Source: Psychromicrobium lacuslunae (GTDB lineage Bacteria > Actinomycetota > Actinomycetes > Actinomycetales > Micrococcaceae). Taken from it: a stretch of DNA of 64,000 nt. Numbering within the stretch: position 1 is the stretch's first letter; the number at the start of each line of letters is the position of its first letter. The notes below the pieces were generated by a model. It had not been told where the DNA came from and did no database searches. It was given only the letters and a program-made list of their open reading frames with translations. Shown here in pieces: positions 1-64,000 of the stretch. The translations under genes were made by a program, and so were the position numbers. Where the stretch lies: positions 2,046,001 through 2,110,000 of the forward strand of contig NZ_CP011005.1 of NCBI RefSeq assembly GCF_000950575.1. Reading direction: 5' to 3'.

Positions 1-269
1 CTATCGACATCGGCGAGCGCTTCCCGTACCTGGTGCACCGAGGCAGCAACTACCGCAATCAGGAGCTCTTGTTTGCCGGCAAAATGCCGGTAGAGCGCTG
101 AAGGACCAATGGAAACTGCTTGGGCGATCTGGCTCATCGAGACGTTAGCAAAGCCATACTGGTAAAAGAGTTCGGCACCCGCCCGCTGAATCAGTTCTTT
201 GCGATTACCGGGCCGAGTACCCCGCGGGGGTGCATAGGGCATCGTTGCCGCTCCCCGTTCAACCGACAC
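1..269 (-). CDS. TetR-family regulator, N-terminal part (runs off the left edge)
   Basis: Only about the first 90 codons are in the window. They encode a TetR-type DNA-binding domain: a helix with AELFYQYGFANVSMSQIA, then a recognition region ending in SALYRHFAGKQELL, the usual TetR hallmark. The GTG at 269 is preferred because AGGAGG (275-280) lies five bases upstream; an ATG at 272 is too close to it and an ATG at 242 lacks a site. The ligand-binding part lies outside the window. It follows the acyl-CoA synthetase at 401-1984 on the same strand, so it may regulate that gene or the catabolic genes nearby; this is inference from position only. Confidence 0.85.
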   Translation of the reverse strand, partial: MSVERGAATMPYAPPRGTRPGNRKELIQRAGAELFYQYGFANVSMSQIAQAVSIGPSALYRHFAGKQELLIAVVAASVHQVREALADVD

Positions 270-400
270 CATCGCCTCCTATCCGCTTCGCACCGCAAAC
301 GGGCGAACTCCTCGTTCAGCAGCGAGCATACTGCATATTGCAGCCTACCGATTGATTCCAGCGACGGTGTTAGCGGAGCCGATACAGCTACCGGCGATCC

Positions 401-1984
401 TCAGTTCTCGCCGTCCCGGCCGCTCTGATGGCCCGCCCGGATTTCTCGTTTGAGAATTTTCCCGGCCCCGGAGATGGGTAATTCAGCCAAAAAGTCGATG
501 CTCCGGGGAATTTTGTAACCGGCGATGAGTTTTCGGCAGCTGGCGATCAATTCCTCAGCTGAAACTGTTGCCCCGGCACGCAACACCACAGCCGCATGCA
601 CCCTCTCCCCCCATTGTTGATCGGGGAGGCCGATCACTGCGACCATTGCCACCGCGGGATGCTGGGAGAGCGCGTTCTCCACTTCAACTGAGTAGATGTT
701 TTCACCGCCGGAGATAATCATGTCCTTGAGCCGGTCCACCACGAAGAGGTAGCCGTCCTGGGTCAGATAGCCGAGGTCTCCGGTATGCATCCAGCCATCC
801 CTGATGGCATCGGCGGTAACTTCCGGTTTGTTCCAGTACCCGAGCATCACATTGCTCCCCCGGCAGATCACTTCCCCGATTTCCCCTGGCGCCGCATCCT
901 GTCCTTGCCAATCGACCACTCTGATCTCACAATTCACCGGAGCCCGGCCACAGGAGTTTTTTACCTCCGCCTTGGCATGGTCTTGATCGGCGAGCAGGGT
1001 TGCCACCGGCGACAACTCAGTCATCCCAAAAGCCTGGGTCAATTTAAGTCCCGGAAAGGTGTCTCTGATCCGTTCCAGCAACACTGGCGGCATCGGCGAG
1101 GCGCCATAGAGCAGGCGGGTAAAACTCGACAACTTGCTCTGTGCGGCGACAGCAGCCGCCACCAGATGTTGCAACATAGTGGGCACTAAGAGCGCATCGG
1201 TGACCTGGTGTTCATCGATCAGCTTGACCACTTTGGCAGGCTCAAAGGCAGGCACTAGGAGCAGGGTTGAATTCTTCAGCAGGCTCATGGTCCAGTGTGC
1301 AATAGCCGCCATGTGGAACATTGGCGCCACTACCATTGAGGTACCTGCTTCGCTCACCGCCTCGGTACTGGCAAGCGAACCCATCGCGGAAACCAGGATG
1401 TTATTGTGGCTGAGCATCACCCCTTTGGGCTCGCCGGTGGTGCCTCCGGTATAGAAGATGCCAAAGACCTGCTCGTCCCCTCGCCGGGCATCCGGCACCG
1501 GCTCGTGCTGCTGAAGTAAATCCTGGTAGCGCGGCGTCCCCGGCGGCGGCTCGGCCTCACCACAATAAATAATTGCTGAAAGCTCCGGGTAGCCTTGGCG
1601 CAGTTCGGGCACCATAGCCGCAAAAGCGTCATCAACCAAGAGCACCTTGATCTGCGCATCCTGAAGTGAGTAAATCATCTCTTTCGCGCTCCACCGGGTG
1701 TTCACCGGCGCTACCACCGCACCAGCCCAAGGTACCGCCAATAGGTACTCATGGTAGATATCTGAATTGAGCGCCAGCATCCCCACTCGATCACCCTCAA
1801 CAACACCCAATGACTGAAGTGCGCCCGCGAACCGGGCGACTCGATCAGCCACCTCGCGCACCGTCCGCTCGACTCCTGCACTAATTGTCATCACGGAATC
1901 CGGGCGCTGCTGCGCCTGTCGATGTAAAAGCTGGGTCAGATACACATTAACCACCATCGCTTCGTTGAGATAAGTAGAAAACAT
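401..1984 (-). CDS. acyl-CoA synthetase (AMP-forming, ANL superfamily, FadD-like)
   Basis: The 527-residue protein is a complete adenylate-forming enzyme that would activate a carboxylic acid to its CoA thioester through an acyl-AMP intermediate in the cytosol. The AMP-binding loop TGGTTGEPKG is at about 179-188, GMTE at 320-323, the TGD adenine/ribose motif at 401-403, and the C-terminal catalytic lysine in GAGK at about 509. Length is normal for medium/long-chain or aromatic acid ligases. The start has only a weak Shine-Dalgarno sequence; an internal ATG nine codons in is possible. It is divergent from the carboxylesterase at 2054 and close to a family III CoA-transferase, which fits hydrolysis of an ester followed by CoA activation. 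The acid substrate cannot be told from sequence. Confidence 0.9.
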   Translation of the reverse strand: MFSTYLNEAMVVNVYLTQLLHRQAQQRPDSVMTISAGVERTVREVADRVARFAGALQSLGVVEGDRVGMLALNSDIYHEYLLAVPWAGAVVAPVNTRWSAKEMIYSLQDAQIKVLLVDDAFAAMVPELRQGYPELSAIIYCGEAEPPPGTPRYQDLLQQHEPVPDARRGDEQVFGIFYTGGTTGEPKGVMLSHNNILVSAMGSLASTEAVSEAGTSMVVAPMFHMAAIAHWTMSLLKNSTLLLVPAFEPAKVVKLIDEHQVTDALLVPTMLQHLVAAAVAAQSKLSSFTRLLYGASPMPPVLLERIRDTFPGLKLTQAFGMTELSPVATLLADQDHAKAEVKNSCGRAPVNCEIRVVDWQGQDAAPGEIGEVICRGSNVMLGYWNKPEVTADAIRDGWMHTGDLGYLTQDGYLFVVDRLKDMIISGGENIYSVEVENALSQHPAVAMVAVIGLPDQQWGERVHAAVVLRAGATVSAEELIASCRKLIAGYKIPRSIDFLAELPISGAGKILKREIRAGHQSGRDGEN

Positions 1985-2053
1985 GCTATTCTCGATTCAC
2001 TTAGGACGCAAGAACCGAGTGAGAATTTTTCGCCCGAACGTCAAGGAGGAGCT

Positions 2054-3544
2054 GTGAAATCCGAGCAGTCAGGATCCCAGGTAGTGGTGAATACAGCTAG
2101 CGGCAAGGTCCGCGGGCTGATTGATGGTCAAAGCATTCGCTTCCGTGGCATCCCCTTCGCAGCAGCACCCTTTGGCGAAAACCGTTACCGGTTTCCGCAG
2201 CCTGTGCACAGCTGGGATGGTATTCGAGATGCCTTCCACTCAGGCGTTGGAGCCCCGCAACCAGTGGCGGATGAGGACCCTTTTAATAGCTATTTCAATC
2301 CGGTCCAACAAGGTGAGGATTGCCTTTCCCTTGACATCTGGACGCCGGATGTCGGCGGCGTGAACTTGCCGGTGATGGTGTGGATTCACGGCGGTGGCTT
2401 TATGACCGGTGCTGGCTCCGTGCCGGCTCACGATGGTCGGACTTTCGCTCGGGATGGCATTGTGCACGTCGGCATTAACTATCGACTTGGCATTGACGGC
2501 TTCCTCTACCTGGGTGAAGGCACCGACAACCTGGGGCTACGCGATCAGGTCGCGGCCCTGGAGTGGGTACAGCAGAACATTGCTGCCTTCGGCGGCGATC
2601 CTGCGAATGTCACGGTGTTCGGCCAGTCCGCTGGTGCAGTGTCAGTGATCGATCTGCTCGCGATGCCGGCTGCCCGCGGCCTGTTTGCAAGGGCAATCGC
2701 GCAGAGCGGCTCCCCTGCGGTGACGGCATCGATTGACAGTGCTGCTCAGGTCACCAACAAAGTAGCGGAACGGCTTGGCGTGCCCGCCACTCGGGACGGT
2801 TTGCTACGGGTATCTGTTGAGCGCACCGTGGCAGAGATCTGGCCAATGACGATGGACTGGCTGGACTTCCGCAACTGGGGCAGCCAGTCCTTTACGGTAA
2901 GTCCGTGGCGAGCTGTGCACGGTACCGAGTCCCTCCCGGAAACGCCACTAGCTGCCGCGACCCGTTCTGAGGTACCTCTGCTAGCGGGTACAACCACGAA
3001 CGAAACCACCGGTTTCCTCAAATCACTTGGTCTGTTAGAGAAAATGAATTGGCTGGCGGGTGCGGCGATTCTGCGTCAACTCGGTGCCGACCGGGCTATC
3101 CGTCGCAGCTACCGGCAGCAACGCGAGATCCATGGCAAGCTTCGGATGGTTGAAGCGGTGTGGACCGATTGGGCTTTCCGCATTCCGCTGATCAACCTGC
3201 TGGACGCCAGAACCGCTGCTTCCTATTTCTATGAATTCTGCTGGCAGGACCCAAGCCTGCCCGCAGGCCTGGGCGCGAATCATGCCCTTGAGGTCCCCTT
3301 CGTCCGGGACGATTTCGCCAGCGCACGCGCCGTCGGGGAAGCCGGTGAGCAAATGCTCCAACAGGCACCTCAAGAACTCGCCGATCAGATGCACCAAGCC
3401 TGGGTGAATTTCGCCACCAGCGGTGATCCCGGCTGGCCCCGCTATCAGGTGGACCGCAGGCTCACCATGATGTTCGGCAATAAGAGCGAGGTGCTTCCGG
3501 ATCCGGCGGCTGCCGCCCGGCTGGCTTGGCAGGGCAAGCGATGA
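2054..3544 (+). CDS. type B carboxylesterase (alpha/beta hydrolase)
   Basis: This 496-residue protein matches the carboxylesterase/lipase type B family (pnbA and cholinesterase relatives). The oxyanion-hole HGGG is at 112-115. The nucleophile elbow is GQSAG with Ser192, where most relatives have GESAG. The other triad members are probably Glu317 (in NETTGF) and His410 (in GANHALEVPF), so the enzyme looks active. No signal peptide is visible, so it is likely cytosolic. The GTG start is set by AGGAGG at 2044-2049. The MFS gene starts 11 bases after its stop codon, so the two are probably one transcript that imports and hydrolyses an ester; the substrate is unknown. Confidence 0.92.
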   Translation: MKSEQSGSQVVVNTASGKVRGLIDGQSIRFRGIPFAAAPFGENRYRFPQPVHSWDGIRDAFHSGVGAPQPVADEDPFNSYFNPVQQGEDCLSLDIWTPDVGGVNLPVMVWIHGGGFMTGAGSVPAHDGRTFARDGIVHVGINYRLGIDGFLYLGEGTDNLGLRDQVAALEWVQQNIAAFGGDPANVTVFGQSAGAVSVIDLLAMPAARGLFARAIAQSGSPAVTASIDSAAQVTNKVAERLGVPATRDGLLRVSVERTVAEIWPMTMDWLDFRNWGSQSFTVSPWRAVHGTESLPETPLAAATRSEVPLLAGTTTNETTGFLKSLGLLEKMNWLAGAAILRQLGADRAIRRSYRQQREIHGKLRMVEAVWTDWAFRIPLINLLDARTAASYFYEFCWQDPSLPAGLGANHALEVPFVRDDFASARAVGEAGEQMLQQAPQELADQMHQAWVNFATSGDPGWPRYQVDRRLTMMFGNKSEVLPDPAAAARLAWQGKR

Positions 3545-3554
3545 TCGGACGGCG

Positions 3555-4829
3555 ATGACCCGGCACATCATTAGAAAAAACGTCAAAAATGGCGTCAAAA
3601 ATCGCAGCGGGATGGGCCGCTGGAAGGCCTCGCTCGGCTCCTTGCTCTTCGGGTACCTGGGTATTCAGCTGATCGTCAATATCGCCAATGGCGGAGTCAG
3701 TAACCTGCTGATCCCCAACCGGATCGCCGCCATCGACCCGGTGAATAAGGTAGCGCTATTAGGCACCACCGGTGCAGTAACGGCAGTAGTTGCTCTCATC
3801 GCTCAACCGCTCTGGGGGCTACTCTCTGATCGGAGCCACGGTCGTTATGGCAGACGCTTCGGCTGGGTTCTAGCCGGGGTCATCGGTCTCGCATTGTCCA
3901 TTCTGGCGCTCGCCTTCAGCAACTCCTTCCCCCTGTTGCTCATTTTGATGGGCTTGCTCTGCGCTTGCTACAGCATGGTGCTCGGGCCACTCACGGCTGT
4001 CGTCCCCGACCGGGTTCCATTGGAAAAACGTGGGCTGTTTTCGGCAGTCGGTGGGCTAGGCACTTTCGTCGGCGGTGTGCTCGGGGTGCTAGTGGTTTCA
4101 CCACTCGTCTCTTCCGATTCGATGGGTTTTCTTTTGCTGGCGGCACTGCTGCTGCTCGCCCTCCCGCTCACCCTCACGGTCCGGGAGGCGCCGCCGACTT
4201 TGCCCGGTGCACCGCGGCCGCCGCTACGGAATGTGCTGCGTGGCCTGCTCATCGATCCGAGGAAGCACCCGGACTTCGGCTGGGCATTCCTGGCGCGCTT
4301 GGTCCTAGTTCTAGGTTTCTGGTCGCTGTTATCTTTCCAGTTGTACATCCTCTCTGACTATCTAGGACTAGGTCTCAGTGGCGCTAATGCGGTCTTCCCG
4401 ATGCTCACCGCAGTGGCAACCCTTGGAATCGTGGTGGCGTTGATCCCCGCCGGCCTGATCTCGGATCGCACCGGCCGTCGCAAACCGTTGGTGATTGGAG
4501 CCTCCGCCCTGATTGCGCTTAGCGTGCTGCCACAGATCCTCTGGCCCTCGCTGAGCTCTGCGTTCATCTCGATTGGTGTAGCCGGCATTGGCTTCGGCTG
4601 CTATCTCGCAGTGGATCAGGCCCTGATGACTCAAGTTTTACCCTCCGCCGCGCACGCTGGCCGAGACTTAGGGGTGCTCAACATCGCCCAGGCTGGCGGG
4701 CAGGTGCTGGCTCCGTTGGCCGCTAGCCTGGTCATCGGGCTGAGCGGATATGCCGGGCTCTATGTTTTCGCCGGTTTGATGGCAGTGCTGGCCGCACTGG
4801 CGATCTTGCCGATCAAGTCGGTGCGATAG
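3555..4829 (+). CDS. MFS transporter
   Basis: The 424-residue protein has about twelve hydrophobic spans. A motif A-like loop (GLLSDRSHGRYGRRF) lies between spans 2 and 3 and a related loop (GLISDRTGRRKPL) lies in the second half, typical of the major facilitator superfamily. It is placed 11 bases after the carboxylesterase and probably co-transcribed with it. It converges on the CoA-transferase gene with only 9 bases between the stops and no hairpin there. It could import the ester or export the product; the sequence does not decide between these. Confidence 0.88.
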   Translation: MTRHIIRKNVKNGVKNRSGMGRWKASLGSLLFGYLGIQLIVNIANGGVSNLLIPNRIAAIDPVNKVALLGTTGAVTAVVALIAQPLWGLLSDRSHGRYGRRFGWVLAGVIGLALSILALAFSNSFPLLLILMGLLCACYSMVLGPLTAVVPDRVPLEKRGLFSAVGGLGTFVGGVLGVLVVSPLVSSDSMGFLLLAALLLLALPLTLTVREAPPTLPGAPRPPLRNVLRGLLIDPRKHPDFGWAFLARLVLVLGFWSLLSFQLYILSDYLGLGLSGANAVFPMLTAVATLGIVVALIPAGLISDRTGRRKPLVIGASALIALSVLPQILWPSLSSAFISIGVAGIGFGCYLAVDQALMTQVLPSAAHAGRDLGVLNIAQAGGQVLAPLAASLVIGLSGYAGLYVFAGLMAVLAALAILPIKSVR

Positions 4830-4838
4830 TCTCGGCCG

Positions 4839-5861
4839 CTACTCGTGATAGAGCGTGGGGTGTAAGGCTCCGCCGACCGGGCCGAAGCGCCGTTGCTTAT
4901 CGAGCCTGCTTTGCATCTGTGCATCATTGGTCGATTCAGCGAGGGACAAAACCGCCGAAATGCAGGAGTCAGTAGTCCGTCCGATTTCTGCCCAGGCGCT
5001 CCGTGATTTGCTCCTGAACACTTCTGCTAACTTCTGCTGTAGCTCCGGCCAGCGAGATTGGTCGTTCTGACTGGCCGCCGGGAACTCAATGCCGGTAGCC
5101 CGCAACAGCTCATTGAAGAATTGCGGTTCAACCGCCCCGACCGCAATGTATTCACCTGGTTCGGCGCATTCATAGACCGCATAGAAGGGCGCATTTGCTA
5201 ACGGATCGAGTGCTTCCGGACCAAGTACCGTGGCGAAATTATCGGACATGGTCAGTAGCGCGGCAGCACCATCCACCATCGCAATGTCCAGCACCTGGGC
5301 CACCGGCAAACCGGCCTTGAGACCATAGAGGGCGGCCAAGATGCTGATTGCTCCATGCATTGAACCACCAGCAAAGTCACCGACCACGTTCAGCGGCGGC
5401 ACCGGCTGCTCAGCCCCTCTGCGGAAGGCGTGCAGCGCTCCGGAATGTGCAATGTAGTTAATGTCGTGTCCGGCTCTGGTAGCGAGCGGTCCGTGCTGCC
5501 CGTAGCCGGTCACACGGGCGTAGATCAACGCAGGATTGGCTGCGAGACAAACCTCTGGTCCTAGGCCCAGCCGTTCCATCACCCCGGGCCGCAGGCCTTC
5601 AATCAGCACCTCAGCGCTGGGCAGTAAATCGACTACCTTCTCGACGCCAGCTGCGGACTTCAAGTCGACCGCGATATGCCGCTTGCCTTGCGCATAATGA
5701 CTATGCAGAAAGTCATACCGACCCGGCGCGGGTTTGCTCAGCACCGTAACCTCGGCGCCGAGGTTACTCAATAAAGTACCCAAATGCGGTACCGGGCCAA
5801 TCGCAGCCATCTCAATGACCCGAAGGCCCTGTAAGGGCTGGGGTTTAGCGTCTTGGTTCAT
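4839..5861 (-). CDS. family III CoA-transferase (CaiB/BaiF, alpha-methylacyl-CoA racemase-like)
   Basis: This protein of about 340 residues starts PLQGLRVIEMAAIGPVPHLGTLLSNLGAEV, the typical N-terminal CoA-binding region of CaiB/BaiF proteins. The conserved aspartate that forms the acyl-anhydride with CoA is present in GHDINY (about Asp133). The ATG at 5861 is preferred over the upstream GTG at 5885 because GAGG lies seven bases before it. At 340 residues it is somewhat shorter than most transferases and close to alpha-methylacyl-CoA racemases, so either CoA transfer or epimerisation of a 2-methylacyl-CoA is possible. It lies downstream of the double-TetR gene on the same strand and converges with the MFS gene. 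Confidence 0.87.
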   Translation of the reverse strand: MNQDAKPQPLQGLRVIEMAAIGPVPHLGTLLSNLGAEVTVLSKPAPGRYDFLHSHYAQGKRHIAVDLKSAAGVEKVVDLLPSAEVLIEGLRPGVMERLGLGPEVCLAANPALIYARVTGYGQHGPLATRAGHDINYIAHSGALHAFRRGAEQPVPPLNVVGDFAGGSMHGAISILAALYGLKAGLPVAQVLDIAMVDGAAALLTMSDNFATVLGPEALDPLANAPFYAVYECAEPGEYIAVGAVEPQFFNELLRATGIEFPAASQNDQSRWPELQQKLAEVFRSKSRSAWAEIGRTTDSCISAVLSLAESTNDAQMQSRLDKQRRFGPVGGALHPTLYHE

Positions 5862-5981
5862 CTTTGTCCTCACACCGGAATACACGCCTCAAACTATTCC
5901 CAATTCACTTGTATCTCAAGTGTCTCGGCCTAAGATTCGGCAAACCGCCAGTTGCACAACTGAGCGGGCTGCTCATTCACG

Positions 5982-7166
5982 CTAGAAAAGAACGGCCCGA
6001 CAAATTGTGCTAATCGCTTCCAGTTCGCCGCTGCGCAAGGCGTCCCGCTGACCGCCAAGTCGCTCATTAATCACCGTGATGCAGGCTTGCACCTTTATTC
6101 GAGCTGATTCGGAATCCAGCCCCGGTCTCACTTGCCGTAAAAGTGCCACCCACTGCTCCACATAGTCATGCTGCTCAAGCAAAATTCGAGCTTTCTGCTC
6201 CGCGCTTAGCTGATCCAGCTCGCTGCCGAGCAACATAATCAGGTGTGGCTCCTGCACGATTAACTGGAGGTATCTCTGCATCATCGCTTCAAGCGCTGCA
6301 GCTGGGCTCAAAGCAGCTGCCAGAAGTTCTTTCTGTCCATGCAGTAGCTGACCCCCAGCACGCTCCAAGGAGAGGAATAGCAGCTCCTCCTTGCTGGCGA
6401 AATGGTGGTAGACACTAGCCCCGGCAATCCCGACGGCCGCGGCAAGTTCAGCGACCGAGACAGCTGCATACCCTTTTTGGGCAAAGAGTTCTGCCCCCAC
6501 TGAAAGTAACCTCTCTCGAGTGGACAGCTCCGGCTGAACTTCGACGAACTCGATAAGTGGGCTGAGATGAGAGTCGTCGGGTAGCTCAACCTGTAATACT
6601 CTCAACACCAACTCGCTGAGCAGCGCAATAAACTCATCTCGCGGCAGTTTCGAACGATGAAAGGAAATACTGGCAAAGACCGATAATTGGGCGCGAGCCA
6701 ACAGATCAGCCCAGCCCCCCGATTCCGGCCTGAAAGCTCGCACTTTCGCTGCCAGCTCGACTCGCATCAGGGTGACCTGAGCCTGCAGCACCTCGATATC
6801 ACTCGGGGCTAAGCGACGTGATTCACGACGCCACAAAACGCCAGCTTGGCGGGAGTCTATCGCCACCTCGGCGAAACGACTGGCCCAGACTTCGGCCGGA
6901 ACTCCGTCGCTGATTTCCTTGAGTCTCTCGATTGGCCGGATGATGGCCGCCAGGCTTTCCGCCACCACCGCCTTGAGCAGCGCGTCCTTGCCGGGAAAGT
7001 GTCGATAGAGGGCTGAAGGGGCGACACCCACGACAGCGGCAATATCGCCCATCCCTACCACCGCGTAACCGTGTTGATAGAAGAGCGTAGCCGCCGCGCT
7101 AACGATCTGCGCCTTGCGGTTTTTAGGCCGGGATCGAGCAGCCTCAGGCTGCGAAGCTTGCTGCAT
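5982..7166 (-). CDS. tandem double-TetR regulator
   Basis: The 394-residue protein carries two complete TetR DNA-binding domains on one chain: residues about 15-67 (ending VAPSALYRHFPGKDALL) and about 215-265 (ending AGASVYHHFASKEELL), each followed by a helical ligand-domain segment. Single TetR proteins are about 200 residues, so this is a tandem duplication or fusion. Double-TetR proteins of this kind are known in actinobacteria near lipid and acyl-CoA catabolism genes. The ATG at 7166 is chosen because GGGGAG precedes it; the upstream reading frame (to 7256) has no ribosome-binding site. It probably controls the neighbouring CoA-transferase and ligase genes; no operator was identified. 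Confidence 0.88.
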   Translation of the reverse strand: MQQASQPEAARSRPKNRKAQIVSAAATLFYQHGYAVVGMGDIAAVVGVAPSALYRHFPGKDALLKAVVAESLAAIIRPIERLKEISDGVPAEVWASRFAEVAIDSRQAGVLWRRESRRLAPSDIEVLQAQVTLMRVELAAKVRAFRPESGGWADLLARAQLSVFASISFHRSKLPRDEFIALLSELVLRVLQVELPDDSHLSPLIEFVEVQPELSTRERLLSVGAELFAQKGYAAVSVAELAAAVGIAGASVYHHFASKEELLFLSLERAGGQLLHGQKELLAAALSPAAALEAMMQRYLQLIVQEPHLIMLLGSELDQLSAEQKARILLEQHDYVEQWVALLRQVRPGLDSESARIKVQACITVINERLGGQRDALRSGELEAISTICRAVLF

Positions 7167-7341
7167 AGTCACTCCCCCGGGTAACAACGTGGACACATCT
7201 GAGCTAAATACCAATACCGATACTGCGAACAACCGCTGTGGCGCTCTGCTTTCCATCCTAATCAGGCCAGAGCAACGATGCCTCGACCGCAGCCCGGGTT
7301 TGATCTGATTGGGTCAAATGTGAACTAGGTTCGTTTTAAAC

Positions 7342-7383
7342 AGTAACGGCGGGTCTGGCCCCGAGGCCAAACCCGCCGTTACT
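7342..7383 (-). terminator. hairpin terminator after secY-adk
   Basis: AGTAACGGCGGGT pairs with ACCCGCCGTTACT around a loop that itself pairs (TGGCC with GGCCA). It starts 11 bases after the adk stop codon. In the minus-strand transcript it is followed by GTTTAAAACG, a weak T-tract. It separates the translation cluster from accessory block A. Confidence 0.75.
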
Positions 7384-7394
7384 ATCGTCAAAAT

Positions 7395-7973
7395 TTATTT
7401 GGCGGCAAAAGCATCAATAGCAGTCATAATCCGTTCCGTGACCTCATCGATCGCTCCGATGCCATCCACCCTAGCCAGGATGCCCTGCTCAGCATAGCGA
7501 GTGACCACTACTTCGGTTTGGGTGTGATAAAGGTTGAGCCGGTGCCGAATCACTTTTTCGTCATCGTCACTGCGTCCGGACTCTTTTGCCCGGCCTAGCA
7601 GCCGCTTGACTAGTTCCTCATCGTCGGCGGTGAGCTGCAGAACAACATCGAGCTTCTCACCTTCGGCGGTCAGAATATCGTCCAGCTCATCGACCTGGGC
7701 TGAGGTACGAGGATAGCCATCGAGCAGGAAGCCCTGCTGCACATCATCTTGCTGCAGCCGATCCCGAACCATCTTATTGGTCACCGAATCCGGCACGTAG
7801 TCGCCGGCGTCGATGTACTTCTTGGCCTCCAGGCCGAGTGGCGTCTCACCCTTCACATTGGCCCGAAAGATATCCCCGGTGGAAATCGCCACAATGCCCA
7901 AGCGATCAGAGATTCGCTCCGCCTGAGTACCTTTGCCCGATCCAGGAGGGCCCACAATGAGCATTCTCGTCAT
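7395..7973 (-). CDS. adk: adenylate kinase
   Basis: The 192-residue enzyme interconverts ATP + AMP and 2 ADP in the cytosol. The P-loop GPPGSGKGTQ is at residues 8-17, followed by the AMP-binding region (STGDIFRANV) and LLDGYPRT, the conserved Arg-containing loop. It is the short-lid form common in actinobacteria. Its ATG overlaps the secY stop by four bases, so the two are translationally coupled. In most actinobacteria map, infA, rpmJ, rpsM, rpsK, rpoA and rplQ follow close by; here a hairpin and unrelated catabolic genes follow. Confidence 0.97.
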   Translation of the reverse strand: MTRMLIVGPPGSGKGTQAERISDRLGIVAISTGDIFRANVKGETPLGLEAKKYIDAGDYVPDSVTNKMVRDRLQQDDVQQGFLLDGYPRTSAQVDELDDILTAEGEKLDVVLQLTADDEELVKRLLGRAKESGRSDDDEKVIRHRLNLYHTQTEVVVTRYAEQGILARVDGIGAIDEVTERIMTAIDAFAAK

Positions 7974-9298
7974 CGTAATAACCCTTCGTAGTGCCGCTGC
8001 TGCAATTGCGCGTCAATCTGCTTGACCGTTTCAAGACCCACGCCGACCATAATCAGTAGCGAGGTACCGCCGAACGGGAAGTTCTGATTCGCGTTGATCA
8101 GCACCAGCGCGATCAACGGGATCAGGGCGACCAGACCGAGGTAGAGCGCACCGGGCAGGGTGATCCGGGAGAGCACATACTGCAAGTAATCGGCAGTGGG
8201 CTTCCCGGCACGGATGCCCGGAATGAAGCCGCCGTACTTCTTCATATTGTCGGAGACCTCTTCGGGATTGAAGGTGATCGCGACGTAGAAGTAGGTGAAG
8301 CCGACGATGAGCAGGAAGTACATCACCATGTAGATCGGGTGATCGCCCTTGGTCAGATTGTCGTTGATCCAGGTCGCCCAGGCCGGTGCGTTGGCCGCAT
8401 TATTACCAATCACGAACTGCGAGACCAAGGACGGCAGGTAGAGCAAGGAGGAGGCGAAGATGACCGGCACCACGCCAGCCATATTCACCTTGATCGGGAT
8501 ATAGGTGTTGGTGCCGCCGACGGTGCGACGGCCGACCATCCGCTTGGCATACTGCACCGGGATCCGGCGCTGCGACTGCTCAACGAAGACCACCAAAGCC
8601 ACCACGACGATGCCCAGCAAGATCACGATGAAGAAGGTGCCCGGGCCTTTGGTCTTCCAGATCTCGCCGAGGGAGGTGGGGAACCGAGCCACGATCGAAG
8701 TGAAGATCAACAGGGACATACCGTTGCCGACACCCTTTTCGGTGACCAGTTCGCCCAGCCACATGATCAGGCCTGTGCCAGCGGTCAGCGTGATGATGAT
8801 CAGCACGGTCGCCACAATTGAGCTATCCGGAATAATCGCTCCCGGGGTGCCGTCCTGGCCACAACCGCCGAGCAGATTTCCGGAGCGTGCCAGCGCCACC
8901 AGCGTGGTGGCATTCAGCAGACCGAGCGCAATGGTCAGATAACGCGTGTACTGGGTCAGCTTGCTCTGTCCCTGAGCTCCTTCAAGATGGAGCTCCTGGA
9001 AACGGGGAATGACCACCCGGAGCAGCTGAATAATAATGCTGGCGGTGATGTAGGGCATGATGCCGAGTGCGAAGATCGACACCTGCAGCAGAGCGCCACC
9101 GCTGAACAGGTTGACGAGCTGGTAGATACCGCCGCTGGTATCTCCCCCGCCTTTAAGACAAGCCTGAACTGCTGAATAATCAATGCCAGGCGAGGGAATG
9201 AATGCCCCGAGCCGGAAGATAGCGATGATGCCCAGCGTGAACAACAACTTGCGTCGCAGGTCAGGCGTCCGAAAGGCGCGGCCAATTGCGGAAAGCAA
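7970..9298 (-). CDS. secY: preprotein translocase subunit SecY
   Basis: The 442-residue, ten-span membrane protein is the channel core of the SecYEG translocon. It has the typical N-terminus (FRTPDLRRKLLFTLG), the long periplasmic loops and the cytoplasmic C5 loop (NPEEVSDNMKKYGGFIPGIRAGKPT). It starts with TTG, set by AGGAGG at 9303-9308. It is separated from rplO by a terminator-like hairpin (9388-9430), so it is probably transcribed with adk from its own promoter; TAGACT on the minus strand just after the hairpin is a possible -10 box. A smaller hairpin at 9330-9350 (GTTGGGCC / GGCCCAAC) would lie in its leader. Confidence 0.97.
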   Translation of the reverse strand: MLSAIGRAFRTPDLRRKLLFTLGIIAIFRLGAFIPSPGIDYSAVQACLKGGGDTSGGIYQLVNLFSGGALLQVSIFALGIMPYITASIIIQLLRVVIPRFQELHLEGAQGQSKLTQYTRYLTIALGLLNATTLVALARSGNLLGGCGQDGTPGAIIPDSSIVATVLIIITLTAGTGLIMWLGELVTEKGVGNGMSLLIFTSIVARFPTSLGEIWKTKGPGTFFIVILLGIVVVALVVFVEQSQRRIPVQYAKRMVGRRTVGGTNTYIPIKVNMAGVVPVIFASSLLYLPSLVSQFVIGNNAANAPAWATWINDNLTKGDHPIYMVMYFLLIVGFTYFYVAITFNPEEVSDNMKKYGGFIPGIRAGKPTADYLQYVLSRITLPGALYLGLVALIPLIALVLINANQNFPFGGTSLLIMVGVGLETVKQIDAQLQQRHYEGLLR

Positions 9299-9387
9299 GC
9301 GTCCTCCTGATGTGTAGGAACGAAAAGTGTTGGGCCCTGATGGCCCAACAACCGAGTCTAATGGGTAAAGCTGGGAGAAAACGAAAA

Positions 9388-9430
9388 GCTCTTGGCGAAC
9401 GGGGAAAATATTCGCCCGCTCGCCAAGAGC
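9388..9430 (-). terminator. intrinsic terminator between rplO and secY
   Basis: Arms GCTCTTGGCGAACGGG (9388-9403) and CCCGCTCGCCAAGAGC (9415-9430) pair over 16 bases with one wobble. On the minus strand the stem is followed by TTTTCGTTTT. This is the clearest terminator of the ribosomal section and ends the spc operon after rplO. Confidence 0.85.
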
Positions 9431-9452
9431 CTAATCGTTTATCGTCAACGGA

Positions 9453-9977
9453 TCAGAGTTCCGTGACGGTACCGCCGGCAGCCGTGATCTTCTCGGCAGC
9501 GCTGGAGGAGAAAGCGTTCGCGGTGACGTCGACCTTGACGGTCAGTTCACCGGTACCGAGCACCTTGACGGGCTGGTTCTTGCGAACTGCACCCTTCTCG
9601 ACCAGATTCTCAACGGTGACCTGACCGCCATCCGGGTAAAGCTCGGAGAGCTTGTCCAGGTTAACTACCTGGAACTCCACCCGGAAGGGGTTCTTGAAGC
9701 CACGCAGCTTCGGCAGACGCATGTGCAGCGGCAACTGACCGCCAGCAAAGCCTGCCTTCACCTGGTAACGAGCCTTGGTGCCCTTGGTACCACGGCCTGC
9801 AGTCTTACCCTTAGAACCTTCACCACGACCCACCCGGGTCTTAGCGGTCTTGGCTCCCGGGGCGGGACGCAGGTGGTGCACCTTGAGCGCGTTCTGCTTC
9901 TCAGCAGCCTGTGCTTTGTCAGCGGATGCCTTAGCAGTGTCTGCCTTCGCAGCCTTCGACTTAGTAGCCTCAGCCAT
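9453..9977 (-). CDS. rplO: 50S ribosomal protein L15
   Basis: L15 is a late-assembly protein of the large subunit. The core starts at about residue 30 ([21 protein letters not shown]) and includes the GRG-rich segment with [10 protein letters not shown]. In front of it is an Ala/Lys-rich extension of about 28 residues ([18 protein letters not shown] and onward) that most L15 proteins lack; similar extensions occur in Micrococcaceae. It follows rpmD after 2 bases and ends 23 bases before the terminator at 9388-9430. Confidence 0.97.
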
Positions 9978-9979
9978 CT

Positions 9980-10192
9980 CTATTTCGCCTCCTCTACCTT
10001 TACCAGGTGCGGAACCGTGTTAATCATGCCTACGGTCACTGCATCAGCTTTGCGCACAACGGTGTGACCGATGCGCTTGAGCCCGAGCGAACGCAGCGTG
10101 TCCCGCTGGTTTTGCTTGCCGCCAATGGCGGACTTAACTTGAGTGATCTCCAGGGTCTTATCAGAGGCCTGGACATTCTTCGGGGTGGTCAT
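9980..10192 (-). CDS. rpmD: 50S ribosomal protein L30
   Basis: The 70-residue protein has the L30 core ([28 protein letters not shown]) and normal length. It is absent from some bacteria but present here in its usual spc-operon place. Its start overlaps the last base of rpsE, and rplO starts 2 bases after its stop, so it is translationally coupled on both sides. Confidence 0.97.
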
Positions 10193-10944
10193 TACGCACC
10201 TGCCTTTGTTGCTTGGGCGTGCTCCTGGATATTCCGCAGCAGCGGGCCAGGAACAACCTCATCCATCGGCAGACCACGGCGAGCAGCTACTGCGGCAGGC
10301 TCTTCGAGCTGCTGCAAGGCGGCTACCGTGGCGTGCACGATATTGATCGCGTTGGAGGAACCGAGCGACTTGGACAGCACGTCGTGAACACCAGCGCACT
10401 CCAGCACAGCACGCACCGGACCACCAGCGATAACGCCGGTACCCGGGGTAGCCGGACGCAACAGCACGACGCCGGCAGCGGCCTCGCCCTGTACGCGGTG
10501 AGGGATGGTGCCGCCGACGCGGGGAACGCGGAAGAAGGACTTCTTCGCTTCCTCAACGCCCTTGGCGATCGCGGCCGGAACTTCCTTAGCCTTACCGTAG
10601 CCAACGCCGACCAGACCGTTGCCGTCACCGACAACCATCAGAGCGGTGAAGCTAAAGCGACGACCACCCTTGACGACCTTGGCAACACGGTTGATCGTGA
10701 CCAGCTTTTCAACGTACTGGTTCTTCTCAGCGTCGCGTCCGCCATCGCGGCCACCACGGCCACCATCGCGACCGCCACGGCCACCATCGCGACCGCCACG
10801 GCCACCATCACGTCCACCACGGCCACCATCACGACCGCCACGACGGTCCTCGTTGGACCCGCTAGCCGTTGCTGCAGTTGTTGTCTCTTCAGACACAGTG
10901 GCTCCTGTGCTTTCTGGGTTTGCTTGGTTAGTATTCTCGCTCAC
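10192..10944 (-). CDS. rpsE: 30S ribosomal protein S5 with N-terminal Gly/Arg/Asp repeat extension
   Basis: The S5 core starts near residue 75 ([23 protein letters not shown]) and contains the S5 double-stranded RNA-binding fold, followed by the C-terminal domain. S5 is normally about 165-200 residues; here 250. The extra N-terminus is an acidic/Ser-Thr stretch (1-33) followed by five exact copies of GGRDGGR (residues 36-70), encoded by a 21-bp tandem repeat. This RGG-like tail should be flexible and may touch RNA. Similar but differently repeated tails are found in Arthrobacter S5. It overlaps rplR by 4 bases at its start and rpmD by 1 base at its end. Confidence 0.96.
10735..10839 (-). repeat. 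21-bp tandem repeat, 5 copies, inside rpsE
   Basis: Five in-frame units of 21 bases encode GGRDGGR five times (S5 residues 36-70). The units differ by synonymous changes only (for example gcgaccg versus cacgacc on the plus strand), so the amino-acid repeat is perfect while the DNA has begun to diverge. Copy number could vary between strains by slippage without breaking the frame. Confidence 0.9.
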
Positions 10945-11324
10945 AGGGCCAGACCACCTTCACGTGCACCGTCGGCCACAGCCGCGACCCGGCCATGGTA
11001 CTTATTGCCACCGCGGTCGAATACTACGGCCTCGATGCCAGCCTTCTTGGCTCGCTCCGCAACCAATTCGCCAACCCGCTTGGCCTTCGCGGTCTTATCA
11101 CCGTCGAAGCTACGCAGGTCAGCTTCCATGGTGGAAGCGGAGGCAACGGTTACGCCCTTGGTGTCATCGACAACCTGAACGAACATATGCCGGGATGAGC
11201 GGTTCACGACCAGCCGAGGACGAGCCTCAGTGCCCTTGATCCGCTTACGGACACGCAGGTGACGACGGCTGCGCGCGTCAGCCTTCGACTTTCCGTTGCG
11301 CTTCTTATTAATGGTCAGCGCCAT
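10941..11324 (-). CDS. rplR: 50S ribosomal protein L18
   Basis: The 127-residue protein binds 5S rRNA in the central protuberance. It has the basic N-terminus ([20 protein letters not shown]) and the conserved [18 protein letters not shown] and [12 protein letters not shown] segments. Length is normal. It lies between rplF (2 bases upstream) and rpsE (4-base overlap). Confidence 0.97.
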
Positions 11325-11326
11325 GA

Positions 11327-11863
11327 TTACTTACCAGCCTTTCCGACCTTGCGGCGGATAACTTCGCCCGCATAGCGAATGCCCTTGCCCTTATAGGGGT
11401 CTGGCTTACGCAGCTTGCGAATGTTGGCAGCAACTTCGCCCACCTGCTGCTTATTGATACCTGAGACCGAGAGCTTGGTGGGGCCCTCAACGGTCAAGGT
11501 GATGCCTTCGGGGGCTTTCACGGCGACTGGGTGGCTGTAGCCCAGGGCGAACTCGAGGTCCGAACCCTTGGCCTGCACACGGTAACCGGTGCCGACGATT
11601 TCAAGCTTCTTCTCGTAGCCTTCGGTGACACCGGTGATCAAGTTGGAGATCAGGGTCCGGGTCAAGCCGTGCAGCGCACGCGAATCGCGCTCGTCATTCG
11701 GACGGGTAACCGACAAGGTGCCATCCTCAAGCGAAACAGCGATCGGGTTCGGCACGATGTGAGTCAGCGAGCCCTTGGGACCCTTGACCGAGACCTCGGC
11801 ACCGTCAATCTTGACCTCGACGCCAGCGGGCACCGAAATTGGGAGACGTCCAATACGTGACAT
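11327..11863 (-). CDS. rplF: 50S ribosomal protein L6
   Basis: The 178-residue protein has two L6 repeats and the signature [14 protein letters not shown] near the C-terminus, which contacts 23S rRNA near the sarcin-ricin loop. Length is normal. It follows rpsH after 20 bases and precedes rplR by 2 bases. Confidence 0.97.
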
Positions 11864-11883
11864 AAGTCTTAACTCCCTTTCTT

Positions 11884-12282
11884 CTACCAGACGTAGGCGA
11901 GGACTTCCCCACCCACGCCCTTCTTTTCAGCCTGACGGTCGGTCAGCAGACCCGAGGAGGTCGAGAGAATCGCAATCCCCAGGCCGCCCAAAACCTTCGG
12001 CAAGTTAGTGGACTTCGCGTAAACGCGCAGACCCGGCTTGGAAATCCGGCGGATACCAGCGATTGAACGCTGACGGTCCGGTCCGAACTTGAGGTCGATG
12101 GTCAGCTTCTTGCCAACCTCGGCGTCCTCAACATTCCATGCCGAGATGTAACCCTCAGCCTTGAGAATGTCAGCCACGTGGCCCTTGAGCTTGCTGTACG
12201 GCATGGTCACGGAATCGTGGTAAGCCGAGTTTGCATTGCGCAGACGCGTAAGCATATCTGCGACAGGATCTGTCATTGTCAT
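11884..12282 (-). CDS. rpsH: 30S ribosomal protein S8
   Basis: The 132-residue protein binds the central domain of 16S rRNA. It starts [20 protein letters not shown] and ends with the conserved [11 protein letters not shown]. In Escherichia coli S8 is the feedback regulator of the spc operon; no matching mRNA site was worked out here. There is no separate rpsN before it: rplE is directly upstream (66 bases), so S14 must be encoded elsewhere, as in other actinobacteria of this group. Confidence 0.97.
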
Positions 12283-12348
12283 TTGGGCTTTTGCCCTTTC
12301 TCGTATGGTTTCCCGCGTCCAGTGAACGCGAGACCTGCTACGTCGTAA

Positions 12349-12957
12349 TTAGTCTTCAGATTTGAACGGGAAACCCAGCGCCTTGAGCAGCGCCCGGCCT
12401 TCGTCGTCAGTCTTGGCGGTGGTGACCACGGTGATGTCCATACCGCGCACCTTGTCGATGGCGTCCTGGTCGATCTCGTGGAACATGACCTGTTCGGTCA
12501 GACCGAAGGTGTAGTTGCCATTGCCGTCGAACTGCTTGCCGGAGAGGCCGCGGAAGTCACGGATACGGGGCAGCGCCAGGGTGACCAGACGATCCACGAA
12601 TTCCCACATCCGGTCGCCGCGCAAGGTTGCGTGCGCGCCAATCGGCATGCCTTCACGCAGTTTGAACTGCGCGATCGACTTGCGAGCCTTGGTAACCATC
12701 GGCTTCTGGCCGGTGATCAGAGTCAGGTCACGAACAGCGCCGTCGATCACCTTGGAGTCGCGAGCAGCCTCGCCGACACCCATGTTCACAACAACCTTCA
12801 CCAGGCGCGGAACCTGGTTCACGTTCGCGTAGTTAAACTCTTCCTGCAGTCCGTCCTTGATCTGCTCGGCATAGCGAGTCTTCAGACGAGGGGTGATCTT
12901 CACGGCGTCACTGGCTGAAGCCGGTGCGTTTTCCGCTGCGCTAACTTCGGTGCTCAT
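12349..12957 (-). CDS. rplE: 50S ribosomal protein L5
   Basis: L5 binds 5S rRNA. The core starts at about residue 22 ([22 protein letters not shown]), includes the signature [11 protein letters not shown] and ends [15 protein letters not shown]. The 202 residues include an N-terminal extension of about 18 residues rich in Ala/Ser. Its start codon overlaps the rplX stop by four bases. Confidence 0.97.
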
Positions 12958-13322
12958 GCCAGGTCCTTTCCGGAGCTCTTCGCGACACGGATCCGGGTGA
13001 CGCGTTCGCGGCCATCACGGGTGACGGTCTCGAGGCGGTAGCCAACCCGAGTCGGCTTCTTGGTGGACGGGTCCACGATGGCCACATTGGAGATGTGGAT
13101 CGGGGCTTCAACGGTCTCAATGCCACCGGTCTTGGTGCCGCGCTGCGACTGTCCAACCTTGGTGTGCTTGGTGACGCGGTTGATGCCCTCAACGAGGACG
13201 CGGTTGCTTTCCGGGAAAACGCGCAGAACTTTGCCCTGCTTGCCGCGGTCGCCACCACGCTCTTGCTTGGCGCCGGTGATGACCTGGACCAGGTCACCCT
13301 TCTTGATCTTGAGCTTCGCCAT
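12954..13322 (-). CDS. rplX: 50S ribosomal protein L24
   Basis: L24 is an assembly initiator of the large subunit. The KOW motif is at the N-terminus ([13 protein letters not shown]...[21 protein letters not shown]). It has 122 residues, slightly longer than the 105 of E. coli L24. It lies 3 bases after rplN and overlaps rplE by four bases. Confidence 0.96.
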
Positions 13323-13325
13323 GAA

Positions 13326-13694
13326 TTACAACACCTCCGGTGCAAGCGAGATGATCTTCATGAACTTCTTATCGCGAAGTTCGCGGCCCACCGGGCCAAA
13401 GATACGGGTGCCACGAGGATCGCCATCGGCCTTCAAAATGACCGCTGCGTTCTCGTCGAATTTGATGTAGGAGCCATCGGCACGACGGCGTTCCTTCTTG
13501 GTCCGGACGATAACGGCCTTGACCACATCGCCCTTCTTGACGTTACCGCCAGGAATTGCATCCTTGACGGTTGCGACGATGACGTCGCCAATACCTGCGT
13601 AGCGACGGCCAGAGCCACCGAGCACGCGAATGGTAAGGATTTCCTTAGCACCCGTGTTATCGGCAACCTTGAGTCGCGACTCTTGCTGAATCAC
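13326..13694 (-). CDS. rplN: 50S ribosomal protein L14
   Basis: The 122-residue protein ([20 protein letters not shown] at the start, [21 protein letters not shown] near the end) has the normal L14 length. It is the first gene of the spc operon. In most bacteria rplN follows rpsQ closely; here 7.5 kb of other genes, a terminator after rpsQ and a 336-bp intergenic stretch lie upstream, so the spc operon must have its own promoter. Confidence 0.97.
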
Positions 13695-14030
13695 TAGTTA
13701 CTCCTGTCGTCTCGCCGGTTCTCGAAACTGAAATCATGCCTACAGAATGAGCCTTGCGGAACAGTTGATCGGGGGTGTCTCTTAACCCGTCTGGATTTTG
13801 CCAGTACGGGTCTAAACCACCGTGCCAGGAACATTTGAACCGGTCTCTCTGAAGAGTTTTGAACGGCAGTATGCACTGGCACGAAAGTTTACGAGGTTGC
13901 GCAGCCTACGAGTTAGACCACACAAACTCAATATCTTAGCACAATTAGCGGTGTAGATTCAGCCTCTGACTGCTGACAGCCCGCTTGTGGACAGAGGCTA
14001 GGCGAGCTTCGTCTTTCAGCTCTAAAGAGC
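13695..14030 (-). promoter_or_regulatory. intergenic region with presumed spc-operon promoter and leader
   Basis: This 336-bp stretch between the molybdoenzyme stop and rplN has no convincing gene. A possible minus-strand promoter has a -35 TTGAGT (13926-13931) and a -10 TAGGCT (13903-13908) with 18-base spacing, leaving a leader of about 200 bases. The leader contains an imperfect hairpin at 13785-13811 (ACCCGTCTGG with CCAGTACGGGT). A small AGCTCT/AGAGCT stem at the far end may help end the molybdoenzyme transcript. The promoter assignment is weak. Confidence 0.4.
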
Positions 14031-15542
14031 TCAGTTCACGCTGACCGCAATATTGTGGAAACCGGTGGCGCCGTCGGGCAGCGGATAATGATTCGTTGAC
14101 TCTTGAACTCGGCCTTGCGCGTCGGTGGCTCGGACATAAATATAGTGGTTGCCGGACTCTTGCGCCTGCCAGTTGAACCGCCACTGCCGCCAGGTGTCTT
14201 TGGAGGGCACCTCACCGAGATCGGCCTTCTGCCAAGCGCCGTCATCGATCTTCACTTCGACGCTCGCTACCCCAGTGTGCTGAGCCCAAGCAGTCCCGGC
14301 CACCACCACGGAACCCTTATCGAGTTTCGCGAAAGGCCCCGGCACTTCAATCCTGGAGGCGAGCTTTATCGGCGCCTTCTCCGCATAACCACGTGGCGTC
14401 CAATAAGCCTGCTTCCGATCAAAGCGGGTGACCTCGAGACTGACCAGCCATTTGGTCGCCGAAACGTAGCCGTACAGACCGGGCACCACCATTCGCACCG
14501 GATAGCCATGTTCCGGCGGCAGTGGAGTGCCATTCATGCCGACAGCCAAGAGCGCGTCCCGGCCGGGATCGGTGAGCGCATCGAGAGGAGTACTTGCGGT
14601 ATAGCCGTCTTGCGAACTGGAGAGCACCATATCGGCGTCTTGGGAGACCCCGGCTCGGGCCAGCAAGTCCCTAATCGGGGTACCGATCCAAACTGCATTG
14701 CCGGCCAGTTTCCCGCCCACCTGATTGGAGACGCAGGTCAGTGATAGCACCCTCTCGATCATCGGCTGCTCTAGCAATTCGGCAAAGCTCATAGTCACCT
14801 CGCGGTCGACCATACCGAAAATCCGCAGCTGCCAGCTCGCGGTATCGATCTGCGGTACTTGCAGGGCCGTGTCAATGCGGTAGAAGTCCGCATTCGGTGT
14901 GACAAAAGGAGATAAGCCGGGGATCTTCAGATCAGCACCAGCCGGAATGCTCTCCCTGGTCTTCGGCGTGGGTAGGACGAAATTGGTCACCGCGGAACTG
15001 ACTTGTTTGACCGTTCGGCCAACAGCCCCAGCGGCGAGGCCAAGGACCGTGGCCAGCCCGGCAAGTTGCAAGAAGCTTCGTCGATCAAGCAATTCCAGCG
15101 GCAGCTTCGCTCCGCTCAGCTTCCTGATCAGCAGACGCAGCACCAGGATGCCTGCCGCCGCGCCGAGCAGGCTGGGCAGCACCGTCCACCCCGAGGCATT
15201 AGCCCTGGTCACCGCCGCCACCGCACCAACCACACCGAAAATTGCGATTAGCGCTGAGCCGAGGGGAAGTTTGACTCGCTCCAGCAGTCCCGCTAGCAAC
15301 GCAACCAGCAAAATAACACCAACCAGGCCGACTGTCAGCGCCAATTTGTCGTTGGTGCCGAAAGTATCAATGGCGAAGTCTTTAGCCCAGGGCGGCACAA
15401 TATCGACCACAAACGCGCCAACCACCGTCACTGGTGAACTCAGCCCGGGTATTAATAGCGCCAGCAACTCAGCAATGCCAAGAGCCAGCAGAGCCGCAAC
15501 CAACCCCGAGAGTGCACGCTTGAACCATCCACCGTGTTTCAT
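14031..15542 (-). CDS. membrane-anchored molybdopterin oxidoreductase (sulfite oxidase family)
   Basis: The 503-residue protein has five hydrophobic spans in residues 10-140, then a twin-arginine-like segment DRRSFLQLAG (Arg154-Arg155) with another span, and then a sulfite-oxidase-type Mo-cofactor domain (about 200-390) and a C-terminal Mo-oxidoreductase dimerisation domain (about 400-500). The cysteine expected to bind molybdenum is Cys270 in SLTCVSN, followed by GNAVWIGTP. The Tat-type motif suggests the catalytic part is folded before export to the outside. Starts upstream of 15542 in the same frame would overlap the tetR-like gene and are rejected. Related genes occur in Arthrobacter; the physiological substrate is not established. 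Confidence 0.9.
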   Translation of the reverse strand: MKHGGWFKRALSGLVAALLALGIAELLALLIPGLSSPVTVVGAFVVDIVPPWAKDFAIDTFGTNDKLALTVGLVGVILLVALLAGLLERVKLPLGSALIAIFGVVGAVAAVTRANASGWTVLPSLLGAAAGILVLRLLIRKLSGAKLPLELLDRRSFLQLAGLATVLGLAAGAVGRTVKQVSSAVTNFVLPTPKTRESIPAGADLKIPGLSPFVTPNADFYRIDTALQVPQIDTASWQLRIFGMVDREVTMSFAELLEQPMIERVLSLTCVSNQVGGKLAGNAVWIGTPIRDLLARAGVSQDADMVLSSSQDGYTASTPLDALTDPGRDALLAVGMNGTPLPPEHGYPVRMVVPGLYGYVSATKWLVSLEVTRFDRKQAYWTPRGYAEKAPIKLASRIEVPGPFAKLDKGSVVVAGTAWAQHTGVASVEVKIDDGAWQKADLGEVPSKDTWRQWRFNWQAQESGNHYIYVRATDAQGRVQESTNHYPLPDGATGFHNIAVSVN

Positions 15543-15672
15543 ATTTCTAGTTCGTCGCAACCGGTGAGATGGATGGGCGACAGACCGCTTCCGCGGAAAA
15601 GCTCCGAGAGAAACCCACCGCAGTTCAGTCGAGGAACAATGCCCTTTAGTGGAGCAGCTAGAGCTGGAGCGG

Positions 15673-16299
15673 CTAGGCGGGCCGCATGATGTCGGGCAGC
15701 AGCGCCCTGACAGCAATCTGCAGTTCTTCGCCCGCGCTAGCATCGGCGGAGAAAAATTTGAGTAGCGCATGCTGAAAAAGGCCGTCAAACACCGCATAGG
15801 CGGCCGCTGGAGATAAACCACACTGGCTGCCACTGAGTTCGGCATAGCGGCTCACGATTCGCCAGATCATCTTTTCCAGGCTGCCATCAATCTCGGCAAC
15901 GTCTTCGCGGAAGGCGGGTTCAAAAAGACTCTGTCCACGCAGGTCGTACCAGAGGCGGTGCATGGTGCCGTCCTCGCGGAGGGTCAGCGCTAATCCTTCA
16001 GCAAAGCCGTGCCGAAGGTCTTCAGCAGTGCGGGCAGCGCTCACGATCTGGTCATAGCGGGTGACGCAGGCAGCTTTATAGCGCCGCACACAGTAAGTGA
16101 TCAGATCGACCTTATCGGTGAAGTAATAATGCAGCACGCCATGAGAGAACTGCGAGTTCTGCGCGATTTCCCGCAGGCTGGTGCGAGCATAGCCCAGTTC
16201 AGAAAGCGTCTGCAGGGCAGCATCAGCGAGCTCGGCGCGACGTTCTTCGAACTTATCGACCCGCCTACTCTCAAGCTTCTCGGCTTCCAAAACCCTCAT
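15673..16299 (-). CDS. TetR-family regulator divergent from the SDR operon
   Basis: The 208-residue protein has a TetR HTH at about residues 20-70 (LADAALQTLSELGYARTSLREIAQ...HGVLHYYFTDKVDL), close to the BetI-like subgroup, and a C-terminal ligand domain. It is transcribed away from the SDR/ligase operon at 16510, and an inverted repeat in the shared intergenic region (16387-16424) overlaps the probable SDR promoter. It is therefore probably the local repressor, released by a substrate or CoA ester of the pathway. It lies 130 bases upstream of the molybdoenzyme on the same strand. Confidence 0.9.
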   Translation of the reverse strand: MRVLEAEKLESRRVDKFEERRAELADAALQTLSELGYARTSLREIAQNSQFSHGVLHYYFTDKVDLITYCVRRYKAACVTRYDQIVSAARTAEDLRHGFAEGLALTLREDGTMHRLWYDLRGQSLFEPAFREDVAEIDGSLEKMIWRIVSRYAELSGSQCGLSPAAAYAVFDGLFQHALLKFFSADASAGEELQIAVRALLPDIMRPA

Positions 16300-16386
16300 T
16301 ATGTTTCCTTTTCAGCTCTTAGTACCGGCTGACACCCCCATCAATGCCATACCAGCTAACAGTCTAAACGAGGCTCGCTAATAAAT

Positions 16387-16424
16387 TTGGACAGTTGTCA
16401 AAAAAAGTCTTGACGATTGTCCAA
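16387..16424. promoter_or_regulatory. probable TetR operator overlapping the SDR promoter
   Basis: TTGGACAGTTGTCAA and TTGACGATTGTCCAA form an inverted repeat with one mismatched pair of bases per arm. The right half contains TTGACG (16410-16415), a -35 box for the plus-strand genes, with TACGCT (16432-16437) 16 bases further as -10. Binding here would block the SDR promoter. The repeat and box are visible; binding by the adjacent TetR protein is inferred. Confidence 0.7.
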
Positions 16425-16446
16425 AGTCGATTACGCTGAGGATAGA

Positions 16447-16476
16447 CCGGTGCTGTGAGTCAGCTCACAGCACCGG
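16447..16476 (+). promoter_or_regulatory. perfect 13-bp inverted repeat in the SDR leader
   Basis: CCGGTGCTGTGAG and CTCACAGCACCGG flank a 4-base loop, just downstream of the proposed -10 box. It is followed by GGGGTATC rather than T residues, so it is not a clear terminator. It may be a second operator or an mRNA-stabilising hairpin. Confidence 0.6.
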
Positions 16477-16509
16477 GGGTATCAACCAACTCAAAGAGGA
16501 GTGCTAGGG

Positions 16510-17313
16510 ATGAGTGTCTTTGATCTTCATGGGCGCAAGGTGCTGGTCACCGGCGGCGCACAAGGGCTGGGCCAAGGAATGGCAACGGCATTAGCCGCTG
16601 CCGGTGCCGCAGTAGTGATCGCTGATGTACAGGAAGAGGCTGGTCGAGCTGCTGCAGCGGCAATTAGCGCCACCGGGGCCACCGCAGATTTTGTGCGGCT
16701 CGACGTCACTGACGATGCAAATTGGGAGTCAGCGATCGCTGAAACGGTTGAAAAGCTTGGCGGCCTGGACGGCTTGGTGAATAACGCCGGCCTGGAAATT
16801 ACCGAACTGGTCGCCGATCTCAATCCGAACAGCGTCCGATTGATGCTTGAAGTCAACATCCTTGGTACTGCCTTGGGAGTCAAGCACGCCTTCCGCGCCA
16901 TGCGGCCTGGCGGCCCTGCAGGTGGCGGCGGATCGGTGGTAAATGTTTCCTCGGTGGCCGCCACCATTGCGTTTCCCGGCATCTCCGGTTATTCCGCGAC
17001 CAAATCAGCGGTTGATCGGCTCACCAGAGTAGCCGCAGCAGAGTCTGGGGCTTTCGGATATGGCGTACGAGTCAACTGCATCTACCCCGGCTTGGTGCCC
17101 ACCGCGATGGGCAACCAGCTTGCCGTCGAAGAAGCTGCTATCGGTGTTTTCCCCAGCCCGGAAGAAGCTGTTGGCGCGGTGATCGCACAAACCCCGCTGG
17201 GCCGGCTCGGCGAGGTCTCTGATATGGCCGATGCCGTGGTCTTCCTGATCTCGGACGGCGCACGATTCATTACCGGCACCGGTTTGTCGGTCGACGGCGG
17301 GATGGGGATGTAA
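16510..17313 (+). CDS. short-chain dehydrogenase/reductase (SDR family)
   Basis: The 267-residue protein is a classical SDR: nucleotide-binding TGGAQGLGQG at 14-23, NNAG at 91-94, catalytic Ser at about 147 and Tyr161-x3-Lys165 (YSATK). IADV at the end of beta-2 with an acidic residue suggests NAD(H) rather than NADP(H). The ATG at 16510 is preferred over the GTG at 16501 because AGAGGAG ends just before 16501. It is the first gene of an operon with a saccharopine-dehydrogenase-like gene (2 bases on) and an acyl-CoA ligase. A hydroxyacyl, steroid or bile-acid-type alcohol is a plausible substrate, but this is not shown. Confidence 0.9.
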   Translation: MSVFDLHGRKVLVTGGAQGLGQGMATALAAAGAAVVIADVQEEAGRAAAAAISATGATADFVRLDVTDDANWESAIAETVEKLGGLDGLVNNAGLEITELVADLNPNSVRLMLEVNILGTALGVKHAFRAMRPGGPAGGGGSVVNVSSVAATIAFPGISGYSATKSAVDRLTRVAAAESGAFGYGVRVNCIYPGLVPTAMGNQLAVEEAAIGVFPSPEEAVGAVIAQTPLGRLGEVSDMADAVVFLISDGARFITGTGLSVDGGMGM

Positions 17314-17315
17314 TC

Positions 17316-18440
17316 ATGAGCGAGAAGAAGGTTGTCGTCTACGGAGCCACCGGCTACACCGGACGGCTGGTGATCGAGTATCTGCGGGAATATCGGGTGC
17401 CGTTCATCGCCGCCGGTCGCAGCAAGGAGCGGCTGGAACGATGCCTGGACCACATCCCGGGCATCGAGACCGCCGATTACGAGGCGGTCGAAGTCGAGCA
17501 CACGGTAGAGGCCCTCACCGAACTGCTCAGCGGAGCATCGGTGGTGCTCAACACAGTCGGCCCGTTCAGCGAACTCGGCCCGGCCGTCGTCGAAGCCGCC
17601 TTGGCTGCCGGCGCACACTACACCGACACCACCGGCGAGCAGGACTGGCTGATTACCTGCGATGAGAAATACGGCGCGGATTTCGCCAAGGCAGGGTTGC
17701 TGCTCTCACCCGGCTTGGCCCAGATGTACACCACCGGTGAGATTGCCGCTCAGCTCTGCCTCGAACAACCAGGTCTGGACACCCTGGACATCGCGGTGTT
17801 CTGGGGTGGCAGTCCGACGGTCGCTTCCACTCGAACCATTCTGGTCAATGCCGCCACCTCCTCGGCCTATTATCTGGAGCAAAATGCATACGCTCCATTC
17901 GATCCTGAGCAAGGTCTGGTTTCGTTAGTGGTTCCCGGTCAGCACGAGCTGGCGCTTTCGCTGCCTTGGGGCGGCACCTCGCATCCGGTCTGGTTTAAAA
18001 ACGATCCGCGAGTGGCCAATGTCAAGGCGCAAGGCGGGGTATTCAACGCCGCCCTGATGCATGGTGTGCCCCAGATTGTGGCGGCAGCTCTCGAGGCGAC
18101 AAAGGACATGAATGAGGCCGATCGAGATGCGGCGCTGACCGCGACCGCGGCCCAGGTGATGAACCAAATGCCGCCGCGCGAAAATCCTCGGGTGAATAAG
18201 TCCTTGGACTCGGTGCACGCTTCGGGTCCATTAGGACGGGCTCACTGCGTGATTCATGGCAACAGCAACTACAAGCAAACCGGGCTGCTACAAGCCTTTG
18301 CCGCCTATTCATTGCTGCAGCAGGCACCGAAGCGCGTCGGCTTTGCCTCCGGTTGCCAGGCCTTCGGACACCGCGAATTGCTCGGCGTGCTGCGCAGCTT
18401 CGGCCTAGTGATGGAGCCGGTACTCACGGTCGAGCGCTAA
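17316..18440 (+). CDS. saccharopine dehydrogenase-like NAD(P)-binding protein
   Basis: The 374-residue protein has an N-terminal Rossmann fold (VVVYGATGYTGRLVIEYL, GATGYTG at about 9-15) and the VVLNTVGPFSELG and AHYTDTTGEQDW segments typical of saccharopine dehydrogenase/trans-acting enoyl reductase-like proteins. These family names are structural; true lysine biosynthesis is unlikely, given its place between an SDR and an acyl-CoA ligase. The start is 2 bases after the SDR stop. It is probably a reductase in the same lipid, polyketide or organic acid pathway. Confidence 0.82.
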   Translation: MSEKKVVVYGATGYTGRLVIEYLREYRVPFIAAGRSKERLERCLDHIPGIETADYEAVEVEHTVEALTELLSGASVVLNTVGPFSELGPAVVEAALAAGAHYTDTTGEQDWLITCDEKYGADFAKAGLLLSPGLAQMYTTGEIAAQLCLEQPGLDTLDIAVFWGGSPTVASTRTILVNAATSSAYYLEQNAYAPFDPEQGLVSLVVPGQHELALSLPWGGTSHPVWFKNDPRVANVKAQGGVFNAALMHGVPQIVAAALEATKDMNEADRDAALTATAAQVMNQMPPRENPRVNKSLDSVHASGPLGRAHCVIHGNSNYKQTGLLQAFAAYSLLQQAPKRVGFASGCQAFGHRELLGVLRSFGLVMEPVLTVER

Positions 18441-18461
18441 TTGAAACAGTATTGAGTCATC

Positions 18462-18497
18462 GGGTGCCTGGCCGTCAAACTGAGCGGCCAGGCACCC
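18462..18497 (+). terminator. strong hairpin between the saccharopine-like gene and the ligase
   Basis: Arms GGGTGCCTGGCCG (18462-18474) and CGGCCAGGCACCC (18485-18497) pair perfectly over 13 bases with a 10-base loop and are followed by TCTTTGATTT. It would act as a full or partial terminator (attenuator) 24 bases before the ligase start, so ligase expression may be lower than that of the first two genes. Confidence 0.65.
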
Positions 18498-18520
18498 TCT
18501 TTGATTTGAGAGGAACCACT

Positions 18521-20065
18521 ATGCGGTTAACCGACTACCTCGATAAGGGTGCCTCGCTTGGCACCAACGCGCCTTGTCTGCGATTCGGAGAACAGACCCT
18601 TGACTACGGCGAAGTGCAAAAGCTCTCTTACGATGTCGCCGCAGCGCTGGCTCGCTCCGGCGTTGAGCCGGGCGATAAGGTTGCGGTGTTGTCATCCAAT
18701 GACCCAATCGCCTTCGCCACGGTGTTCGGTATTTCACGCGCCGGTGCGGTCTGGTGCCCGATTAACCCCCGTAATGCCGCCGCCGAAAATCAGGAACTAC
18801 TTGACCTCTTCGACTGCACCGCGCTGATCTACAAGAGCAGCTACGAATCGCTGGCCGCCGAGATCTTGCCGCAACTACCGAAGCTCAAGACCCTGGTGTG
18901 CCTGGACAAACGTACCGAACTTGCGGCCTCATTCGACGAATGGATCTCCGCTGAGGCTGCCGGAGTTGAGGCCGAGCGCCCCCCAGTTGACGATCTGATT
19001 ATGTTGGTTGGCACCGGTGGTACCACCGGAAAGCCCAAGGGTGTGATGCTGAGCCAGCACAATCTGGAAACCATGAGTGCGCTGACCCTGATGAGCTACC
19101 CCTTCGCTCCTCGGCCGGTCTATCTCGCGCTTGCTCCATTGACTCATGCCGCTGGCGTCTTAGCGATGCCGGTGCTGACAATGGGCGGAGTGATCGATAT
19201 TCTGGCCACTGCTGATCTGGAAGTCTTCCTCGACACCATCGAGAAGCGACGGGTCACCCACACCTTCTTGCCACCGACGCTGATTTATATGTTGCTCGGA
19301 CACCCCAGACTGGACGATACCGACCTGAGTTCGCTGCAGTGTTTTTGGTATGGTGCAGCCCCAATGTCGACGAGCCGGCTGGCGGAAGCGCTACAGCGGA
19401 TTGGCCCGATGGCGCAATTGTTCGGTCAAAGCGAAGCTCCGATGATGATCTCCACCATGTCGACGCAAGATCACTATCGTGCCGACGGTTCAGTGGCGAC
19501 CGAACGACTGAGTTCAGCTGGCCGCCCCTCGCCGCTGGTCACCGTCGCGATCATGGCCGAGGACGGGTCGTTGCTGCCCGCTGGCGAGCGTGGTGAAGTG
19601 GTGGTGCGCAGTTCGCTGGTGATGGCGGGTTATTACAAAAATCCGGAGGCGACCGCCGATGTCGGACGTTTTCGCTGGCACCACACCGGGGATATCGCCT
19701 ACCTGGATGCGGAGAATTTCCTCTATATCGTGGATCGCGCAAAGGACGTGATCATTAGCGGTGGCTTCAATGTCTATTCGGCTGAGGTTGAGCAAGCCCT
19801 GATGCAGCATTCGGCAATTAGGGATTGTGGCGTGGTTGGATTGCCGGACGAAAAGTGGGGCGAACAAGTAACGGCTGTGGTTGAATTGCAGCCCGACGCC
19901 GAACTCGACACTGCTGAGCTAATAGCCTTCGTGAAGCAGCGAATCGGCAGCGTGAAGGCCCCCAAGGAGGTCATCGTCTGGCCCGATCTGCCACGCTCCA
20001 AGCTCGGCAAGGTACTCAAGAACGAAATCAAGGCTACCCTCCTCGACCCCAAGCCCAGCCCCTAA
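18521..20065 (+). CDS. acyl-CoA synthetase (AMP-forming), second copy in the window
   Basis: The 514-residue ANL enzyme has the AMP-binding loop TGGTTGKPKG at about 165-174, a GQSEAP motif, HTGDIAYLD near 385 and the catalytic Lys497 in SKLGKVLK. The start at 18521 follows GAGAGGAACCACT; the longer reading frame upstream overlaps the previous gene and the hairpin and is rejected. It is a paralogue of the ligase at 401-1984, different enough to have another substrate. With the SDR and the saccharopine-like protein it probably forms a small pathway for an acid activated as CoA ester. Confidence 0.9.
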   Translation: MRLTDYLDKGASLGTNAPCLRFGEQTLDYGEVQKLSYDVAAALARSGVEPGDKVAVLSSNDPIAFATVFGISRAGAVWCPINPRNAAAENQELLDLFDCTALIYKSSYESLAAEILPQLPKLKTLVCLDKRTELAASFDEWISAEAAGVEAERPPVDDLIMLVGTGGTTGKPKGVMLSQHNLETMSALTLMSYPFAPRPVYLALAPLTHAAGVLAMPVLTMGGVIDILATADLEVFLDTIEKRRVTHTFLPPTLIYMLLGHPRLDDTDLSSLQCFWYGAAPMSTSRLAEALQRIGPMAQLFGQSEAPMMISTMSTQDHYRADGSVATERLSSAGRPSPLVTVAIMAEDGSLLPAGERGEVVVRSSLVMAGYYKNPEATADVGRFRWHHTGDIAYLDAENFLYIVDRAKDVIISGGFNVYSAEVEQALMQHSAIRDCGVVGLPDEKWGEQVTAVVELQPDAELDTAELIAFVKQRIGSVKAPKEVIVWPDLPRSKLGKVLKNEIKATLLDPKPSP

Positions 20066-20087
20066 TACCCATCGCCGCCCACCCGGT

Positions 20088-20153
20088 GAGTTCGTGGTTT
20101 AGTCTCGGATTCGCCAGTAATTACTAGCGAATCCGAGACTAAACCACGAACTC
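20088..20153. repeat. 66-bp palindromic element, copy 1
   Basis: Arms of 27 bases beginning GAGTTCGTGG and ending GGATTCGC pair perfectly; between them the core C-AGTAATTACT-A is itself palindromic apart from its outer bases, so only one of 33 pairs is mismatched. It sits between the convergent ligase (ends 20065) and phosphoesterase (ends 20158). This is the best preserved of four copies in the window. Confidence 0.9.
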
Positions 20154-20157
20154 GGCG

Positions 20158-21036
20158 TTAGAACTCGACCACGAGGCAGGGTCCGCCGAGGAAGAGGCCG
20201 CCGTCAATCGCGGTCACAGTGTCCTCGGCGTAGTGTTTCGGACCCTTAGTTGCCGATGCTGGCCAGCCCTCGTCTTCGCCGATAATGCTGTGGCCGTGGA
20301 AGATGTGGCTGCCGCCAAACTGAGCCAGCATGCCCTGGGCGGCATCGACGCCGTCAAGCCCTTGAAACGCAGCACGCTTGGTCAGAGCAGACCACAGGCT
20401 CCAAAGCGTCTCGGGGTCGGAGGTGTGCAGCGCTTGAAGCAGGTAATCGTTGACTTCCTGCACGGTGCTGCCCCACTGGCGATAAACATCAACATCGGAA
20501 TGAATGAGTAAATGCTCATCAACCAGCGCCATCCCGGGACGCTCCATCAGCCAGTTCAGATGGTGTTCGGTAAGTCGCTTCTGATCTGCCGCCTGGCCGT
20601 CATTCCGTGCCCAAGAAGCGGCAAATGACCGTTCTCCCTGCGGAGTCTGAATCGTGATTGCTCCGAATCGATGCTTGCCCAGCGTAAGCACCTCGTGATT
20701 ACCGAGTAACGCCGTCAGCTGACCACCGGCCGCTTCCGCCTCGACGGCCAATCGGATCAGCAAGTCGACCACCCCGACGCCGTCCGGGCCGCGGTCGAAA
20801 TAGTCGCCTAGCACCCACAGCTGGGCGTCCCCGCCGACCCAGGCTTCGTCCTGATCGGTCAGATCCTTTTCGCGCAGAGCAGCAAGCAGCCCTTCGGGGT
20901 GCCCATGAATATCACTGACCACAAAGCGACGGGGCTGGGAGACTCGATCGGCTGAGCCGAGCCTGGTTGCGGTAACACCCAGCACGGTTTCGGTTGCTGA
21001 AGAACTGGGATAGGCAAGGTGGGGCTCAACTGGCAT
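20158..21036 (-). CDS. PPP-family metallophosphoesterase (calcineurin-like)
   Basis: The 292-residue protein has the complete metal site of PPP phosphatases: DIHG (42-45), GDYFDRGPDG (77-86) and GNHE (112-115), with a later HSD motif and FHGHS. It could dephosphorylate proteins or cleave dinucleotides such as Ap4A (ApaH-like); the sequence does not decide. The ATG at 21036 is chosen over an upstream GTG (21072) because GAGGAC precedes it. It stands alone between the S10 operon and the convergent ligase operon, with a 66-bp palindrome close to each end of the gene. Confidence 0.88.
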   Translation of the reverse strand: MPVEPHLAYPSSSATETVLGVTATRLGSADRVSQPRRFVVSDIHGHPEGLLAALREKDLTDQDEAWVGGDAQLWVLGDYFDRGPDGVGVVDLLIRLAVEAEAAGGQLTALLGNHEVLTLGKHRFGAITIQTPQGERSFAASWARNDGQAADQKRLTEHHLNWLMERPGMALVDEHLLIHSDVDVYRQWGSTVQEVNDYLLQALHTSDPETLWSLWSALTKRAAFQGLDGVDAAQGMLAQFGGSHIFHGHSIIGEDEGWPASATKGPKHYAEDTVTAIDGGLFLGGPCLVVEF

Positions 21037-21075
21037 TGCGTCCTCGGGTTCATAGCGGCTAGACGGGATCACGCT

Positions 21076-21141
21076 GAGTTCGTTGGAAACACTCGAATTC
21101 GCCAGTAATTACTAGCGAATTCGAGACTAAACAACGAACTC
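21076..21141. repeat. 66-bp palindromic element, copy 2
   Basis: Same architecture and length as copy 1, with the same AGTAATTACT core. Two positions differ from copy 1 in both arms in a paired way (arm position 9 G to T, position 21 G to A), keeping the pairing. A block of six bases in the left arm (GAAACA opposite TTTAGT) no longer pairs. It lies between the rpsQ terminator and the phosphoesterase start. Confidence 0.88.
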
Positions 21142-21185
21142 GGCGGAAGGGACGGAGAGTGGATGGGGCGGTGCGGTTAAAGACT

Positions 21186-21221
21186 AGAGGGTCGGCACTC
21201 CTTGCGGAGTGCCGACCCTCT
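21186..21221 (-). terminator. terminator of the S10 operon
   Basis: AGAGGGTCGGCACTCC and GGAGTGCCGACCCTCT pair perfectly over 16 bases around a TTGC/GCAA tetraloop, 24 bases after the rpsQ stop; the minus-strand tail is AGTCTTTAACC. It shows the S10 operon ends at rpsQ instead of running on into rplN. Confidence 0.82.
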
Positions 21222-21245
21222 CAACGTTGCCTATACAGACACCGT

Positions 21246-21572
21246 TTACTTAGCCTTTTCGAGGATCTCGACCAAGCGCCAGCGCTTAGTAGCGGACAGC
21301 GGACGAGTCTCGCTGATCAGCACCAAATCGCCGATACCGGCCGAATTCTCTTCGTCGTGCACCTTGACCTTGGAGGTCTGACGCAGCACCTTGCCGTAGA
21401 GGGCGTGCTTCACACGGTCCTCAACCTGAACAACGATGGTCTTCTGCATCTTGTCTGAAACGACGTAGCCACGGCGGATCTTGCGGTAGCCGCGGGCCGA
21501 GGTACCCTCAGTCTCAACAGTTTCAGCGGTCACAGTTGCCTCTTTGTTCTCAGCTTTGTTCTCTTCACTCAT
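21246..21572 (-). CDS. rpsQ: 30S ribosomal protein S17
   Basis: S17 binds 16S rRNA early in small-subunit assembly. The core starts at about residue 30 ([29 protein letters not shown]) and ends with [12 protein letters not shown]. The 108 residues include a 28-residue acidic/Thr-rich N-terminal extension absent from E. coli S17 (84 residues). It overlaps rpmC by four bases and is the last gene of the S10 operon. Confidence 0.97.
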
Positions 21573-21904
21573 TTGGCAGCCTCCTCAGTAGCCTCGACGG
21601 TCTCTTCGACCTTCTCGGACTTCTTGGAAGCCTTCTTCTTAGCCTTGGCGTCAGCCTTGTCCTCCACCACTGCGGCGACGACCTCGGCACGAATGCCCAG
21701 TTCGCGTTCACGCAGCACGGTGTAGATCCGGGCGATATCACGCTTTACAGCGCGAAGACGTCCATGGTTTTCCAACTGGCCGGTGGCCGACTGGAAACGC
21801 AAGTTGAACAGTTCTTCCTTGGACTTCCGGAGTTCGTCCAGCAAACGTGCGCTGTCCAAACCATCGAGCTTCTCAGTGGCCAAATCCTTGGTTCCAACTG
21901 CCAT
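21569..21904 (-). CDS. rpmC: 50S ribosomal protein L29 with C-terminal extension
   Basis: The L29 core (about residues 5-75; [44 protein letters not shown]) lies at the tunnel exit and helps form the docking site for SRP and trigger factor. L29 is usually 60-75 residues; here 111, because of a charged Lys/Glu/Ala-rich tail (residues about 76-111). The tail would project near the exit site. It starts 2 bases after rplP and overlaps rpsQ by four bases. Confidence 0.96.
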
Positions 21905-21906
21905 TT

Positions 21907-22323
21907 CTATTCACCACCTTCACGACGCACAATGCGTGCCCGCAGGGGCAGCTTGTGGATTGCCAGGCGCAGCGCCTCGCGAGCTACATCTTCACTGACA
22001 CCGGAGAGTTCGAAAAGAACCCGGCCCGGCTTGACGTTGGCGACCCACCACTCGGGCGAACCCTTACCGGAACCCATTCGGGTTTCAGCGGGCTTCTTGG
22101 TGATCGGGCGGTCCGGATAGATATTGATCCAAACCTTGCCACCACGCTTGATGTGACGGGTCATCGCGATACGAGCGGACTCGATCTGACGGTTGGTTAC
22201 ATAAGCGGGGCTGAGCGCCTGGATACCGAACTCACCAAAGTTGACCTTGGTGCCGCCGGTAGCCTGCCCGGAACGACCCGGGTGGTGCTGCTTACGGTGC
22301 TTGACTCGACGTGGGATCAGCAT
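21907..22323 (-). CDS. rplP: 50S ribosomal protein L16
   Basis: The 138-residue protein begins [17 protein letters not shown] and has the conserved [30 protein letters not shown] segment that contacts the A-site tRNA region. Length is normal. It starts directly after rpsC (no gap). Confidence 0.97.
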
Positions 22324-23160
22324 TTAAGCCTCACTCCCCTCTGCCGCCGCTGCTGCGGGAGCAGCCTCGGTGTTGGCGTTCTCATTACGGTCATTGCGGT
22401 TGTCCCGACGACCACCATCACGCTGGTTGTCCCTCCGGGGACCACGAGGTCCACGATCGCCTTCGGGGCGCGGGCCGCGGCCACGCGAAGGAGCGGTAGC
22501 AGCTTGCTGCGCCAGTTCCTTTGCGGTCACATCGCCCTTGTAGATCCAGACCTTCACGCCAATCCGGCCGAAGGTGGTCTTCGCCTCGAAGAAGCCGTAG
22601 TCGATGTTCGCACGCAGGGTGTGCAACGGCACGCGACCCTCGCGGTAGAACTCCGAACGGCTCATTTCAGCGCCGCCCAAACGGCCCGAGCACTGCACCC
22701 GGATACCCTTGGCACCGGCGCGCTGCGCGGACTGCATAGCCTTCTTCATGGCGCGGCGGAAAGCCACACGCGAAGAGAGCTGCTCAGCGATGCCCTGAGC
22801 GACCAGCTGTGCCTCAACCTCGGGGTTCTTCACCTCAAGGATGTTCAGCTGAACCTGCTTCCCGGTGAGCTTCTCCAGCTCGCCACGGATGCGGTCGGCT
22901 TCAGCGCCACGACGACCGATCACAATGCCCGGACGGGCGGTGTGGATGTCGACGCGAACACGGTCGCGGGTACGCTCGATTTCAACCTTGGCGATGCCTG
23001 CGCGCTCCATGCCCGTGGACATGAGCTGACGGATCTTGACATCCTCGCGGACGAAATCCTTGTAGCGCTGGCCGGCCTTGTTGGAGTCGGCGAACCAATG
23101 CGAGACATGGTTGGTGGTGATACCGAGGCGGAACCCGTGCGGGTTTACTTTCTGTCCCAC
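22324..23160 (-). CDS. rpsC: 30S ribosomal protein S3 with Arg/Asn-rich C-terminal tail
   Basis: S3 lines the mRNA entry channel. It has the N-terminal [14 protein letters not shown], a type II KH domain ([16 protein letters not shown]) and the C-terminal S3 domain. The 278 residues exceed the 233 of E. coli S3; from about residue 215 a low-complexity tail follows ([19 protein letters not shown], then N/D/R runs and a poly-Ala end). It lies directly between rplV and rplP without gaps. Confidence 0.97.
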
Positions 23161-23523
23161 TTAGTTCTCCTCCTCACTCGGGGTGGCAACGATCACGGTG
23201 ATGTGACTGGTGCGCTTCTTGATGCGGTAGGCGCGGCCCTGGGCACGCGGCTGGAACCGCTTCATGGTGGGACCCTCATCAACAAAAGCTTCGCTGATGT
23301 AGAGATCGCCCTCATCGAAGGCAACACTGTCCCGGTCGGCCAGCACGCGAGCATTAGCTACTGCGGACTGGAGTACTTTGAATACCGGCTCCGAAGCTGC
23401 CTGGGGGGCAAACTTCAAGATCGCCAGGGCCTCATTCGCTTGCTTACCACGAATCAGGTTGACGACGCGCCGGGCCTTCATAGGCGTTACGCGGATGTGC
23501 CGCGCAATGGCCTTGGCTTCCAT
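23161..23523 (-). CDS. rplV: 50S ribosomal protein L22
   Basis: The 120-residue protein starts [26 protein letters not shown] and has the beta-hairpin region ([24 protein letters not shown]) that lines the exit tunnel; the tip shows no insertion or deletion of the kind linked to macrolide resistance. Position and length are normal. Confidence 0.97.
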
Positions 23524-23562
23524 TGCTTTCCTTCTCTCGTCTTAGCCGTAATTGCAGGCGCC

Positions 23563-23844
23563 TTAGCGGCGCTTGCCCTTACGGTCGTCCTTCACATGGC
23601 CGCGGAAAGTCCGCGTTGGAGCGAATTCGCCCAGCTTGTGCCCGACCATCGACTCGGTGACGAACACCGGGATGTGCTTGCGGCCGTCGTGCACGGCGAT
23701 CGTGTGCCCGAGCATGTCGGGGACGATCATGGAGCGGCGGGACCAAGTCTTAATAACGTTCTTGGTGCCCTTCTCGTTTTCGTTTGCTACCTTCACAAAG
23801 AGGTGCTGGTCAACGAAGGGACCTTTTTTCAGGCTGCGTGGCAT
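23563..23844 (-). CDS. rpsS: 30S ribosomal protein S19
   Basis: The 93-residue protein begins [15 protein letters not shown] and ends with the conserved [17 protein letters not shown] signature and a basic tail. It binds the 16S rRNA head with S13. It lies 12 bases after rplB and 39 bases before rplV. Confidence 0.97.
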
Positions 23845-23856
23845 CTGTCCAGGCTC

Positions 23857-24696
23857 CTATCGCTTGTTCTTGCCAGTACGACGGCGACGCACAATAAGCT
23901 TGTCGCTCTCTTTGTTCGGGCGGCGGGTGCGGCCCTCGGGCTTGCCATTCGGGTTGACCGGGTGACGGCCACCAGAAGTCTTACCTTCACCACCACCGTG
24001 CGGGTGATCCACCGGGTTCATGGCGACGCCACGAACGGTCGGACGGATACCGCGCCAGCGGTTACGACCGGCCTTGCCCCAGTTGATGTTCGACTGCTCG
24101 GCGTTGCCGACCTCGCCGACGGTGGCGCGGCAGCGCACGTCAACGTTGCGGATTTCGCCGGAGGGCAGACGCAACTGAGCGAAGCGGCCTTCCTTGGCTA
24201 CCAGCTGCACCGAAGCGCCAGCCGAGCGAGCCATCTTGGCACCGCCACCGGGACGCAGCTCCACAGCGTGGATAACGGTACCCACCGGGATATTGCGCAG
24301 CGGCAGGTTATTGCCGGGCTTGATGTCCGCGGACGGACCAGCCTCGACGAAGTCACCCTGCTTGAGCTTGTTCGGCGCGATGATGTAACGCTTGGTGCCA
24401 TCAACGTAGTGCAACAGTGCGATGCGAGCGGTACGGTTCGGATCGTATTCGATCTCCGCAACCTTGGCGTTGACGCCGTCCTTATCGTGACGACGGAAGT
24501 CGATCAGACGGTACTGGCGCTTGTGGCCACCACCCTTGTGACGAGTGGTGATCTTACCGGTGTTGTTGCGGCCGCCCGATTTGGGCAGCGGACGGACCAG
24601 AGACTTCTCCGGCGTCGACCGCGTGATTTCTGCGAAGTCGGCAACGCTCGAGCCACGACGGCCCGGGGTTGTCGGCTTGTATTTACGGATTCCCAT
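23857..24696 (-). CDS. rplB: 50S ribosomal protein L2
   Basis: The 279-residue protein is needed for subunit association and peptidyl transfer. It has [18 protein letters not shown] at the start, the [20 protein letters not shown] segment, and the C-terminal [13 protein letters not shown] motif with the conserved histidine. Length is normal. Confidence 0.98.
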
Positions 24697-24724
24697 GATT
24701 ATTCCTCGTTAAAGTGGTCTCCGC

Positions 24725-25060
24725 TTAGGAAAGCGGACCGCCGAAGATGTCGATAGTGCCTTCCTTCAGGGTGACAATTGCGCGCTTGGTGCTCTTGCGC
24801 TGTCCCCATCCGAAACGGGTGCGCTTGCGCTTCCCGGCACGGTTGATGGTGTTGATCGAGTCAACCTTGACGGAGAAGATCTTCTCCACGGCGAACTTGA
24901 TCTCGGACTTGTTCGAACGCGGGTCGACCAAGAAGGTGTACTTACCTTCGTCGATCAGACCGTAGCTCTTCTCCGAAACGACCGGTGCAAGCACCACGTC
25001 GCGGGGATCTTTGGTGTGGATAGCTGAGCTAACAGCTGCGCCGGTAACTGCGTCAGTCAC
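24725..25060 (-). CDS. rplW: 50S ribosomal protein L23
   Basis: The 111-residue protein sits at the tunnel exit and binds trigger factor. The conserved [23 protein letters not shown] and KTIN-like [19 protein letters not shown] segments are present. It overlaps the rplD stop by four bases, so its translation is coupled to L4. Confidence 0.97.
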
Positions 25061-25986
25061 TTGGCGTCCTCCTCTACTGCGTCTTGGCCTTCAGCCTGAG
25101 CCGCTTTGCCGCCGGCAGGCTCGAAGCCAGCGGCTTCGGCGTCCTCAACCGTGGCGAACCAGATCTCGGCAACGGTGTTGTCATACCACCGTGAACCGGG
25201 CACGTGGTACTTCATCGAGTCCTCGTTGCCCTTGATGTCGAAGCCCTTGGGGGCCTTCTTCGGGTCGGTCAGCGGAGCCTTCGAGCCAGCGTACTTCGGA
25301 GCAGCCTTGGTGGTTGCCTTGGCTTCGACAGCCTCGGTCTCTACCTCAACCTCTTCCACCGGAGCACCAGCGCCGAATGCATCGTTAGCGGCGTTGCCGG
25401 AAACGAATGCCTCGTAGGCGGCCTTGGTGAACACGACGTCGTCGGAAACCAACACGTCGTAAGTGTTCAGCTGATCCACGTACAGAACGTGGACCTCGGC
25501 CAAGTTACGCACTGACAAAGCAGCGACGTCGTTGGCCCGCTCGATGACAACCAGCAGGTTCTTCCGCTCGGAAACGCCACGCAGAGTTGCGAGTGCTTCT
25601 TTAGCGGAAGGCTTGGTACCGGCAACCAGTTCGGCGACCACGTGAATGCGATCGTTACGGGCCCGATCAGAGAGCGCGCCGCGCAAAGCAGCAGCCTTCA
25701 TCTTCTTGGGGGTCCGCTGGCTGTAATCGCGCGGGGTCGGCCCGTGCACAATGCCGCCACCGGTCATATGAGGAGCACGGATGGAGCCCTGACGAGCCCG
25801 GCCGGTGCCCTTCTGCTTGAACGGCTTGCGGCCTGCGCCGGAAACCTCTGCGCGGGTCTTGGTCTTGTGAGTACCCTGGCGAGCCGCAGCGAGCTGAGCG
25901 ACAACAACCTGGTGCAACAACGGCACATTGGTCTGTACGTCGAAAATCTCGGCGGGCAGGGAAACTTTTACAGTTTTCGTAGCCAT
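25057..25986 (-). CDS. rplD: 50S ribosomal protein L4 with an extra C-terminal module
   Basis: The L4 core is residues 1 to about 200, including the tunnel loop [21 protein letters not shown]4 is normally about 205-220 residues; here it is 309. The added part has an acidic Glu/Val/Ala linker (about 204-245) and then a module at about 249-291 with the pattern IKGN...[28 protein letters not shown]. The same YHxPGSxxYxxTxAExWF pattern occurs in other actinobacterial proteins, annotated in some databases as a sunset domain (recalled, not checked). Its role on L4 is unknown. It overlaps rplW by four bases and follows rplC after 4 bases. Confidence 0.95.
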
Positions 25987-25990
25987 AGTC

Positions 25991-26641
25991 TTAGGCTCCC
26001 TTCACGGCGCTGCGGACGAGAACGACCTGGCCGCGGGCACCGGGGACGGCACCCTTGATGAGCAGCAGCGACTTCTCAGCGTCGATAGCGTGGACAGTCA
26101 GGTTCAAGGTGGTGTGACGCACTGCGCCCATCCGGCCTGCCATCCGAACACCCTTGAAAACGCGGCTCGGGGTGGACGCGCCACCGATTGAACCGGGCTT
26201 ACGGTGGTTCTTGTGGGCACCGTGCGAGGCGCCAACACCGTGGAAGCCGTGACGCTTCATCACACCGGCGAAACCCTTACCCTTGGAGGTTCCCACGACG
26301 TCGACCTTCTGGCCGGCTTCGAAGATTTCCACGGAGAGTTCCTGGCCCAGCGAGTAGGACTCAGCATCAGCGGTACGCAGCTCAACAACGTGACGGCGCG
26401 GGGTAACCCCGGCAGCTTCGAAGTGGCCAGCAAGCGGCTTGGTCACCTTGCGCGGGTCGATCTGGCCGTAGCCGATCTGCACAGCGGTGTAACCATCCTT
26501 GGCGGCGTCACGCAGTTGAGTGACGACGTTGGAGTCAGCCTGGACGACAGTAACCGGAACAAGCTTGTTGCTCTCGTCCCAGACCTGGGTCATGCCGAGC
26601 TTCGTGCCCAGGATTCCTTTTACATTACGGATCACGGTCAT
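25991..26641 (-). CDS. rplC: 50S ribosomal protein L3
   Basis: The 216-residue protein reaches to the peptidyl transferase centre. The signature [31 protein letters not shown] is intact, and it begins with [14 protein letters not shown]. Length is normal. It lies 19 bases after rpsJ. Confidence 0.98.
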
Positions 26642-26660
26642 AGTTTTCTCAGCACCTCCC

Positions 26661-26969
26661 TTAAAGTTTGATTTCGATGTTCACGTCAGCGGGCAGGTCG
26701 AGACGCATCAGCGAATCGACAGCCTTGGGCGTGGGGTCAATGATGTCGATCAGACGCTTATGCGTGCGCATTTCAAAGTGCTCGCGGCTGTCCTTGTACT
26801 TGTGCGGCGAACGGATAACGCAATAAACGTTTTTTTCCGTCGGCAACGGCACCGGGCCGACTACCGTCGCGCCAGCGCGTGTGACCGTCTCAACGATCTT
26901 CCGGGCTGAAACGTCAATGACCTCGTGGTCATACGACTTCAGCCGGATGCGGATTTTTTGTCCCGCCAT
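26661..26969 (-). CDS. rpsJ: 30S ribosomal protein S10 (NusE)
   Basis: The 102-residue protein has the S10 fold with [24 protein letters not shown] and the [23 protein letters not shown] signature. It also works with NusB in antitermination. It is the first gene of the S10 operon; 366 bases of non-coding sequence lie upstream. Confidence 0.98.
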
Positions 26970-27335
26970 GGCTTAGCTCTCTTCTCTGTAGCTTCGATAG
27001 AACTGCTTGAGCGCTTGCTGCTCTGTTGACTTACTGTGCACTGCCTATATCTAGTGCTTATGCAGATACTGAATCCGGAGCATTACCGGGTTCCTCAATA
27101 CCTCAGAACACCGACCCCCGCGCTCGGGCGTGTCGCGTATTTCACGCAAACTCGACCGGACAACAAAAGTTGGTGGGTTATGTTTTGGTCTTCAACTTGG
27201 CCCCTCACACCCGGCATTATCCGGATGGGGACGCGAAGAAGCGCTTGAACAACCCTTCTAGTGTGCCAGACTTTCAGGGATTAAGCCAACCTGCGACGAT
27301 TTCGCTAGCGGCTACCATCCGCTAGCTCAACGATG
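26970..27335 (-). promoter_or_regulatory. S10 operon leader and promoter region
   Basis: No believable gene lies in these 366 bases. A possible minus-strand promoter reads TTGTCC, 18 bases, TACGCG (in 27133-27162), which would leave a leader of about 160 bases. An 8-bp inverted repeat GCTAGCGG/CCGCTAGC at 27304-27326, just after the end of the amidohydrolase-like gene, may mark the end of that operon but has no T-tract. Both assignments are weak. Confidence 0.35.
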
Positions 27336-28124
27336 CTATTCGGCAAAGAGTAAATTCGCAGCATTCTGTCGTGACCACGCTGAGCTTTCTTCGGCGGACA
27401 CTCGGTGGCGAGTAAAGAAATCAGCCCTCCAAGCGGGGAAGTCGGCCAAGGCCAGATTGGCTGGCTGGCCGAGGTCAGAGCTGAGAATGCTGCGCGGGTG
27501 GGCGCGAAGGGCTGCGATTAGCTCAGCCTCTTCACGTCGAGCCATCAAGACGGTCAACGCGGTCTGCTCAATAAATACTTGCGGCGAGTTACCGAGCTGC
27601 TCGATATCGGCCAAAGACAGCCCCGACATCGGGTGATAGGCGTGAGTCACCAGCAACCTGGCGAGCCCTAACTGAGCAGCGAGCTGAACCGTCTCGAACA
27701 CCTGCGGACGCCCGGCATGCCCGGTGGCCAGCACCGCGTCGTGGTCCCGGATGACCCCGAGCAGTTCTGCTGCCAATTTCGTTAGTGAACCAGCCTCGGT
27801 AAACAGCAAGGCCGAATTGCGGCCCGGCCGGGTCGGCCAGTACACCATGAGCCGAGCTGAACTGCGCTGGGAGCGCTTCGCAGCATCGGCCACGAGCGCT
27901 GGGGACGGTTCCCCCAAAGCATCGTTGAGCACTATTGAGCCAGAGACCGGCAAGCCATCGCCCTGTGCTGCCACGGTCGCATCCACGCTACTAAGCTGAT
28001 GACTCTTGATCACTCCCCAAGCGTTCAGCGCTTTAAACTGGGCGGCGGCTTCAGGGACGCTGTGCCGGCGTAGCTGTTCGTCTTGACTGGCGTGATAGTG
28101 CGGGTCTATCCAATCAGGCTGCAC
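27336..28124 (-). CDS. amidohydrolase-like protein (DUF6282-type), last gene of the LysR-facing operon
   Basis: The 262-residue protein has features of a metal-dependent TIM-barrel hydrolase: WIDPHYHAS with His9-x-His11 at the N-terminus, an internal TGHAGRP, LVTHAYHP and a late SSDLGQP that could supply the aspartate. It resembles small amidohydrolase-like proteins known as DUF6282, but I assign that from memory and the substrate is unknown. It starts 3 bases after the RraA-family gene, so it is surely co-transcribed. It could hydrolyse a lactone or amide at the entrance or exit of the pathway encoded by the operon. Confidence 0.75.
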   Translation of the reverse strand: MQPDWIDPHYHASQDEQLRRHSVPEAAAQFKALNAWGVIKSHQLSSVDATVAAQGDGLPVSGSIVLNDALGEPSPALVADAAKRSQRSSARLMVYWPTRPGRNSALLFTEAGSLTKLAAELLGVIRDHDAVLATGHAGRPQVFETVQLAAQLGLARLLVTHAYHPMSGLSLADIEQLGNSPQVFIEQTALTVLMARREEAELIAALRAHPRSILSSDLGQPANLALADFPAWRADFFTRHRVSAEESSAWSRQNAANLLFAE

Positions 28125-28127
28125 TGG

Positions 28128-28796
28128 CTAAGCAGACTCCGCAGCCCAAGGCTGGGCATATCCGAAGCTGGAGCGTGCCTGGGCCAGCGACATCCCGGCG
28201 CGCACCGCTTCGGCGATCCGTTCCTCGGTGAGGCGCACCCGCTCGGCACGCTCTACTACTTCAGCGAGCAACTCGGCCGGCACTACCAGCGCCCCGTTGT
28301 CATCGGCGAGCACATAGTCGCCCGGAGCCACCGGCAGGCCGGCCAGATCAAGCCGTTCGCCAACTGCCGCTAGTTCAACCCGGTTCTTCCCACTCACCAT
28401 TGAGACCCCAGCACTGAACAACGGAAACCCCAGTTCCCTGGTCTCAGCGAGGTCCCGAACCGAACCAAAGACGATAGAGCCAGCGACTTTCCGAAGTCCC
28501 GCCGTGATGGTGAGCAACGAACCCCAGGTGGTGCACTCCAATGAACCGGCATTATCAGAGACGATCACCGCCCCCTCCGGCACCTCGTCAATGTAATTGG
28601 CGGCATTGCGAAATCCGCCGACAGGGTCAGCGATGGCTTGGTAGCGCACCGTAAAAGCCGGACCACAAAACCGGGAACCCGGAACCCGAGAGACCACCTG
28701 CGGGATCTTGCCCGGTACGCCCAGGCTGTCTAATGCGTCGGAGACTTCGGCGGTATCCAGCGCGGCTAAACGCTCAGGGAGATTGCTGGGGGTCAT
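28128..28796 (-). CDS. RraA-family protein (possible HMG/CHA aldolase or oxaloacetate decarboxylase)
   Basis: The 222-residue protein has the RraA fold motifs: the TAEVSDALDSLGVPG N-terminus, FGSVRDLAETRELGFPLFSAG with the conserved Arg-Asp, and DYVLADDNGALVVPAELL. Family members are metal-dependent 4-hydroxy-4-methyl-2-oxoglutarate aldolases and oxaloacetate decarboxylases, or RNase E inhibitors. As the neighbours are catabolic enzymes, an aldolase or decarboxylase is more likely than an RNase regulator. The ATG at 28796 overlaps the upstream TGA by four bases. Confidence 0.85.
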   Translation of the reverse strand: MTPSNLPERLAALDTAEVSDALDSLGVPGKIPQVVSRVPGSRFCGPAFTVRYQAIADPVGGFRNAANYIDEVPEGAVIVSDNAGSLECTTWGSLLTITAGLRKVAGSIVFGSVRDLAETRELGFPLFSAGVSMVSGKNRVELAAVGERLDLAGLPVAPGDYVLADDNGALVVPAELLAEVVERAERVRLTEERIAEAVRAGMSLAQARSSFGYAQPWAAESA

Positions 28797-30964
28797 GATT
28801 GCGAATCCTTCTTTACGTGGTGGATCAGGGCGAGTAAACAAAAATCACGGATTGCGGTCTGGATTTCCGGGCCACGATTAGGGAAGACCGCGCGGCGACT
28901 ACCCCCTCTGGCTGAGCCGTCGACCGTCACGATCACCCTGACCGTGCCGGTGTGCTCAGTCTCTGAGCCGCCCTGCCACTCCAGCGAAGTCTCCAGATCG
29001 TAGCCTTGCTCCGCCCCGCCCAGCCCTTCCAGCAGCGCTGCGGCGGCACCACTGACCGATCCCAATTTTGCGTTCGGGGTGGCGGCCAGCTCGGCGAGCG
29101 CGTCACGTCCGTCCCTGCTCACCAGCTGCTCGGCGAAGCGCTGATCCAATTCAGCTTCGAGCGCCGTCGAGAGCTCGCCGTCAAGGCGCACATCGACATA
29201 TGGGTAATTCCACACCGTGTGCAGTTCGACCTCAGACTGATGACTCGCCAGGGCCTGGTGGAAGGCCTCGGCGAGATCGGACTCGACCGCTCCAAGCAGC
29301 CTCCAGCTGTGTTGCTGAGGAGGCTGATGGCTCGGCAAGCTATTAATAAATTGGGCCAGCATCGGCTCGCACTCCTTGGGCGGACCGGGAAACACACCGA
29401 TGCGGGTGCCACGAACCAGCAGACTGAAACCGGCCGCGGTGCCGTTCGGATTGCTCAGAACCTCCGCCCCTTTGGGGAAAAACGCTTGACGCCGATTAGT
29501 CTCGGAGGCCTCAATGCCGAAGGAATGCAGTCGCTGAACAACGCCTGCCCAGACTTGTTCGTCAAAGCCCAGCTCAGCTCCGCAGGCCTTGGCCACCGCC
29601 TCCCGAGTGATGTCATCCGAGGTGGGGCCCAGGCCACCAGCGACCACCAGCACGGCATCCCGACCGATGGCGGCCGAAGTGGCGTCGCTAATATCAGGTA
29701 TCAGGTCGCGCAGGGTGCTGTGCTGGCGTACTTCGTAACCTTGTTGGCTCAATCGGGCGGAGGCAGCCCGACTATTAGAGTCGAGATAGTCGCCAGCGGT
29801 GAGTTCGCCGCCAATCGTCAGGATACTGGCGGTGGGCCGAGCTCGATGACCGCCGAGCCGCTTACGCAGCTCACCAACCACTGTGCTCATAGTGGCGTTG
29901 CCACCCAAGTCATAAGTAAGAACTTTGCGGTCAGTCACCATGCTGACCACCGCCCTGCTGAGTTCTGCGCTCTGATCAGCAAATCCCAGGTGGCTCAGCA
30001 TTTGTGCCGCGGTAAGCGCCATTGCCAGTGGATTAGCTTTGTCCTGACCCGCCATCTGTGGCGCGCTACCGTGCACCGGTTCGAAGTAGCTGGTACTTGA
30101 GCCGTAATTTCCGCTGCCAGCCAGTCCCAGGCCACCCATCATTCCCGCCCCGAGGTCGGAGAGGATATCCCCGAACATATTCTCCGCGACGATCACCCCG
30201 AACTGCTCGGGACGCCGAACCATCCAGAGCGCAATCGCGTCGACATTATGGATATCCGCGGTGATTTCCGGATATTCGGCGGCAATCAGCTCAAAGCGTT
30301 CGCGCAGATGATTTCCGCTGTAACGCATCACATTGGGTTTATCAGCCACGGTCACCCGATGGTGTCCATGTTTGCGAGCGTACTCGAAGCTGAATCGGAA
30401 GAGCCGATCCATCGCTGATTCGGTCTGCAGGCGAATACTCGCGCTGCTTCGTTCCCGGCCGGAAACATCAGCATTGGGATGATCTTTCACTAACTCCCAC
30501 AAACCTTCAGGTGGTTGGTGGTAGTCAAAACCGGCGTAGAGCCCTTCCGAGTTCTCCCGGATCACCGCGAATCTAAAACGCTGATTGACCAGGTCTTCGG
30601 AAACTCGCACATTTGCGAATAAGCCCAGGCGCTGACGAAGCTGAATCACCGGAGAAACATATTTCAGACCCCTATCCCGCAGTTCCGGAGCCAGCTCCTG
30701 CTCGGCCTCCCGTAAGGGTTTGCTGGTCACGGCGCCTAATAGACAACTGTCCGATTTCTCCAGTAAATCCCAGGTTCGTTGCGGTACTGGATCGCCCTGT
30801 TCGCACCACTGCTGCCAGCCAATTGCGCCCTCTTCAAAGGCAATCGGCAGGCCAAAGCCGTCAAGGGCCGGAATCAGCTTGTCAAGGATTTCGCTACCGA
30901 TGCCGTCCCCGGGTAATACCGCAATGCGGCGCTTCGTGGGACTGCTAGAAGGTTCAGTGCTCAT
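28793..30964 (-). CDS. fusion of isocitrate/isopropylmalate-type dehydrogenase with a CinA-like protein
   Basis: One uninterrupted frame of 723 codons joins two enzymes. Residues about 12-373 are a beta-decarboxylating dehydrogenase: LPGDGIGSE, RENSEGLYAG (Tyr143), VADKPN (Lys209), metal aspartates near 242, 266 and 270, and EPVHGSAPQMAGQDKANP for NAD binding, ending in DLGGNATM. Residues about 380-545 are the CinA N-terminal domain (GGELTAGDYLDSN, GGLGPTSDD at 443-451, NPNGTAAGF, FPGPPKE). Residues about 553-723 look like the CinA middle domain and a degenerate PncC domain lacking ESCTGG. The family of the dehydrogenase half includes tartrate and isopropylmalate dehydrogenases. The ATG at 30964 overlaps the previous gene by 11 bases; a TTG at 30979 is possible. 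No frameshift or internal stop is seen at the junction. Confidence 0.85.
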   Translation of the reverse strand: MSTEPSSSPTKRRIAVLPGDGIGSEILDKLIPALDGFGLPIAFEEGAIGWQQWCEQGDPVPQRTWDLLEKSDSCLLGAVTSKPLREAEQELAPELRDRGLKYVSPVIQLRQRLGLFANVRVSEDLVNQRFRFAVIRENSEGLYAGFDYHQPPEGLWELVKDHPNADVSGRERSSASIRLQTESAMDRLFRFSFEYARKHGHHRVTVADKPNVMRYSGNHLRERFELIAAEYPEITADIHNVDAIALWMVRRPEQFGVIVAENMFGDILSDLGAGMMGGLGLAGSGNYGSSTSYFEPVHGSAPQMAGQDKANPLAMALTAAQMLSHLGFADQSAELSRAVVSMVTDRKVLTYDLGGNATMSTVVGELRKRLGGHRARPTASILTIGGELTAGDYLDSNSRAASARLSQQGYEVRQHSTLRDLIPDISDATSAAIGRDAVLVVAGGLGPTSDDITREAVAKACGAELGFDEQVWAGVVQRLHSFGIEASETNRRQAFFPKGAEVLSNPNGTAAGFSLLVRGTRIGVFPGPPKECEPMLAQFINSLPSHQPPQQHSWRLLGAVESDLAEAFHQALASHQSEVELHTVWNYPYVDVRLDGELSTALEAELDQRFAEQLVSRDGRDALAELAATPNAKLGSVSGAAAALLEGLGGAEQGYDLETSLEWQGGSETEHTGTVRVIVTVDGSARGGSRRAVFPNRGPEIQTAIRDFCLLALIHHVKKDSQS

Positions 30965-31715
30965 TGATGAATTGCTCAATTTTCTCTCGTAGGAATTCCG
31001 GTTCTTGCTGATGCGCCCGCATACCTGCGCGGGCGACTTCCAAGCTCTGATCCTGCTCTCGGCGACGCAGATGTTCCCGGGTCACCAGTTGGGACAGCTC
31101 GCCCACAATTGACAGGATCCGCCCGTCGTAGTTCGCAACTGCACCACTGAGCTCCAAACCTTGGAAGAAGCTCAGCGCCTCAGTCCGTGGGTTTGACCGC
31201 GAAGAGCTTTCGGTCAACTGAGCTTCGTTCGACTCGACTAACGGCGCGGAGCCCGTTGTCCCGGGGGCGATTAGCTGAGTGAGTAGCTGGTGCGCGGCCT
31301 CAGCGTTGCCGCTGCGATTCAGCTCCACAATGGCATTCAATTTGCCCACCAGCACCGGGTCGGCGACGGTTGGTGAAGAAAAAAGCACCACCGGAAGGTG
31401 CACTCCACTGTCCTCCAGCAAGGCTTGAAGCACCGCGCCGCCAAGGGCGTTTCCAGCCAGCAGATCGAATTCTGAGAAATCGATCCGAGCGCGCCAATAA
31501 GCTACCAGGGCGGCAAAGTCGTGCACCGATTTGCCAACCGGCTCGACGGTGTCAACGAAGTTAATTCTGTGTCCGCGCTCGCGCAATAAAGCAGCCAATG
31601 GTTCAAAGAAGGCGCCCTGATCCCAGCTCGGTAAATACGGCGCCAAGAAGAGCCAATGCTGACCCCTCAGCTGCTCAGCATTCAGCTCTTCTTCACCGAG
31701 CCTGGCGCTGGTCAC
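30954..31715 (-). CDS. alpha/beta-hydrolase-like protein lacking the nucleophilic serine
   Basis: The 253-residue protein reads like an alpha/beta-hydrolase: HWLFLAPYLPSWDQGAFFEPLAALLRERGH as a first strand and helix, a strand-elbow-helix at LLAGNALGGAVLQALL, and LPVVLFSSPTV as the next strand. The elbow is G88-N-A90-L-G, so Ala replaces the expected Ser/Cys/Asp nucleophile. It therefore may bind rather than hydrolyse, or use another mechanism. The fold call is from pattern only. The GTG start overlaps the aldolase stop (GTGA), and the 3' end overlaps the dehydrogenase-CinA gene, so it is embedded in the operon. Confidence 0.7.
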   Translation of the reverse strand: MTSARLGEEELNAEQLRGQHWLFLAPYLPSWDQGAFFEPLAALLRERGHRINFVDTVEPVGKSVHDFAALVAYWRARIDFSEFDLLAGNALGGAVLQALLEDSGVHLPVVLFSSPTVADPVLVGKLNAIVELNRSGNAEAAHQLLTQLIAPGTTGSAPLVESNEAQLTESSSRSNPRTEALSFFQGLELSGAVANYDGRILSIVGELSQLVTREHLRRREQDQSLEVARAGMRAHQQEPEFLREKIEQFINEH

Positions 31716-32677
31716 AGCTGGCCCGCTGATACCAACGCAGGAAGGCGCTGCTCAGCCAGCTTCTGCGCTACCTCCAGCATCTTCGGCGGAGAAGGATGTT
31801 CGATCAGGCCGAGCTTCTCTACGCTCAGATCGAAGTGACCGAGCACAAAATTGGACATATTGAGTTCGGGCAGCGAAGCGGGAATCTCACCGCGCAACAG
31901 ATTAACCAGTGAGATCGCTTCTCCTAAGTCCAGCTTGCCGGAATCCCAGCCGCTTCGAAGCAGATAGGAGAACCACTCCTCGGTCCGTAAGTTGCCGGAG
32001 CCCTTGCCCATCCCCATCAGGGAGGAATCGATCCAGCTGGCGCCGCTCTCCACCGCGGCAATCGAGTTAGCCAAGGCGAGACCGAGGTTATTGTGCGCAT
32101 GAAAACCGACAGTCAGCCCAGGATGCTGTCCCACGGTGGTGCGAATCAGCTGCTGGGCGGTTCCGGGAATCAGGCTGCCATTCGAATCCGCGAAGTAAAT
32201 CAAATCGGTGTCAAAGGCGAGCGCCGATTCCAGCGAAATCAGCAGGTCTGCCGGGCTCTTCTCCGAAACCCGAGTGATATTGAGGCTCACGATGAACCCT
32301 TGATCTTGAGCTGCTTTAATAATGCCCGCCTGATGATCTCCGCCGCGGTCCGACCAGCAAATCCGCAGCAATCGCGCGCCGGAGTCGTACATCCGATGGA
32401 TATCGTCAAGGGACACGTTCTTACTGTGCAAAATCATGGCGAGGTGTTCTGAACCAATTTCCTCAGCCATTCTGGCGATGTACCTGTCATCTCCACGGGC
32501 AGTGAGTTCCAAATCGTTGCTTGATTTGAAAGAGCCATTACGGTAGCCGATTTCAACCCAATCAAAACCAGCGCCAACGCTCTGTTTGGCATGCCTGATC
32601 GCATATTCGAGTGGAAACGCGAAACTGTTTCGATACCCGCCATCACGCAAGGTGACATCAATATTTGTAGTTAACAA
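31712..32677 (-). CDS. HMGL-like aldolase (DRE-TIM metallolyase, 4-hydroxy-2-oxovalerate aldolase-like)
   Basis: The 321-residue protein starts NIDVTLRDGGYRN, with the DRE-TIM motif at residues 7-13 (Arg11-Asp12), and has HAHNNLG with His193 and His195 as metal ligands, followed by GASWIDSSLMGMGKGSGN. These are the active-site features of the HMG-CoA lyase/isopropylmalate synthase/4-hydroxy-2-oxovalerate aldolase superfamily. The nearest type is the stand-alone aldolase domain rather than LeuA: no regulatory domain follows. It would make or break a C-C bond next to a 2-oxo acid. It is the first enzyme gene after the MFS gene. Confidence 0.88.
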   Translation of the reverse strand: MLTTNIDVTLRDGGYRNSFAFPLEYAIRHAKQSVGAGFDWVEIGYRNGSFKSSNDLELTARGDDRYIARMAEEIGSEHLAMILHSKNVSLDDIHRMYDSGARLLRICWSDRGGDHQAGIIKAAQDQGFIVSLNITRVSEKSPADLLISLESALAFDTDLIYFADSNGSLIPGTAQQLIRTTVGQHPGLTVGFHAHNNLGLALANSIAAVESGASWIDSSLMGMGKGSGNLRTEEWFSYLLRSGWDSGKLDLGEAISLVNLLRGEIPASLPELNMSNFVLGHFDLSVEKLGLIEHPSPPKMLEVAQKLAEQRLPALVSAGQL

Positions 32678-32705
32678 CTTTTTCTCCCAGGAAGAACAAA
32701 AGAAC

Positions 32706-33956
32706 TCAGGAACGGGTTAGTTTGCCGCGCATGATAACGCGAATAAGGGTTACAGCTGCTAGTGCCATCAACACCAGACACAGCCAGCTAAAGGTGGCAC
32801 TCAGGCCAAATACTTCAGAAACTTTGGCCGCGATGATGGTTGGTACTGAGATCGCCAAATAGGCCGAGATGAAGTACGCCGCCATCACTTCGCCACGTTG
32901 CTCCGAGGGAGCAGACGCACTGATGCGCCGAGTAGAGGACATGAAGCCAATGCCAAATCCAGCCCCGGTGACCAGATTGCCAATCAGAAAAGCCGGAGTG
33001 GAGGCATTCCCCACCCCGATCACCACGATGACCAAGCCGATCAGCAAGGCCAGTAGTGCCAGAATGGTCGCCCGGTGGGTGCTGACTTTACGGAACAAGA
33101 GTGAAATTAGTCCGCCGAAGCCCTGCAACAGCAGCACCATCAGACCGGGAAGCCAGACGCTTGAGCTATTGAAAAGCTGCTTGCTAATCGTGCCGCCGAG
33201 GGAGAGGTAAATGCCGGCCACTGACCAGGCAACCACCACCACTAAAACGGCTGTGGCGAATTCAGGGCGCGCTGCCGCCGGCAGGGCTAGCTTCTGCACT
33301 TTGACCAGAAATCTCCACTGCAGACGCTGCGGATTCTGGACGGTTTCACGCACCCCAAAGAGCGCCAATAAATTCAGCACTCCAATGATCAGTAACACTG
33401 CGTAAGGAAACTGTAGTGGGAAGGTTTGCAACGCTAGACCAAGGCAGGCGAGAAGCGCCCCCATCGCGATACCAGTGGATTGCACCGCAGAATTGTAAGT
33501 TGCGGCGTGACCAGCCGCGTGTTGCGGCTCCACATCGGTCAGTAAAGCGGTTGCGGTTGCGGTGAACACCCCAGTGGCTAAGCCCTGCACCGCTCGGGCA
33601 ATATACAACCACTCCACTGACGGTGCGAAAAAGAAAATTAGCAAGCTGAAGAGCACCAGTCCAAAACTGATCAGAATGGCGGGCTTGCGGCCAAGCCGAT
33701 CCGAGACGCCCCCCAGAAGCAGCAGGGAAACCACCACTCCGGCTGCATAAGTGGCGTAGACGGTGGTCAAGATGGTTGGCGAAAAGCCCCACTCATGTTG
33801 ATATTCGACATAAAGCGGCGAGGGTGCGCCGCTTGCCGCCAAAGTGAGGAAGATGGCAGAAAGCACCACCAGAGTGCAATAGCTAGCAGGTAATTGCGGC
33901 GCTGACGAGACCGCGTCTTGCAGTTGCTGTCGCGGGGTTGAAGTCGGCGAATTCAA
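32706..33956 (-). CDS. MFS transporter, first gene of the LysR-facing operon
   Basis: The 416-residue protein has twelve predicted spans. The motif A loop GGVSDRLGRKPAIL follows span 2, and ARAVQGLATGVFTATATALLTD matches span 5 of drug/H+ or sugar-efflux-type MFS proteins. It is the first gene of the operon and 167 bases from the divergent LysR gene. Since all the following genes are catabolic, import of the substrate is likely, but sequence alone would also fit efflux. The aldolase gene starts 28 bases after its stop. Confidence 0.88.
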   Translation of the reverse strand: MNSPTSTPRQQLQDAVSSAPQLPASYCTLVVLSAIFLTLAASGAPSPLYVEYQHEWGFSPTILTTVYATYAAGVVVSLLLLGGVSDRLGRKPAILISFGLVLFSLLIFFFAPSVEWLYIARAVQGLATGVFTATATALLTDVEPQHAAGHAATYNSAVQSTGIAMGALLACLGLALQTFPLQFPYAVLLIIGVLNLLALFGVRETVQNPQRLQWRFLVKVQKLALPAAARPEFATAVLVVVVAWSVAGIYLSLGGTISKQLFNSSSVWLPGLMVLLLQGFGGLISLLFRKVSTHRATILALLALLIGLVIVVIGVGNASTPAFLIGNLVTGAGFGIGFMSSTRRISASAPSEQRGEVMAAYFISAYLAISVPTIIAAKVSEVFGLSATFSWLCLVLMALAAVTLIRVIMRGKLTRS

Positions 33957-34069
33957 GAATAGATCCTCCGTTGTGAGACCGCTCTGATCGAGGTCAAGAG
34001 GCGGTCGAGCGGGGCGGGCGAGTTGAGTCTAATTCTCGACATATCGCTTTGGCCAAGTGCTTAGAAGCA

Positions 34070-34095
34070 CTATCCTGTATAGGTAATCAGCTATA
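34070..34095. promoter_or_regulatory. overlapping inverted repeats, probable LysR operator
   Basis: Three half-sites CTAT-N5-ATAG and TATAG-N8-CTATA overlap (34070-34082 and 34078-34095), about 30 bases before the LysR start and in the shared intergenic region with the MFS operon. Dyads of this size with T..A ends match LysR-type binding sites. Binding is inferred from position. Confidence 0.6.
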
Positions 34096-34123
34096 GCTCA
34101 ATAACAGATCAAGACGGAGCATC

Positions 34124-35041
34124 GTGAATGATCTCAAAGCCTCATTGGACGGAATTGACGTACGTCATCTGAGGTATTTTCAGGAAGTCGCTGCTCTTGG
34201 CAGCGTTTCCGAAGCGGCCAGCTCACTTGGCCTAGCCCAGCCGAGTCTAAGCCAGCAAATTATTCGGCTCGAGGACAAACTCCATGTCAAGCTTTTTAAG
34301 CGAGTTCCCTCAGGCGTCGAGCTCACTGCGGATGGCGAACGGCTGCTCCCAGTCGCCGATCATTTTACTAGCGCACTGGGAAAATTCATCCGCGAGACCG
34401 CTTCGCCGGCGGTATCGTTCCGGATCGGCATATCTGCGGGTATTCCCTCGGCAGTGCTGCAATCTCTGGAACGAGCCACTAAGTTAGATGGCTCCTTTCC
34501 GGACTGTCGGATGGAGTACCAGGCGCTGCCGTCCAGCAAGCAAATCGACTTGCTGCGCGCCAAGCGTCTTGACCTAGGTCTAATCCACACGGTCGCACCA
34601 ATGAATGATCTTATTGTCCAAGGCATCGGATCGTTTCCGCTGGGCGTCTACCTCAGCACCGACCACCCTTTGGCGAGCCGTGATTCGCTCAGCTGGAATG
34701 ACTTGGTACAGCAACGACTGCTCTGGTTTAAAAGGAGCTTCGCGCCGGGTTATTCGGAATACATCCTGGATCATTTACGGGCGCATGGCTGGCGTCCCGA
34801 ATTGGAATACGTCACGCCGTCCCGGGCGCTTTTTGAATATACGCTGAGCCATCGCGACGATGTGGTGGCGCTCAGACCGCAGAGCGCCGTCGAGAATAAC
34901 TCACAATTCCGCTGGTTTGCTCTGGACGATCCGCCTCGCGAGGAAGTGTTCGCGGCAGTTCATCCCAAGTCAAAAGCAATCGCATTGATTCCGCACCTGC
35001 AGTCATTAACTGAGCTTGGACTTACGCCCTCGCCGCACTAG
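34124..35041 (+). CDS. LysR-family regulator of the divergent aldolase/dehydrogenase-CinA operon
   Basis: The 305-residue protein has the N-terminal winged HTH at about 13-72 (LRYFQEVAALGSVSEAASSLGLAQPSLSQQIIRLEDKLHVKLF) and the periplasmic-binding-like effector domain (FRIGISAGIP...). The GTG or ATG start region is set by AAGACGGAGC before 34124. It is divergent from the MFS-led operon at 33956, the classical layout for a LysR activator that senses a pathway substrate. Inverted repeats lie between the two genes. Confidence 0.92.
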   Translation: MNDLKASLDGIDVRHLRYFQEVAALGSVSEAASSLGLAQPSLSQQIIRLEDKLHVKLFKRVPSGVELTADGERLLPVADHFTSALGKFIRETASPAVSFRIGISAGIPSAVLQSLERATKLDGSFPDCRMEYQALPSSKQIDLLRAKRLDLGLIHTVAPMNDLIVQGIGSFPLGVYLSTDHPLASRDSLSWNDLVQQRLLWFKRSFAPGYSEYILDHLRAHGWRPELEYVTPSRALFEYTLSHRDDVVALRPQSAVENNSQFRWFALDDPPREEVFAAVHPKSKAIALIPHLQSLTELGLTPSPH

Positions 35042-35095
35042 CTGGGGCTGCGATCAGGTCACCGCGGGAAAAGACTTTGCCCGTACTTGGCTAAG

Positions 35096-35221
35096 CTATT
35101 CCCCGCGATTTGAGCGGCGGATCTGCTTGTACCTGGTGATCTCCTTGCTAAAGGTCTTCCTTAGCGTAAAGCCGACCGCTACCAGAGCCACCACGACGAT
35201 CAGAAAAATTATCCAGCCCAT
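35096..35221 (-). CDS. 41-residue single-span membrane protein
   Basis: An ATG at 35221 preceded by AGAAGG at a distance of seven bases opens a 41-codon frame: a hydrophobic span (WIIFLIVVVALVAVGFTL) followed by a strongly basic tail (RKTFSKEITRYKQIRRSNRGE). Net charge places the tail in the cytoplasm. No known family is recognised. It lies between LysR (convergent, 54 bases from stop to stop) and tuf, and is the only reasonable coding sequence in the 370-bp gap. The evidence is the good start site plus the protein-like composition. Confidence 0.6.
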   Translation of the reverse strand: MGWIIFLIVVVALVAVGFTLRKTFSKEITRYKQIRRSNRGE

Positions 35222-35355
35222 GCCAAACCTTCTTTCGCTCCATCTTTGCGTTCAGCTTATCAGCGCACGCTGTGCCCCCTGGCGACTCTTCCCGAAGCAA
35301 CCATGGCGGCTTCGGGGAGTGGGCGTCCACCAGTTCTAAAGACAGCTTAGAGACG

Positions 35356-35391
35356 AAAAAGCCCCGTCCGGCTAACCGGACGGGGCTTTTT
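35356..35391 (-). terminator. tuf terminator
   Basis: GCCCCGTCCGG (35361-35371) pairs with CCGGACGGGGC (35376-35386) around CTAA, flanked by AAAAA and TTTTT, so it can work in both directions. It is 21 bases after the tuf stop. Confidence 0.92.
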
Positions 35392-35411
35392 CTAAGAACT
35401 TAGATCAGCAA

Positions 35412-36602
35412 TTACTTGATGATCTTGGTAACACGGCCCGAACCAACGGTGCGGCCGCCTTCGCGGATAGCGAAGCCGAGGCCCTCTTCCATAGCGATCG
35501 GCTGGATGAGCTCAACGGTCATCTCAGTGTTATCGCCAGGCATGACCATTTCAGTGCCCTCGGGGAGGGTGATGACGCCGGTCACGTCAGTGGTACGGAA
35601 GTAGAACTGCGGGCGGTAGTTCGAGTAGAACGGGTTGTGGCGGCCGCCTTCATCCTTGGACAGGATGTAGACGTTGGCCTCGAAGTCGGTGTGCGGGGTG
35701 ATGGAACCCGGCTTCACGACAACCTGGCCACGCTCAACGTCTTCACGCTTGATACCGCGCAGCAGCAGACCACAGTTCTCGCCTGCCCATGCTTCGTCGA
35801 GCTGCTTGTGGAACATCTCGATACCGGTAACCGTGGTCTTCTGGATCGGGCGGATGCCAACGATCTCGACCTCGGAGTTGATAGCGAGGGTGCCACGCTC
35901 GGCGCGACCGGTCACCACGGTGCCACGACCGGTGATGGTGAAAACATCTTCGATCGGCATCAAGAACGGCTTGTCCTTGTCGCGGATGGGGTCCGGAACG
36001 CTCTCATCGACAGCTTCCATCAGGTCCTCAACGGACTTGACCCACTGCGGATCGCCTTCCAGAGCCTTCAGGCCGGAAACGCGAACCACCGGAGCGTTGT
36101 CGCCGTCGAAGTCCTGCGAGCTGAGCAGTTCACGAACTTCCATTTCGACCAGGTCGAGCAGTTCTTCGTCGTCAACCATGTCCGACTTGTTCAGCGCGAC
36201 CAGCAGGTAGGGAACACCAACCTGGCGGGCGAGCAGAACGTGCTCGCGGGTCTGAGCCATCGGGCCGTCAGTGGCGGCAACCACGAGGATTGCACCGTCC
36301 ATCTGAGCCGCACCGGTGATCATGTTCTTGATGTAGTCAGCGTGACCGGGAGCATCGACGTGTGCGTAGTGACGCTTTTCCGTCTGGTACTCGATGTGCG
36401 CGATGTTGATGGTAATACCGCGCTGGCGCTCTTCCGGTGCCGCGTCAATGGAACCGAAGTCCCGCTGCTCGTTGAGATCCGGGTACTTGTCTGCAAGCAC
36501 CTTGGAAATGGCAGCCGTCAACGTGGTCTTTCCATGGTCAACGTGACCGATGGTGCCGATGTTAACGTGCGGCTTAGTCCGCTCGAACTTTGCCTTCGCC
36601 AC
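35412..36602 (-). CDS. tuf: elongation factor Tu
   Basis: The 396-residue GTPase brings aminoacyl-tRNA to the ribosome. It has GHVDHGKTT (P-loop), [15 protein letters not shown] and the later SGLKALEG segments, and domains 2 and 3 of normal length. The GTG start is set by AGGAGG. It has a possible promoter of its own 70 bases upstream and ends with a strong terminator. It is the last gene of the rpsL-rpsG-fusA-tuf group. Confidence 0.99.
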
Positions 36603-36671
36603 AGGTTCCTCCTAGAACGTTTATTCAGAAAACTTGCCATCAGGACGCTTTTCGTCACTGAAACCTTATCA

Positions 36672-36700
36672 AGTCTACTGGTGGTCTGTTATTTGTTGAA
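36672..36700 (-). promoter_or_regulatory. possible tuf promoter
   Basis: On the minus strand TTCAAC (36700-36695) and TAGACT (36677-36672) are separated by 17 bases in the 144-bp gap between fusA and tuf. It would give a leader of about 60-65 bases. A separate tuf promoter is usual in actinobacteria. Confidence 0.5.
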
Positions 36701-36746
36701 ATTACGGGTTAGCGCAAGGCTAACACTGTGCTCGTTGAGCTAAAGC

Positions 36747-38861
36747 TTACTCGCCACGAGCTTTCTGGATGATCTCGTCGGCAACAGCCTTCGGGACCTC
36801 GGCGTAGCTGTCGAACTGCATCGAGTACACCGCACGACCCTGGGTCTTCGACCGCAGATCACCGATGTAACCGAACATTCCGGACAACGGAACCAAGGCA
36901 CGAATGACCTTGACGCCAGTGGCATCTTCCATTGACTGCATCTGGCCACGACGGGCATTGAGGTCGCCAATAACATCGCCCATGTAATCCTCAGGCGTGC
37001 GGACTTCAACTTCCATCATGGGTTCGAGCAGAACCGGATCAGCCTTCCGAGCGGCTTCCTTGAACGCCATACGACCGGCGATCTTGAAGGCCATTTCGGA
37101 GGAGTCGACGTCGTGGTACGCGCCGTCAAGCAGCGTGGCCTTGATGCCGACGACGGGGTAACCGGCGAGCACACCATCGGTGAGCGCATCCTGAATACCC
37201 GCATCAACGCTGGGGATGTATTCACGAGGAACACGACCACCAGTGACTTTATTATCAAACTCGTACAGTGCACCCTCTGCGGTGTCCAACGGCTCGATCG
37301 CAATTTGGATCTTCGCGAACTGGCCAGAACCACCGGTCTGCTTCTTGTGGGTGTAGTCGTGCTTCTCCACCTTGCGACGAATCGTCTCACGGTAGGCAAC
37401 CTGCGGCTTACCAACATTAGCTTCAACCCGGAATTCGCGGCGCATCCGGTCCACCAGGATGTCCAGGTGGAGCTCGCCCATGCCGGCGATGATGGTCTGA
37501 CCGGTGTCTTCGTCGAGGTTGACCCGGAAGGTCGGATCCTCAGCGGAGAGCTTCTGAATAGCGGTGGAGAGCTTCTCCTGGTCACCCTTGGTCTTCGGTT
37601 CGATGGCCACGGAGATAACAGGCTCCGGGAAGCTCATCGACTCGAGCACGATCGGCGAACCGATATCGGAAAGGGTGTCACCAGTGGTGGTGTCCTTCAG
37701 ACCGATAGCCGCGTAGATGTGACCAGCGTGCGCACTTTCCACCGGCATTTCCTTGTTGGCGTGCATCTGGAAGAGCTTGCCAACACGCTCTTTCTTGCCC
37801 TTGGTGGAGTTGAGCACCTGAGTACCGGAGGTGATCTCGCCCGAGTAAACCCGGATGAAGATCAGCTGACCGAAGAACGGGTGAGTCGCAACCTTGAACG
37901 CCAAAGCCGAGAACGGCTCTTCGGTGCTCGGCTTACGAGTTAGTTCAGTTTCTTCGCTCTTCGGATCGTGGCCGATCATCGCCGGAACATCCAGCGGGGA
38001 CGGCAGGAAGTCGATCACTGCATCCAGCATCGGCTGCACACCACGGTTCTTGAAGGCAGAGCCACAGAACACCGGGTACAGCTCGGAGTTGATGGTCATC
38101 TTACGGATGCCGGCCTTGAGCTCGTCGATCGAAATCTCTTCGCCCTCGAGGTACTTCTCCATCAGCTCTTCGCTGGACTCAGCGACGGTCTCGACCAATG
38201 CAGCGCGGTATTCCTCGGCCTTGGCCTGCAGATCCGCAGGGATTTCCTGGACCTCATAGGCAGCACCCATGGTGACGTCACCCTTGGAGTCGCCAGGCCA
38301 GACCAACGCACGCATTTCGAGCAGGTCGACAACGCCAACGAAATCGTTCTCAGCACCGATCGGCAGCTGCATCACCAACGGCTTAGCACCCAAGCGGCCA
38401 ATGATGGTGTCTACCGTGAAGTAGAAATCAGCACCCAGCTTGTCCATCTTGTTGACAAAGCAGATACGCGGCACGTTGTACTTATCGGCTTGACGCCAGA
38501 CAGTCTCAGACTGCGGCTCCACGCCTTCCTTGCCATCGAAAACCGCAACGGCGCCGTCGAGCACGCGCAGCGAACGCTCCACCTCGACGGTGAAGTCAAC
38601 GTGGCCCGGGGTGTCAATGATGTTGATCTGGTTCTTGTTCCAGAAGCAGGTAACAGCAGCACTGGTAATAGTGATGCCGCGCTCTTTTTCCTGTTCCATC
38701 CAGTCGGTCGTCGAAGCGCCGTCGTGGGTTTCGCCGATCTTGTGGTTCACACCCGTGTAGAAAAGGATGCGCTCGGTAGTAGTGGTCTTACCGGCATCGA
38801 TGTGTGCCATGATGCCGATATTACGGACCTTGGTGAGGTCGGTCAGCACGTCCTGTGCCAC
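36747..38861 (-). CDS. fusA: elongation factor G
   Basis: The 704-residue translocase has the P-loop [31 protein letters not shown] and domains II-V; the last residues ([25 protein letters not shown]) are typical. Length is normal. It lies 172 bases after rpsG; that gap contains an imperfect GC-rich hairpin (38910-38942), which may moderate read-through from rpsG. Confidence 0.99.
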
Positions 38862-39033
38862 AGTGTCTCCCTAGTTCAAGGTAAATAAGAGTTGTACCTG
38901 ATGCTGGTAACGGCGGCTCTCGCCACAGCGAGACTCGCCGCCACCACAGCAGGATTTTGGTGCTAGTTCCAGTAATCCGCATTTTTCTCGCCGAGCGAGA
39001 AGAAAAAGATCAACAGGGAACCCGACTCGGGTA

Positions 39034-39504
39034 TTACCAGCGGTAGTGAGCGAAGGCCCGGTTGGCCTCTGCCATCTTATGAGTGTCTTCGCGACGCTTC
39101 ACAGCGGCACCCAGACCGTTGGACGCGTCCAAGATCTCGTTGCGCAAACGCTCGGTCATGGTTTTCTCCCGGCGAGCCTTGGAGTAGCCAACCAACCAGC
39201 GCAGCGCCAGAGCGGTGGCCCGACCCGGCTTGACCTCAACCGGAACCTGGTAGGTAGCGCCGCCGACGCGGCGGGACTTAACCTCAAGGCTCGGCTTGAT
39301 GTTATCCATTGCCTTCTTCAGAGCGGCAACGGGATCGCCACCGGTCTTCTCCTGAGCACCCTGCAGGGCTCCGTAGACAATGCGCTCGGCGGTGGACTTC
39401 TTGCCATCTACCAAGATCTTGTTGATCAGCTGCGTGACCAGCGGGGATCCGTAGACCGGATCAATGACTAGCGGCCGCTTGGGGGCCGGACCCTTGCGAG
39501 GCAT
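39034..39504 (-). CDS. rpsG: 30S ribosomal protein S7
   Basis: The 156-residue protein initiates assembly of the 30S head. It begins [31 protein letters not shown] and ends with [10 protein letters not shown] as in other actinobacteria. It starts 1 base after the rpsL stop. Confidence 0.98.
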
Positions 39505-39505
39505 A

Positions 39506-39880
39506 TTACTTCTTCTCCATCTTCGCGCCGTACTTGCTACGGGCCTGCTTGCGGTTCTTCACACCTTGGGTGTCGAGCGCGCCACGGACAATCTTGTAAC
39601 GCACACCGGGCAGATCCTTCACACGACCGCCGCGCACCAGCACGATGGAGTGTTCCTGCAAGTTGTGGCCAACACCGGGGATGTAGGCGGTCACTTCGAT
39701 GCCACCGGTCAAGCGAACACGGGCGACTTTACGCAGAGCCGAGTTCGGCTTCTTCGGGGTGGTGGTGTACACACGAGTGCAGACACCACGGCGCATCGGG
39801 TTATTCTTCAGCGCGGGAGCCTTGGTCTTAGAGACCTTGGGCGAGCGGCCCTTTCGGACCAGCTGGTTGATCGTAGGCAC
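39506..39880 (-). CDS. rpsL: 30S ribosomal protein S12
   Basis: The 124-residue decoding-site protein begins [11 protein letters not shown] and has [19 protein letters not shown] and [14 protein letters not shown]. The lysines in KKPNS and RVKDLP, where streptomycin-resistance changes usually occur, are the wild-type residues. The start is GTG, preceded by GGAG. It is the first gene of the rpsL-rpsG-fusA-tuf group. Confidence 0.98.
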
Positions 39881-40238
39881 TTATTCTCCAGTACTTCTTG
39901 ATTTCGGCATTTTTGTCTGATTTCCGCTTAGCCAGAGAACATAACGAAGCGTTGCTTGCTAAAATTCCGCCCTGGGCATGCAAAAATGTGGCATTCGTTG
40001 CACAAGGACCCTGCAACCCGGAACTGCGACCTTCTCTACCAAAATCAGTAACTTGAGAATGCGCTAATCCACTGCCACAAAAACAATTGGCACCAGCATA
40101 GCAGAAATCGCCTAGGCATAGCTAATACACAAGCAACGTCCAGCTGGAGTCCAGCTTGTTCCCGCCCTCGCTCGGTAACGTCCGGAGCGCAGTTCTCTCC
40201 TAAGTATCCCTTTAAGTAACCCCTGATCAGGAGTCTTG
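39881..40238. promoter_or_regulatory. divergent intergenic region rpsL / endonuclease
   Basis: This 358-bp stretch must hold promoters in both directions. For rpsL the minus strand has an extended -10 candidate CTGCTATGCT (at about 40095-40104) and, nearer, TTGCAT/TAGCAA spaced by 16 bases; neither is compelling. For the endonuclease only the ribosome-binding site AGGAG (40229-40233) is clear. No gene is seen. Confidence 0.4.
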
Positions 40239-41453
40239 ATGTCGAAGGTCCGCTTGACAACGCGCGGGAAAACCCACCCAGCGCGCAATCCTTTAGCTAT
40301 TCTCATCCTCACTGCCTTTGCCGCGCTACAGCTGACGGCAGCCCTTCCGGCCCAGGCAGCCAGCACGGCGCTCACCGTCTCGGCGGCAATCTCCCAGCAA
40401 AACGGCAGTAGCCAGAGCGTCACGGGCTATGTGGTCGGTCAGCCAACCGCCACCAACACCGTGGTAACCGCTAGCTACCCCAATGACTATGCGCTGGCGC
40501 TGGCCGACTCGGCCTCGGAGACCAGCACCAGCAAAATGCTCTATGTCCAGATCCCCAGTTCCTTCAGATCAAGCTTCGGACTGAAGAGCAACCCGACACT
40601 CAAGGGCACTCAGCTCACCGTCACGGGAACTACTGGAGCCTATTTCTCGCACCCTGGACTGACCAGTAGCACCGCTTTCGTCAAGGGCGACTCAACCCAG
40701 CCGACCGATCCAACAGATCCCACCACTCCCCCGGTCACGCCACCGACCAGTTCCGACTACGACACCACCTACTACAAGGACGCCGTCGGCAAGACCGGTA
40801 CCGCGCTGCGTAATTCGCTGCACAGCATCATCTCGGTGATGACCAAGATCAATTACGATACGGTCTGGGATGCCTTGCAAGATACCGATCAGGATCCGGC
40901 CAACAGCAATAATGTGATCGAGCTATACACCGGAAAATCGGTGCCGAAAAGCCAGCACGGCGGCGGCGTTGACGACTGGAATCGTGAGCACGTCTTTGCC
41001 AAGTCGCACGGGAATTTCGGCACCTCGACCGGCCCAGGCACCGATGTCCACCACTTACGCCCCACCGACGTGACGGTAAATTCAGCACGCGGCAATAAGG
41101 ACTTCGACAATGGCGGTCAGCCGGTAGCCGAGGCACCGGGCAACTTTACCGACAGTGACTCCTGGGAGCCGCGTAATGCGGTGAAAGGCGATATTGCCCG
41201 AATGTTGATGTACATGGCGATCCGCTACGACGGAAGCGACGGTTTCGCTGATCTCGAGCTCAATGAAAGCACCAGCAACGGCACGAATCCGTTCATGGGC
41301 AAGCTTTCGATCTTGCTCAAGTGGAGCGCGCAGGATCCGCCGGATGCCTTCGAGAAGAAGCGCAATGACGTGATCTTCACGAAGTGGCAGAAGAACCGGA
41401 ATCCGTTCATCGACCACCCCGAGTGGGCCACCGCAATCTGGGGCGCCGCAGCC
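40239..41453 (+). CDS. secreted endonuclease I family nuclease with N-terminal DUF6359-like domain
   Basis: The 405-residue protein has a signal peptide (basic start, hydrophobic LAILILTAFAALQLTAAL, cleavage near AQAAS). Residues about 45-150 look like the OB-fold-type domain found in front of several exported Gram-positive nucleases. After a Thr/Pro linker (TDPTDPTTPPVTPPT) comes the endonuclease I domain: DDWNREHVFAKSHG, DVHHLRPTD and NSARGNKDFDN, the catalytic His-Asn-metal motifs of EndA/NucM. It would degrade DNA outside the cell for nutrients or to attack extracellular DNA. The ATG at 40239 follows AGGAG. It stands alone, convergent with the phosphonate ABC genes. Confidence 0.92.
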
Positions 41454-41472
41454 TAAGCCTGTTTCCCCCGCT

Positions 41473-41538
41473 GAGTTCGCGGCTTAGTCTCGGTTTCGCT
41501 AGTAATTTCTAGCGAAACCGAGAACAAACCACGAACTC
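41473..41538. repeat. 66-bp palindromic element, copy 3
   Basis: Same length and layout as the other copies, with core T-AGTAATTTCT-A. Arm position 22 is T in both arms where copy 1 has A, a paired change. Four other positions differ between the arms; read from the minus strand, three of them are G-U wobbles. It lies between the convergent endonuclease and ABC permease genes, 17 bases after the endonuclease stop. Confidence 0.88.
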
Positions 41539-41549
41539 GCGGGGTGAAC

Positions 41550-41595
41550 GAGGCAGGACGGCGGTGCTGGACTTAGCGCACCGCCGTCCTGCCTC
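41550..41595. terminator. bidirectional hairpin after the endonuclease and permease genes
   Basis: GAGGCAGGACGGCGGTGC and GCACCGCCGTCCTGCCTC pair perfectly over 18 bases. The permease stop codon (41573-41575) lies in the loop, so the last permease codons form one arm. On the plus strand the stem is followed by TTATTCGT. It is only 11 bases from repeat copy 3. Confidence 0.7.
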
Positions 41596-42370
41596 TTATT
41601 CGTCCCAGAGCGGTGAGCACCACCAGGGCTGTGACCACCAGAAGCAGGGTGTTCGCGGCAGCCATGAAAATGTTGCCCCGATCCGCGAATGCAAAGATGC
41701 TCACCGGCAAGGTTCGCCAGCTTGGTGGATAGACCATAATGGTCGCCCCCAACTCGCCCAAGCAAAGGACTAAGGCCAAGCCCGCGGCGGCGGCAATCGC
41801 CGGGGTGAGCAGCGGCAGTTTGATCCGAAACAGAATCCGCGCACTACCCGCCCCCAGACTGGAGGCGACCGAGCTCAGCATCGGGTCTAGGCCAGCGAGC
41901 GCCGAAGAAACCGAGCTAAAGGCGAAAGAAAGCACCAGCAAAGTCTGCGCCAGCACCACCATCGCCACGGTACCGTTGAGCAATATTGCGCCGCGGCTGA
42001 AAGCAACCAGGAGCGCCAGACCAACCACCACCGAGGGAACCGCCACGGGCAGGTGGAAAGCCAGGTTAAGAACTTTAGCTAGCCTCGTTGGCGCACTCTG
42101 AGTGGCGATCGCGGCCCAGCTGCCGAGGGCCACCGCGAGCAGGCTGGAGAGCACCGCTGTCTGCAGGCTAACTGAAATACTGCTCAGATTCTCACCCGCC
42201 AACGAGTCACCTAAATGGTCCATCGTGAACCCGGTAGGTAGTACGCTGTTCCAACTATCAGCGAAGCTCGCCAGCAAGGTGACGGCGAGCGGAGCAATGA
42301 CCAGGAACAACACCAATAACGCAGCAATCAGCCAGAGTAGTAGCTTCGCCGGGGTAGAAAACCTCAACAT
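41573..42370 (-). CDS. ABC transporter permease (2-aminoethylphosphonate type, PhnV-like)
   Basis: The 265-residue protein has six spans and the permease EAA-like loop (DPMLSSVASSLGAGSARILFRIKLPLLTPA). It resembles the second permease of iron/thiamine/2-aminoethylphosphonate importers. It starts 3 bases after the other permease gene. The nearby FAD oxidoreductase and phosphonatase-like hydrolase point to phosphonate as substrate; the permease itself does not tell. Its stop codon is inside the hairpin at 41550-41595. Confidence 0.83.
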   Translation of the reverse strand: MLRFSTPAKLLLWLIAALLVLFLVIAPLAVTLLASFADSWNSVLPTGFTMDHLGDSLAGENLSSISVSLQTAVLSSLLAVALGSWAAIATQSAPTRLAKVLNLAFHLPVAVPSVVVGLALLVAFSRGAILLNGTVAMVVLAQTLLVLSFAFSSVSSALAGLDPMLSSVASSLGAGSARILFRIKLPLLTPAIAAAAGLALVLCLGELGATIMVYPPSWRTLPVSIFAFADRGNIFMAAANTLLLVVTALVVLTALGRIRGRTAVR

Positions 42371-42373
42371 CTT

Positions 42374-43264
42374 TCAGTCCTCTCCCCTGTTGTTTCCCAG
42401 GCGTCGAAATACCCAGCGATAGAGCGCGTAGATGCCCAGCGAAATCACCACTTGGACACAGGCTAGAACCGCCGCTGAGGGGAAATCGAAAGTGACGATG
42501 CTCTTGGTATAGATCAACATCGGCAGAGTCACCACGGACTTTGCACCGGTGAAAAGCACGATGCCGAACTCATTCATCGTGAGCAGGAAAGTCAGTCCTC
42601 CGGCGGCCAGCAAAGTAGGCAGCGCGGCTGGCAAGATGACTCTGCCAAAAATCACCAGGGGACCACGGCCTAAACTAGCGGCGACGTCCAGCTGCTCACG
42701 AGGAATTTGCGAGAAAGCGGCAAGCAGTGGGCGCACCACGAAGGGCGTGTAGAAGGCCACTTCGGCCAGCACCACGCCGGGAAGTTCATTGACGAAATTC
42801 AATACCGGAGTTTGCGAACCACTGATTTCGGCCAGCAGAGCATTGATCACCCCGGTTCCGCCGTACAGCACACCAAAGGCGAGAGGAATCAAAAAGGACG
42901 GAAAGCACACCACCAATTCGATCAATCGACTGACCACTCGGCTGCCGGGGAACGGCACGAAGCACAGCACAAAGGCCAAAAAAGTCCCGACGAGCAAGCA
43001 GCCGAGTGTAGCCAGAGCTGCGACTTGCAAGGTGGTCAGCAAAGCATTCCAGCTGGCTGCGGAACCCAACACTTGCGACCAATTGCTCAGACCAAGGTAT
43101 TCGCCTTGTTTATCGCTCAAGGACTGGGCAGCGATCTGGCTCAATGGGTAGACGAAGAAAGTGAGCAAAAAGAGCAGCGGCAAGAGCACCCAGAGCCAGC
43201 CGAAGCTCCGCCGAGACGAGGCTGAGGGATGATCCACCCCTAATTGATCGGCGGCCACGCTCAT
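42374..43264 (-). CDS. ABC transporter permease (2-aminoethylphosphonate type, PhnU-like)
   Basis: The 296-residue permease has about six spans and an EAA-type loop (REQLDVAASLGRGPLVIFGRVILPAALP). Start and ATPase stop overlap by four bases (ATGA), so it is translated with the ATPase. With the second permease it forms the membrane channel of an importer. Confidence 0.84.
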   Translation of the reverse strand: MSVAADQLGVDHPSASSRRSFGWLWVLLPLLFLLTFFVYPLSQIAAQSLSDKQGEYLGLSNWSQVLGSAASWNALLTTLQVAALATLGCLLVGTFLAFVLCFVPFPGSRVVSRLIELVVCFPSFLIPLAFGVLYGGTGVINALLAEISGSQTPVLNFVNELPGVVLAEVAFYTPFVVRPLLAAFSQIPREQLDVAASLGRGPLVIFGRVILPAALPTLLAAGGLTFLLTMNEFGIVLFTGAKSVVTLPMLIYTKSIVTFDFPSAAVLACVQVVISLGIYALYRWVFRRLGNNRGED

Positions 43265-44370
43265 CGAACAGCGACCTCCGCTGGCACCAGAACGGCGTCC
43301 TCACGACGCACCCGAAGGCTAATCGTCGAAGCCACCTCAGGGGGTAGCACAGTGGCCGGCAGGTCGACGCTGAGCTGCTCAGCCGTCTCAGTCAACCGGA
43401 CGATCAATCGGTAACTGGCACCCCGCCACTGCACCGAATGAACAATGACTGGGAAAACATTCTCTCCCTCGATGGACTCAGCCAGCTGGCAAGCATAGGG
43501 CCGGATAGCCACCGACACTCGCTCCCCTATCGCCGCCTCGAATGGTGCGCGGAAGCGGAACTGCCGGCCGGCAATCCGCACCGTGCAGACGCCGTCGTCG
43601 GTTGGTTTAAACGACTCAACCACCGCCGAAAGCAAATTCGCACCGCCCAAGAAGGAGGCGGTGAAACCGCTGGGCGGCTGATGGTACAGCCGCTCCGTGA
43701 CATCCATATCGACCAGCCGGGCTTCCCGCATTACCGCAATGTCATCGGCGAGCGCGAGCGCCTCTTGCTGATCGTGGGTAACGTAAATCATCGCCGTATC
43801 TGGTAATTCACGGCGCAACTCTTGGAGCTCCGCAAGCATCTGCTGACGCAGTTGTGCGTCGAGTGCCGACAGTGGCTCGTCTAGCAGCAGCACCGGGGGC
43901 TTGATTGCCAATGCTCGAGCAATCGCTATGCGTTGTTGTTGACCGCCGGAGAGCTCCGCGGGATACCTTTTGGTGTACTTCTCCATGTGGACCACGGCGA
44001 GCGCCTCGGCAACCCGCTCGCGCAGTTGCTGTCTGCTCAGCCCTCTGCCCTTGAGACCGAAGGCCACGTTCTGCTGAATGCTCAGATGCGGAAACAGCGC
44101 GTAAGACTGCACCACCACGCCGACACCACGTTTGGCCGGCGCGAGGGCGGTGACGTCTTTCCCGGCTAGTAAGACCTGGCCCGCGGCTGGTTGTTCGAAT
44201 CCGGCAATCACTTTGAGCGCGGTGGATTTCCCCGACCCCGAGGGTCCGAGTAAGGCCACTGTGCGCCCACGCGCTACGCTCAGATTCAGCCCGGACAGCG
44301 CCACGGTATCTCGGTAGCGGACCGTCACGCCGCGCAGCTCGACGGCGGCGAGTGAAAGTTCCTGGCTCAT
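43261..44370 (-). CDS. ABC transporter ATP-binding protein (PhnT-like)
   Basis: The 369-residue protein has Walker A LLGPSGSGKSTALK, Q-loop, signature LSGGQQQRIAIARALA, Walker B LLLDEPLSALD and the switch His (YVTHDQQEA). A TOBE-type C-terminal domain (about 250-369) is present, as in importer ATPases for spermidine, iron or aminoethylphosphonate. The ATG at 44370 overlaps the stop of the binding-protein gene (ATGA), which rules out the longer upstream frame. Confidence 0.9.
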   Translation of the reverse strand: MSQELSLAAVELRGVTVRYRDTVALSGLNLSVARGRTVALLGPSGSGKSTALKVIAGFEQPAAGQVLLAGKDVTALAPAKRGVGVVVQSYALFPHLSIQQNVAFGLKGRGLSRQQLRERVAEALAVVHMEKYTKRYPAELSGGQQQRIAIARALAIKPPVLLLDEPLSALDAQLRQQMLAELQELRRELPDTAMIYVTHDQQEALALADDIAVMREARLVDMDVTERLYHQPPSGFTASFLGGANLLSAVVESFKPTDDGVCTVRIAGRQFRFRAPFEAAIGERVSVAIRPYACQLAESIEGENVFPVIVHSVQWRGASYRLIVRLTETAEQLSVDLPATVLPPEVASTISLRVRREDAVLVPAEVAVR

Positions 44371-45413
44371 TGCCCGGTCGCGTTGTTGTAAGCCTTGATC
44401 GTGGCGTCCATCGTGCTCAGCACCGAGTTCCAATCCGGTTGATAAATCTTCACGCCTTTCAGCGCCGCCTGTAGCGCCAAGTAATTCGCGTCGGTGGGTT
44501 TCACCGAGGTATTAGTCGGCAGGCCAAAAGCTGAGGCGGAAAGGGTTTGCTGGACCGCGGGGCTCAGCAGGTAGCTCATTAACTTAGTGGCATTCTCGCT
44601 ATGTGGCGCCCCGTTGACCAGCCCCATCAGATAAGGCACCGGCAAGGTGGTCCGCACCCCTTTGTCATCTTGCGGAAAGAACACCTGGTAGGCAGATTTA
44701 TCCGCCTGGATCGATTGCATCGCCATCTGCAAATCACTATTGGCTACCGAAAGCTGTCCCTTGGCGACCAACGGTCCAAGCTTTCCGGTCGAGGAGCTGG
44801 GTCCGACGTTATTGTCTTGCAGCTCCTTGAGGTACTGCAAAGCGGCTTGCTCGCCTTTGAGCTGTTGCAGCAAGATCAGCATCGCGGTCCCGTCACCCGC
44901 TTGTCCAGGTGTCGAGTATTGGATCTTCTGTTTGTATTTGGCCTCGAGCAATTCTTGCCAGCTATCCGGTTTCGGTTGCAGATTATTGTTCCGAATCATG
45001 GTGAAGTAATTATTGGCCAGCGAAACGAATTGGCCCTCTGGGTCCTTATCGGCGGCCGCAATCTGGCTGGTATCAACCGAGTTTTTCTGCAGGGTCCCCT
45101 GCTTCTTGGCCTGCTGGATAAACGGTGGCAAGGTGACCAGCAGATCCGCTTGCGGATTGTTTTTCTCCTTTTCTAAGCGCGACACCACCTCACCAGAGCC
45201 CGCCTCAACGTAATTGACCTTGATTCCGGTTTCCTGGGTAAAGGCCGCAAAAGTGCTTTTGTACCAGTCCCCCAGACCGTCGGCGGAATACAGGGTGACC
45301 TCCTTGGCTCCGGAATCAGCGGTTGAACCGGTGCCTCCGCAGCCGACCAGGGCTAGCGCGGCAGCTGCTAAGACAGTGATGAACTTCGCGGTACGTACGG
45401 GTTTGAGTGACAT
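44367..45413 (-). CDS. substrate-binding lipoprotein of the phosphonate-type ABC importer (PhnS-like)
   Basis: The 348-residue protein is an extracytoplasmic solute receptor with a lipobox LVGC (Cys25) after a hydrophobic signal, so it is anchored to the outer face of the membrane. The body starts KEVTLYSADGLGDWYKSTFAAFTQETGIKVNYVEAGSGEVVSRL, typical of the family 1 binding proteins that include 2-aminoethylphosphonate- and iron-binding types. Assignment to phosphonate rests mainly on the neighbours. It lies 25 bases after the FAD oxidoreductase and overlaps the ATPase gene. Confidence 0.88.
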   Translation of the reverse strand: MSLKPVRTAKFITVLAAAALALVGCGGTGSTADSGAKEVTLYSADGLGDWYKSTFAAFTQETGIKVNYVEAGSGEVVSRLEKEKNNPQADLLVTLPPFIQQAKKQGTLQKNSVDTSQIAAADKDPEGQFVSLANNYFTMIRNNNLQPKPDSWQELLEAKYKQKIQYSTPGQAGDGTAMLILLQQLKGEQAALQYLKELQDNNVGPSSSTGKLGPLVAKGQLSVANSDLQMAMQSIQADKSAYQVFFPQDDKGVRTTLPVPYLMGLVNGAPHSENATKLMSYLLSPAVQQTLSASAFGLPTNTSVKPTDANYLALQAALKGVKIYQPDWNSVLSTMDATIKAYNNATGQ

Positions 45414-45438
45414 CTTGATTCCTCAGGTGTGGTGGGGT

Positions 45439-46578
45439 TTAGACGAGGTCTAGTTGGGCCAAGACTCTTTGAGCGAGGCCGAAGGATATGGTCATGCCGA
45501 CGCCGCTGGTTACGCTGACTAGCGTGACGCCAGGAGCGACCGTGGAAACGAGGTAGGGCTGTAAAGGGCTACTGGCGTAAATCCCCTGCCAGCGCTCAAG
45601 CACGGTGAGTTGTGCGACACCGAGCAGCGCGGCCACCCGGTCTAGTAGTAGCTCGGAAACCGATTCGGCCAAGAATGGATCCATCGTCTCGGCGAGCCGA
45701 TGACTATCCCCAACGATCAGCGAGCCATCGGGGCGTTGGGTGAACATGATGTTCGCATCGACGGCTAGTGCCTCGGCATCGTGAGCAGCTATTTCGGCTC
45801 GCAGACCCGCTGCTGCTGTGGTTTCGGCAAACCCTGGATAGCGCAGCATCGAGGTTCCGCTGAGCACCGCTGGACCTAGTCTCAGATCGCGAGGGGCAGC
45901 CACTCGGGCCATCTGCAGGCCACAACGATTGATTTGCTCGGTCGCCGCGATCTCGGGGTAGAGCCGGTCGACGTCGTGTCCGACACAGACAATAATCTGT
46001 GCCGCGACGAAACTGCCACGACTAGTATGGGCGAGCCCGTCTTGCGCGAAGTGAAAGCTGGTCTGCCACTCAAATCTCACACCTTGCTCTGCCAGCCAGT
46101 CCGCTAGTGCAGCGACCACTTGCCGGGGGTCAACCCGCAGGTCATCTCGTAATAGCGCGCCGCCAATAATATCGGCGCCGGCATATCCGGAGAGCTGAGT
46201 TGCAACCTGCTCTCGGCTGAGCAACTCAAGCTGACCTAGCGGCCGAGCAGCTGAGAGCTCGCTCAATACCGCTAATTCGCGTTCGCTACGCGCCACCGCG
46301 AGTGCCCCGGCGGTGCTGGCGAAAAAACCCGCTTGACTGCTTGCTTCCAGCCAGAAGGGTCGGCCGGCTTGGGCTAATTCGAGCAACTCACCGCTCTGCG
46401 CGGTAATACAACAATGGCCGAAATTGCGGACCGAGGCACCGACCGCCCTCCGATCACGATCAATAACGGTTACCTTCAGACCGCGGCGGACCGCATGAAA
46501 GGCATGGCTCAGGCCAATGATCCCGGCACCCACGATCAGCAGATCCGAGCCATTATTTTGGCGATTTTCTTGGTTCAC
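45439..46578 (-). CDS. FAD-dependent oxidoreductase of phosphonate loci (HpnW/TIGR03364-like)
   Basis: The 379-residue protein has the FAD-binding Rossmann motif IVGAGIIGLSHAFHAVRRGLKVTVIDRD and GASVRNFGHCC, a mark of the FAD oxidoreductases found beside aminoethylphosphonate genes. Family knowledge: such enzymes are proposed to oxidise 2-aminoethylphosphonate or an N-substituted form to phosphonoacetaldehyde. That would replace the usual PhnW transaminase, which is absent here. The GTG start has only a weak ribosome-binding site. It is the first gene of the operon and 176 bases from the divergent GntR gene, with an operator-like palindrome over its promoter. Confidence 0.87.
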   Translation of the reverse strand: MNQENRQNNGSDLLIVGAGIIGLSHAFHAVRRGLKVTVIDRDRRAVGASVRNFGHCCITAQSGELLELAQAGRPFWLEASSQAGFFASTAGALAVARSERELAVLSELSAARPLGQLELLSREQVATQLSGYAGADIIGGALLRDDLRVDPRQVVAALADWLAEQGVRFEWQTSFHFAQDGLAHTSRGSFVAAQIIVCVGHDVDRLYPEIAATEQINRCGLQMARVAAPRDLRLGPAVLSGTSMLRYPGFAETTAAAGLRAEIAAHDAEALAVDANIMFTQRPDGSLIVGDSHRLAETMDPFLAESVSELLLDRVAALLGVAQLTVLERWQGIYASSPLQPYLVSTVAPGVTLVSVTSGVGMTISFGLAQRVLAQLDLV

Positions 46579-46639
46579 GATGAGAACTCTGCCCTGCCCT
46601 GGTAGGGCGCCACAAGGGAAAATACGACTTTAGTGGAAC

Positions 46640-46667
46640 TTGTATATACATGTTCTAATTGTGTTAA
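46640..46667 (-). promoter_or_regulatory. operon promoter with GntR/HutC-type operator
   Basis: The palindrome TGTATATACA (46641-46650) is the core sequence recognised by HutC-type GntR proteins. On the minus strand it contains TATACA as -10 box, with TTAACA (46667-46662) 15 bases upstream. A repressor bound here would block transcription of the oxidoreductase-ABC operon. On the plus strand TTGACC (46671) and TATTCA (46693) spaced by 16 bases may be the GntR promoter. Confidence 0.65.
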
Positions 46668-46754
46668 CTTTTGACCCCTGCCATTAACTAAATATTCACT
46701 TCAGAACGCCTTGAACAAAGAAAATTTCAGCCTTAAGCCATCTAAGATGAAGTA

Positions 46755-47516
46755 ATGACAACTCCGCTGCATCAGCGTCTAAGCGAGGAGCTGAGGGACC
46801 GGATTCGCAACGGCGACTGGCCCGAAGGTTCGGCCGTGCCGAGCGAAGCTGCACTGTGCCAGGAGTTTGGCATCTCTCGCGGCCCAGTTCGCCAGGCACT
46901 GGCCACTTTGCGGGCGGAAGCTTTGATCACCGGCGGAAGAGGCCGCCAGCCCATCGTCAGGGCCAGCACCCCGGCACAGTCGTTCAGTACCTTCATGTCC
47001 TTCACTGAGTGGGCGCAAAGTATGAAAATGCGGCCCGGTCAAAAAACCCTTGAAGTTTCACGACGCCCTGCGCCCTCCGATGTCGCGGTCAAACTAGGAA
47101 TAACCGAGGGCGACTCCATTGTCTCGGTCTCCCGATTACGACTCCTCGACGATGAGCCAACCATGCTGGAGCTGTCTTATTTCGTCCTTGAGGTCGGTCG
47201 GCTGCTCTTCGATTTCGACACCGACAGCGGATCGATCTTTCATCATCTACGCAACTCCGGCGTCGACCTGTATTCCGGACATCATGTGATCGACGCAGTG
47301 GCAGCCAGCAATCACGATGCTCAGCATTTGGGAATTGACGAAGGTTCGCCACTGCTCCGCGAACGCCGGATCACTTCCTCCTCCACCGGCCAGCCCCTTG
47401 AATACGCCGAGGATCGCTACCGCCCAGAGCTAGCTAGCTTCGCCGTCGACAATACGCTGCCACAACGAACAGCTTTGAACCGGGTCAGCCTGGACGGCCG
47501 GACCGCTCAAGGTTAG
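46755..47516 (+). CDS. GntR-family regulator, HutC subfamily (UTRA domain)
   Basis: The 253-residue protein has a GntR winged HTH at about 5-65 (LSEELRDRIRNGDWPEGSAVPSE...FGISRGPVRQALATLRAE) and a UTRA effector domain (about 85-235). It is divergent from the oxidoreductase/ABC operon and 40 bases upstream of the phosphonatase-like gene, so it probably controls both. PhnR-type regulators of aminoethylphosphonate genes belong to this class. The start has a weak site (AAGATGAAGTA). Confidence 0.9.
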   Translation: MTTPLHQRLSEELRDRIRNGDWPEGSAVPSEAALCQEFGISRGPVRQALATLRAEALITGGRGRQPIVRASTPAQSFSTFMSFTEWAQSMKMRPGQKTLEVSRRPAPSDVAVKLGITEGDSIVSVSRLRLLDDEPTMLELSYFVLEVGRLLFDFDTDSGSIFHHLRNSGVDLYSGHHVIDAVAASNHDAQHLGIDEGSPLLRERRITSSSTGQPLEYAEDRYRPELASFAVDNTLPQRTALNRVSLDGRTAQG

Positions 47517-47556
47517 TCCCTGAAACCCCTCTCAACTAGCCAAGAACCGGAGCATC

Positions 47557-48267
47557 ATGCCCAAATCCAAAGCTATTTCCCTCGTAGTCCTCGACATGGC
47601 CGGGACCACCATCGATGACCATGGCCTGGTTTACCAAGCCTTAGCCGAATGCGTTACCGAGACTGGCGCCTCGGTCAGCAACTCGGATCTGCAGCTGTGG
47701 ATGGGCACCGATAAGATCACCGCCATTGAAGGCTTGATGCGAGCCGCTGGCCGCGAGCCGGCTCGCCAGGACGTTACCGCCGCTTTTGGCAGGTTCCATC
47801 AGATTTTGGCGCATAGCTACCGACAGTTACCACCGGTGCCATTGGCAGGTATCCCCGACGCTTTGGCCGAATTACGTTTCACCGGAGTCAAAGTTGCCTT
47901 GACCACCGGCTTTGACGACGCAGTGGTCGGTCCGCTGCTTTCCTCACTGGACTGGAGCGTTGGCGAAGGTTTGCACACCACGGTAGACGCTGTGGTCACC
48001 ACCTCGGAGGTTACCGCTGGGCGGCCCGCGCCTTTTATGATCCATCATGCGATGGAAAAACTTGGCGTCACCGACGTCCGGACAGTGCTCAGCGCTGGTG
48101 ACACCGTAGTCGACGTACAGGCTGGCCTGAACGCTGGAACCATCAGTTGTGCTGTGCTTAGCGGACAGCTTGAGGCTGCAGCCTTCACCCCGCACCAACC
48201 CGATTACATTCTGAACAGCGCTGCGGACATCCCGGAGCTACTGACCAAAATCACTAACCGCGACTAG
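47557..48267 (+). CDS. phosphonatase-like HAD hydrolase (phosphonoacetaldehyde hydrolase type)
   Basis: The 236-residue HAD protein has motif I LDMAGTTIDDHG, as in phosphonatases (DxAGTxxD), where ordinary HADs have DxDGT. A lysine at position 53 in WMGTDK lines up by motif with the Schiff-base lysine of PhnX (MGxxK), which supports C-P bond cleavage of phosphonoacetaldehyde to acetaldehyde and phosphate. Motif II is LTTGF and the late SAGDTVVDVQAGLNAG is motif III/IV. It resembles the HpnX/TIGR03351 group rather than PhnX itself. It ends overlapping by a few bases with the stop of the convergent lipase gene. Confidence 0.85.
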   Translation: MPKSKAISLVVLDMAGTTIDDHGLVYQALAECVTETGASVSNSDLQLWMGTDKITAIEGLMRAAGREPARQDVTAAFGRFHQILAHSYRQLPPVPLAGIPDALAELRFTGVKVALTTGFDDAVVGPLLSSLDWSVGEGLHTTVDAVVTTSEVTAGRPAPFMIHHAMEKLGVTDVRTVLSAGDTVVDVQAGLNAGTISCAVLSGQLEAAAFTPHQPDYILNSAADIPELLTKITNRD

Positions 48268-49445
48268 CGCATAATCCGCTTCATGAAAGTCGCGGCGTCA
48301 TTAGCGGCAGCGTAGACCGTGCCGGTGTGGTCGCTCGGATAGATGTGCAGTTCGTAGTCCTGCTGATGGAAGGCCAGTCCCGCGGCGAGGGAGATCGATA
48401 GTGGGGCCGGTACATCGATATCGAAAATGCCCTGACCTAAGAAGATCGGCCGGTCGTAGCCATTATCAGGGGTCTGCATATAGTCGCTCAGTGCCTGATA
48501 TACACCGGGGATGCTGAGGATCGGTTTTTTAAACATCGCGCCGATCGTCTTTCCCGCAACCAGATCCGCGAACTCAAGATAACAGCTAGTCTCGGCTTGT
48601 TGGACAAGTTGCTTGCCAAAGGGAGTGAGAATGTCATCGATCTTCAGATCAGGTCGTGCGTCGCGGAAGCCCGCCACAATATAAATCAGGTAGGCGGTCA
48701 GATTCTTCGTAATCGGCACCGGCGGGATGAGTGGTCCGCCGAGCTGGGCGAAAAGTTCGATATGCGCCGGAGTGCCGGTGGCCACCACGCCACGGAAGTC
48801 CAGTTCGGGACCGAATTCGGTGGCATAGCGAGCACCGTTCATGGCAGCACCAGCACCCTGTGACTGACCAACCAGAGCCCACTTACGCGACAGCGGTAGG
48901 CCCATCTGCTGCACAGCCTTGACCGAGTCAACCAGGTTATGTGCTTCCACCTTGCCGTTGAGATAGCTCATCAGCCCGGGTGTGCCCAGTCCGGCATAAT
49001 CGGTGCCGACGACCGCGTAGCCCTGGGCTAACCAGAATGGCAAATAAAAACTCTGACGTTCATTAGCCGGCAGGGCCGAAGGTGTGCAATTATCACCTAG
49101 GCCGACCGTGCCATGAGCCCAGGCAATAATCGGCCAGCCACCGTCAGGAGCCTTGCCCTGGGGCAGAAAAAGCTCGGCGGTGCTTACCGCGGAAGAACTG
49201 TGTTGATTGCTGGTCGAGTATAAAAATCTGTAGGCCTGACCGGCCGCGGTCAGCGATACCGAAGGATCGAGCGGCACCTGCTTGATTAAGGTGCCAGCCT
49301 TAGCGGGAATCTCACCTGAGTAATCGGCGACATCCAGCCCGGACCAGTTGGGCGGGGTGGCTGCGGAAGCCAACGGCGCGAACACCAGCGCACTCAGCGC
49401 CGCCGTCACGAAAGCAAGAGCCATCACCAACGATTTACGAATCAC
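48264..49445 (-). CDS. secreted lipase/esterase (secretory lipase family)
   Basis: The 393-residue protein has a signal peptide (basic start, LVMALAFVTAALSALVFAPLASAA) and the alpha/beta-hydrolase nucleophile elbow GQSQG (in WALVGQSQGAG), with a late DIDVP aspartate and PSDHTG histidine completing a plausible triad. Features such as HGTVGLGDNCTPSA fit the LIP family of secretory lipases, common in actinobacteria. It probably acts outside the cell on lipids or esters. It converges on the phosphonatase-like gene; the stops overlap by 4 bases. It has no operon partner. Confidence 0.88.
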   Translation of the reverse strand: MIRKSLVMALAFVTAALSALVFAPLASAATPPNWSGLDVADYSGEIPAKAGTLIKQVPLDPSVSLTAAGQAYRFLYSTSNQHSSSAVSTAELFLPQGKAPDGGWPIIAWAHGTVGLGDNCTPSALPANERQSFYLPFWLAQGYAVVGTDYAGLGTPGLMSYLNGKVEAHNLVDSVKAVQQMGLPLSRKWALVGQSQGAGAAMNGARYATEFGPELDFRGVVATGTPAHIELFAQLGGPLIPPVPITKNLTAYLIYIVAGFRDARPDLKIDDILTPFGKQLVQQAETSCYLEFADLVAGKTIGAMFKKPILSIPGVYQALSDYMQTPDNGYDRPIFLGQGIFDIDVPAPLSISLAAGLAFHQQDYELHIYPSDHTGTVYAAANDAATFMKRIMR

Positions 49446-49548
49446 GTACCGAAGCGTAAAGAACCGTTATTAAAATTGCAATGCTAATTCAGCGACAAAG
49501 CCCTAAATTAGTCGCCCAAGCGACTCTAAACTCGGCACACTTCAGCGC

Positions 49549-49614
49549 GAATTCGTTGATAAGTCGCGGATTCGCTAGTAATTACTAGCGAATCCGCGAG
49601 TAAACCACGAATTC
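49549..49614. repeat. 66-bp palindromic element, copy 4
   Basis: Same layout with core T-AGTAATTACT-A. Arm position 3 is A in both arms (G in copy 1) and position 18 is G in both arms (T in copy 1): two paired changes. Four positions no longer pair. It touches the stop codon of the MFS gene (49613-49615) and lies upstream of the lipase. Confidence 0.85.
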
Positions 49615-51091
49615 ACTCGGAATTCCCGGGGAGTGAGCTGCCAGACCGACCACGCAGGAAGCCCCAAGCCACCAGAACCGCGGCAATCAGGGTAAGTAAT
49701 AATCCCGCAGCACTCGCCCCGGCACGGAATTCCGCAGCCTGCGCTACGGTCCAATTCGTCGTCGCGATACTTCCGGTAAAAAGTGCGGCCAGGATCGTCC
49801 CGGCGAGCGCCACGCCGACACCGGTGGCAACCTCACTCGAAGTATCGACCAGGGCCACGCCAATCGTGGTGCGGTTCTCCGGTAGGCCGCGGAGTACATT
49901 GGTCGCCGCGACAACGCCATTGACGCGCAAACCAGCAGCAACCAGGGCTAGCGAGATCGCCAGCCAGAGATAACCGAGACCGCCTAGTAAGCCGTAGACT
50001 GCCAACCCGAGCACCACCGCGGCAGCGCTCAGCCAGGCTGCCCGTTCCAAGCCGACCTTCTCGACGAAGGGGCTAACAAACGCTCCGCCCGCAACCAGGA
50101 CTAACACCTGCGGCAGCATCCCGAGCGCGGCTAAGGCGGGCGGCCAACCCCAGGCCAGCTGCAATTGCAGAGTGGCTAGGTAGCCCAAGCCTGCAGTCGC
50201 CAAACCGGTTGCCGCCTTGAAGGCCAAGCCGCTTGACACCAATGGCCTGGAGATCAATTTCAAATCAAGCATCGGATAGCGGCTAAGGCGCTCCCGCACG
50301 ACGAACAGTGCGGCGGCAACTACCGTGCCAGTAGCGGCCAGCCAGGGCAGCCAGGAGCCAGCACCTTCGTTGACAAACAACGTCGGGGTGATCAGAGCCA
50401 ACACGATGGTTGCGGTTCCGCAGAGGGCACCAGGCACATCGAGAGGGTCTCGATGCAGTTCTTCCGCCCGGTCCGCGGCAATACCCGAACGCACACCAAA
50501 AAAGGCCAAAAGCGCTATCGGTACATTGACCAGCAACAGCACCTGCCACGGTGCAACAGTCAGCACCAGACCACCAATCACCGGGCCGATGGCGAAGCCA
50601 ACCAAGCCGACGGTCGAAATTAAGGTGATCGCCCGAACCCGCAATTTATCCTCGGCGAACAGCCGGAAAGCCAAAGCCATTGAACCGGGGGTGGTCATCG
50701 CTGCAGCGAAGCCCGTCGCCACTCGCACGGCAATTAGCTGCTGCTCGGTGGTAACGAAAACGGTTGCCAGACTTGCCAACCCGAGCAGCACCAGACCGAT
50801 CAGCATGATCCGGCGTCGACCAAAGCGATCTGCAATAGCACCGAAAATGAGCATTAGTCCGCCAAAAATAACCGAGTACGAGCCAGTCACCCACTGCAAC
50901 CCGGTGCTCGAAGCCTGCAGCTGCCGACCGATGGTCGGCAGCGCCGTATTCAAGATCGAGTTATCCAGCATTTCAAAGAGAAAAACTGCGGCCAATCCGG
51001 CCAAGGCAACCCAGGCCTGACGCAGGGATCGCGGCGAATCAGCTACTCGAAGCAGGGTTTCGCTCGGCGATTGTTCGGGCTGCAGACTCAT
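49613..51091 (-). CDS. MFS multidrug efflux protein (DHA2/EmrB-QacA type, 14 spans)
   Basis: The 492-residue protein has about 14 spans, motif A GAIADRFGRRRIMLIG after span 2, and motif C-like GPVIGGLVLTVAPWQVLLLVNVPIALLAFF of the DHA2 drug:H+ antiporters. The ATG at 51091 follows AAGGGA and is preferred to the frame start at 51106. It is divergent from a TetR-type gene with a perfect operator between them, the standard arrangement for a repressed efflux pump. The drug or metabolite exported is unknown. The 3' end touches repeat copy 4. Confidence 0.92.
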   Translation of the reverse strand: MSLQPEQSPSETLLRVADSPRSLRQAWVALAGLAAVFLFEMLDNSILNTALPTIGRQLQASSTGLQWVTGSYSVIFGGLMLIFGAIADRFGRRRIMLIGLVLLGLASLATVFVTTEQQLIAVRVATGFAAAMTTPGSMALAFRLFAEDKLRVRAITLISTVGLVGFAIGPVIGGLVLTVAPWQVLLLVNVPIALLAFFGVRSGIAADRAEELHRDPLDVPGALCGTATIVLALITPTLFVNEGAGSWLPWLAATGTVVAAALFVVRERLSRYPMLDLKLISRPLVSSGLAFKAATGLATAGLGYLATLQLQLAWGWPPALAALGMLPQVLVLVAGGAFVSPFVEKVGLERAAWLSAAAVVLGLAVYGLLGGLGYLWLAISLALVAAGLRVNGVVAATNVLRGLPENRTTIGVALVDTSSEVATGVGVALAGTILAALFTGSIATTNWTVAQAAEFRAGASAAGLLLTLIAAVLVAWGFLRGRSGSSLPGNSE

Positions 51092-51144
51092 CACAGTTCC
51101 CTTCAAGCGAGCCGTTATGACTCAGGACTAAGAATGGTAGTTAC

Positions 51145-51174
51145 GAACTTAGTTCGTAATAACGAACTAAGTTC
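51145..51174. promoter_or_regulatory. twin-palindrome TetR operator
   Basis: GAACTTAGTTCG and CGAACTAAGTTC form a perfect inverted repeat around TAATAA, and each arm contains its own dyad GAACTNAGTTC. It lies between the divergent efflux pump and TetR genes, 40-70 bases from both starts, as expected for a TetR-type site that binds two dimers. Binding itself is inferred. Confidence 0.8.
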
Positions 51175-51214
51175 TATCAATGGAACACTGTTCGTGTCAA
51201 GCTAGACTGTAGGA

Positions 51215-51946
51215 ATGGCAACAGATCCCCGCGGACGCCGAGCCGAACGGCACGCCCAGGCCGAGCCTCCTCAGGCGACTAAGGTGGGCAAAAAGCGCCG
51301 CAATGTGCCTATCACGGTGGAGCGAATTACCGACGCTGCTCTCGAAGTTGTCGCCAGTAAGGGCTACGACGCAATGACCATGCGTAGCGTGGCAAACCTG
51401 TTGAATACCGGGCCGGCTTCGCTCTACGCTCATGTGGTCAACAAAGCTGATATCGATGAATTGATCATGGGCAGGCTTTGCGCTCAGCTCAGCTTGCCAA
51501 CGCCGGACCCCGAGCATTGGCAAGAGCAAATTATCGACGTCTGCAGTCAGCTACGCGATCAGTACCTGAAGTACCCAGGCATCTCCCGGGCAGCTCTTTC
51601 GCTGGTGGTGACCAATCTCGACGTCTTGCAGGTCAATGAAGGGATGCTAGGCATCTTGCTGGCCGGTGGCGTCGCGCCGCAGACCGCGGCTTGGGCGATC
51701 GATGCTCTGTTCCTCTACGTCAGCGGTTATGCCTTGGAAATCTCGCTGGCCGGTCAACGACAGCAGCAAGCTGAGGAGTCCTGGAATATCAGCCGAGAAG
51801 AGCAAGAACAGGTTTTTCAACGCTTTGCTGCTTTACCTGAAGATCGATTCCCGCAAACAAAACGTTATGCGGCCGAGCTGACCTCGGGTACTGGTCACCA
51901 GCGCTTCGACTTCGCGCTTGGCCTGATGATCGGCAACCTCGGCTAA
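51215..51946 (+). CDS. TetR-family repressor of the adjacent efflux pump
   Basis: The 243-residue protein has a basic 30-residue lead, then a TetR HTH at about 35-85 (ITDAALEVVASKGYDAMTMRSVANLLNTGPASLYAHVVNKADIDEL) and a C-terminal domain of the TetR_C type found in tetracycline-repressor relatives. It is divergent from the 14-span efflux gene, with the operator in between. It probably represses the pump and itself until a drug-like ligand binds. Confidence 0.92.
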   Translation: MATDPRGRRAERHAQAEPPQATKVGKKRRNVPITVERITDAALEVVASKGYDAMTMRSVANLLNTGPASLYAHVVNKADIDELIMGRLCAQLSLPTPDPEHWQEQIIDVCSQLRDQYLKYPGISRAALSLVVTNLDVLQVNEGMLGILLAGGVAPQTAAWAIDALFLYVSGYALEISLAGQRQQQAEESWNISREEQEQVFQRFAALPEDRFPQTKRYAAELTSGTGHQRFDFALGLMIGNLG

Positions 51947-52027
51947 GCTAGCCGTTACTGGCGTCACCGGCAGCTGTTCAACTCAGTACCGTCCAGCGAG
52001 CAGCATGGGCGCCGGCCAGCGAGCAGC

Positions 52028-52759
52028 TCAGCTTAGCAACGCGAGGTCCCGTCGAATGTAGCGCAGATGTGCCCACTCCTCTTCCAGGATCACTCGGATG
52101 CAGTCGCCAACGCTGGGGCGCCAATCATCGCCACCCCAGGGGTTCTGCCGCTCCTCGGCGAGTAGCTCAGGCGTTGCAGTGGCTAAGAAATCAGTCACTT
52201 GCTGTTGCCGCTCGGCGCGAACCGCGAGGACTTCCTGGTAGCTCGGGGGCTCGGTCCGGAAGATCGACATATCGAAACCCATTTCCTCGGCGCCGCTGAA
52301 GATCTGACCGATCTCGTGAAAGGGCTGGGAGCGCCGCAGAATTCCGCCGCCCAGCCAGGCATCGGTCGCCAGAATAAGATGCCTCAGCGTTTGAGCTAGC
52401 GACCATTCGTCCGGCACATGCTCGTCCACCAGCTCCGAAGGAGTGCTATCCACGGTTTCTTGCCAAGCCGCTTGTACCGCCACCCAGCCCTCCCGGAGGC
52501 CTTCTGGCGTCTGCGCTTTCTGTAATTCGCGGCCCGGAAACTGCCGATTAAGCTCAGCATCAACGAGCGGAACCACATCGACGCCGTTGACGAGGAGACT
52601 ACCGAAGAACAAATCATGACTGTCGATGTCCAAACCGTCCACGTCAACGCTACGCATCTTCATACCGCTGACATCGGAGAACCGTATAGTAGCGCCCTTA
52701 AAGCTCGCTTTGACGAAGCTGGCGCCTTCGAATTCCTTGGTGCTGGAGTAGACAGTCAT
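52028..52759 (-). CDS. DinB-like protein with N-terminal pentapeptide-like repeats
   Basis: The 243-residue protein combines a short N-terminal stretch resembling pentapeptide repeats (FEGASFVKASFKGATIRFSDVSGMKMRSVDVDGLDID, about residues 9-45) with a DinB/YfiT-type four-helix domain (about 90-240). The metal-binding histidines could be His in LRHLILATDAWL and His in EEWAHLRYI. DinB-like proteins include thiol-S-transferases and DNA-damage-induced proteins; the function here is unknown. The ATG at 52759 is preferred to a GTG/ATG further upstream. It converges on the TetR gene. Confidence 0.75.
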   Translation of the reverse strand: MTVYSSTKEFEGASFVKASFKGATIRFSDVSGMKMRSVDVDGLDIDSHDLFFGSLLVNGVDVVPLVDAELNRQFPGRELQKAQTPEGLREGWVAVQAAWQETVDSTPSELVDEHVPDEWSLAQTLRHLILATDAWLGGGILRRSQPFHEIGQIFSGAEEMGFDMSIFRTEPPSYQEVLAVRAERQQQVTDFLATATPELLAEERQNPWGGDDWRPSVGDCIRVILEEEWAHLRYIRRDLALLS

Positions 52760-52840
52760 CGCTCGAATATAACAGTCACCAGTAGGGCGGTCTAGAGCAG
52801 CGGCAGGCAGCTCTTTCACCAGGCAAGCAGACACGACAAA

Positions 52841-52878
52841 GGGCTCTTGAGTACATCCGAAGATGCACCCAAGAGCCC
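52841..52878 (-). terminator. rpoBC terminator
   Basis: GGGCTCTTGAGTACATC and GATGCACCCAAGAGCCC pair over 17 bases with two wobble-type mismatches around CGAA; the minus-strand stem is followed by TTTGTCGT. It starts 27 bases after the rpoC stop codon. Confidence 0.85.
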
Positions 52879-52905
52879 TCGATGCCTGACGCTCAGGCGA
52901 GCGGG

Positions 52906-55900
52906 CTAGCGGAAGTCAGCACCCAGGTCGTAGTCATCCAAGGGGATGGCATGGAACTCGGGAGTGAGATCGCCACCGACTCCGGCATAGTCGAAGTCGC
53001 TGAACGCGCTCGGTGCGGTGAACAGATTGGCCTTTGCCTCTTCCGTGGGCTCCACCGTGATATCGGTGTAGCGCGGCAGACCGGTACCGGCCGGGATCAG
53101 CTTACCGATGATCACGTTCTCCTTCAGACCCAGCAGCGGATCCGACTTGCCTTCCATTGCCGCCTGGGTGAGCACCCGGGTGGTCTCTTGGAAGGACGCG
53201 GCGGAGAGCCACGACTCAGTAGCCAGCGAGGCCTTGGTGATGCCCATCAGCTCGTTACGGCCAGAAGCTGGCTTCTTGCCTTCCGAGACGACCCGACGGT
53301 TCTCAGCCTCGAAGCGGCCACGCTCGGCAAGCTCGCCGGGCAGCAGTTCCGATTCACCGGATTCGATCACCGTGACGCGGCGCAGCATCTGGCGGACGAT
53401 AACCTCGACGTGCTTGTCGTGGATACCCACACCCTGGCTACGGTAAACGCCCTGGACTTCCTCAACCAGGTGCTTCTGCGCGGCACGCGGGCCGAGAATA
53501 CGGAGCACCTGCTTAGGATCGACAGCACCCTGCACGAGCTTCTGGCCGACCTCGACGCGGTCACCATCGGCAACCAGCAGACGCGCACGACGCAGCACCG
53601 GGTAGGCGATTTCCTCGCTGCCATCATCCGGAGTAAGCACCAGACGCATCTGCCGCTCGGTCTCTTCGATGGTGATCCGGCCAGCAGCTTCAGCGATCGG
53701 CGCGACACCCTTCGGGGTACGTGCTTCGAAGAGCTCCTGGATACGGGGCAGACCCTGGGTGATGTCCTCGCCACGACCGGCCGAAACAGCACCACCGGTG
53801 TGGAAGGTACGCATGGTCAGCTGAGTACCGGGCTCACCGATGGACTGTGCGGCAATGATGCCAACAGCCTCACCAATGTCGACGAGCTTGCCGGTGGCCA
53901 GCGAACGACCGTAGCACTGAGCACAGGTACCGACAGCGGACTCACAAGTGAGCACGGAGCGAACCTTGACGTCGGTGACGCCAGCCGCGAATAGTTCCGC
54001 GATCAGCACATCGCCGACGTCGGCGCCGGCCTCGGCCAGCACCTTGCCCTTGGCATCGGTGACCTCGGTGGCCAGAGTGCGAGCGTAAACGCTGTTCTCG
54101 ACCTCCTCATGCATCACCAGTTCACCGTTGGCATCCGGCACCGCGATCGGCAGCGTCAGACCACGCTCGGTACCGCAATCGTCTTCGCGAACGATGACGT
54201 CCTGCGAGACGTCCACCAGACGACGGGTCAGGTAACCCGAGTTAGCGGTACGCAGAGCGGTATCGGCAAGACCCTTACGGGCACCGTGGGTGGCGATGAA
54301 GTATTCCAGCACCGACAGGCCCTCACGGTAGGAGGACTTGATCGGACGAGGAATAATCTCACCCTTCGGGTTAGCCACCAGACCACGAATACCGGCGATC
54401 TGACGAACCTGCATCCAGTTACCACGAGCACCGGAGGAAACCATCCGGTTAATCGTGTTGGCCGCGGACAGGCTCTTACGCATCGCGTCAGCAACGTCGT
54501 TGGTTGCCTGGTTCCAGATGTCGATGAGCTCCTGACGACGCTCGTCGTCAGCAATCAAGCCCTTCTCGAACTGAGACTGCACCTTGGCGGCCTTGACCTC
54601 ATAACCTTCGAGGATGGCCGGCTTAGCAGCGGGCACCTCAATATCGGAGATCGCCACGGTGACGCCCGAGCGGGTTGCCCAGTAGAACCCGGCATCCTTC
54701 AGGTTATCCAGCGTTGCCGCCACAACAACCTTCGGGTAACGTTCGGCCAGATCGTTCACGATCTCGGAGAGCTGGCCCTTATCGGCAACCTTTTCAACCC
54801 AGGGGTAATCAGCGGGCAGGGTGTCATTGAAAATGACCTGTCCGAGCGAGGTTTCGACCAGCACCGGCTGACCGGCTTCCCAACCCTCGGGAGCTTCCCA
54901 CTCCGCGTTAGGCACGAAGTTGTTCAGACGAATCTTGACGGTCGAGTTCAGGTGCAACTCACCGGCGTCGTGCGCCATGATTGCCTCGGACTGCGAAGCA
55001 AAGATGCGACCTTCACCGGCCGAGCCGACCCGCTTGGTGGTCAAGTGGTAGAGACCGATGATCATATCCTGCGAAGGCAGGGTGACCGGACGGCCGTCGG
55101 AGGGCTTCAAGATGTTGTTCGAGGACAACATCAGGATGCGAGCTTCAGCCTGAGCTTCGGGGCTCAGCGGCAGGTGAACTGCCATCTGGTCACCGTCGAA
55201 GTCGGCGTTGAAAGCACCACAAACCAGCGGGTGAAGCTGGATAGCCTTACCTTCCACCAACTGAGGCTCGAAGGCCTGGATACCCAAACGGTGCAGAGTT
55301 GGTGCACGGTTCAGCAATACCGGGTGCTCGGTGATGATCTCTTCCAGCACATCCCAAACCTGCGGGCGGTAACGCTCAACCATCCGCTTAGCGCTCTTGA
55401 TGTTCTGCGCGTGGTTGAGGTCAACCAGGCGCTTCATCACGAAGGGCTTGAAGAGTTCAAGCGCCATCTGCTTAGGCAGACCACACTGGTGCAGCTTGAG
55501 CTGCGGACCAACCACGATGACCGAACGGCCCGAGTAGTCAACACGCTTGCCCAACAGGTTCTGACGGAAACGACCCTGCTTGCCCTTGAGCATATCGCTC
55601 AACGACTTCAGCGGGCGGTTACCCGGACCGGTCACCGGACGGCCACGACGACCGTTGTCGAAGAGCGCGTCAACTGCTTCCTGCAGCATCCGCTTTTCGT
55701 TGTTCACAATGATTTCCGGAGCTCCCAGATCAAGCAAGCGCTTGAGTCGGTTGTTCCGGTTGATCACCCGGCGGTAGAGGTCGTTCAAGTCCGAGGTAGC
55801 GAAACGGCCACCGTCGAGCTGCACCATCGGGCGCAGTTCCGGCGGGATCACCGGGACGGCGTCGAGCACCATGCCGAGCGGGCTGTTCTTGGTGGTCAGG

Positions 55901-56805
55901 AACGCATTGACCACCTTGAGGCGCTTCAGCGCACGGGTCTTGCGCTGACCCTTGCCGTTCTGAATAACATCGCGCAGGGCCTCGGACTCGGCCTCCATGT
56001 CGAAGTTCTCCAGGCGCTTCTTGATTGCCTCGGCACCCATTGAACCTTCGAAGTACAGACCGTAGCGGTCACGCAATTCGCGGTAGAGTCCCTCGTCACC
56101 TTCCAGATCAGCGACCTTAAGATTCTTGAAACGATCCCAGACCTGTTCAAGGCGCTCAATATCGGCATCGGCACGCTTGCGCACGTTCGCCATCTGACGG
56201 TCAGCGGAATCGCGGGCCTTCTTCTTATCGGCTGCCTTAGCACCTTCGCCTTCGAGCTTGCTCAGCTCGCCTTCCAGGTCACGAGCGATGCCGGCGATAT
56301 CGGCATCCCGGGTATCAACGAGCTGCTTCTTCTCCAGGTCATGCTCGGCCTGCAGGTTCGGCAACTCAGCGTGACGAGCTTCCTCATCAACGCTGGTGAT
56401 CATGTAGGCAGCGAAGTAGATGACCTTCTCCAGGTCCTTCGGCGCCAGGTCGAGCAAGTAGCCCAGACGCGACGGCACGCCTTTGAAGTACCAAATGTGG
56501 GTCACCGGAGCAGCCAGTTCAATGTGGCCCATCCGCTCACGACGCACCTTAGCGCGGGTCACCTCGACGCCGCAGCGCTCACAGATGATGCCCTTGAAGC
56601 GCACCCGCTTGTACTTGCCGCAGTAGCACTCCCAGTCACGGGAAGGTCCGAAGATCTTCTCGCAGAAGAGCCCGTCCTTCTCCGGCTTGAGGGTACGGTA
56701 ATTAATAGTTTCCGGCTTCTTCACCTCGCCGAAAGACCAGTCACGGATATCATCCGCAGTGGCCAGACCGATTTGCATCAGCCCGAATGTAGATTCGCTG
56801 GACAT
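52906..56805 (-). CDS. rpoC: RNA polymerase subunit beta'
   Basis: The 1299-residue subunit has the zinc-binding N-terminus ([20 protein letters not shown]), the bridge/catalytic motif [12 protein letters not shown] that binds the active-site magnesium, and the second zinc site with [15 protein letters not shown]-like cysteines near residue 955. Length is normal for actinobacteria. It lies 235 bases after rpoB, a longer gap than usual, without a gene in it; the gap has a small GGTCGCT/AGCGACC dyad at 56932-56946. Confidence 0.99.
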
Positions 56806-57040
56806 GTGGGTCCTTATCTCTCAATCTTGTGTCTGAAGTCTTACCAAAGTCTGTGTTCGCTTTTCTAGCCGCCGTCAGCCGTATACTCGAGCCGCTGCTG
56901 CAGGTATCGGGCCGCCGGAACGACCTGGCTGCGGTCGCTTAGCGACCTTTGCCCGCTAGTATCCGGCTTTCCCCGATACCCTCCGCAGCTTCACCGCAAG
57001 GTTCCGCTTGGAACGGTTGCCCTAGCCACGGCGAGCCTAG

Positions 57041-60000
57041 CTACACCTCTTCGACGGAGTTCGGCTCAGCCCTGGAGAGGTCGATGCCGAGTTCCTCCGC
57101 GGCCCGGAAGACTTCTTCATCCGAGTCACGCATTTCAATCGTGTTGCCGTCGGTGGAGAGAACCTCCACGTTCAAGCAGAGCGACTGCATTTCCTTGATC
57201 AGAACCTTGAAGGACTCGGGAATACCCGGCTCCGGGATGTTCTCACCCTTGACGATGGCTTCGTAGACCTTGACACGGCCGTGAATGTCATCGGACTTGA
57301 TGGTCAGCAGTTCCTGCAAGGTGTAAGCGGCGCCATATGCTTCCAGCGCCCACACTTCCATTTCACCGAAACGCTGTCCGCCGAACTGCGCCTTACCGCC
57401 CAAGGGCTGCTGGGTGATCATCGAGTACGGACCGGTGGAACGGGCGTGAATCTTATCGTCCACCAAGTGGTGAAGCTTCAAGATGTACATGTAGCCCACC
57501 GAGATCGGATCCGGGAATGGCTCGCCGGAACGGCCGTCGAACAACCGGGTCTTACCGGAGCGGTCGATCAAGCGGTCACCATCGCGGGTCACATTGGTCG
57601 AATCGAGCAAGCCCGCGATTTCCTCTTCGCGAGCACCGTCGAAGACCGGGGTAGCCAGCGTCTGGTTAGCCGGAGTCTCACGCGGCATGTTCGGCAGATT
57701 CTTGATCCACTCCGGGTTGCCTTCAACCTTCCAACCGGTCTTGGCGATCCAGCCGAGGTGAAGTTCCAGTACCTGTCCGACGTTCATACGACCGGGCACA
57801 CCCAAGGGGTTCAGCACGATATCGACCGGGGTGCCGTCAGCAAGGAACGGCATATCCTCGATCGGCAGGATCTTGGAGATAACACCCTTGTTTCCGTGAC
57901 GGCCGGCCAGCTTGTCACCGTCAGTGATCTTACGCTTGGCAGCCACGTAGACGCGGACCAACTGGTTCACGCCCGGGGGCAGCTCATCGTCGTTGTCACG
58001 GTCGAAAACGCGGACGCCGATCACGGTACCGGACTCGCCGTGCGGCACCTTGAGCGAGGTGTCACGAACTTCACGGGACTTCTCACCGAAGATGGCGCGC
58101 AGCAGACGCTCTTCCGGGGTCAACTCGGTCTCGCCCTTAGGGGTGACCTTGCCAACCAGGATGTCGCCGGCGTCAACCTCGGCACCGATGTGGATGATGC
58201 CGCGCTCGTCCAGACCGGCCAGGATCTCCTCGGAGACGTTCGGAATATCCCGAGTGATCTCCTCGGCACCCAGCTTGGTGTCACGAGCATCGATTTCGTG
58301 CTCTTCGATGTGGATCGAGGAAAGCACGTCTTCGGCAACCAGACGCTGCGAAAGGATGATGGCATCCTCGAAGTTGTGACCTTCCCAGGACATGAAAGCA
58401 ACCAACAGGTTCTTACCCAACGCCAGTTCGCCCTGATCGGTGGCTGGGCCGTCGGCAATGATGCCGCCGATTTCCAGACGCTGACCTTCGGAAACCAAGA
58501 CGCGCTGGTTATAAGCGGTGCCCTGGTTGGAGCGGTTGTACTTGGCGATCCGGTAGTTGGTCTCGGTGCCATCGTCGTTCAGCACGATCACCAGATCGGC
58601 AGAAACTTCGCTGACCACACCGGCTTTCTTAGCAATCACCACGTCGCCTGCGTCAACCGCAGCTGCACGCTCCATACCGGTGCCCACTACTGGGGCCTCG
58701 GAACGCACCAACGGCACGGCCTGACGCTGCATATTGGCACCCATCAAAGCGCGGTTAGCATCGTCATGCTCGAGGAACGGGATCAGGGCGGTAGCCACCG
58801 ACACCATCTGGCGCGGCGAGACGTCCATGTACTCGACCTCGTCGGCCGGGATCAGCACGGGCTCGCCGCCACCGCCACGCTGGCGAACCAGCACGGTGTC
58901 TTCGACGAACTTGCCGTTGGCATCCAGCGGCGCGTTAGCCTGAGCGATAACCACCTCGACCTCGTCATCAGCGGTCAGGTAATCGACATCGTCGGAAACC
59001 TTACCCTTGGAGACCTTGCGGTACGGGGTCTCGATGAAGCCAAAGGGGTTGATCCGGCCGTAGGAAGCCAGCGAACCGATCAGACCGATGTTCGGGCCTT
59101 CAGGGGTTTCAATCGGGCACATCCGGCCGTAGTGGGACGGGTGAACGTCACGAACTTCCATGCCTGCGCGGTCGCGGGAAAGACCACCCGGGCCCAGCGC
59201 GGAAAGACGACGCTTGTGCGTCAAACCGGCCAACGGGTTGTTCTGATCCATGAACTGTGAGAGCTGCGAAGTGCCGAAGAACTCCTTGATCGCGGCCACC
59301 ACGGGGCGGATGTTAATCAGGGTCTGCGGGGTGATCGCTTCGACGTCCTGAGTGGTCATCCGCTCGCGGACAACGCGCTCCATCCGGGAAAGACCGGTGC
59401 GGACCTGGTTCTCGATCAGTTCGCCGACAGCGCGGATACGACGGTTACCGAAGTGATCGATATCGTCGATCTCAACGCGGATTTCGGCGTCCTTGCCATC
59501 GCGCTTGCCGGTCAACGTCTTACCGCCGGCATGCAGGGTGACCAGGAACTTGATCATCGCGACGATGTCGTCAATGTCAAGCACCGAGGCGTTCGGGGCA
59601 GCCAGCGACTTGTCGATGCCGAGCTTACGGTTGATCTTGTAACGGCCAACTTTGGCCAGATCGTAGCGCTTCGGGTTGAAGTACAGGTTCTCCAGCAGAG
59701 TCTGCGCAGCTTCGACTGTCGGCGGCTCGCCCGGGCGCAGCTTGCGATAGATATCAAGTAGTGCGTCTTCGCGAGTCGCGGTGCCGTCCTTCTCCAAGGT
59801 GGCGCGGATCGAGTCGAACTCGCCGAACTCTTCCAGAATCTGGCCTTCGGTCCAGCCGAGCGCCTTCAGCAACACGGTGACCGACTGCTTACGCTTGCGG
59901 TCAAGGCGAACGCCGACCTGATCGCGCTTATCGATTTCGAGTTCGAACCAGGCACCACGCGAGGGAATAATCTTCGCAGTGAAGATGTCCTTATCGCTGG

Positions 60001-60562
60001 TCTTATCGGCGGCACGCTCGAAGTAGGCACCGGGTGAACGAACCAGCTGGGAGACCACGACACGCTCGGTGCCGTTGATCACGAATGTGCCCTTCTCCGT
60101 CATTAACGGGAAGTCGCCCATGAACACCGTCTGCTGCTTGATTTCGCCGGTGTTGTTGTTCATGAACTCGGCTTTGACGTACAGCGGGGCGGCGTAGGTC
60201 GCATCGCGATCCTTGCACTCGTCCATGGTGTACTTCGGATCAGCGAACTCCGGCTCAGAGAAGCTCAGGGACATGGTGCCCTGGAAGTCCTCGATCGGGG
60301 AGATCTCTTCGAAAATGTCGGCTAGCCCCGAGGTGGTGGCTACGCTTTCATCTCCGGAGTCCACAGCTTTCTGCATCCGGTCCTGCCAGCGTTCATTGCC
60401 AACCAGCCAGTCAAAGCTTTCGGTTTGCAGCGCGAGCAGATTCGGAACATCAAGCGGTTCGTGAATCTTTGCGAATGAAATACGCCGGGTTGCACCATCT
60501 GTACTATCAGCGGAGCTGGCGTCGTTAGCGGTTTGATTATTAGAGGCGCTTGAGGCGACCAA
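57041..60562 (-). CDS. rpoB: RNA polymerase subunit beta
   Basis: The 1173-residue subunit has the conserved [28 protein letters not shown]-terminal region. The rifampicin region [29 protein letters not shown] carries wild-type residues at the D, H and S positions where resistance changes occur. The TTG at 60562 is chosen, giving VASSASNNQ as in other Micrococcaceae, with AAGGA six bases upstream; a GTG five codons earlier (60577) is possible. It is followed by rpoC and preceded by two promoter-like sequences. Confidence 0.98.
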
Positions 60563-60902
60563 GAGGGATCCTTCCACAGACCTTCAGGCTACTGCGGCTC
60601 TCCTTCGATCGATTCGATCACTACCGCTGCCAATGCTCCACTATTCGAGAACATGGCGAGCCCACCGCTATATGAAGGCTGAGGGTAAACAGGAAAGACG
60701 CGAATTTCTAATCTACCCCATTGGACCAAATATGTCCAGCCTGTCAGAGTACGCCTCCGCACCCGCCGGATGCAAGGCTTTTCCTCGGCGAGTTTCTGCC
60801 GAAACTGCCCGGGCAACTCTCAGTTGATGACGTCAATTCACTCGAGAGAGCCTAGAAATCAACTGATCATCGGAAAAACTCGACTCAGCGTGCCGCGTAG
60901 AT
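60563..60902 (-). promoter_or_regulatory. rpoB leader with two promoter candidates
   Basis: Two minus-strand promoters fit well: TGGACA (60738-60733), 17 bases, TAGATT (60715-60710); and upstream TTGCAT (60775-60770), 18 bases, TACTCT (60751-60746). They leave leaders of about 145 and 180 bases. No gene is seen in these 340 bases. The far end abuts the stop of the membrane-protein gene at 60903. Confidence 0.65.
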
Positions 60903-62465
60903 TCAGGGCCGACGCACGCCCTGCGCATTGGTGCTGATGGACACCATCTGACCTTCCGAATCCTGTGATGTGTATGTGAAAACTAGCTCTCCCCCTTTCC
61001 ATTCTTCCCCGGAATTGATCGAAAGGCTGACCTCACGGCTAATCGTGAGTCGCTGCGAATCGGTTCCCTTGAGCTGTTTGAAAGTGGTTTGAATCTGTTT
61101 CGGGCTCAGCTGCGGCAGCGGGAAGGAACGCTCCGCTACGCTACCAATACCTCCGGCAAGGTTCTGTTTGGCGAAACTCACACTGCCTGCCGAATAAGTC
61201 CAGATCCCCGTTGACGCAGAACCTGCCCCGGCATCAACCTGAGCCTCCAGGCTCTGCGGCGTCAGGGTCAGCTGAGTAATCTTCTGACCTTTAAGCGCTA
61301 GCTGCAGCTCCTTAAAGGCAACGGGCAAGTTAGCCGGCTCCAGCAGCGAATGAAGGATCACGGTTTTTTCGTCCTCGGTCTCCACCCACAACCCGACGCC
61401 GCTGGTGGAGACCGCCACCGAACCGTCACCATAATCACCGCTGACGCTAATAGTGAAAACGGCGGGCTTGGCCGACCAGCGATCCAAACGCACCATGGTG
61501 ACTTTGCCATTTGCCACCTTGGTTAGCTCTGGCGCGCGATCGATAAAGCTCTGCAGGTTAGCGAAACTCAGTTTGCCGACGTCAAAGACTTCGTCGTCAA
61601 ACTTCTGCGGCTGAATCGAGGAAGGTCCCTCACGGCTCGCCCCGCCAGCGTCGTAGCTGAAGTCATCGACCTTATTCGATCCGGGCGTGGTAGGCGCTTC
61701 GGCACGCACTCGGCCGGGGTAGAAGTTAATGCTTGTGAACTTGGTGCCGCCGGTTACTTTTTTGAGTTCTTCGATAACGTGGTTGCCATATTCTTCGCTG
61801 AGCGCGTTGACCCCGGCAAATTTTTCGGAGTTCCCTTGGAAAAAAGAGATCACCGGATCTTTGAACGGCACCACGACCATTGCGGCCGCCAGCAGGAAGG
61901 CGGCAATTTGAAGTACCGCTGACAGCTTAGAGCGCCCCTTGGGCACCGCACCGGGAAATTCCGGCACCCCGACAAAAGAGGTAGCACCGGCGCGCGGCAC
62001 GCTGCGAAGAAATTCAGCTGGCGGGTTTTTCTCCACCACCACAACGCCTGGATATTTTCCGGACATCCGCACCGCGATTCGAGTGCCTGGCTGATACCCC
62101 GGCATCTCAGTAATTGGAATCAGGGTCCGCGTCTTGGTCTTGAAAGGGTAGCCAGCGTGCGGCAGCACACCTAACGACAACTCCACACCGTGATCCGAGT
62201 CGTTGATGACCATTCCGGTACGGCTGAGACCAAGGATCTCGGCCCAGGCGAGCTGTCCATTCGCGGTCACCTCGCGGAACTCCTTGGGGTCACCTCGAAA
62301 ACCGCCCAGCACACTGCGGGCCATACCGCGCAGCAATAACCAGATGAAACCGAGGGTTATGCCAGTCACGCCAAGTGCAATAAGCCACCAAACTGGGACC
62401 AGGAAACTCACCAGCAAAGCCGCGATTCCCGCTCCCAGCAGGGCTGAGCCAATGATCTTGATCAT
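60903..62465 (-). CDS. membrane protein of unknown function
   Basis: The 520-residue protein has two N-terminal spans (IGSALLGAGIAALLVSFLV and WWLIALGVTGITLGFIWLLL), a cytoplasmic-looking beta-rich domain (about 65-185), a third span near 205 (VLQIAAFLLAAAMVVVPF) and a large, probably external, beta-rich domain (about 225-520). No known domain is recognised, and no catalytic motif is seen. The ATG at 62465 follows GGAG. It may be a cell-surface or stress-related protein; the name must stay hypothetical. It stands on the minus strand just upstream of the rpoB leader. Confidence 0.8.
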   Translation of the reverse strand: MIKIIGSALLGAGIAALLVSFLVPVWWLIALGVTGITLGFIWLLLRGMARSVLGGFRGDPKEFREVTANGQLAWAEILGLSRTGMVINDSDHGVELSLGVLPHAGYPFKTKTRTLIPITEMPGYQPGTRIAVRMSGKYPGVVVVEKNPPAEFLRSVPRAGATSFVGVPEFPGAVPKGRSKLSAVLQIAAFLLAAAMVVVPFKDPVISFFQGNSEKFAGVNALSEEYGNHVIEELKKVTGGTKFTSINFYPGRVRAEAPTTPGSNKVDDFSYDAGGASREGPSSIQPQKFDDEVFDVGKLSFANLQSFIDRAPELTKVANGKVTMVRLDRWSAKPAVFTISVSGDYGDGSVAVSTSGVGLWVETEDEKTVILHSLLEPANLPVAFKELQLALKGQKITQLTLTPQSLEAQVDAGAGSASTGIWTYSAGSVSFAKQNLAGGIGSVAERSFPLPQLSPKQIQTTFKQLKGTDSQRLTISREVSLSINSGEEWKGGELVFTYTSQDSEGQMVSISTNAQGVRRP

Positions 62466-62650
62466 CGCACCGTCTCCGTCCAATCAGCGGCTACCGCGAG
62501 TTGCGGCGTCAAAAATATCGCAGAACTCTATTTTATTTCAAAATTGCACTAATTGCTTGACTCCCGCTACGACTAGCAATCTAGGCGCCACCGAGCGCCA
62601 TGTCTAAGCCCCCGCCCAGTTCAGATCCTCTTTGGAGCCTCGTGGGACCC

Positions 62651-62683
62651 TCTTCAGCCACTCTTCAGCCACTCTTCAACCCT
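62651..62683. repeat. three 11-bp direct repeats upstream of the membrane-protein gene
   Basis: TCTTCAGCCAC occurs twice directly followed by TCTTCAACCCT. The 11-bp period and the TTCAGCC cores look like the direct repeats bound by PhoB/PhoP-type response regulators. It lies between the lipoprotein stop (62750) and the membrane-protein start (62465), about 190 bases before the latter. Confidence 0.6.
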
Positions 62684-62749
62684 CAGGCCCGGCGGAATAA
62701 TCCGCGGCGACCCTAGTAGGCGCTGGCTCAGCCATCAGCCAGGCTCGGA

Positions 62750-63208
62750 TCACCCTCTGACTTTCTTGAAGTAGAAGCCCGGTGGCTGATCTGGGTCAGG
62801 TGTCACCATCAGGAAATACTCGTCACCGGATTTTTCAAAGGTCAGCGGAACCTTGAATCCACCGCTGGGCGACTTGGCGGAAATTTCCACCACATCGTCA
62901 CCGGCAAAGAACTTATCGTCACCGATCTTCCACTCCGCTTTCAGCTGATTTAAGTGGGCGTCGGTATAGTTGCCGATAAAAAAGTTCTCCGGCGTACCGT
63001 TCAATACCAACACTCCATTTTTTTCGAAGCTTAGCGTGCCACCCGTCGACTCGGATTTGTTGCCACGGCTTTGATCAAATGCCCAGGAACCAATCAGTTG
63101 ATCTTCGGTCACCTTCTGTGCCGCGCAGGAGCTGAGCGAAAAACACAGTGCCGCCGCGGCCAAGCAAACCAGCAGCCTGGCAACCTTGCCCACTATAAAT
63201 TCTTTCAT
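62750..63208 (-). CDS. putative lipoprotein, unknown function
   Basis: The 152-residue protein starts MKEFIVGKVARLLVCLAAAALCFSLSSCAAQ, a lipoprotein signal with lipobox LSSC (Cys28). The rest is a small beta-rich domain (LIGSWAFDQSRGNKSESTGGTLSFEKNGVLVLNGTPENFF) resembling lipocalin-like or DUF4923-type folds in pattern only. It should be anchored outside the membrane. Its partner and role are unknown. Confidence 0.8.
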   Translation of the reverse strand: MKEFIVGKVARLLVCLAAAALCFSLSSCAAQKVTEDQLIGSWAFDQSRGNKSESTGGTLSFEKNGVLVLNGTPENFFIGNYTDAHLNQLKAEWKIGDDKFFAGDDVVEISAKSPSGGFKVPLTFEKSGDEYFLMVTPDPDQPPGFYFKKVRG

Positions 63209-63266
63209 TCCTGCTACTTCCTACCTCAAACTAGTCTGGATGCGCCGAAGACCGAAGAGAGTCGAG

Positions 63267-63707
63267 CTAGATTTCTTTCAGCACGGCTCGCAGCCTGCCG
63301 TCCACACCCTGATGCCGATCCAGGAATTGTGCCACCAACTTCCGGTCTTCAATATTCAACACCGCAGTCAGCGACCGGGCGAAGTGCAATTGAAGTTCAA
63401 TCGGTTCAGTAAGTAGCGTCCGGAGTATCTCTAGCGCCGGAGCGGCTAAGCCAGCGACTTTCAACTCAGCTGGGCTGGCGTTCACGCCGAAACTCAAGAG
63501 CAACTCAGCCAAATCAGTGACAAATTGACGGCGTCCGGAGTTTTCCACCTGGCTAAATCCGCGTTCCAAAACATAACGCAAAACTAGTGCCGCTTGATCG
63601 GCCGAATCTCGAGTCCAGGCCGAACTCGTCGTGGCACGCCCCTTCCGAGGGTGCAAGGCAGGGACTAGCGGCAACCGAGGCACAGCTAGCCGAACTTCCT
63701 GGTGCAT
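63267..63707 (-). CDS. conserved-looking hypothetical protein
   Basis: The 146-residue protein begins MHQEVRLAVPRLPLV and is mostly helical (DQAALVLRYVLERGFSQVENSGRRQFVTDLAELLLSFGV, then LQLHFARSLTAVLN). The ATG at 63707 is well supported by CAGGAG five bases upstream. No family is recognised. It lies 58 bases before the lipoprotein gene on the same strand and may be co-transcribed with it. Confidence 0.65.
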   Translation of the reverse strand: MHQEVRLAVPRLPLVPALHPRKGRATTSSAWTRDSADQAALVLRYVLERGFSQVENSGRRQFVTDLAELLLSFGVNASPAELKVAGLAAPALEILRTLLTEPIELQLHFARSLTAVLNIEDRKLVAQFLDRHQGVDGRLRAVLKEI

Positions 63708-63927
63708 TTCACTCCTGACGGTCAACCCCCAGCCGATAACGCCAAAAATGTACCATTTCTACACGTGTCAATCCGTCAGTTTCAAGCGTCGTCGAAAAAC
63801 TTCCAGTCACTTCCAACAAAACTTCCAGTCAGCAGTTGAGAGGCGCCGACGAAAGCAACCGAGGTTAAGCAGGATGCCTCAGCTGAGGCGAACGGTTGAC
63901 CAGCGGAATTCGGAGCTAGCTTGGCAG

Positions 63928-64000
63928 CTAACCAGCAAAGAGACGCACGATGGCAATTACCATAAAGGCGATCCCAATGACCATGCCGCCAAATAGCGGA
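63928..64000 (-). CDS. C-terminal end of a membrane protein (runs off the right edge)
   Basis: The last 23 codons before a TAG at 63928-63930 read PLFGGMVIGIAFMVIAIVRLFAG, a membrane span ending at the C-terminus. The rest lies beyond the window. Nothing more can be said about its function. Confidence 0.45.
   Translation of the reverse strand, partial: PLFGGMVIGIAFMVIAIVRLFAG

Follow-up and report, generated by a model that had tools for sequence, protein, structure and literature searches.

The β-decarboxylating dehydrogenases, among them isocitrate (ICDH), homoisocitrate (HICDH), isopropylmalate (IPMDH) and tartrate dehydrogenase, have in common with the dehydrogenase (IDH) half of the fusion protein described here their fold, the catalytic Tyr/Lys, an Arg and the metal-binding Asp residues (nearest PDB entries 6lky and 1x0l). 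For the second half, the closest described system is bifunctional CinA, organised as COG1058-KH-PncC and represented by the Thermus thermophilus enzyme (TtCinA, PDB 4ct8). The fusion shares with it a full ADP-ribose diphosphatase site and a KH-like linker, but adds an N-terminal dehydrogenase and has a degenerate PncC domain that is missing the Lys segment. In M. tuberculosis drug-NAD adducts are cleaved by the COG1058 domain, and mutation has shown residues equivalent to E387, D420 and D451 of the fusion to be essential in one COG1058 protein (PMC3680494, PMC9033802). In the FAD synthase-COG1058 fusions of animals and plants a COG1058 diphosphatase-type domain is likewise joined to an enzyme that handles adenine dinucleotides, although the partner enzyme is different and COG1058 is N-terminal in plants and C-terminal in animals. 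The neighbouring genes recall the class II pyruvate aldolase systems of aromatic catabolism (LigK/RraA, DmpG-type HMGL), with which the locus shares related RraA and DmpG-like enzymes and LysR and MFS neighbours; it differs in having no ring-cleavage enzymes and in adding the IDH, an unusual α/β-hydrolase-fold protein and DUF6282. As far as the literature searched shows, the architecture has no earlier description, as had been supposed.

The fusion gene lies in a stretch of 64,000 nucleotides from Psychromicrobium lacuslunae (contig NZ_CP011005.1), here called the window (Table 1). An earlier note, made from the sequence of the window, had described a single uninterrupted dehydrogenase-CinA frame, and this description holds: the product has 723 residues, and since the same fusion is carried in one ORF at 36 other, independent loci, it is neither a chance event nor a sequencing or frame error. 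The start codon, ATG 30964, overlaps the stop of the gene upstream; translation could instead begin at TTG 30979 and would then give a 728-residue version, the numbering of which applies to the hmmscan matches with Pfam Iso_dh (residues 19-364, E 1.8e-73) and MoCF_biosynth (residues 386-546, E 1.1e-25). At the other end, the TGA overlaps the ATG of the RraA gene (ATGA). The minus strand encodes, in this order, the MFS transporter, the HMGL-like aldolase, the 253-residue protein, the fusion, RraA and DUF6282, and the overlapping starts and stops indicate one operon.

Table 1. Features of the cassette and of the fusion protein, with positions in the window.
Feature	Position	Strand	Remarks
DUF6282 protein	27336-28124	-	Pfam search
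RraA-like class II aldolase/decarboxylase	28128-28796	-	ATG 28796; listed ORF starts TTG 28841
IDH-CinA fusion gene, 723 aa	28793-30964	-	uninterrupted ORF, no stop
Degenerate PncC/NMN-deamidase remnant, residues 621-723	28796-29104	-	catalytic Lys segment missing
KH-like linker domain, residues ~549-620	29105-29320	-	alignment to TtCinA 4ct8; predicted model
COG1058 (CinA N-terminal, MoCF-fold) diphosphatase-type domain, residues 376-548	29321-29839	-	E387, D420, D451 metal ligands; invariant D450
β-Decarboxylating dehydrogenase domain, residues 14-365	29870-30925	-	catalytic residues intact
α/β-Hydrolase-fold protein, 253 aa	30954-31715	-	no Pfam match
HMGL-like pyruvate-type aldolase, closest to 4-hydroxy-2-oxovalerate aldolase	31712-32677	-	
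MFS transporter	32706-33956	-	
LysR regulator, divergent	34124-35041	+	

The Iso_dh match of the window protein scores 248 bits against a cut-off of 27. Its active-site Tyr143, Lys209 and metal aspartates, noted before, are indeed in place, as D242, D266 and D270 in the case of the aspartates, and R136 accompanies them. S104, which in a manual alignment with ICDH we take to occupy the position of Ser113 of the E. coli enzyme, is 97% conserved. The substrate class is a different matter: for the NCBIfam equivalogs of isocitrate, homoisocitrate, isopropylmalate and tartrate dehydrogenases all scores listed lie far under the cut-off (at best 262.9 bits against 540, for AksF2), the specificity region reads TSKP...SPVIQLRQRL, and in the tree the IDHs of the cassette fall together with full support, set apart from four LeuB-type controls. 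The Asp of the LeuB-type motif HGSAP-D-(I), which belongs to the adenosine site of NAD-dependent relatives and is present in all four controls, is replaced by Q303 in the window protein and mostly by Ala, Arg, Gly, Lys or His elsewhere in the family, so that the label 'NAD-dependent' given in the earlier note is unsupported.

The CinA-like half spans residues ~376-620, and its nearest PDB match by phmmer is TtCinA (4ct8, E 9e-28); the COG1058 protein 3kbq is matched as well, and eukaryotic FAD synthase more weakly. The GGLGPTSDD motif is intact, in agreement with the first reading, and the TtCinA diphosphatase residues E12, D20, D45, D76 and E156, with roles as described (PMC4246079, PMC3680494), all have counterparts, at E387, D395, D420, D451 and E531 respectively. 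E387, D420, D450 and D451 are invariant in 39/39 fused copies, and from its residues the COG1058 half looks catalytically competent. E531 corresponds to the Glu that binds the terminal ribose in TtCinA; it is Glu in the window but Gln in 15/39 fused copies, and ADP-ribose may therefore not be the substrate. The PncC-like end had been called degenerate, correctly so: the segment that holds the catalytic Lys301 of TtCinA is missing in all 39 fused copies, and from the alignment we conclude that the NMN-deamidase end is dead, the mapping of T340 onto the remnant being unsure. AlphaFold2, run on 21 fused relatives, gave a mean pLDDT of 86 and a pTM of 0.61; the top Foldseek matches of the first half of the model are isocitrate and homoisocitrate dehydrogenases, and the mutual placement of the predicted domains is poorly determined at this pTM.

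Of the neighbouring proteins, that of DUF6282 is probably a metal-dependent TIM-barrel hydrolase or lyase, a fold suggested by its HxH motif. The nucleophile elbow of the α/β-hydrolase-fold protein holds Ala or Ser, with no conserved nucleophile in the family alignment, and an invariant Arg lies near the C-terminus; these features make it unlikely to be an ordinary hydrolase. The operon block sits between rpsJ and tuf. This interval is variable within the genus (window 27000-35400 compared with L163-L169, of which L165 has an MFS gene there) and six congeneric genomes all lack the fusion; this speaks against inheritance within the genus, and the cassette looks inserted. An anti-phage defence system is set aside, as the PADLOC models gave no match for the fusion, the HMGL-like aldolase, the α/β-hydrolase-fold protein or DUF6282. 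A known natural-product or catabolic cluster is likewise set aside, as literature on the cassette, DUF6282, P. syringae RraA loci and NAD adducts held nothing relevant.

A scan of 84,980 species genomes gave at least 589 confirmed relatives, of which the best 80 were kept. These 80 comprise 36 IDH-CinA fusions, two split IDH-CinA pairs, 17 IDH-RraA fusions and 25 separate IDHs; the hosts of the CinA fusion include Streptomyces, Lentzea, Pseudomonas, enterics, Bartonella and one Bacteroidota MAG. Whether the fusion recurs with the same neighbours had been posed as a check, and it does recur, at 36 further intact loci among the best 80 relatives, with the cassette around it except in degraded Bartonella copies and on cut contigs; what had been missed is this conserved cassette of several genes, of which CinA is an optional part. 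The cassette comprises an HMGL-type aldolase, the α/β-hydrolase-fold protein, IDH with or without CinA, an RraA aldolase and DUF6282, with an MFS gene usually added, and it accompanies nearly all of the best 80, the exceptions being two Williamsia loci, short contigs and degraded Bartonella loci. The Williamsia genomes (L055 and L069) carry a close IDH relative (56-57% identity) alone, without other cassette genes. Among these best 80 of at least 589 relatives the fusion and five-enzyme cassette span three phyla, a distribution that suggests an undescribed pathway. By gene-fusion logic, the alternative fusions IDH-RraA and RraA-DUF6282, the latter seen in L057, would place IDH, RraA and DUF6282 in that pathway together. 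Plasmid searches with tblastn returned no record holding most of the query, the matches listed covering approximately the IDH half, and no E. coli homologues of the Cedecea fusion were found.

The presence of CinA on the tree needs six changes, which fits an early fusion followed by repeated loss; a single origin is not proven. Loss is indicated by two Rhodospirillales MAGs that lie inside the CinA group and keep of the CinA part only a short remnant without the metal ligands. About half of the related loci among these 80 have no CinA half, and some CinA-less cassettes occur in genomes without a clear COG1058: no strong match was found in the genomes of S. lincolnensis (which has a weak, partial one), P. 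corrugata, P. cerasi or Rathayibacter. The core pathway thus does not need CinA, any clean-up that CinA performs is dispensable, and CinA is accessory to the core chemistry of the cassette.

Clusters without CinA often contain a nitronate monooxygenase (NMO) and an ABM protein, together with a luciferase-like monooxygenase (mostly with a flavin reductase) or an FAD oxidoreductase. One such CinA-less locus is L058:9927-14762, which with related loci in Pseudomonas, Burkholderia and Serratia has luciferase-like monooxygenase, flavin reductase, ABM and nitronate monooxygenase genes. In Legionella (L059, L062, L067 and others) a partial RimK-like ATP-grasp gene lies directly upstream of the cassette in most loci. 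Its stand-alone CinA is ruled out as a cassette partner by its housekeeping context next to obgE/rplU (L147:6237-7337, L148:8053-9159); its PncC part is degenerate too, and it groups, on long branches, with the fused CinA of L040 and L042.

Such exchanges would fit alternative tailoring, in which COG1058 acts on the pathway itself, removing the nucleotide of a nucleotide-linked intermediate or, like its relative MogA/Cnx1G, adding one, while the monooxygenase/ABM genes or the Legionella ATP-grasp take the same core to a different product. No cluster combines CinA with the NMO/ABM module (present in 0/39 rows with CinA and in 19/40 without it, Fisher 2e-7, though few independent lineages underlie the difference and a sign test is not significant), and CinA clusters mostly carry a Bcr/CflA-type MFS. 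However, no kinase or nucleotidyltransferase is seen in CinA clusters and the CinA half in Bartonella outlasts most of the pathway genes, so that we place this explanation on the unlikely side.

The Bartonella copies separate the fates of the two halves. In L043, L044, L045, L047 and L091 changes have struck the IDH residues Y143, R136, K209 or D270, the combination differing between copies, and the COG1058 ligands are kept. Pairwise dN/dS for COG1058 is 0.08-0.11 in both Bartonella groups, whereas for IDH most values in the intact group are ∼0.09, the two closest pairs giving 0.12 and 0.19, and those in the altered group are 0.20-0.26. Seven distinct disrupted copies contain 16 stops, 14 in IDH, none in COG1058 and two after it; zero stops in COG1058 has P = 0.012 under a uniform expectation, stops within one copy not being independent. 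Decay is not confined to IDH, since one copy shifts frame close to the COG1058 end and others do so just after it. Disrupted fusion genes occur in several Bartonella species (L156-L161, L037, L090 and L091). The COG1058 half in Bartonella is under separate purifying selection, and because it stays intact and tightly constrained where the IDH has lost catalytic residues, the CinA half probably has a function of its own.

This bears on two further explanations. The CinA half might be mainly structural or regulatory, clasping the dehydrogenase dimer or sensing adenine nucleotides, with catalysis irrelevant. The retention of a shortened, ligand-less remnant in the Rhodospirillales copies would suit such a role, as would Thermus isocitrate dehydrogenase (2d1c), which is longer than other family members and aligns past the dehydrogenase part, albeit with poor superposition. 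Neither the invariance of the metal ligands in all 39 full fused copies nor the status of COG1058 as the most constrained part in Bartonella is expected from it, and we regard it as improbable. Alternatively, in Bartonella and perhaps in other hosts the fused half may have assumed the housekeeping role of an ADP-ribose/NADH diphosphatase, the fusion being carried along with the cassette. Where a Bartonella species has a COG1058 match, it mostly lies in the fusion gene alone, where it outlives the IDH, and no second COG1058 domain was found in the window's own genome. Against this, enterics have a full housekeeping CinA in addition to the fusion, a COG1058 domain is altogether absent from many Bartonella genomes, and the fusion remains in the cassette across phyla; such a takeover seems very improbable.

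Our best explanation, held tentatively and with slightly less than even confidence, is a two-enzyme fusion of a pathway dehydrogenase with a working diphosphatase that would cleave an adenine-dinucleotide by-product, the core reaction being independent of it. The IDH half would be the β-decarboxylating dehydrogenase of a horizontally spread, undescribed pathway that also uses the HMGL aldolase, the α/β-hydrolase-fold protein, RraA and DUF6282. We infer that it oxidises and decarboxylates a 3-substituted malate to a 2-oxo acid, which the RraA enzyme would then handle. 2-Oxo-acid enolates add to NAD. The COG1058 half, a putative nucleotide diphosphatase tethered to the dehydrogenase ahead of a dead NMN-deamidase tail, would most likely cleave a cofactor-derived or nucleotide-linked by-product such as a 2-oxo-acid/NAD(P) adduct or ADP-ribose; the clean-up of damaged cofactor suggested in the earlier note is still an inference.

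As to the direction of the pathway, the MFS of CinA clusters L016, L023, L034, L038 and L042 scores above the Bcr/CflA family cut-off, while that of the Lentzea relative L015 and the window's own fall below it; the PunC and FslD models also match MFS genes, below cut-off. The Bcr/CflA type favours export in most CinA clusters, although the same family includes importers. We lean to biosynthesis of a small exported acid, at about an even chance. A LysR regulator and aldolases of the pyruvate type would fit a catabolic pathway as well, for which we see a lesser, though real, probability. The fuller reading of the CinA branch, that the fused diphosphatase repairs a nucleotide adduct made by the pathway and that the cassette makes an undescribed small molecule across three phyla, including Legionella, Bartonella, plant-associated Pseudomonas and Streptomyces, is doubtful as a whole.

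The cassette represents a recurrent five-enzyme pathway without a name, shared by environmental and host-associated bacteria and by producers of antibiotics. It also provides a concrete case of a CinA-type diphosphatase physically tied to one particular dehydrogenase. In view of the drug-NAD adducts that CinA cleaves in M. tuberculosis, a dehydrogenase-CinA pair found in nature would test which adducts CinA evolved to remove and, if the adduct-repair reading is true, would represent metabolite damage control within one polypeptide.
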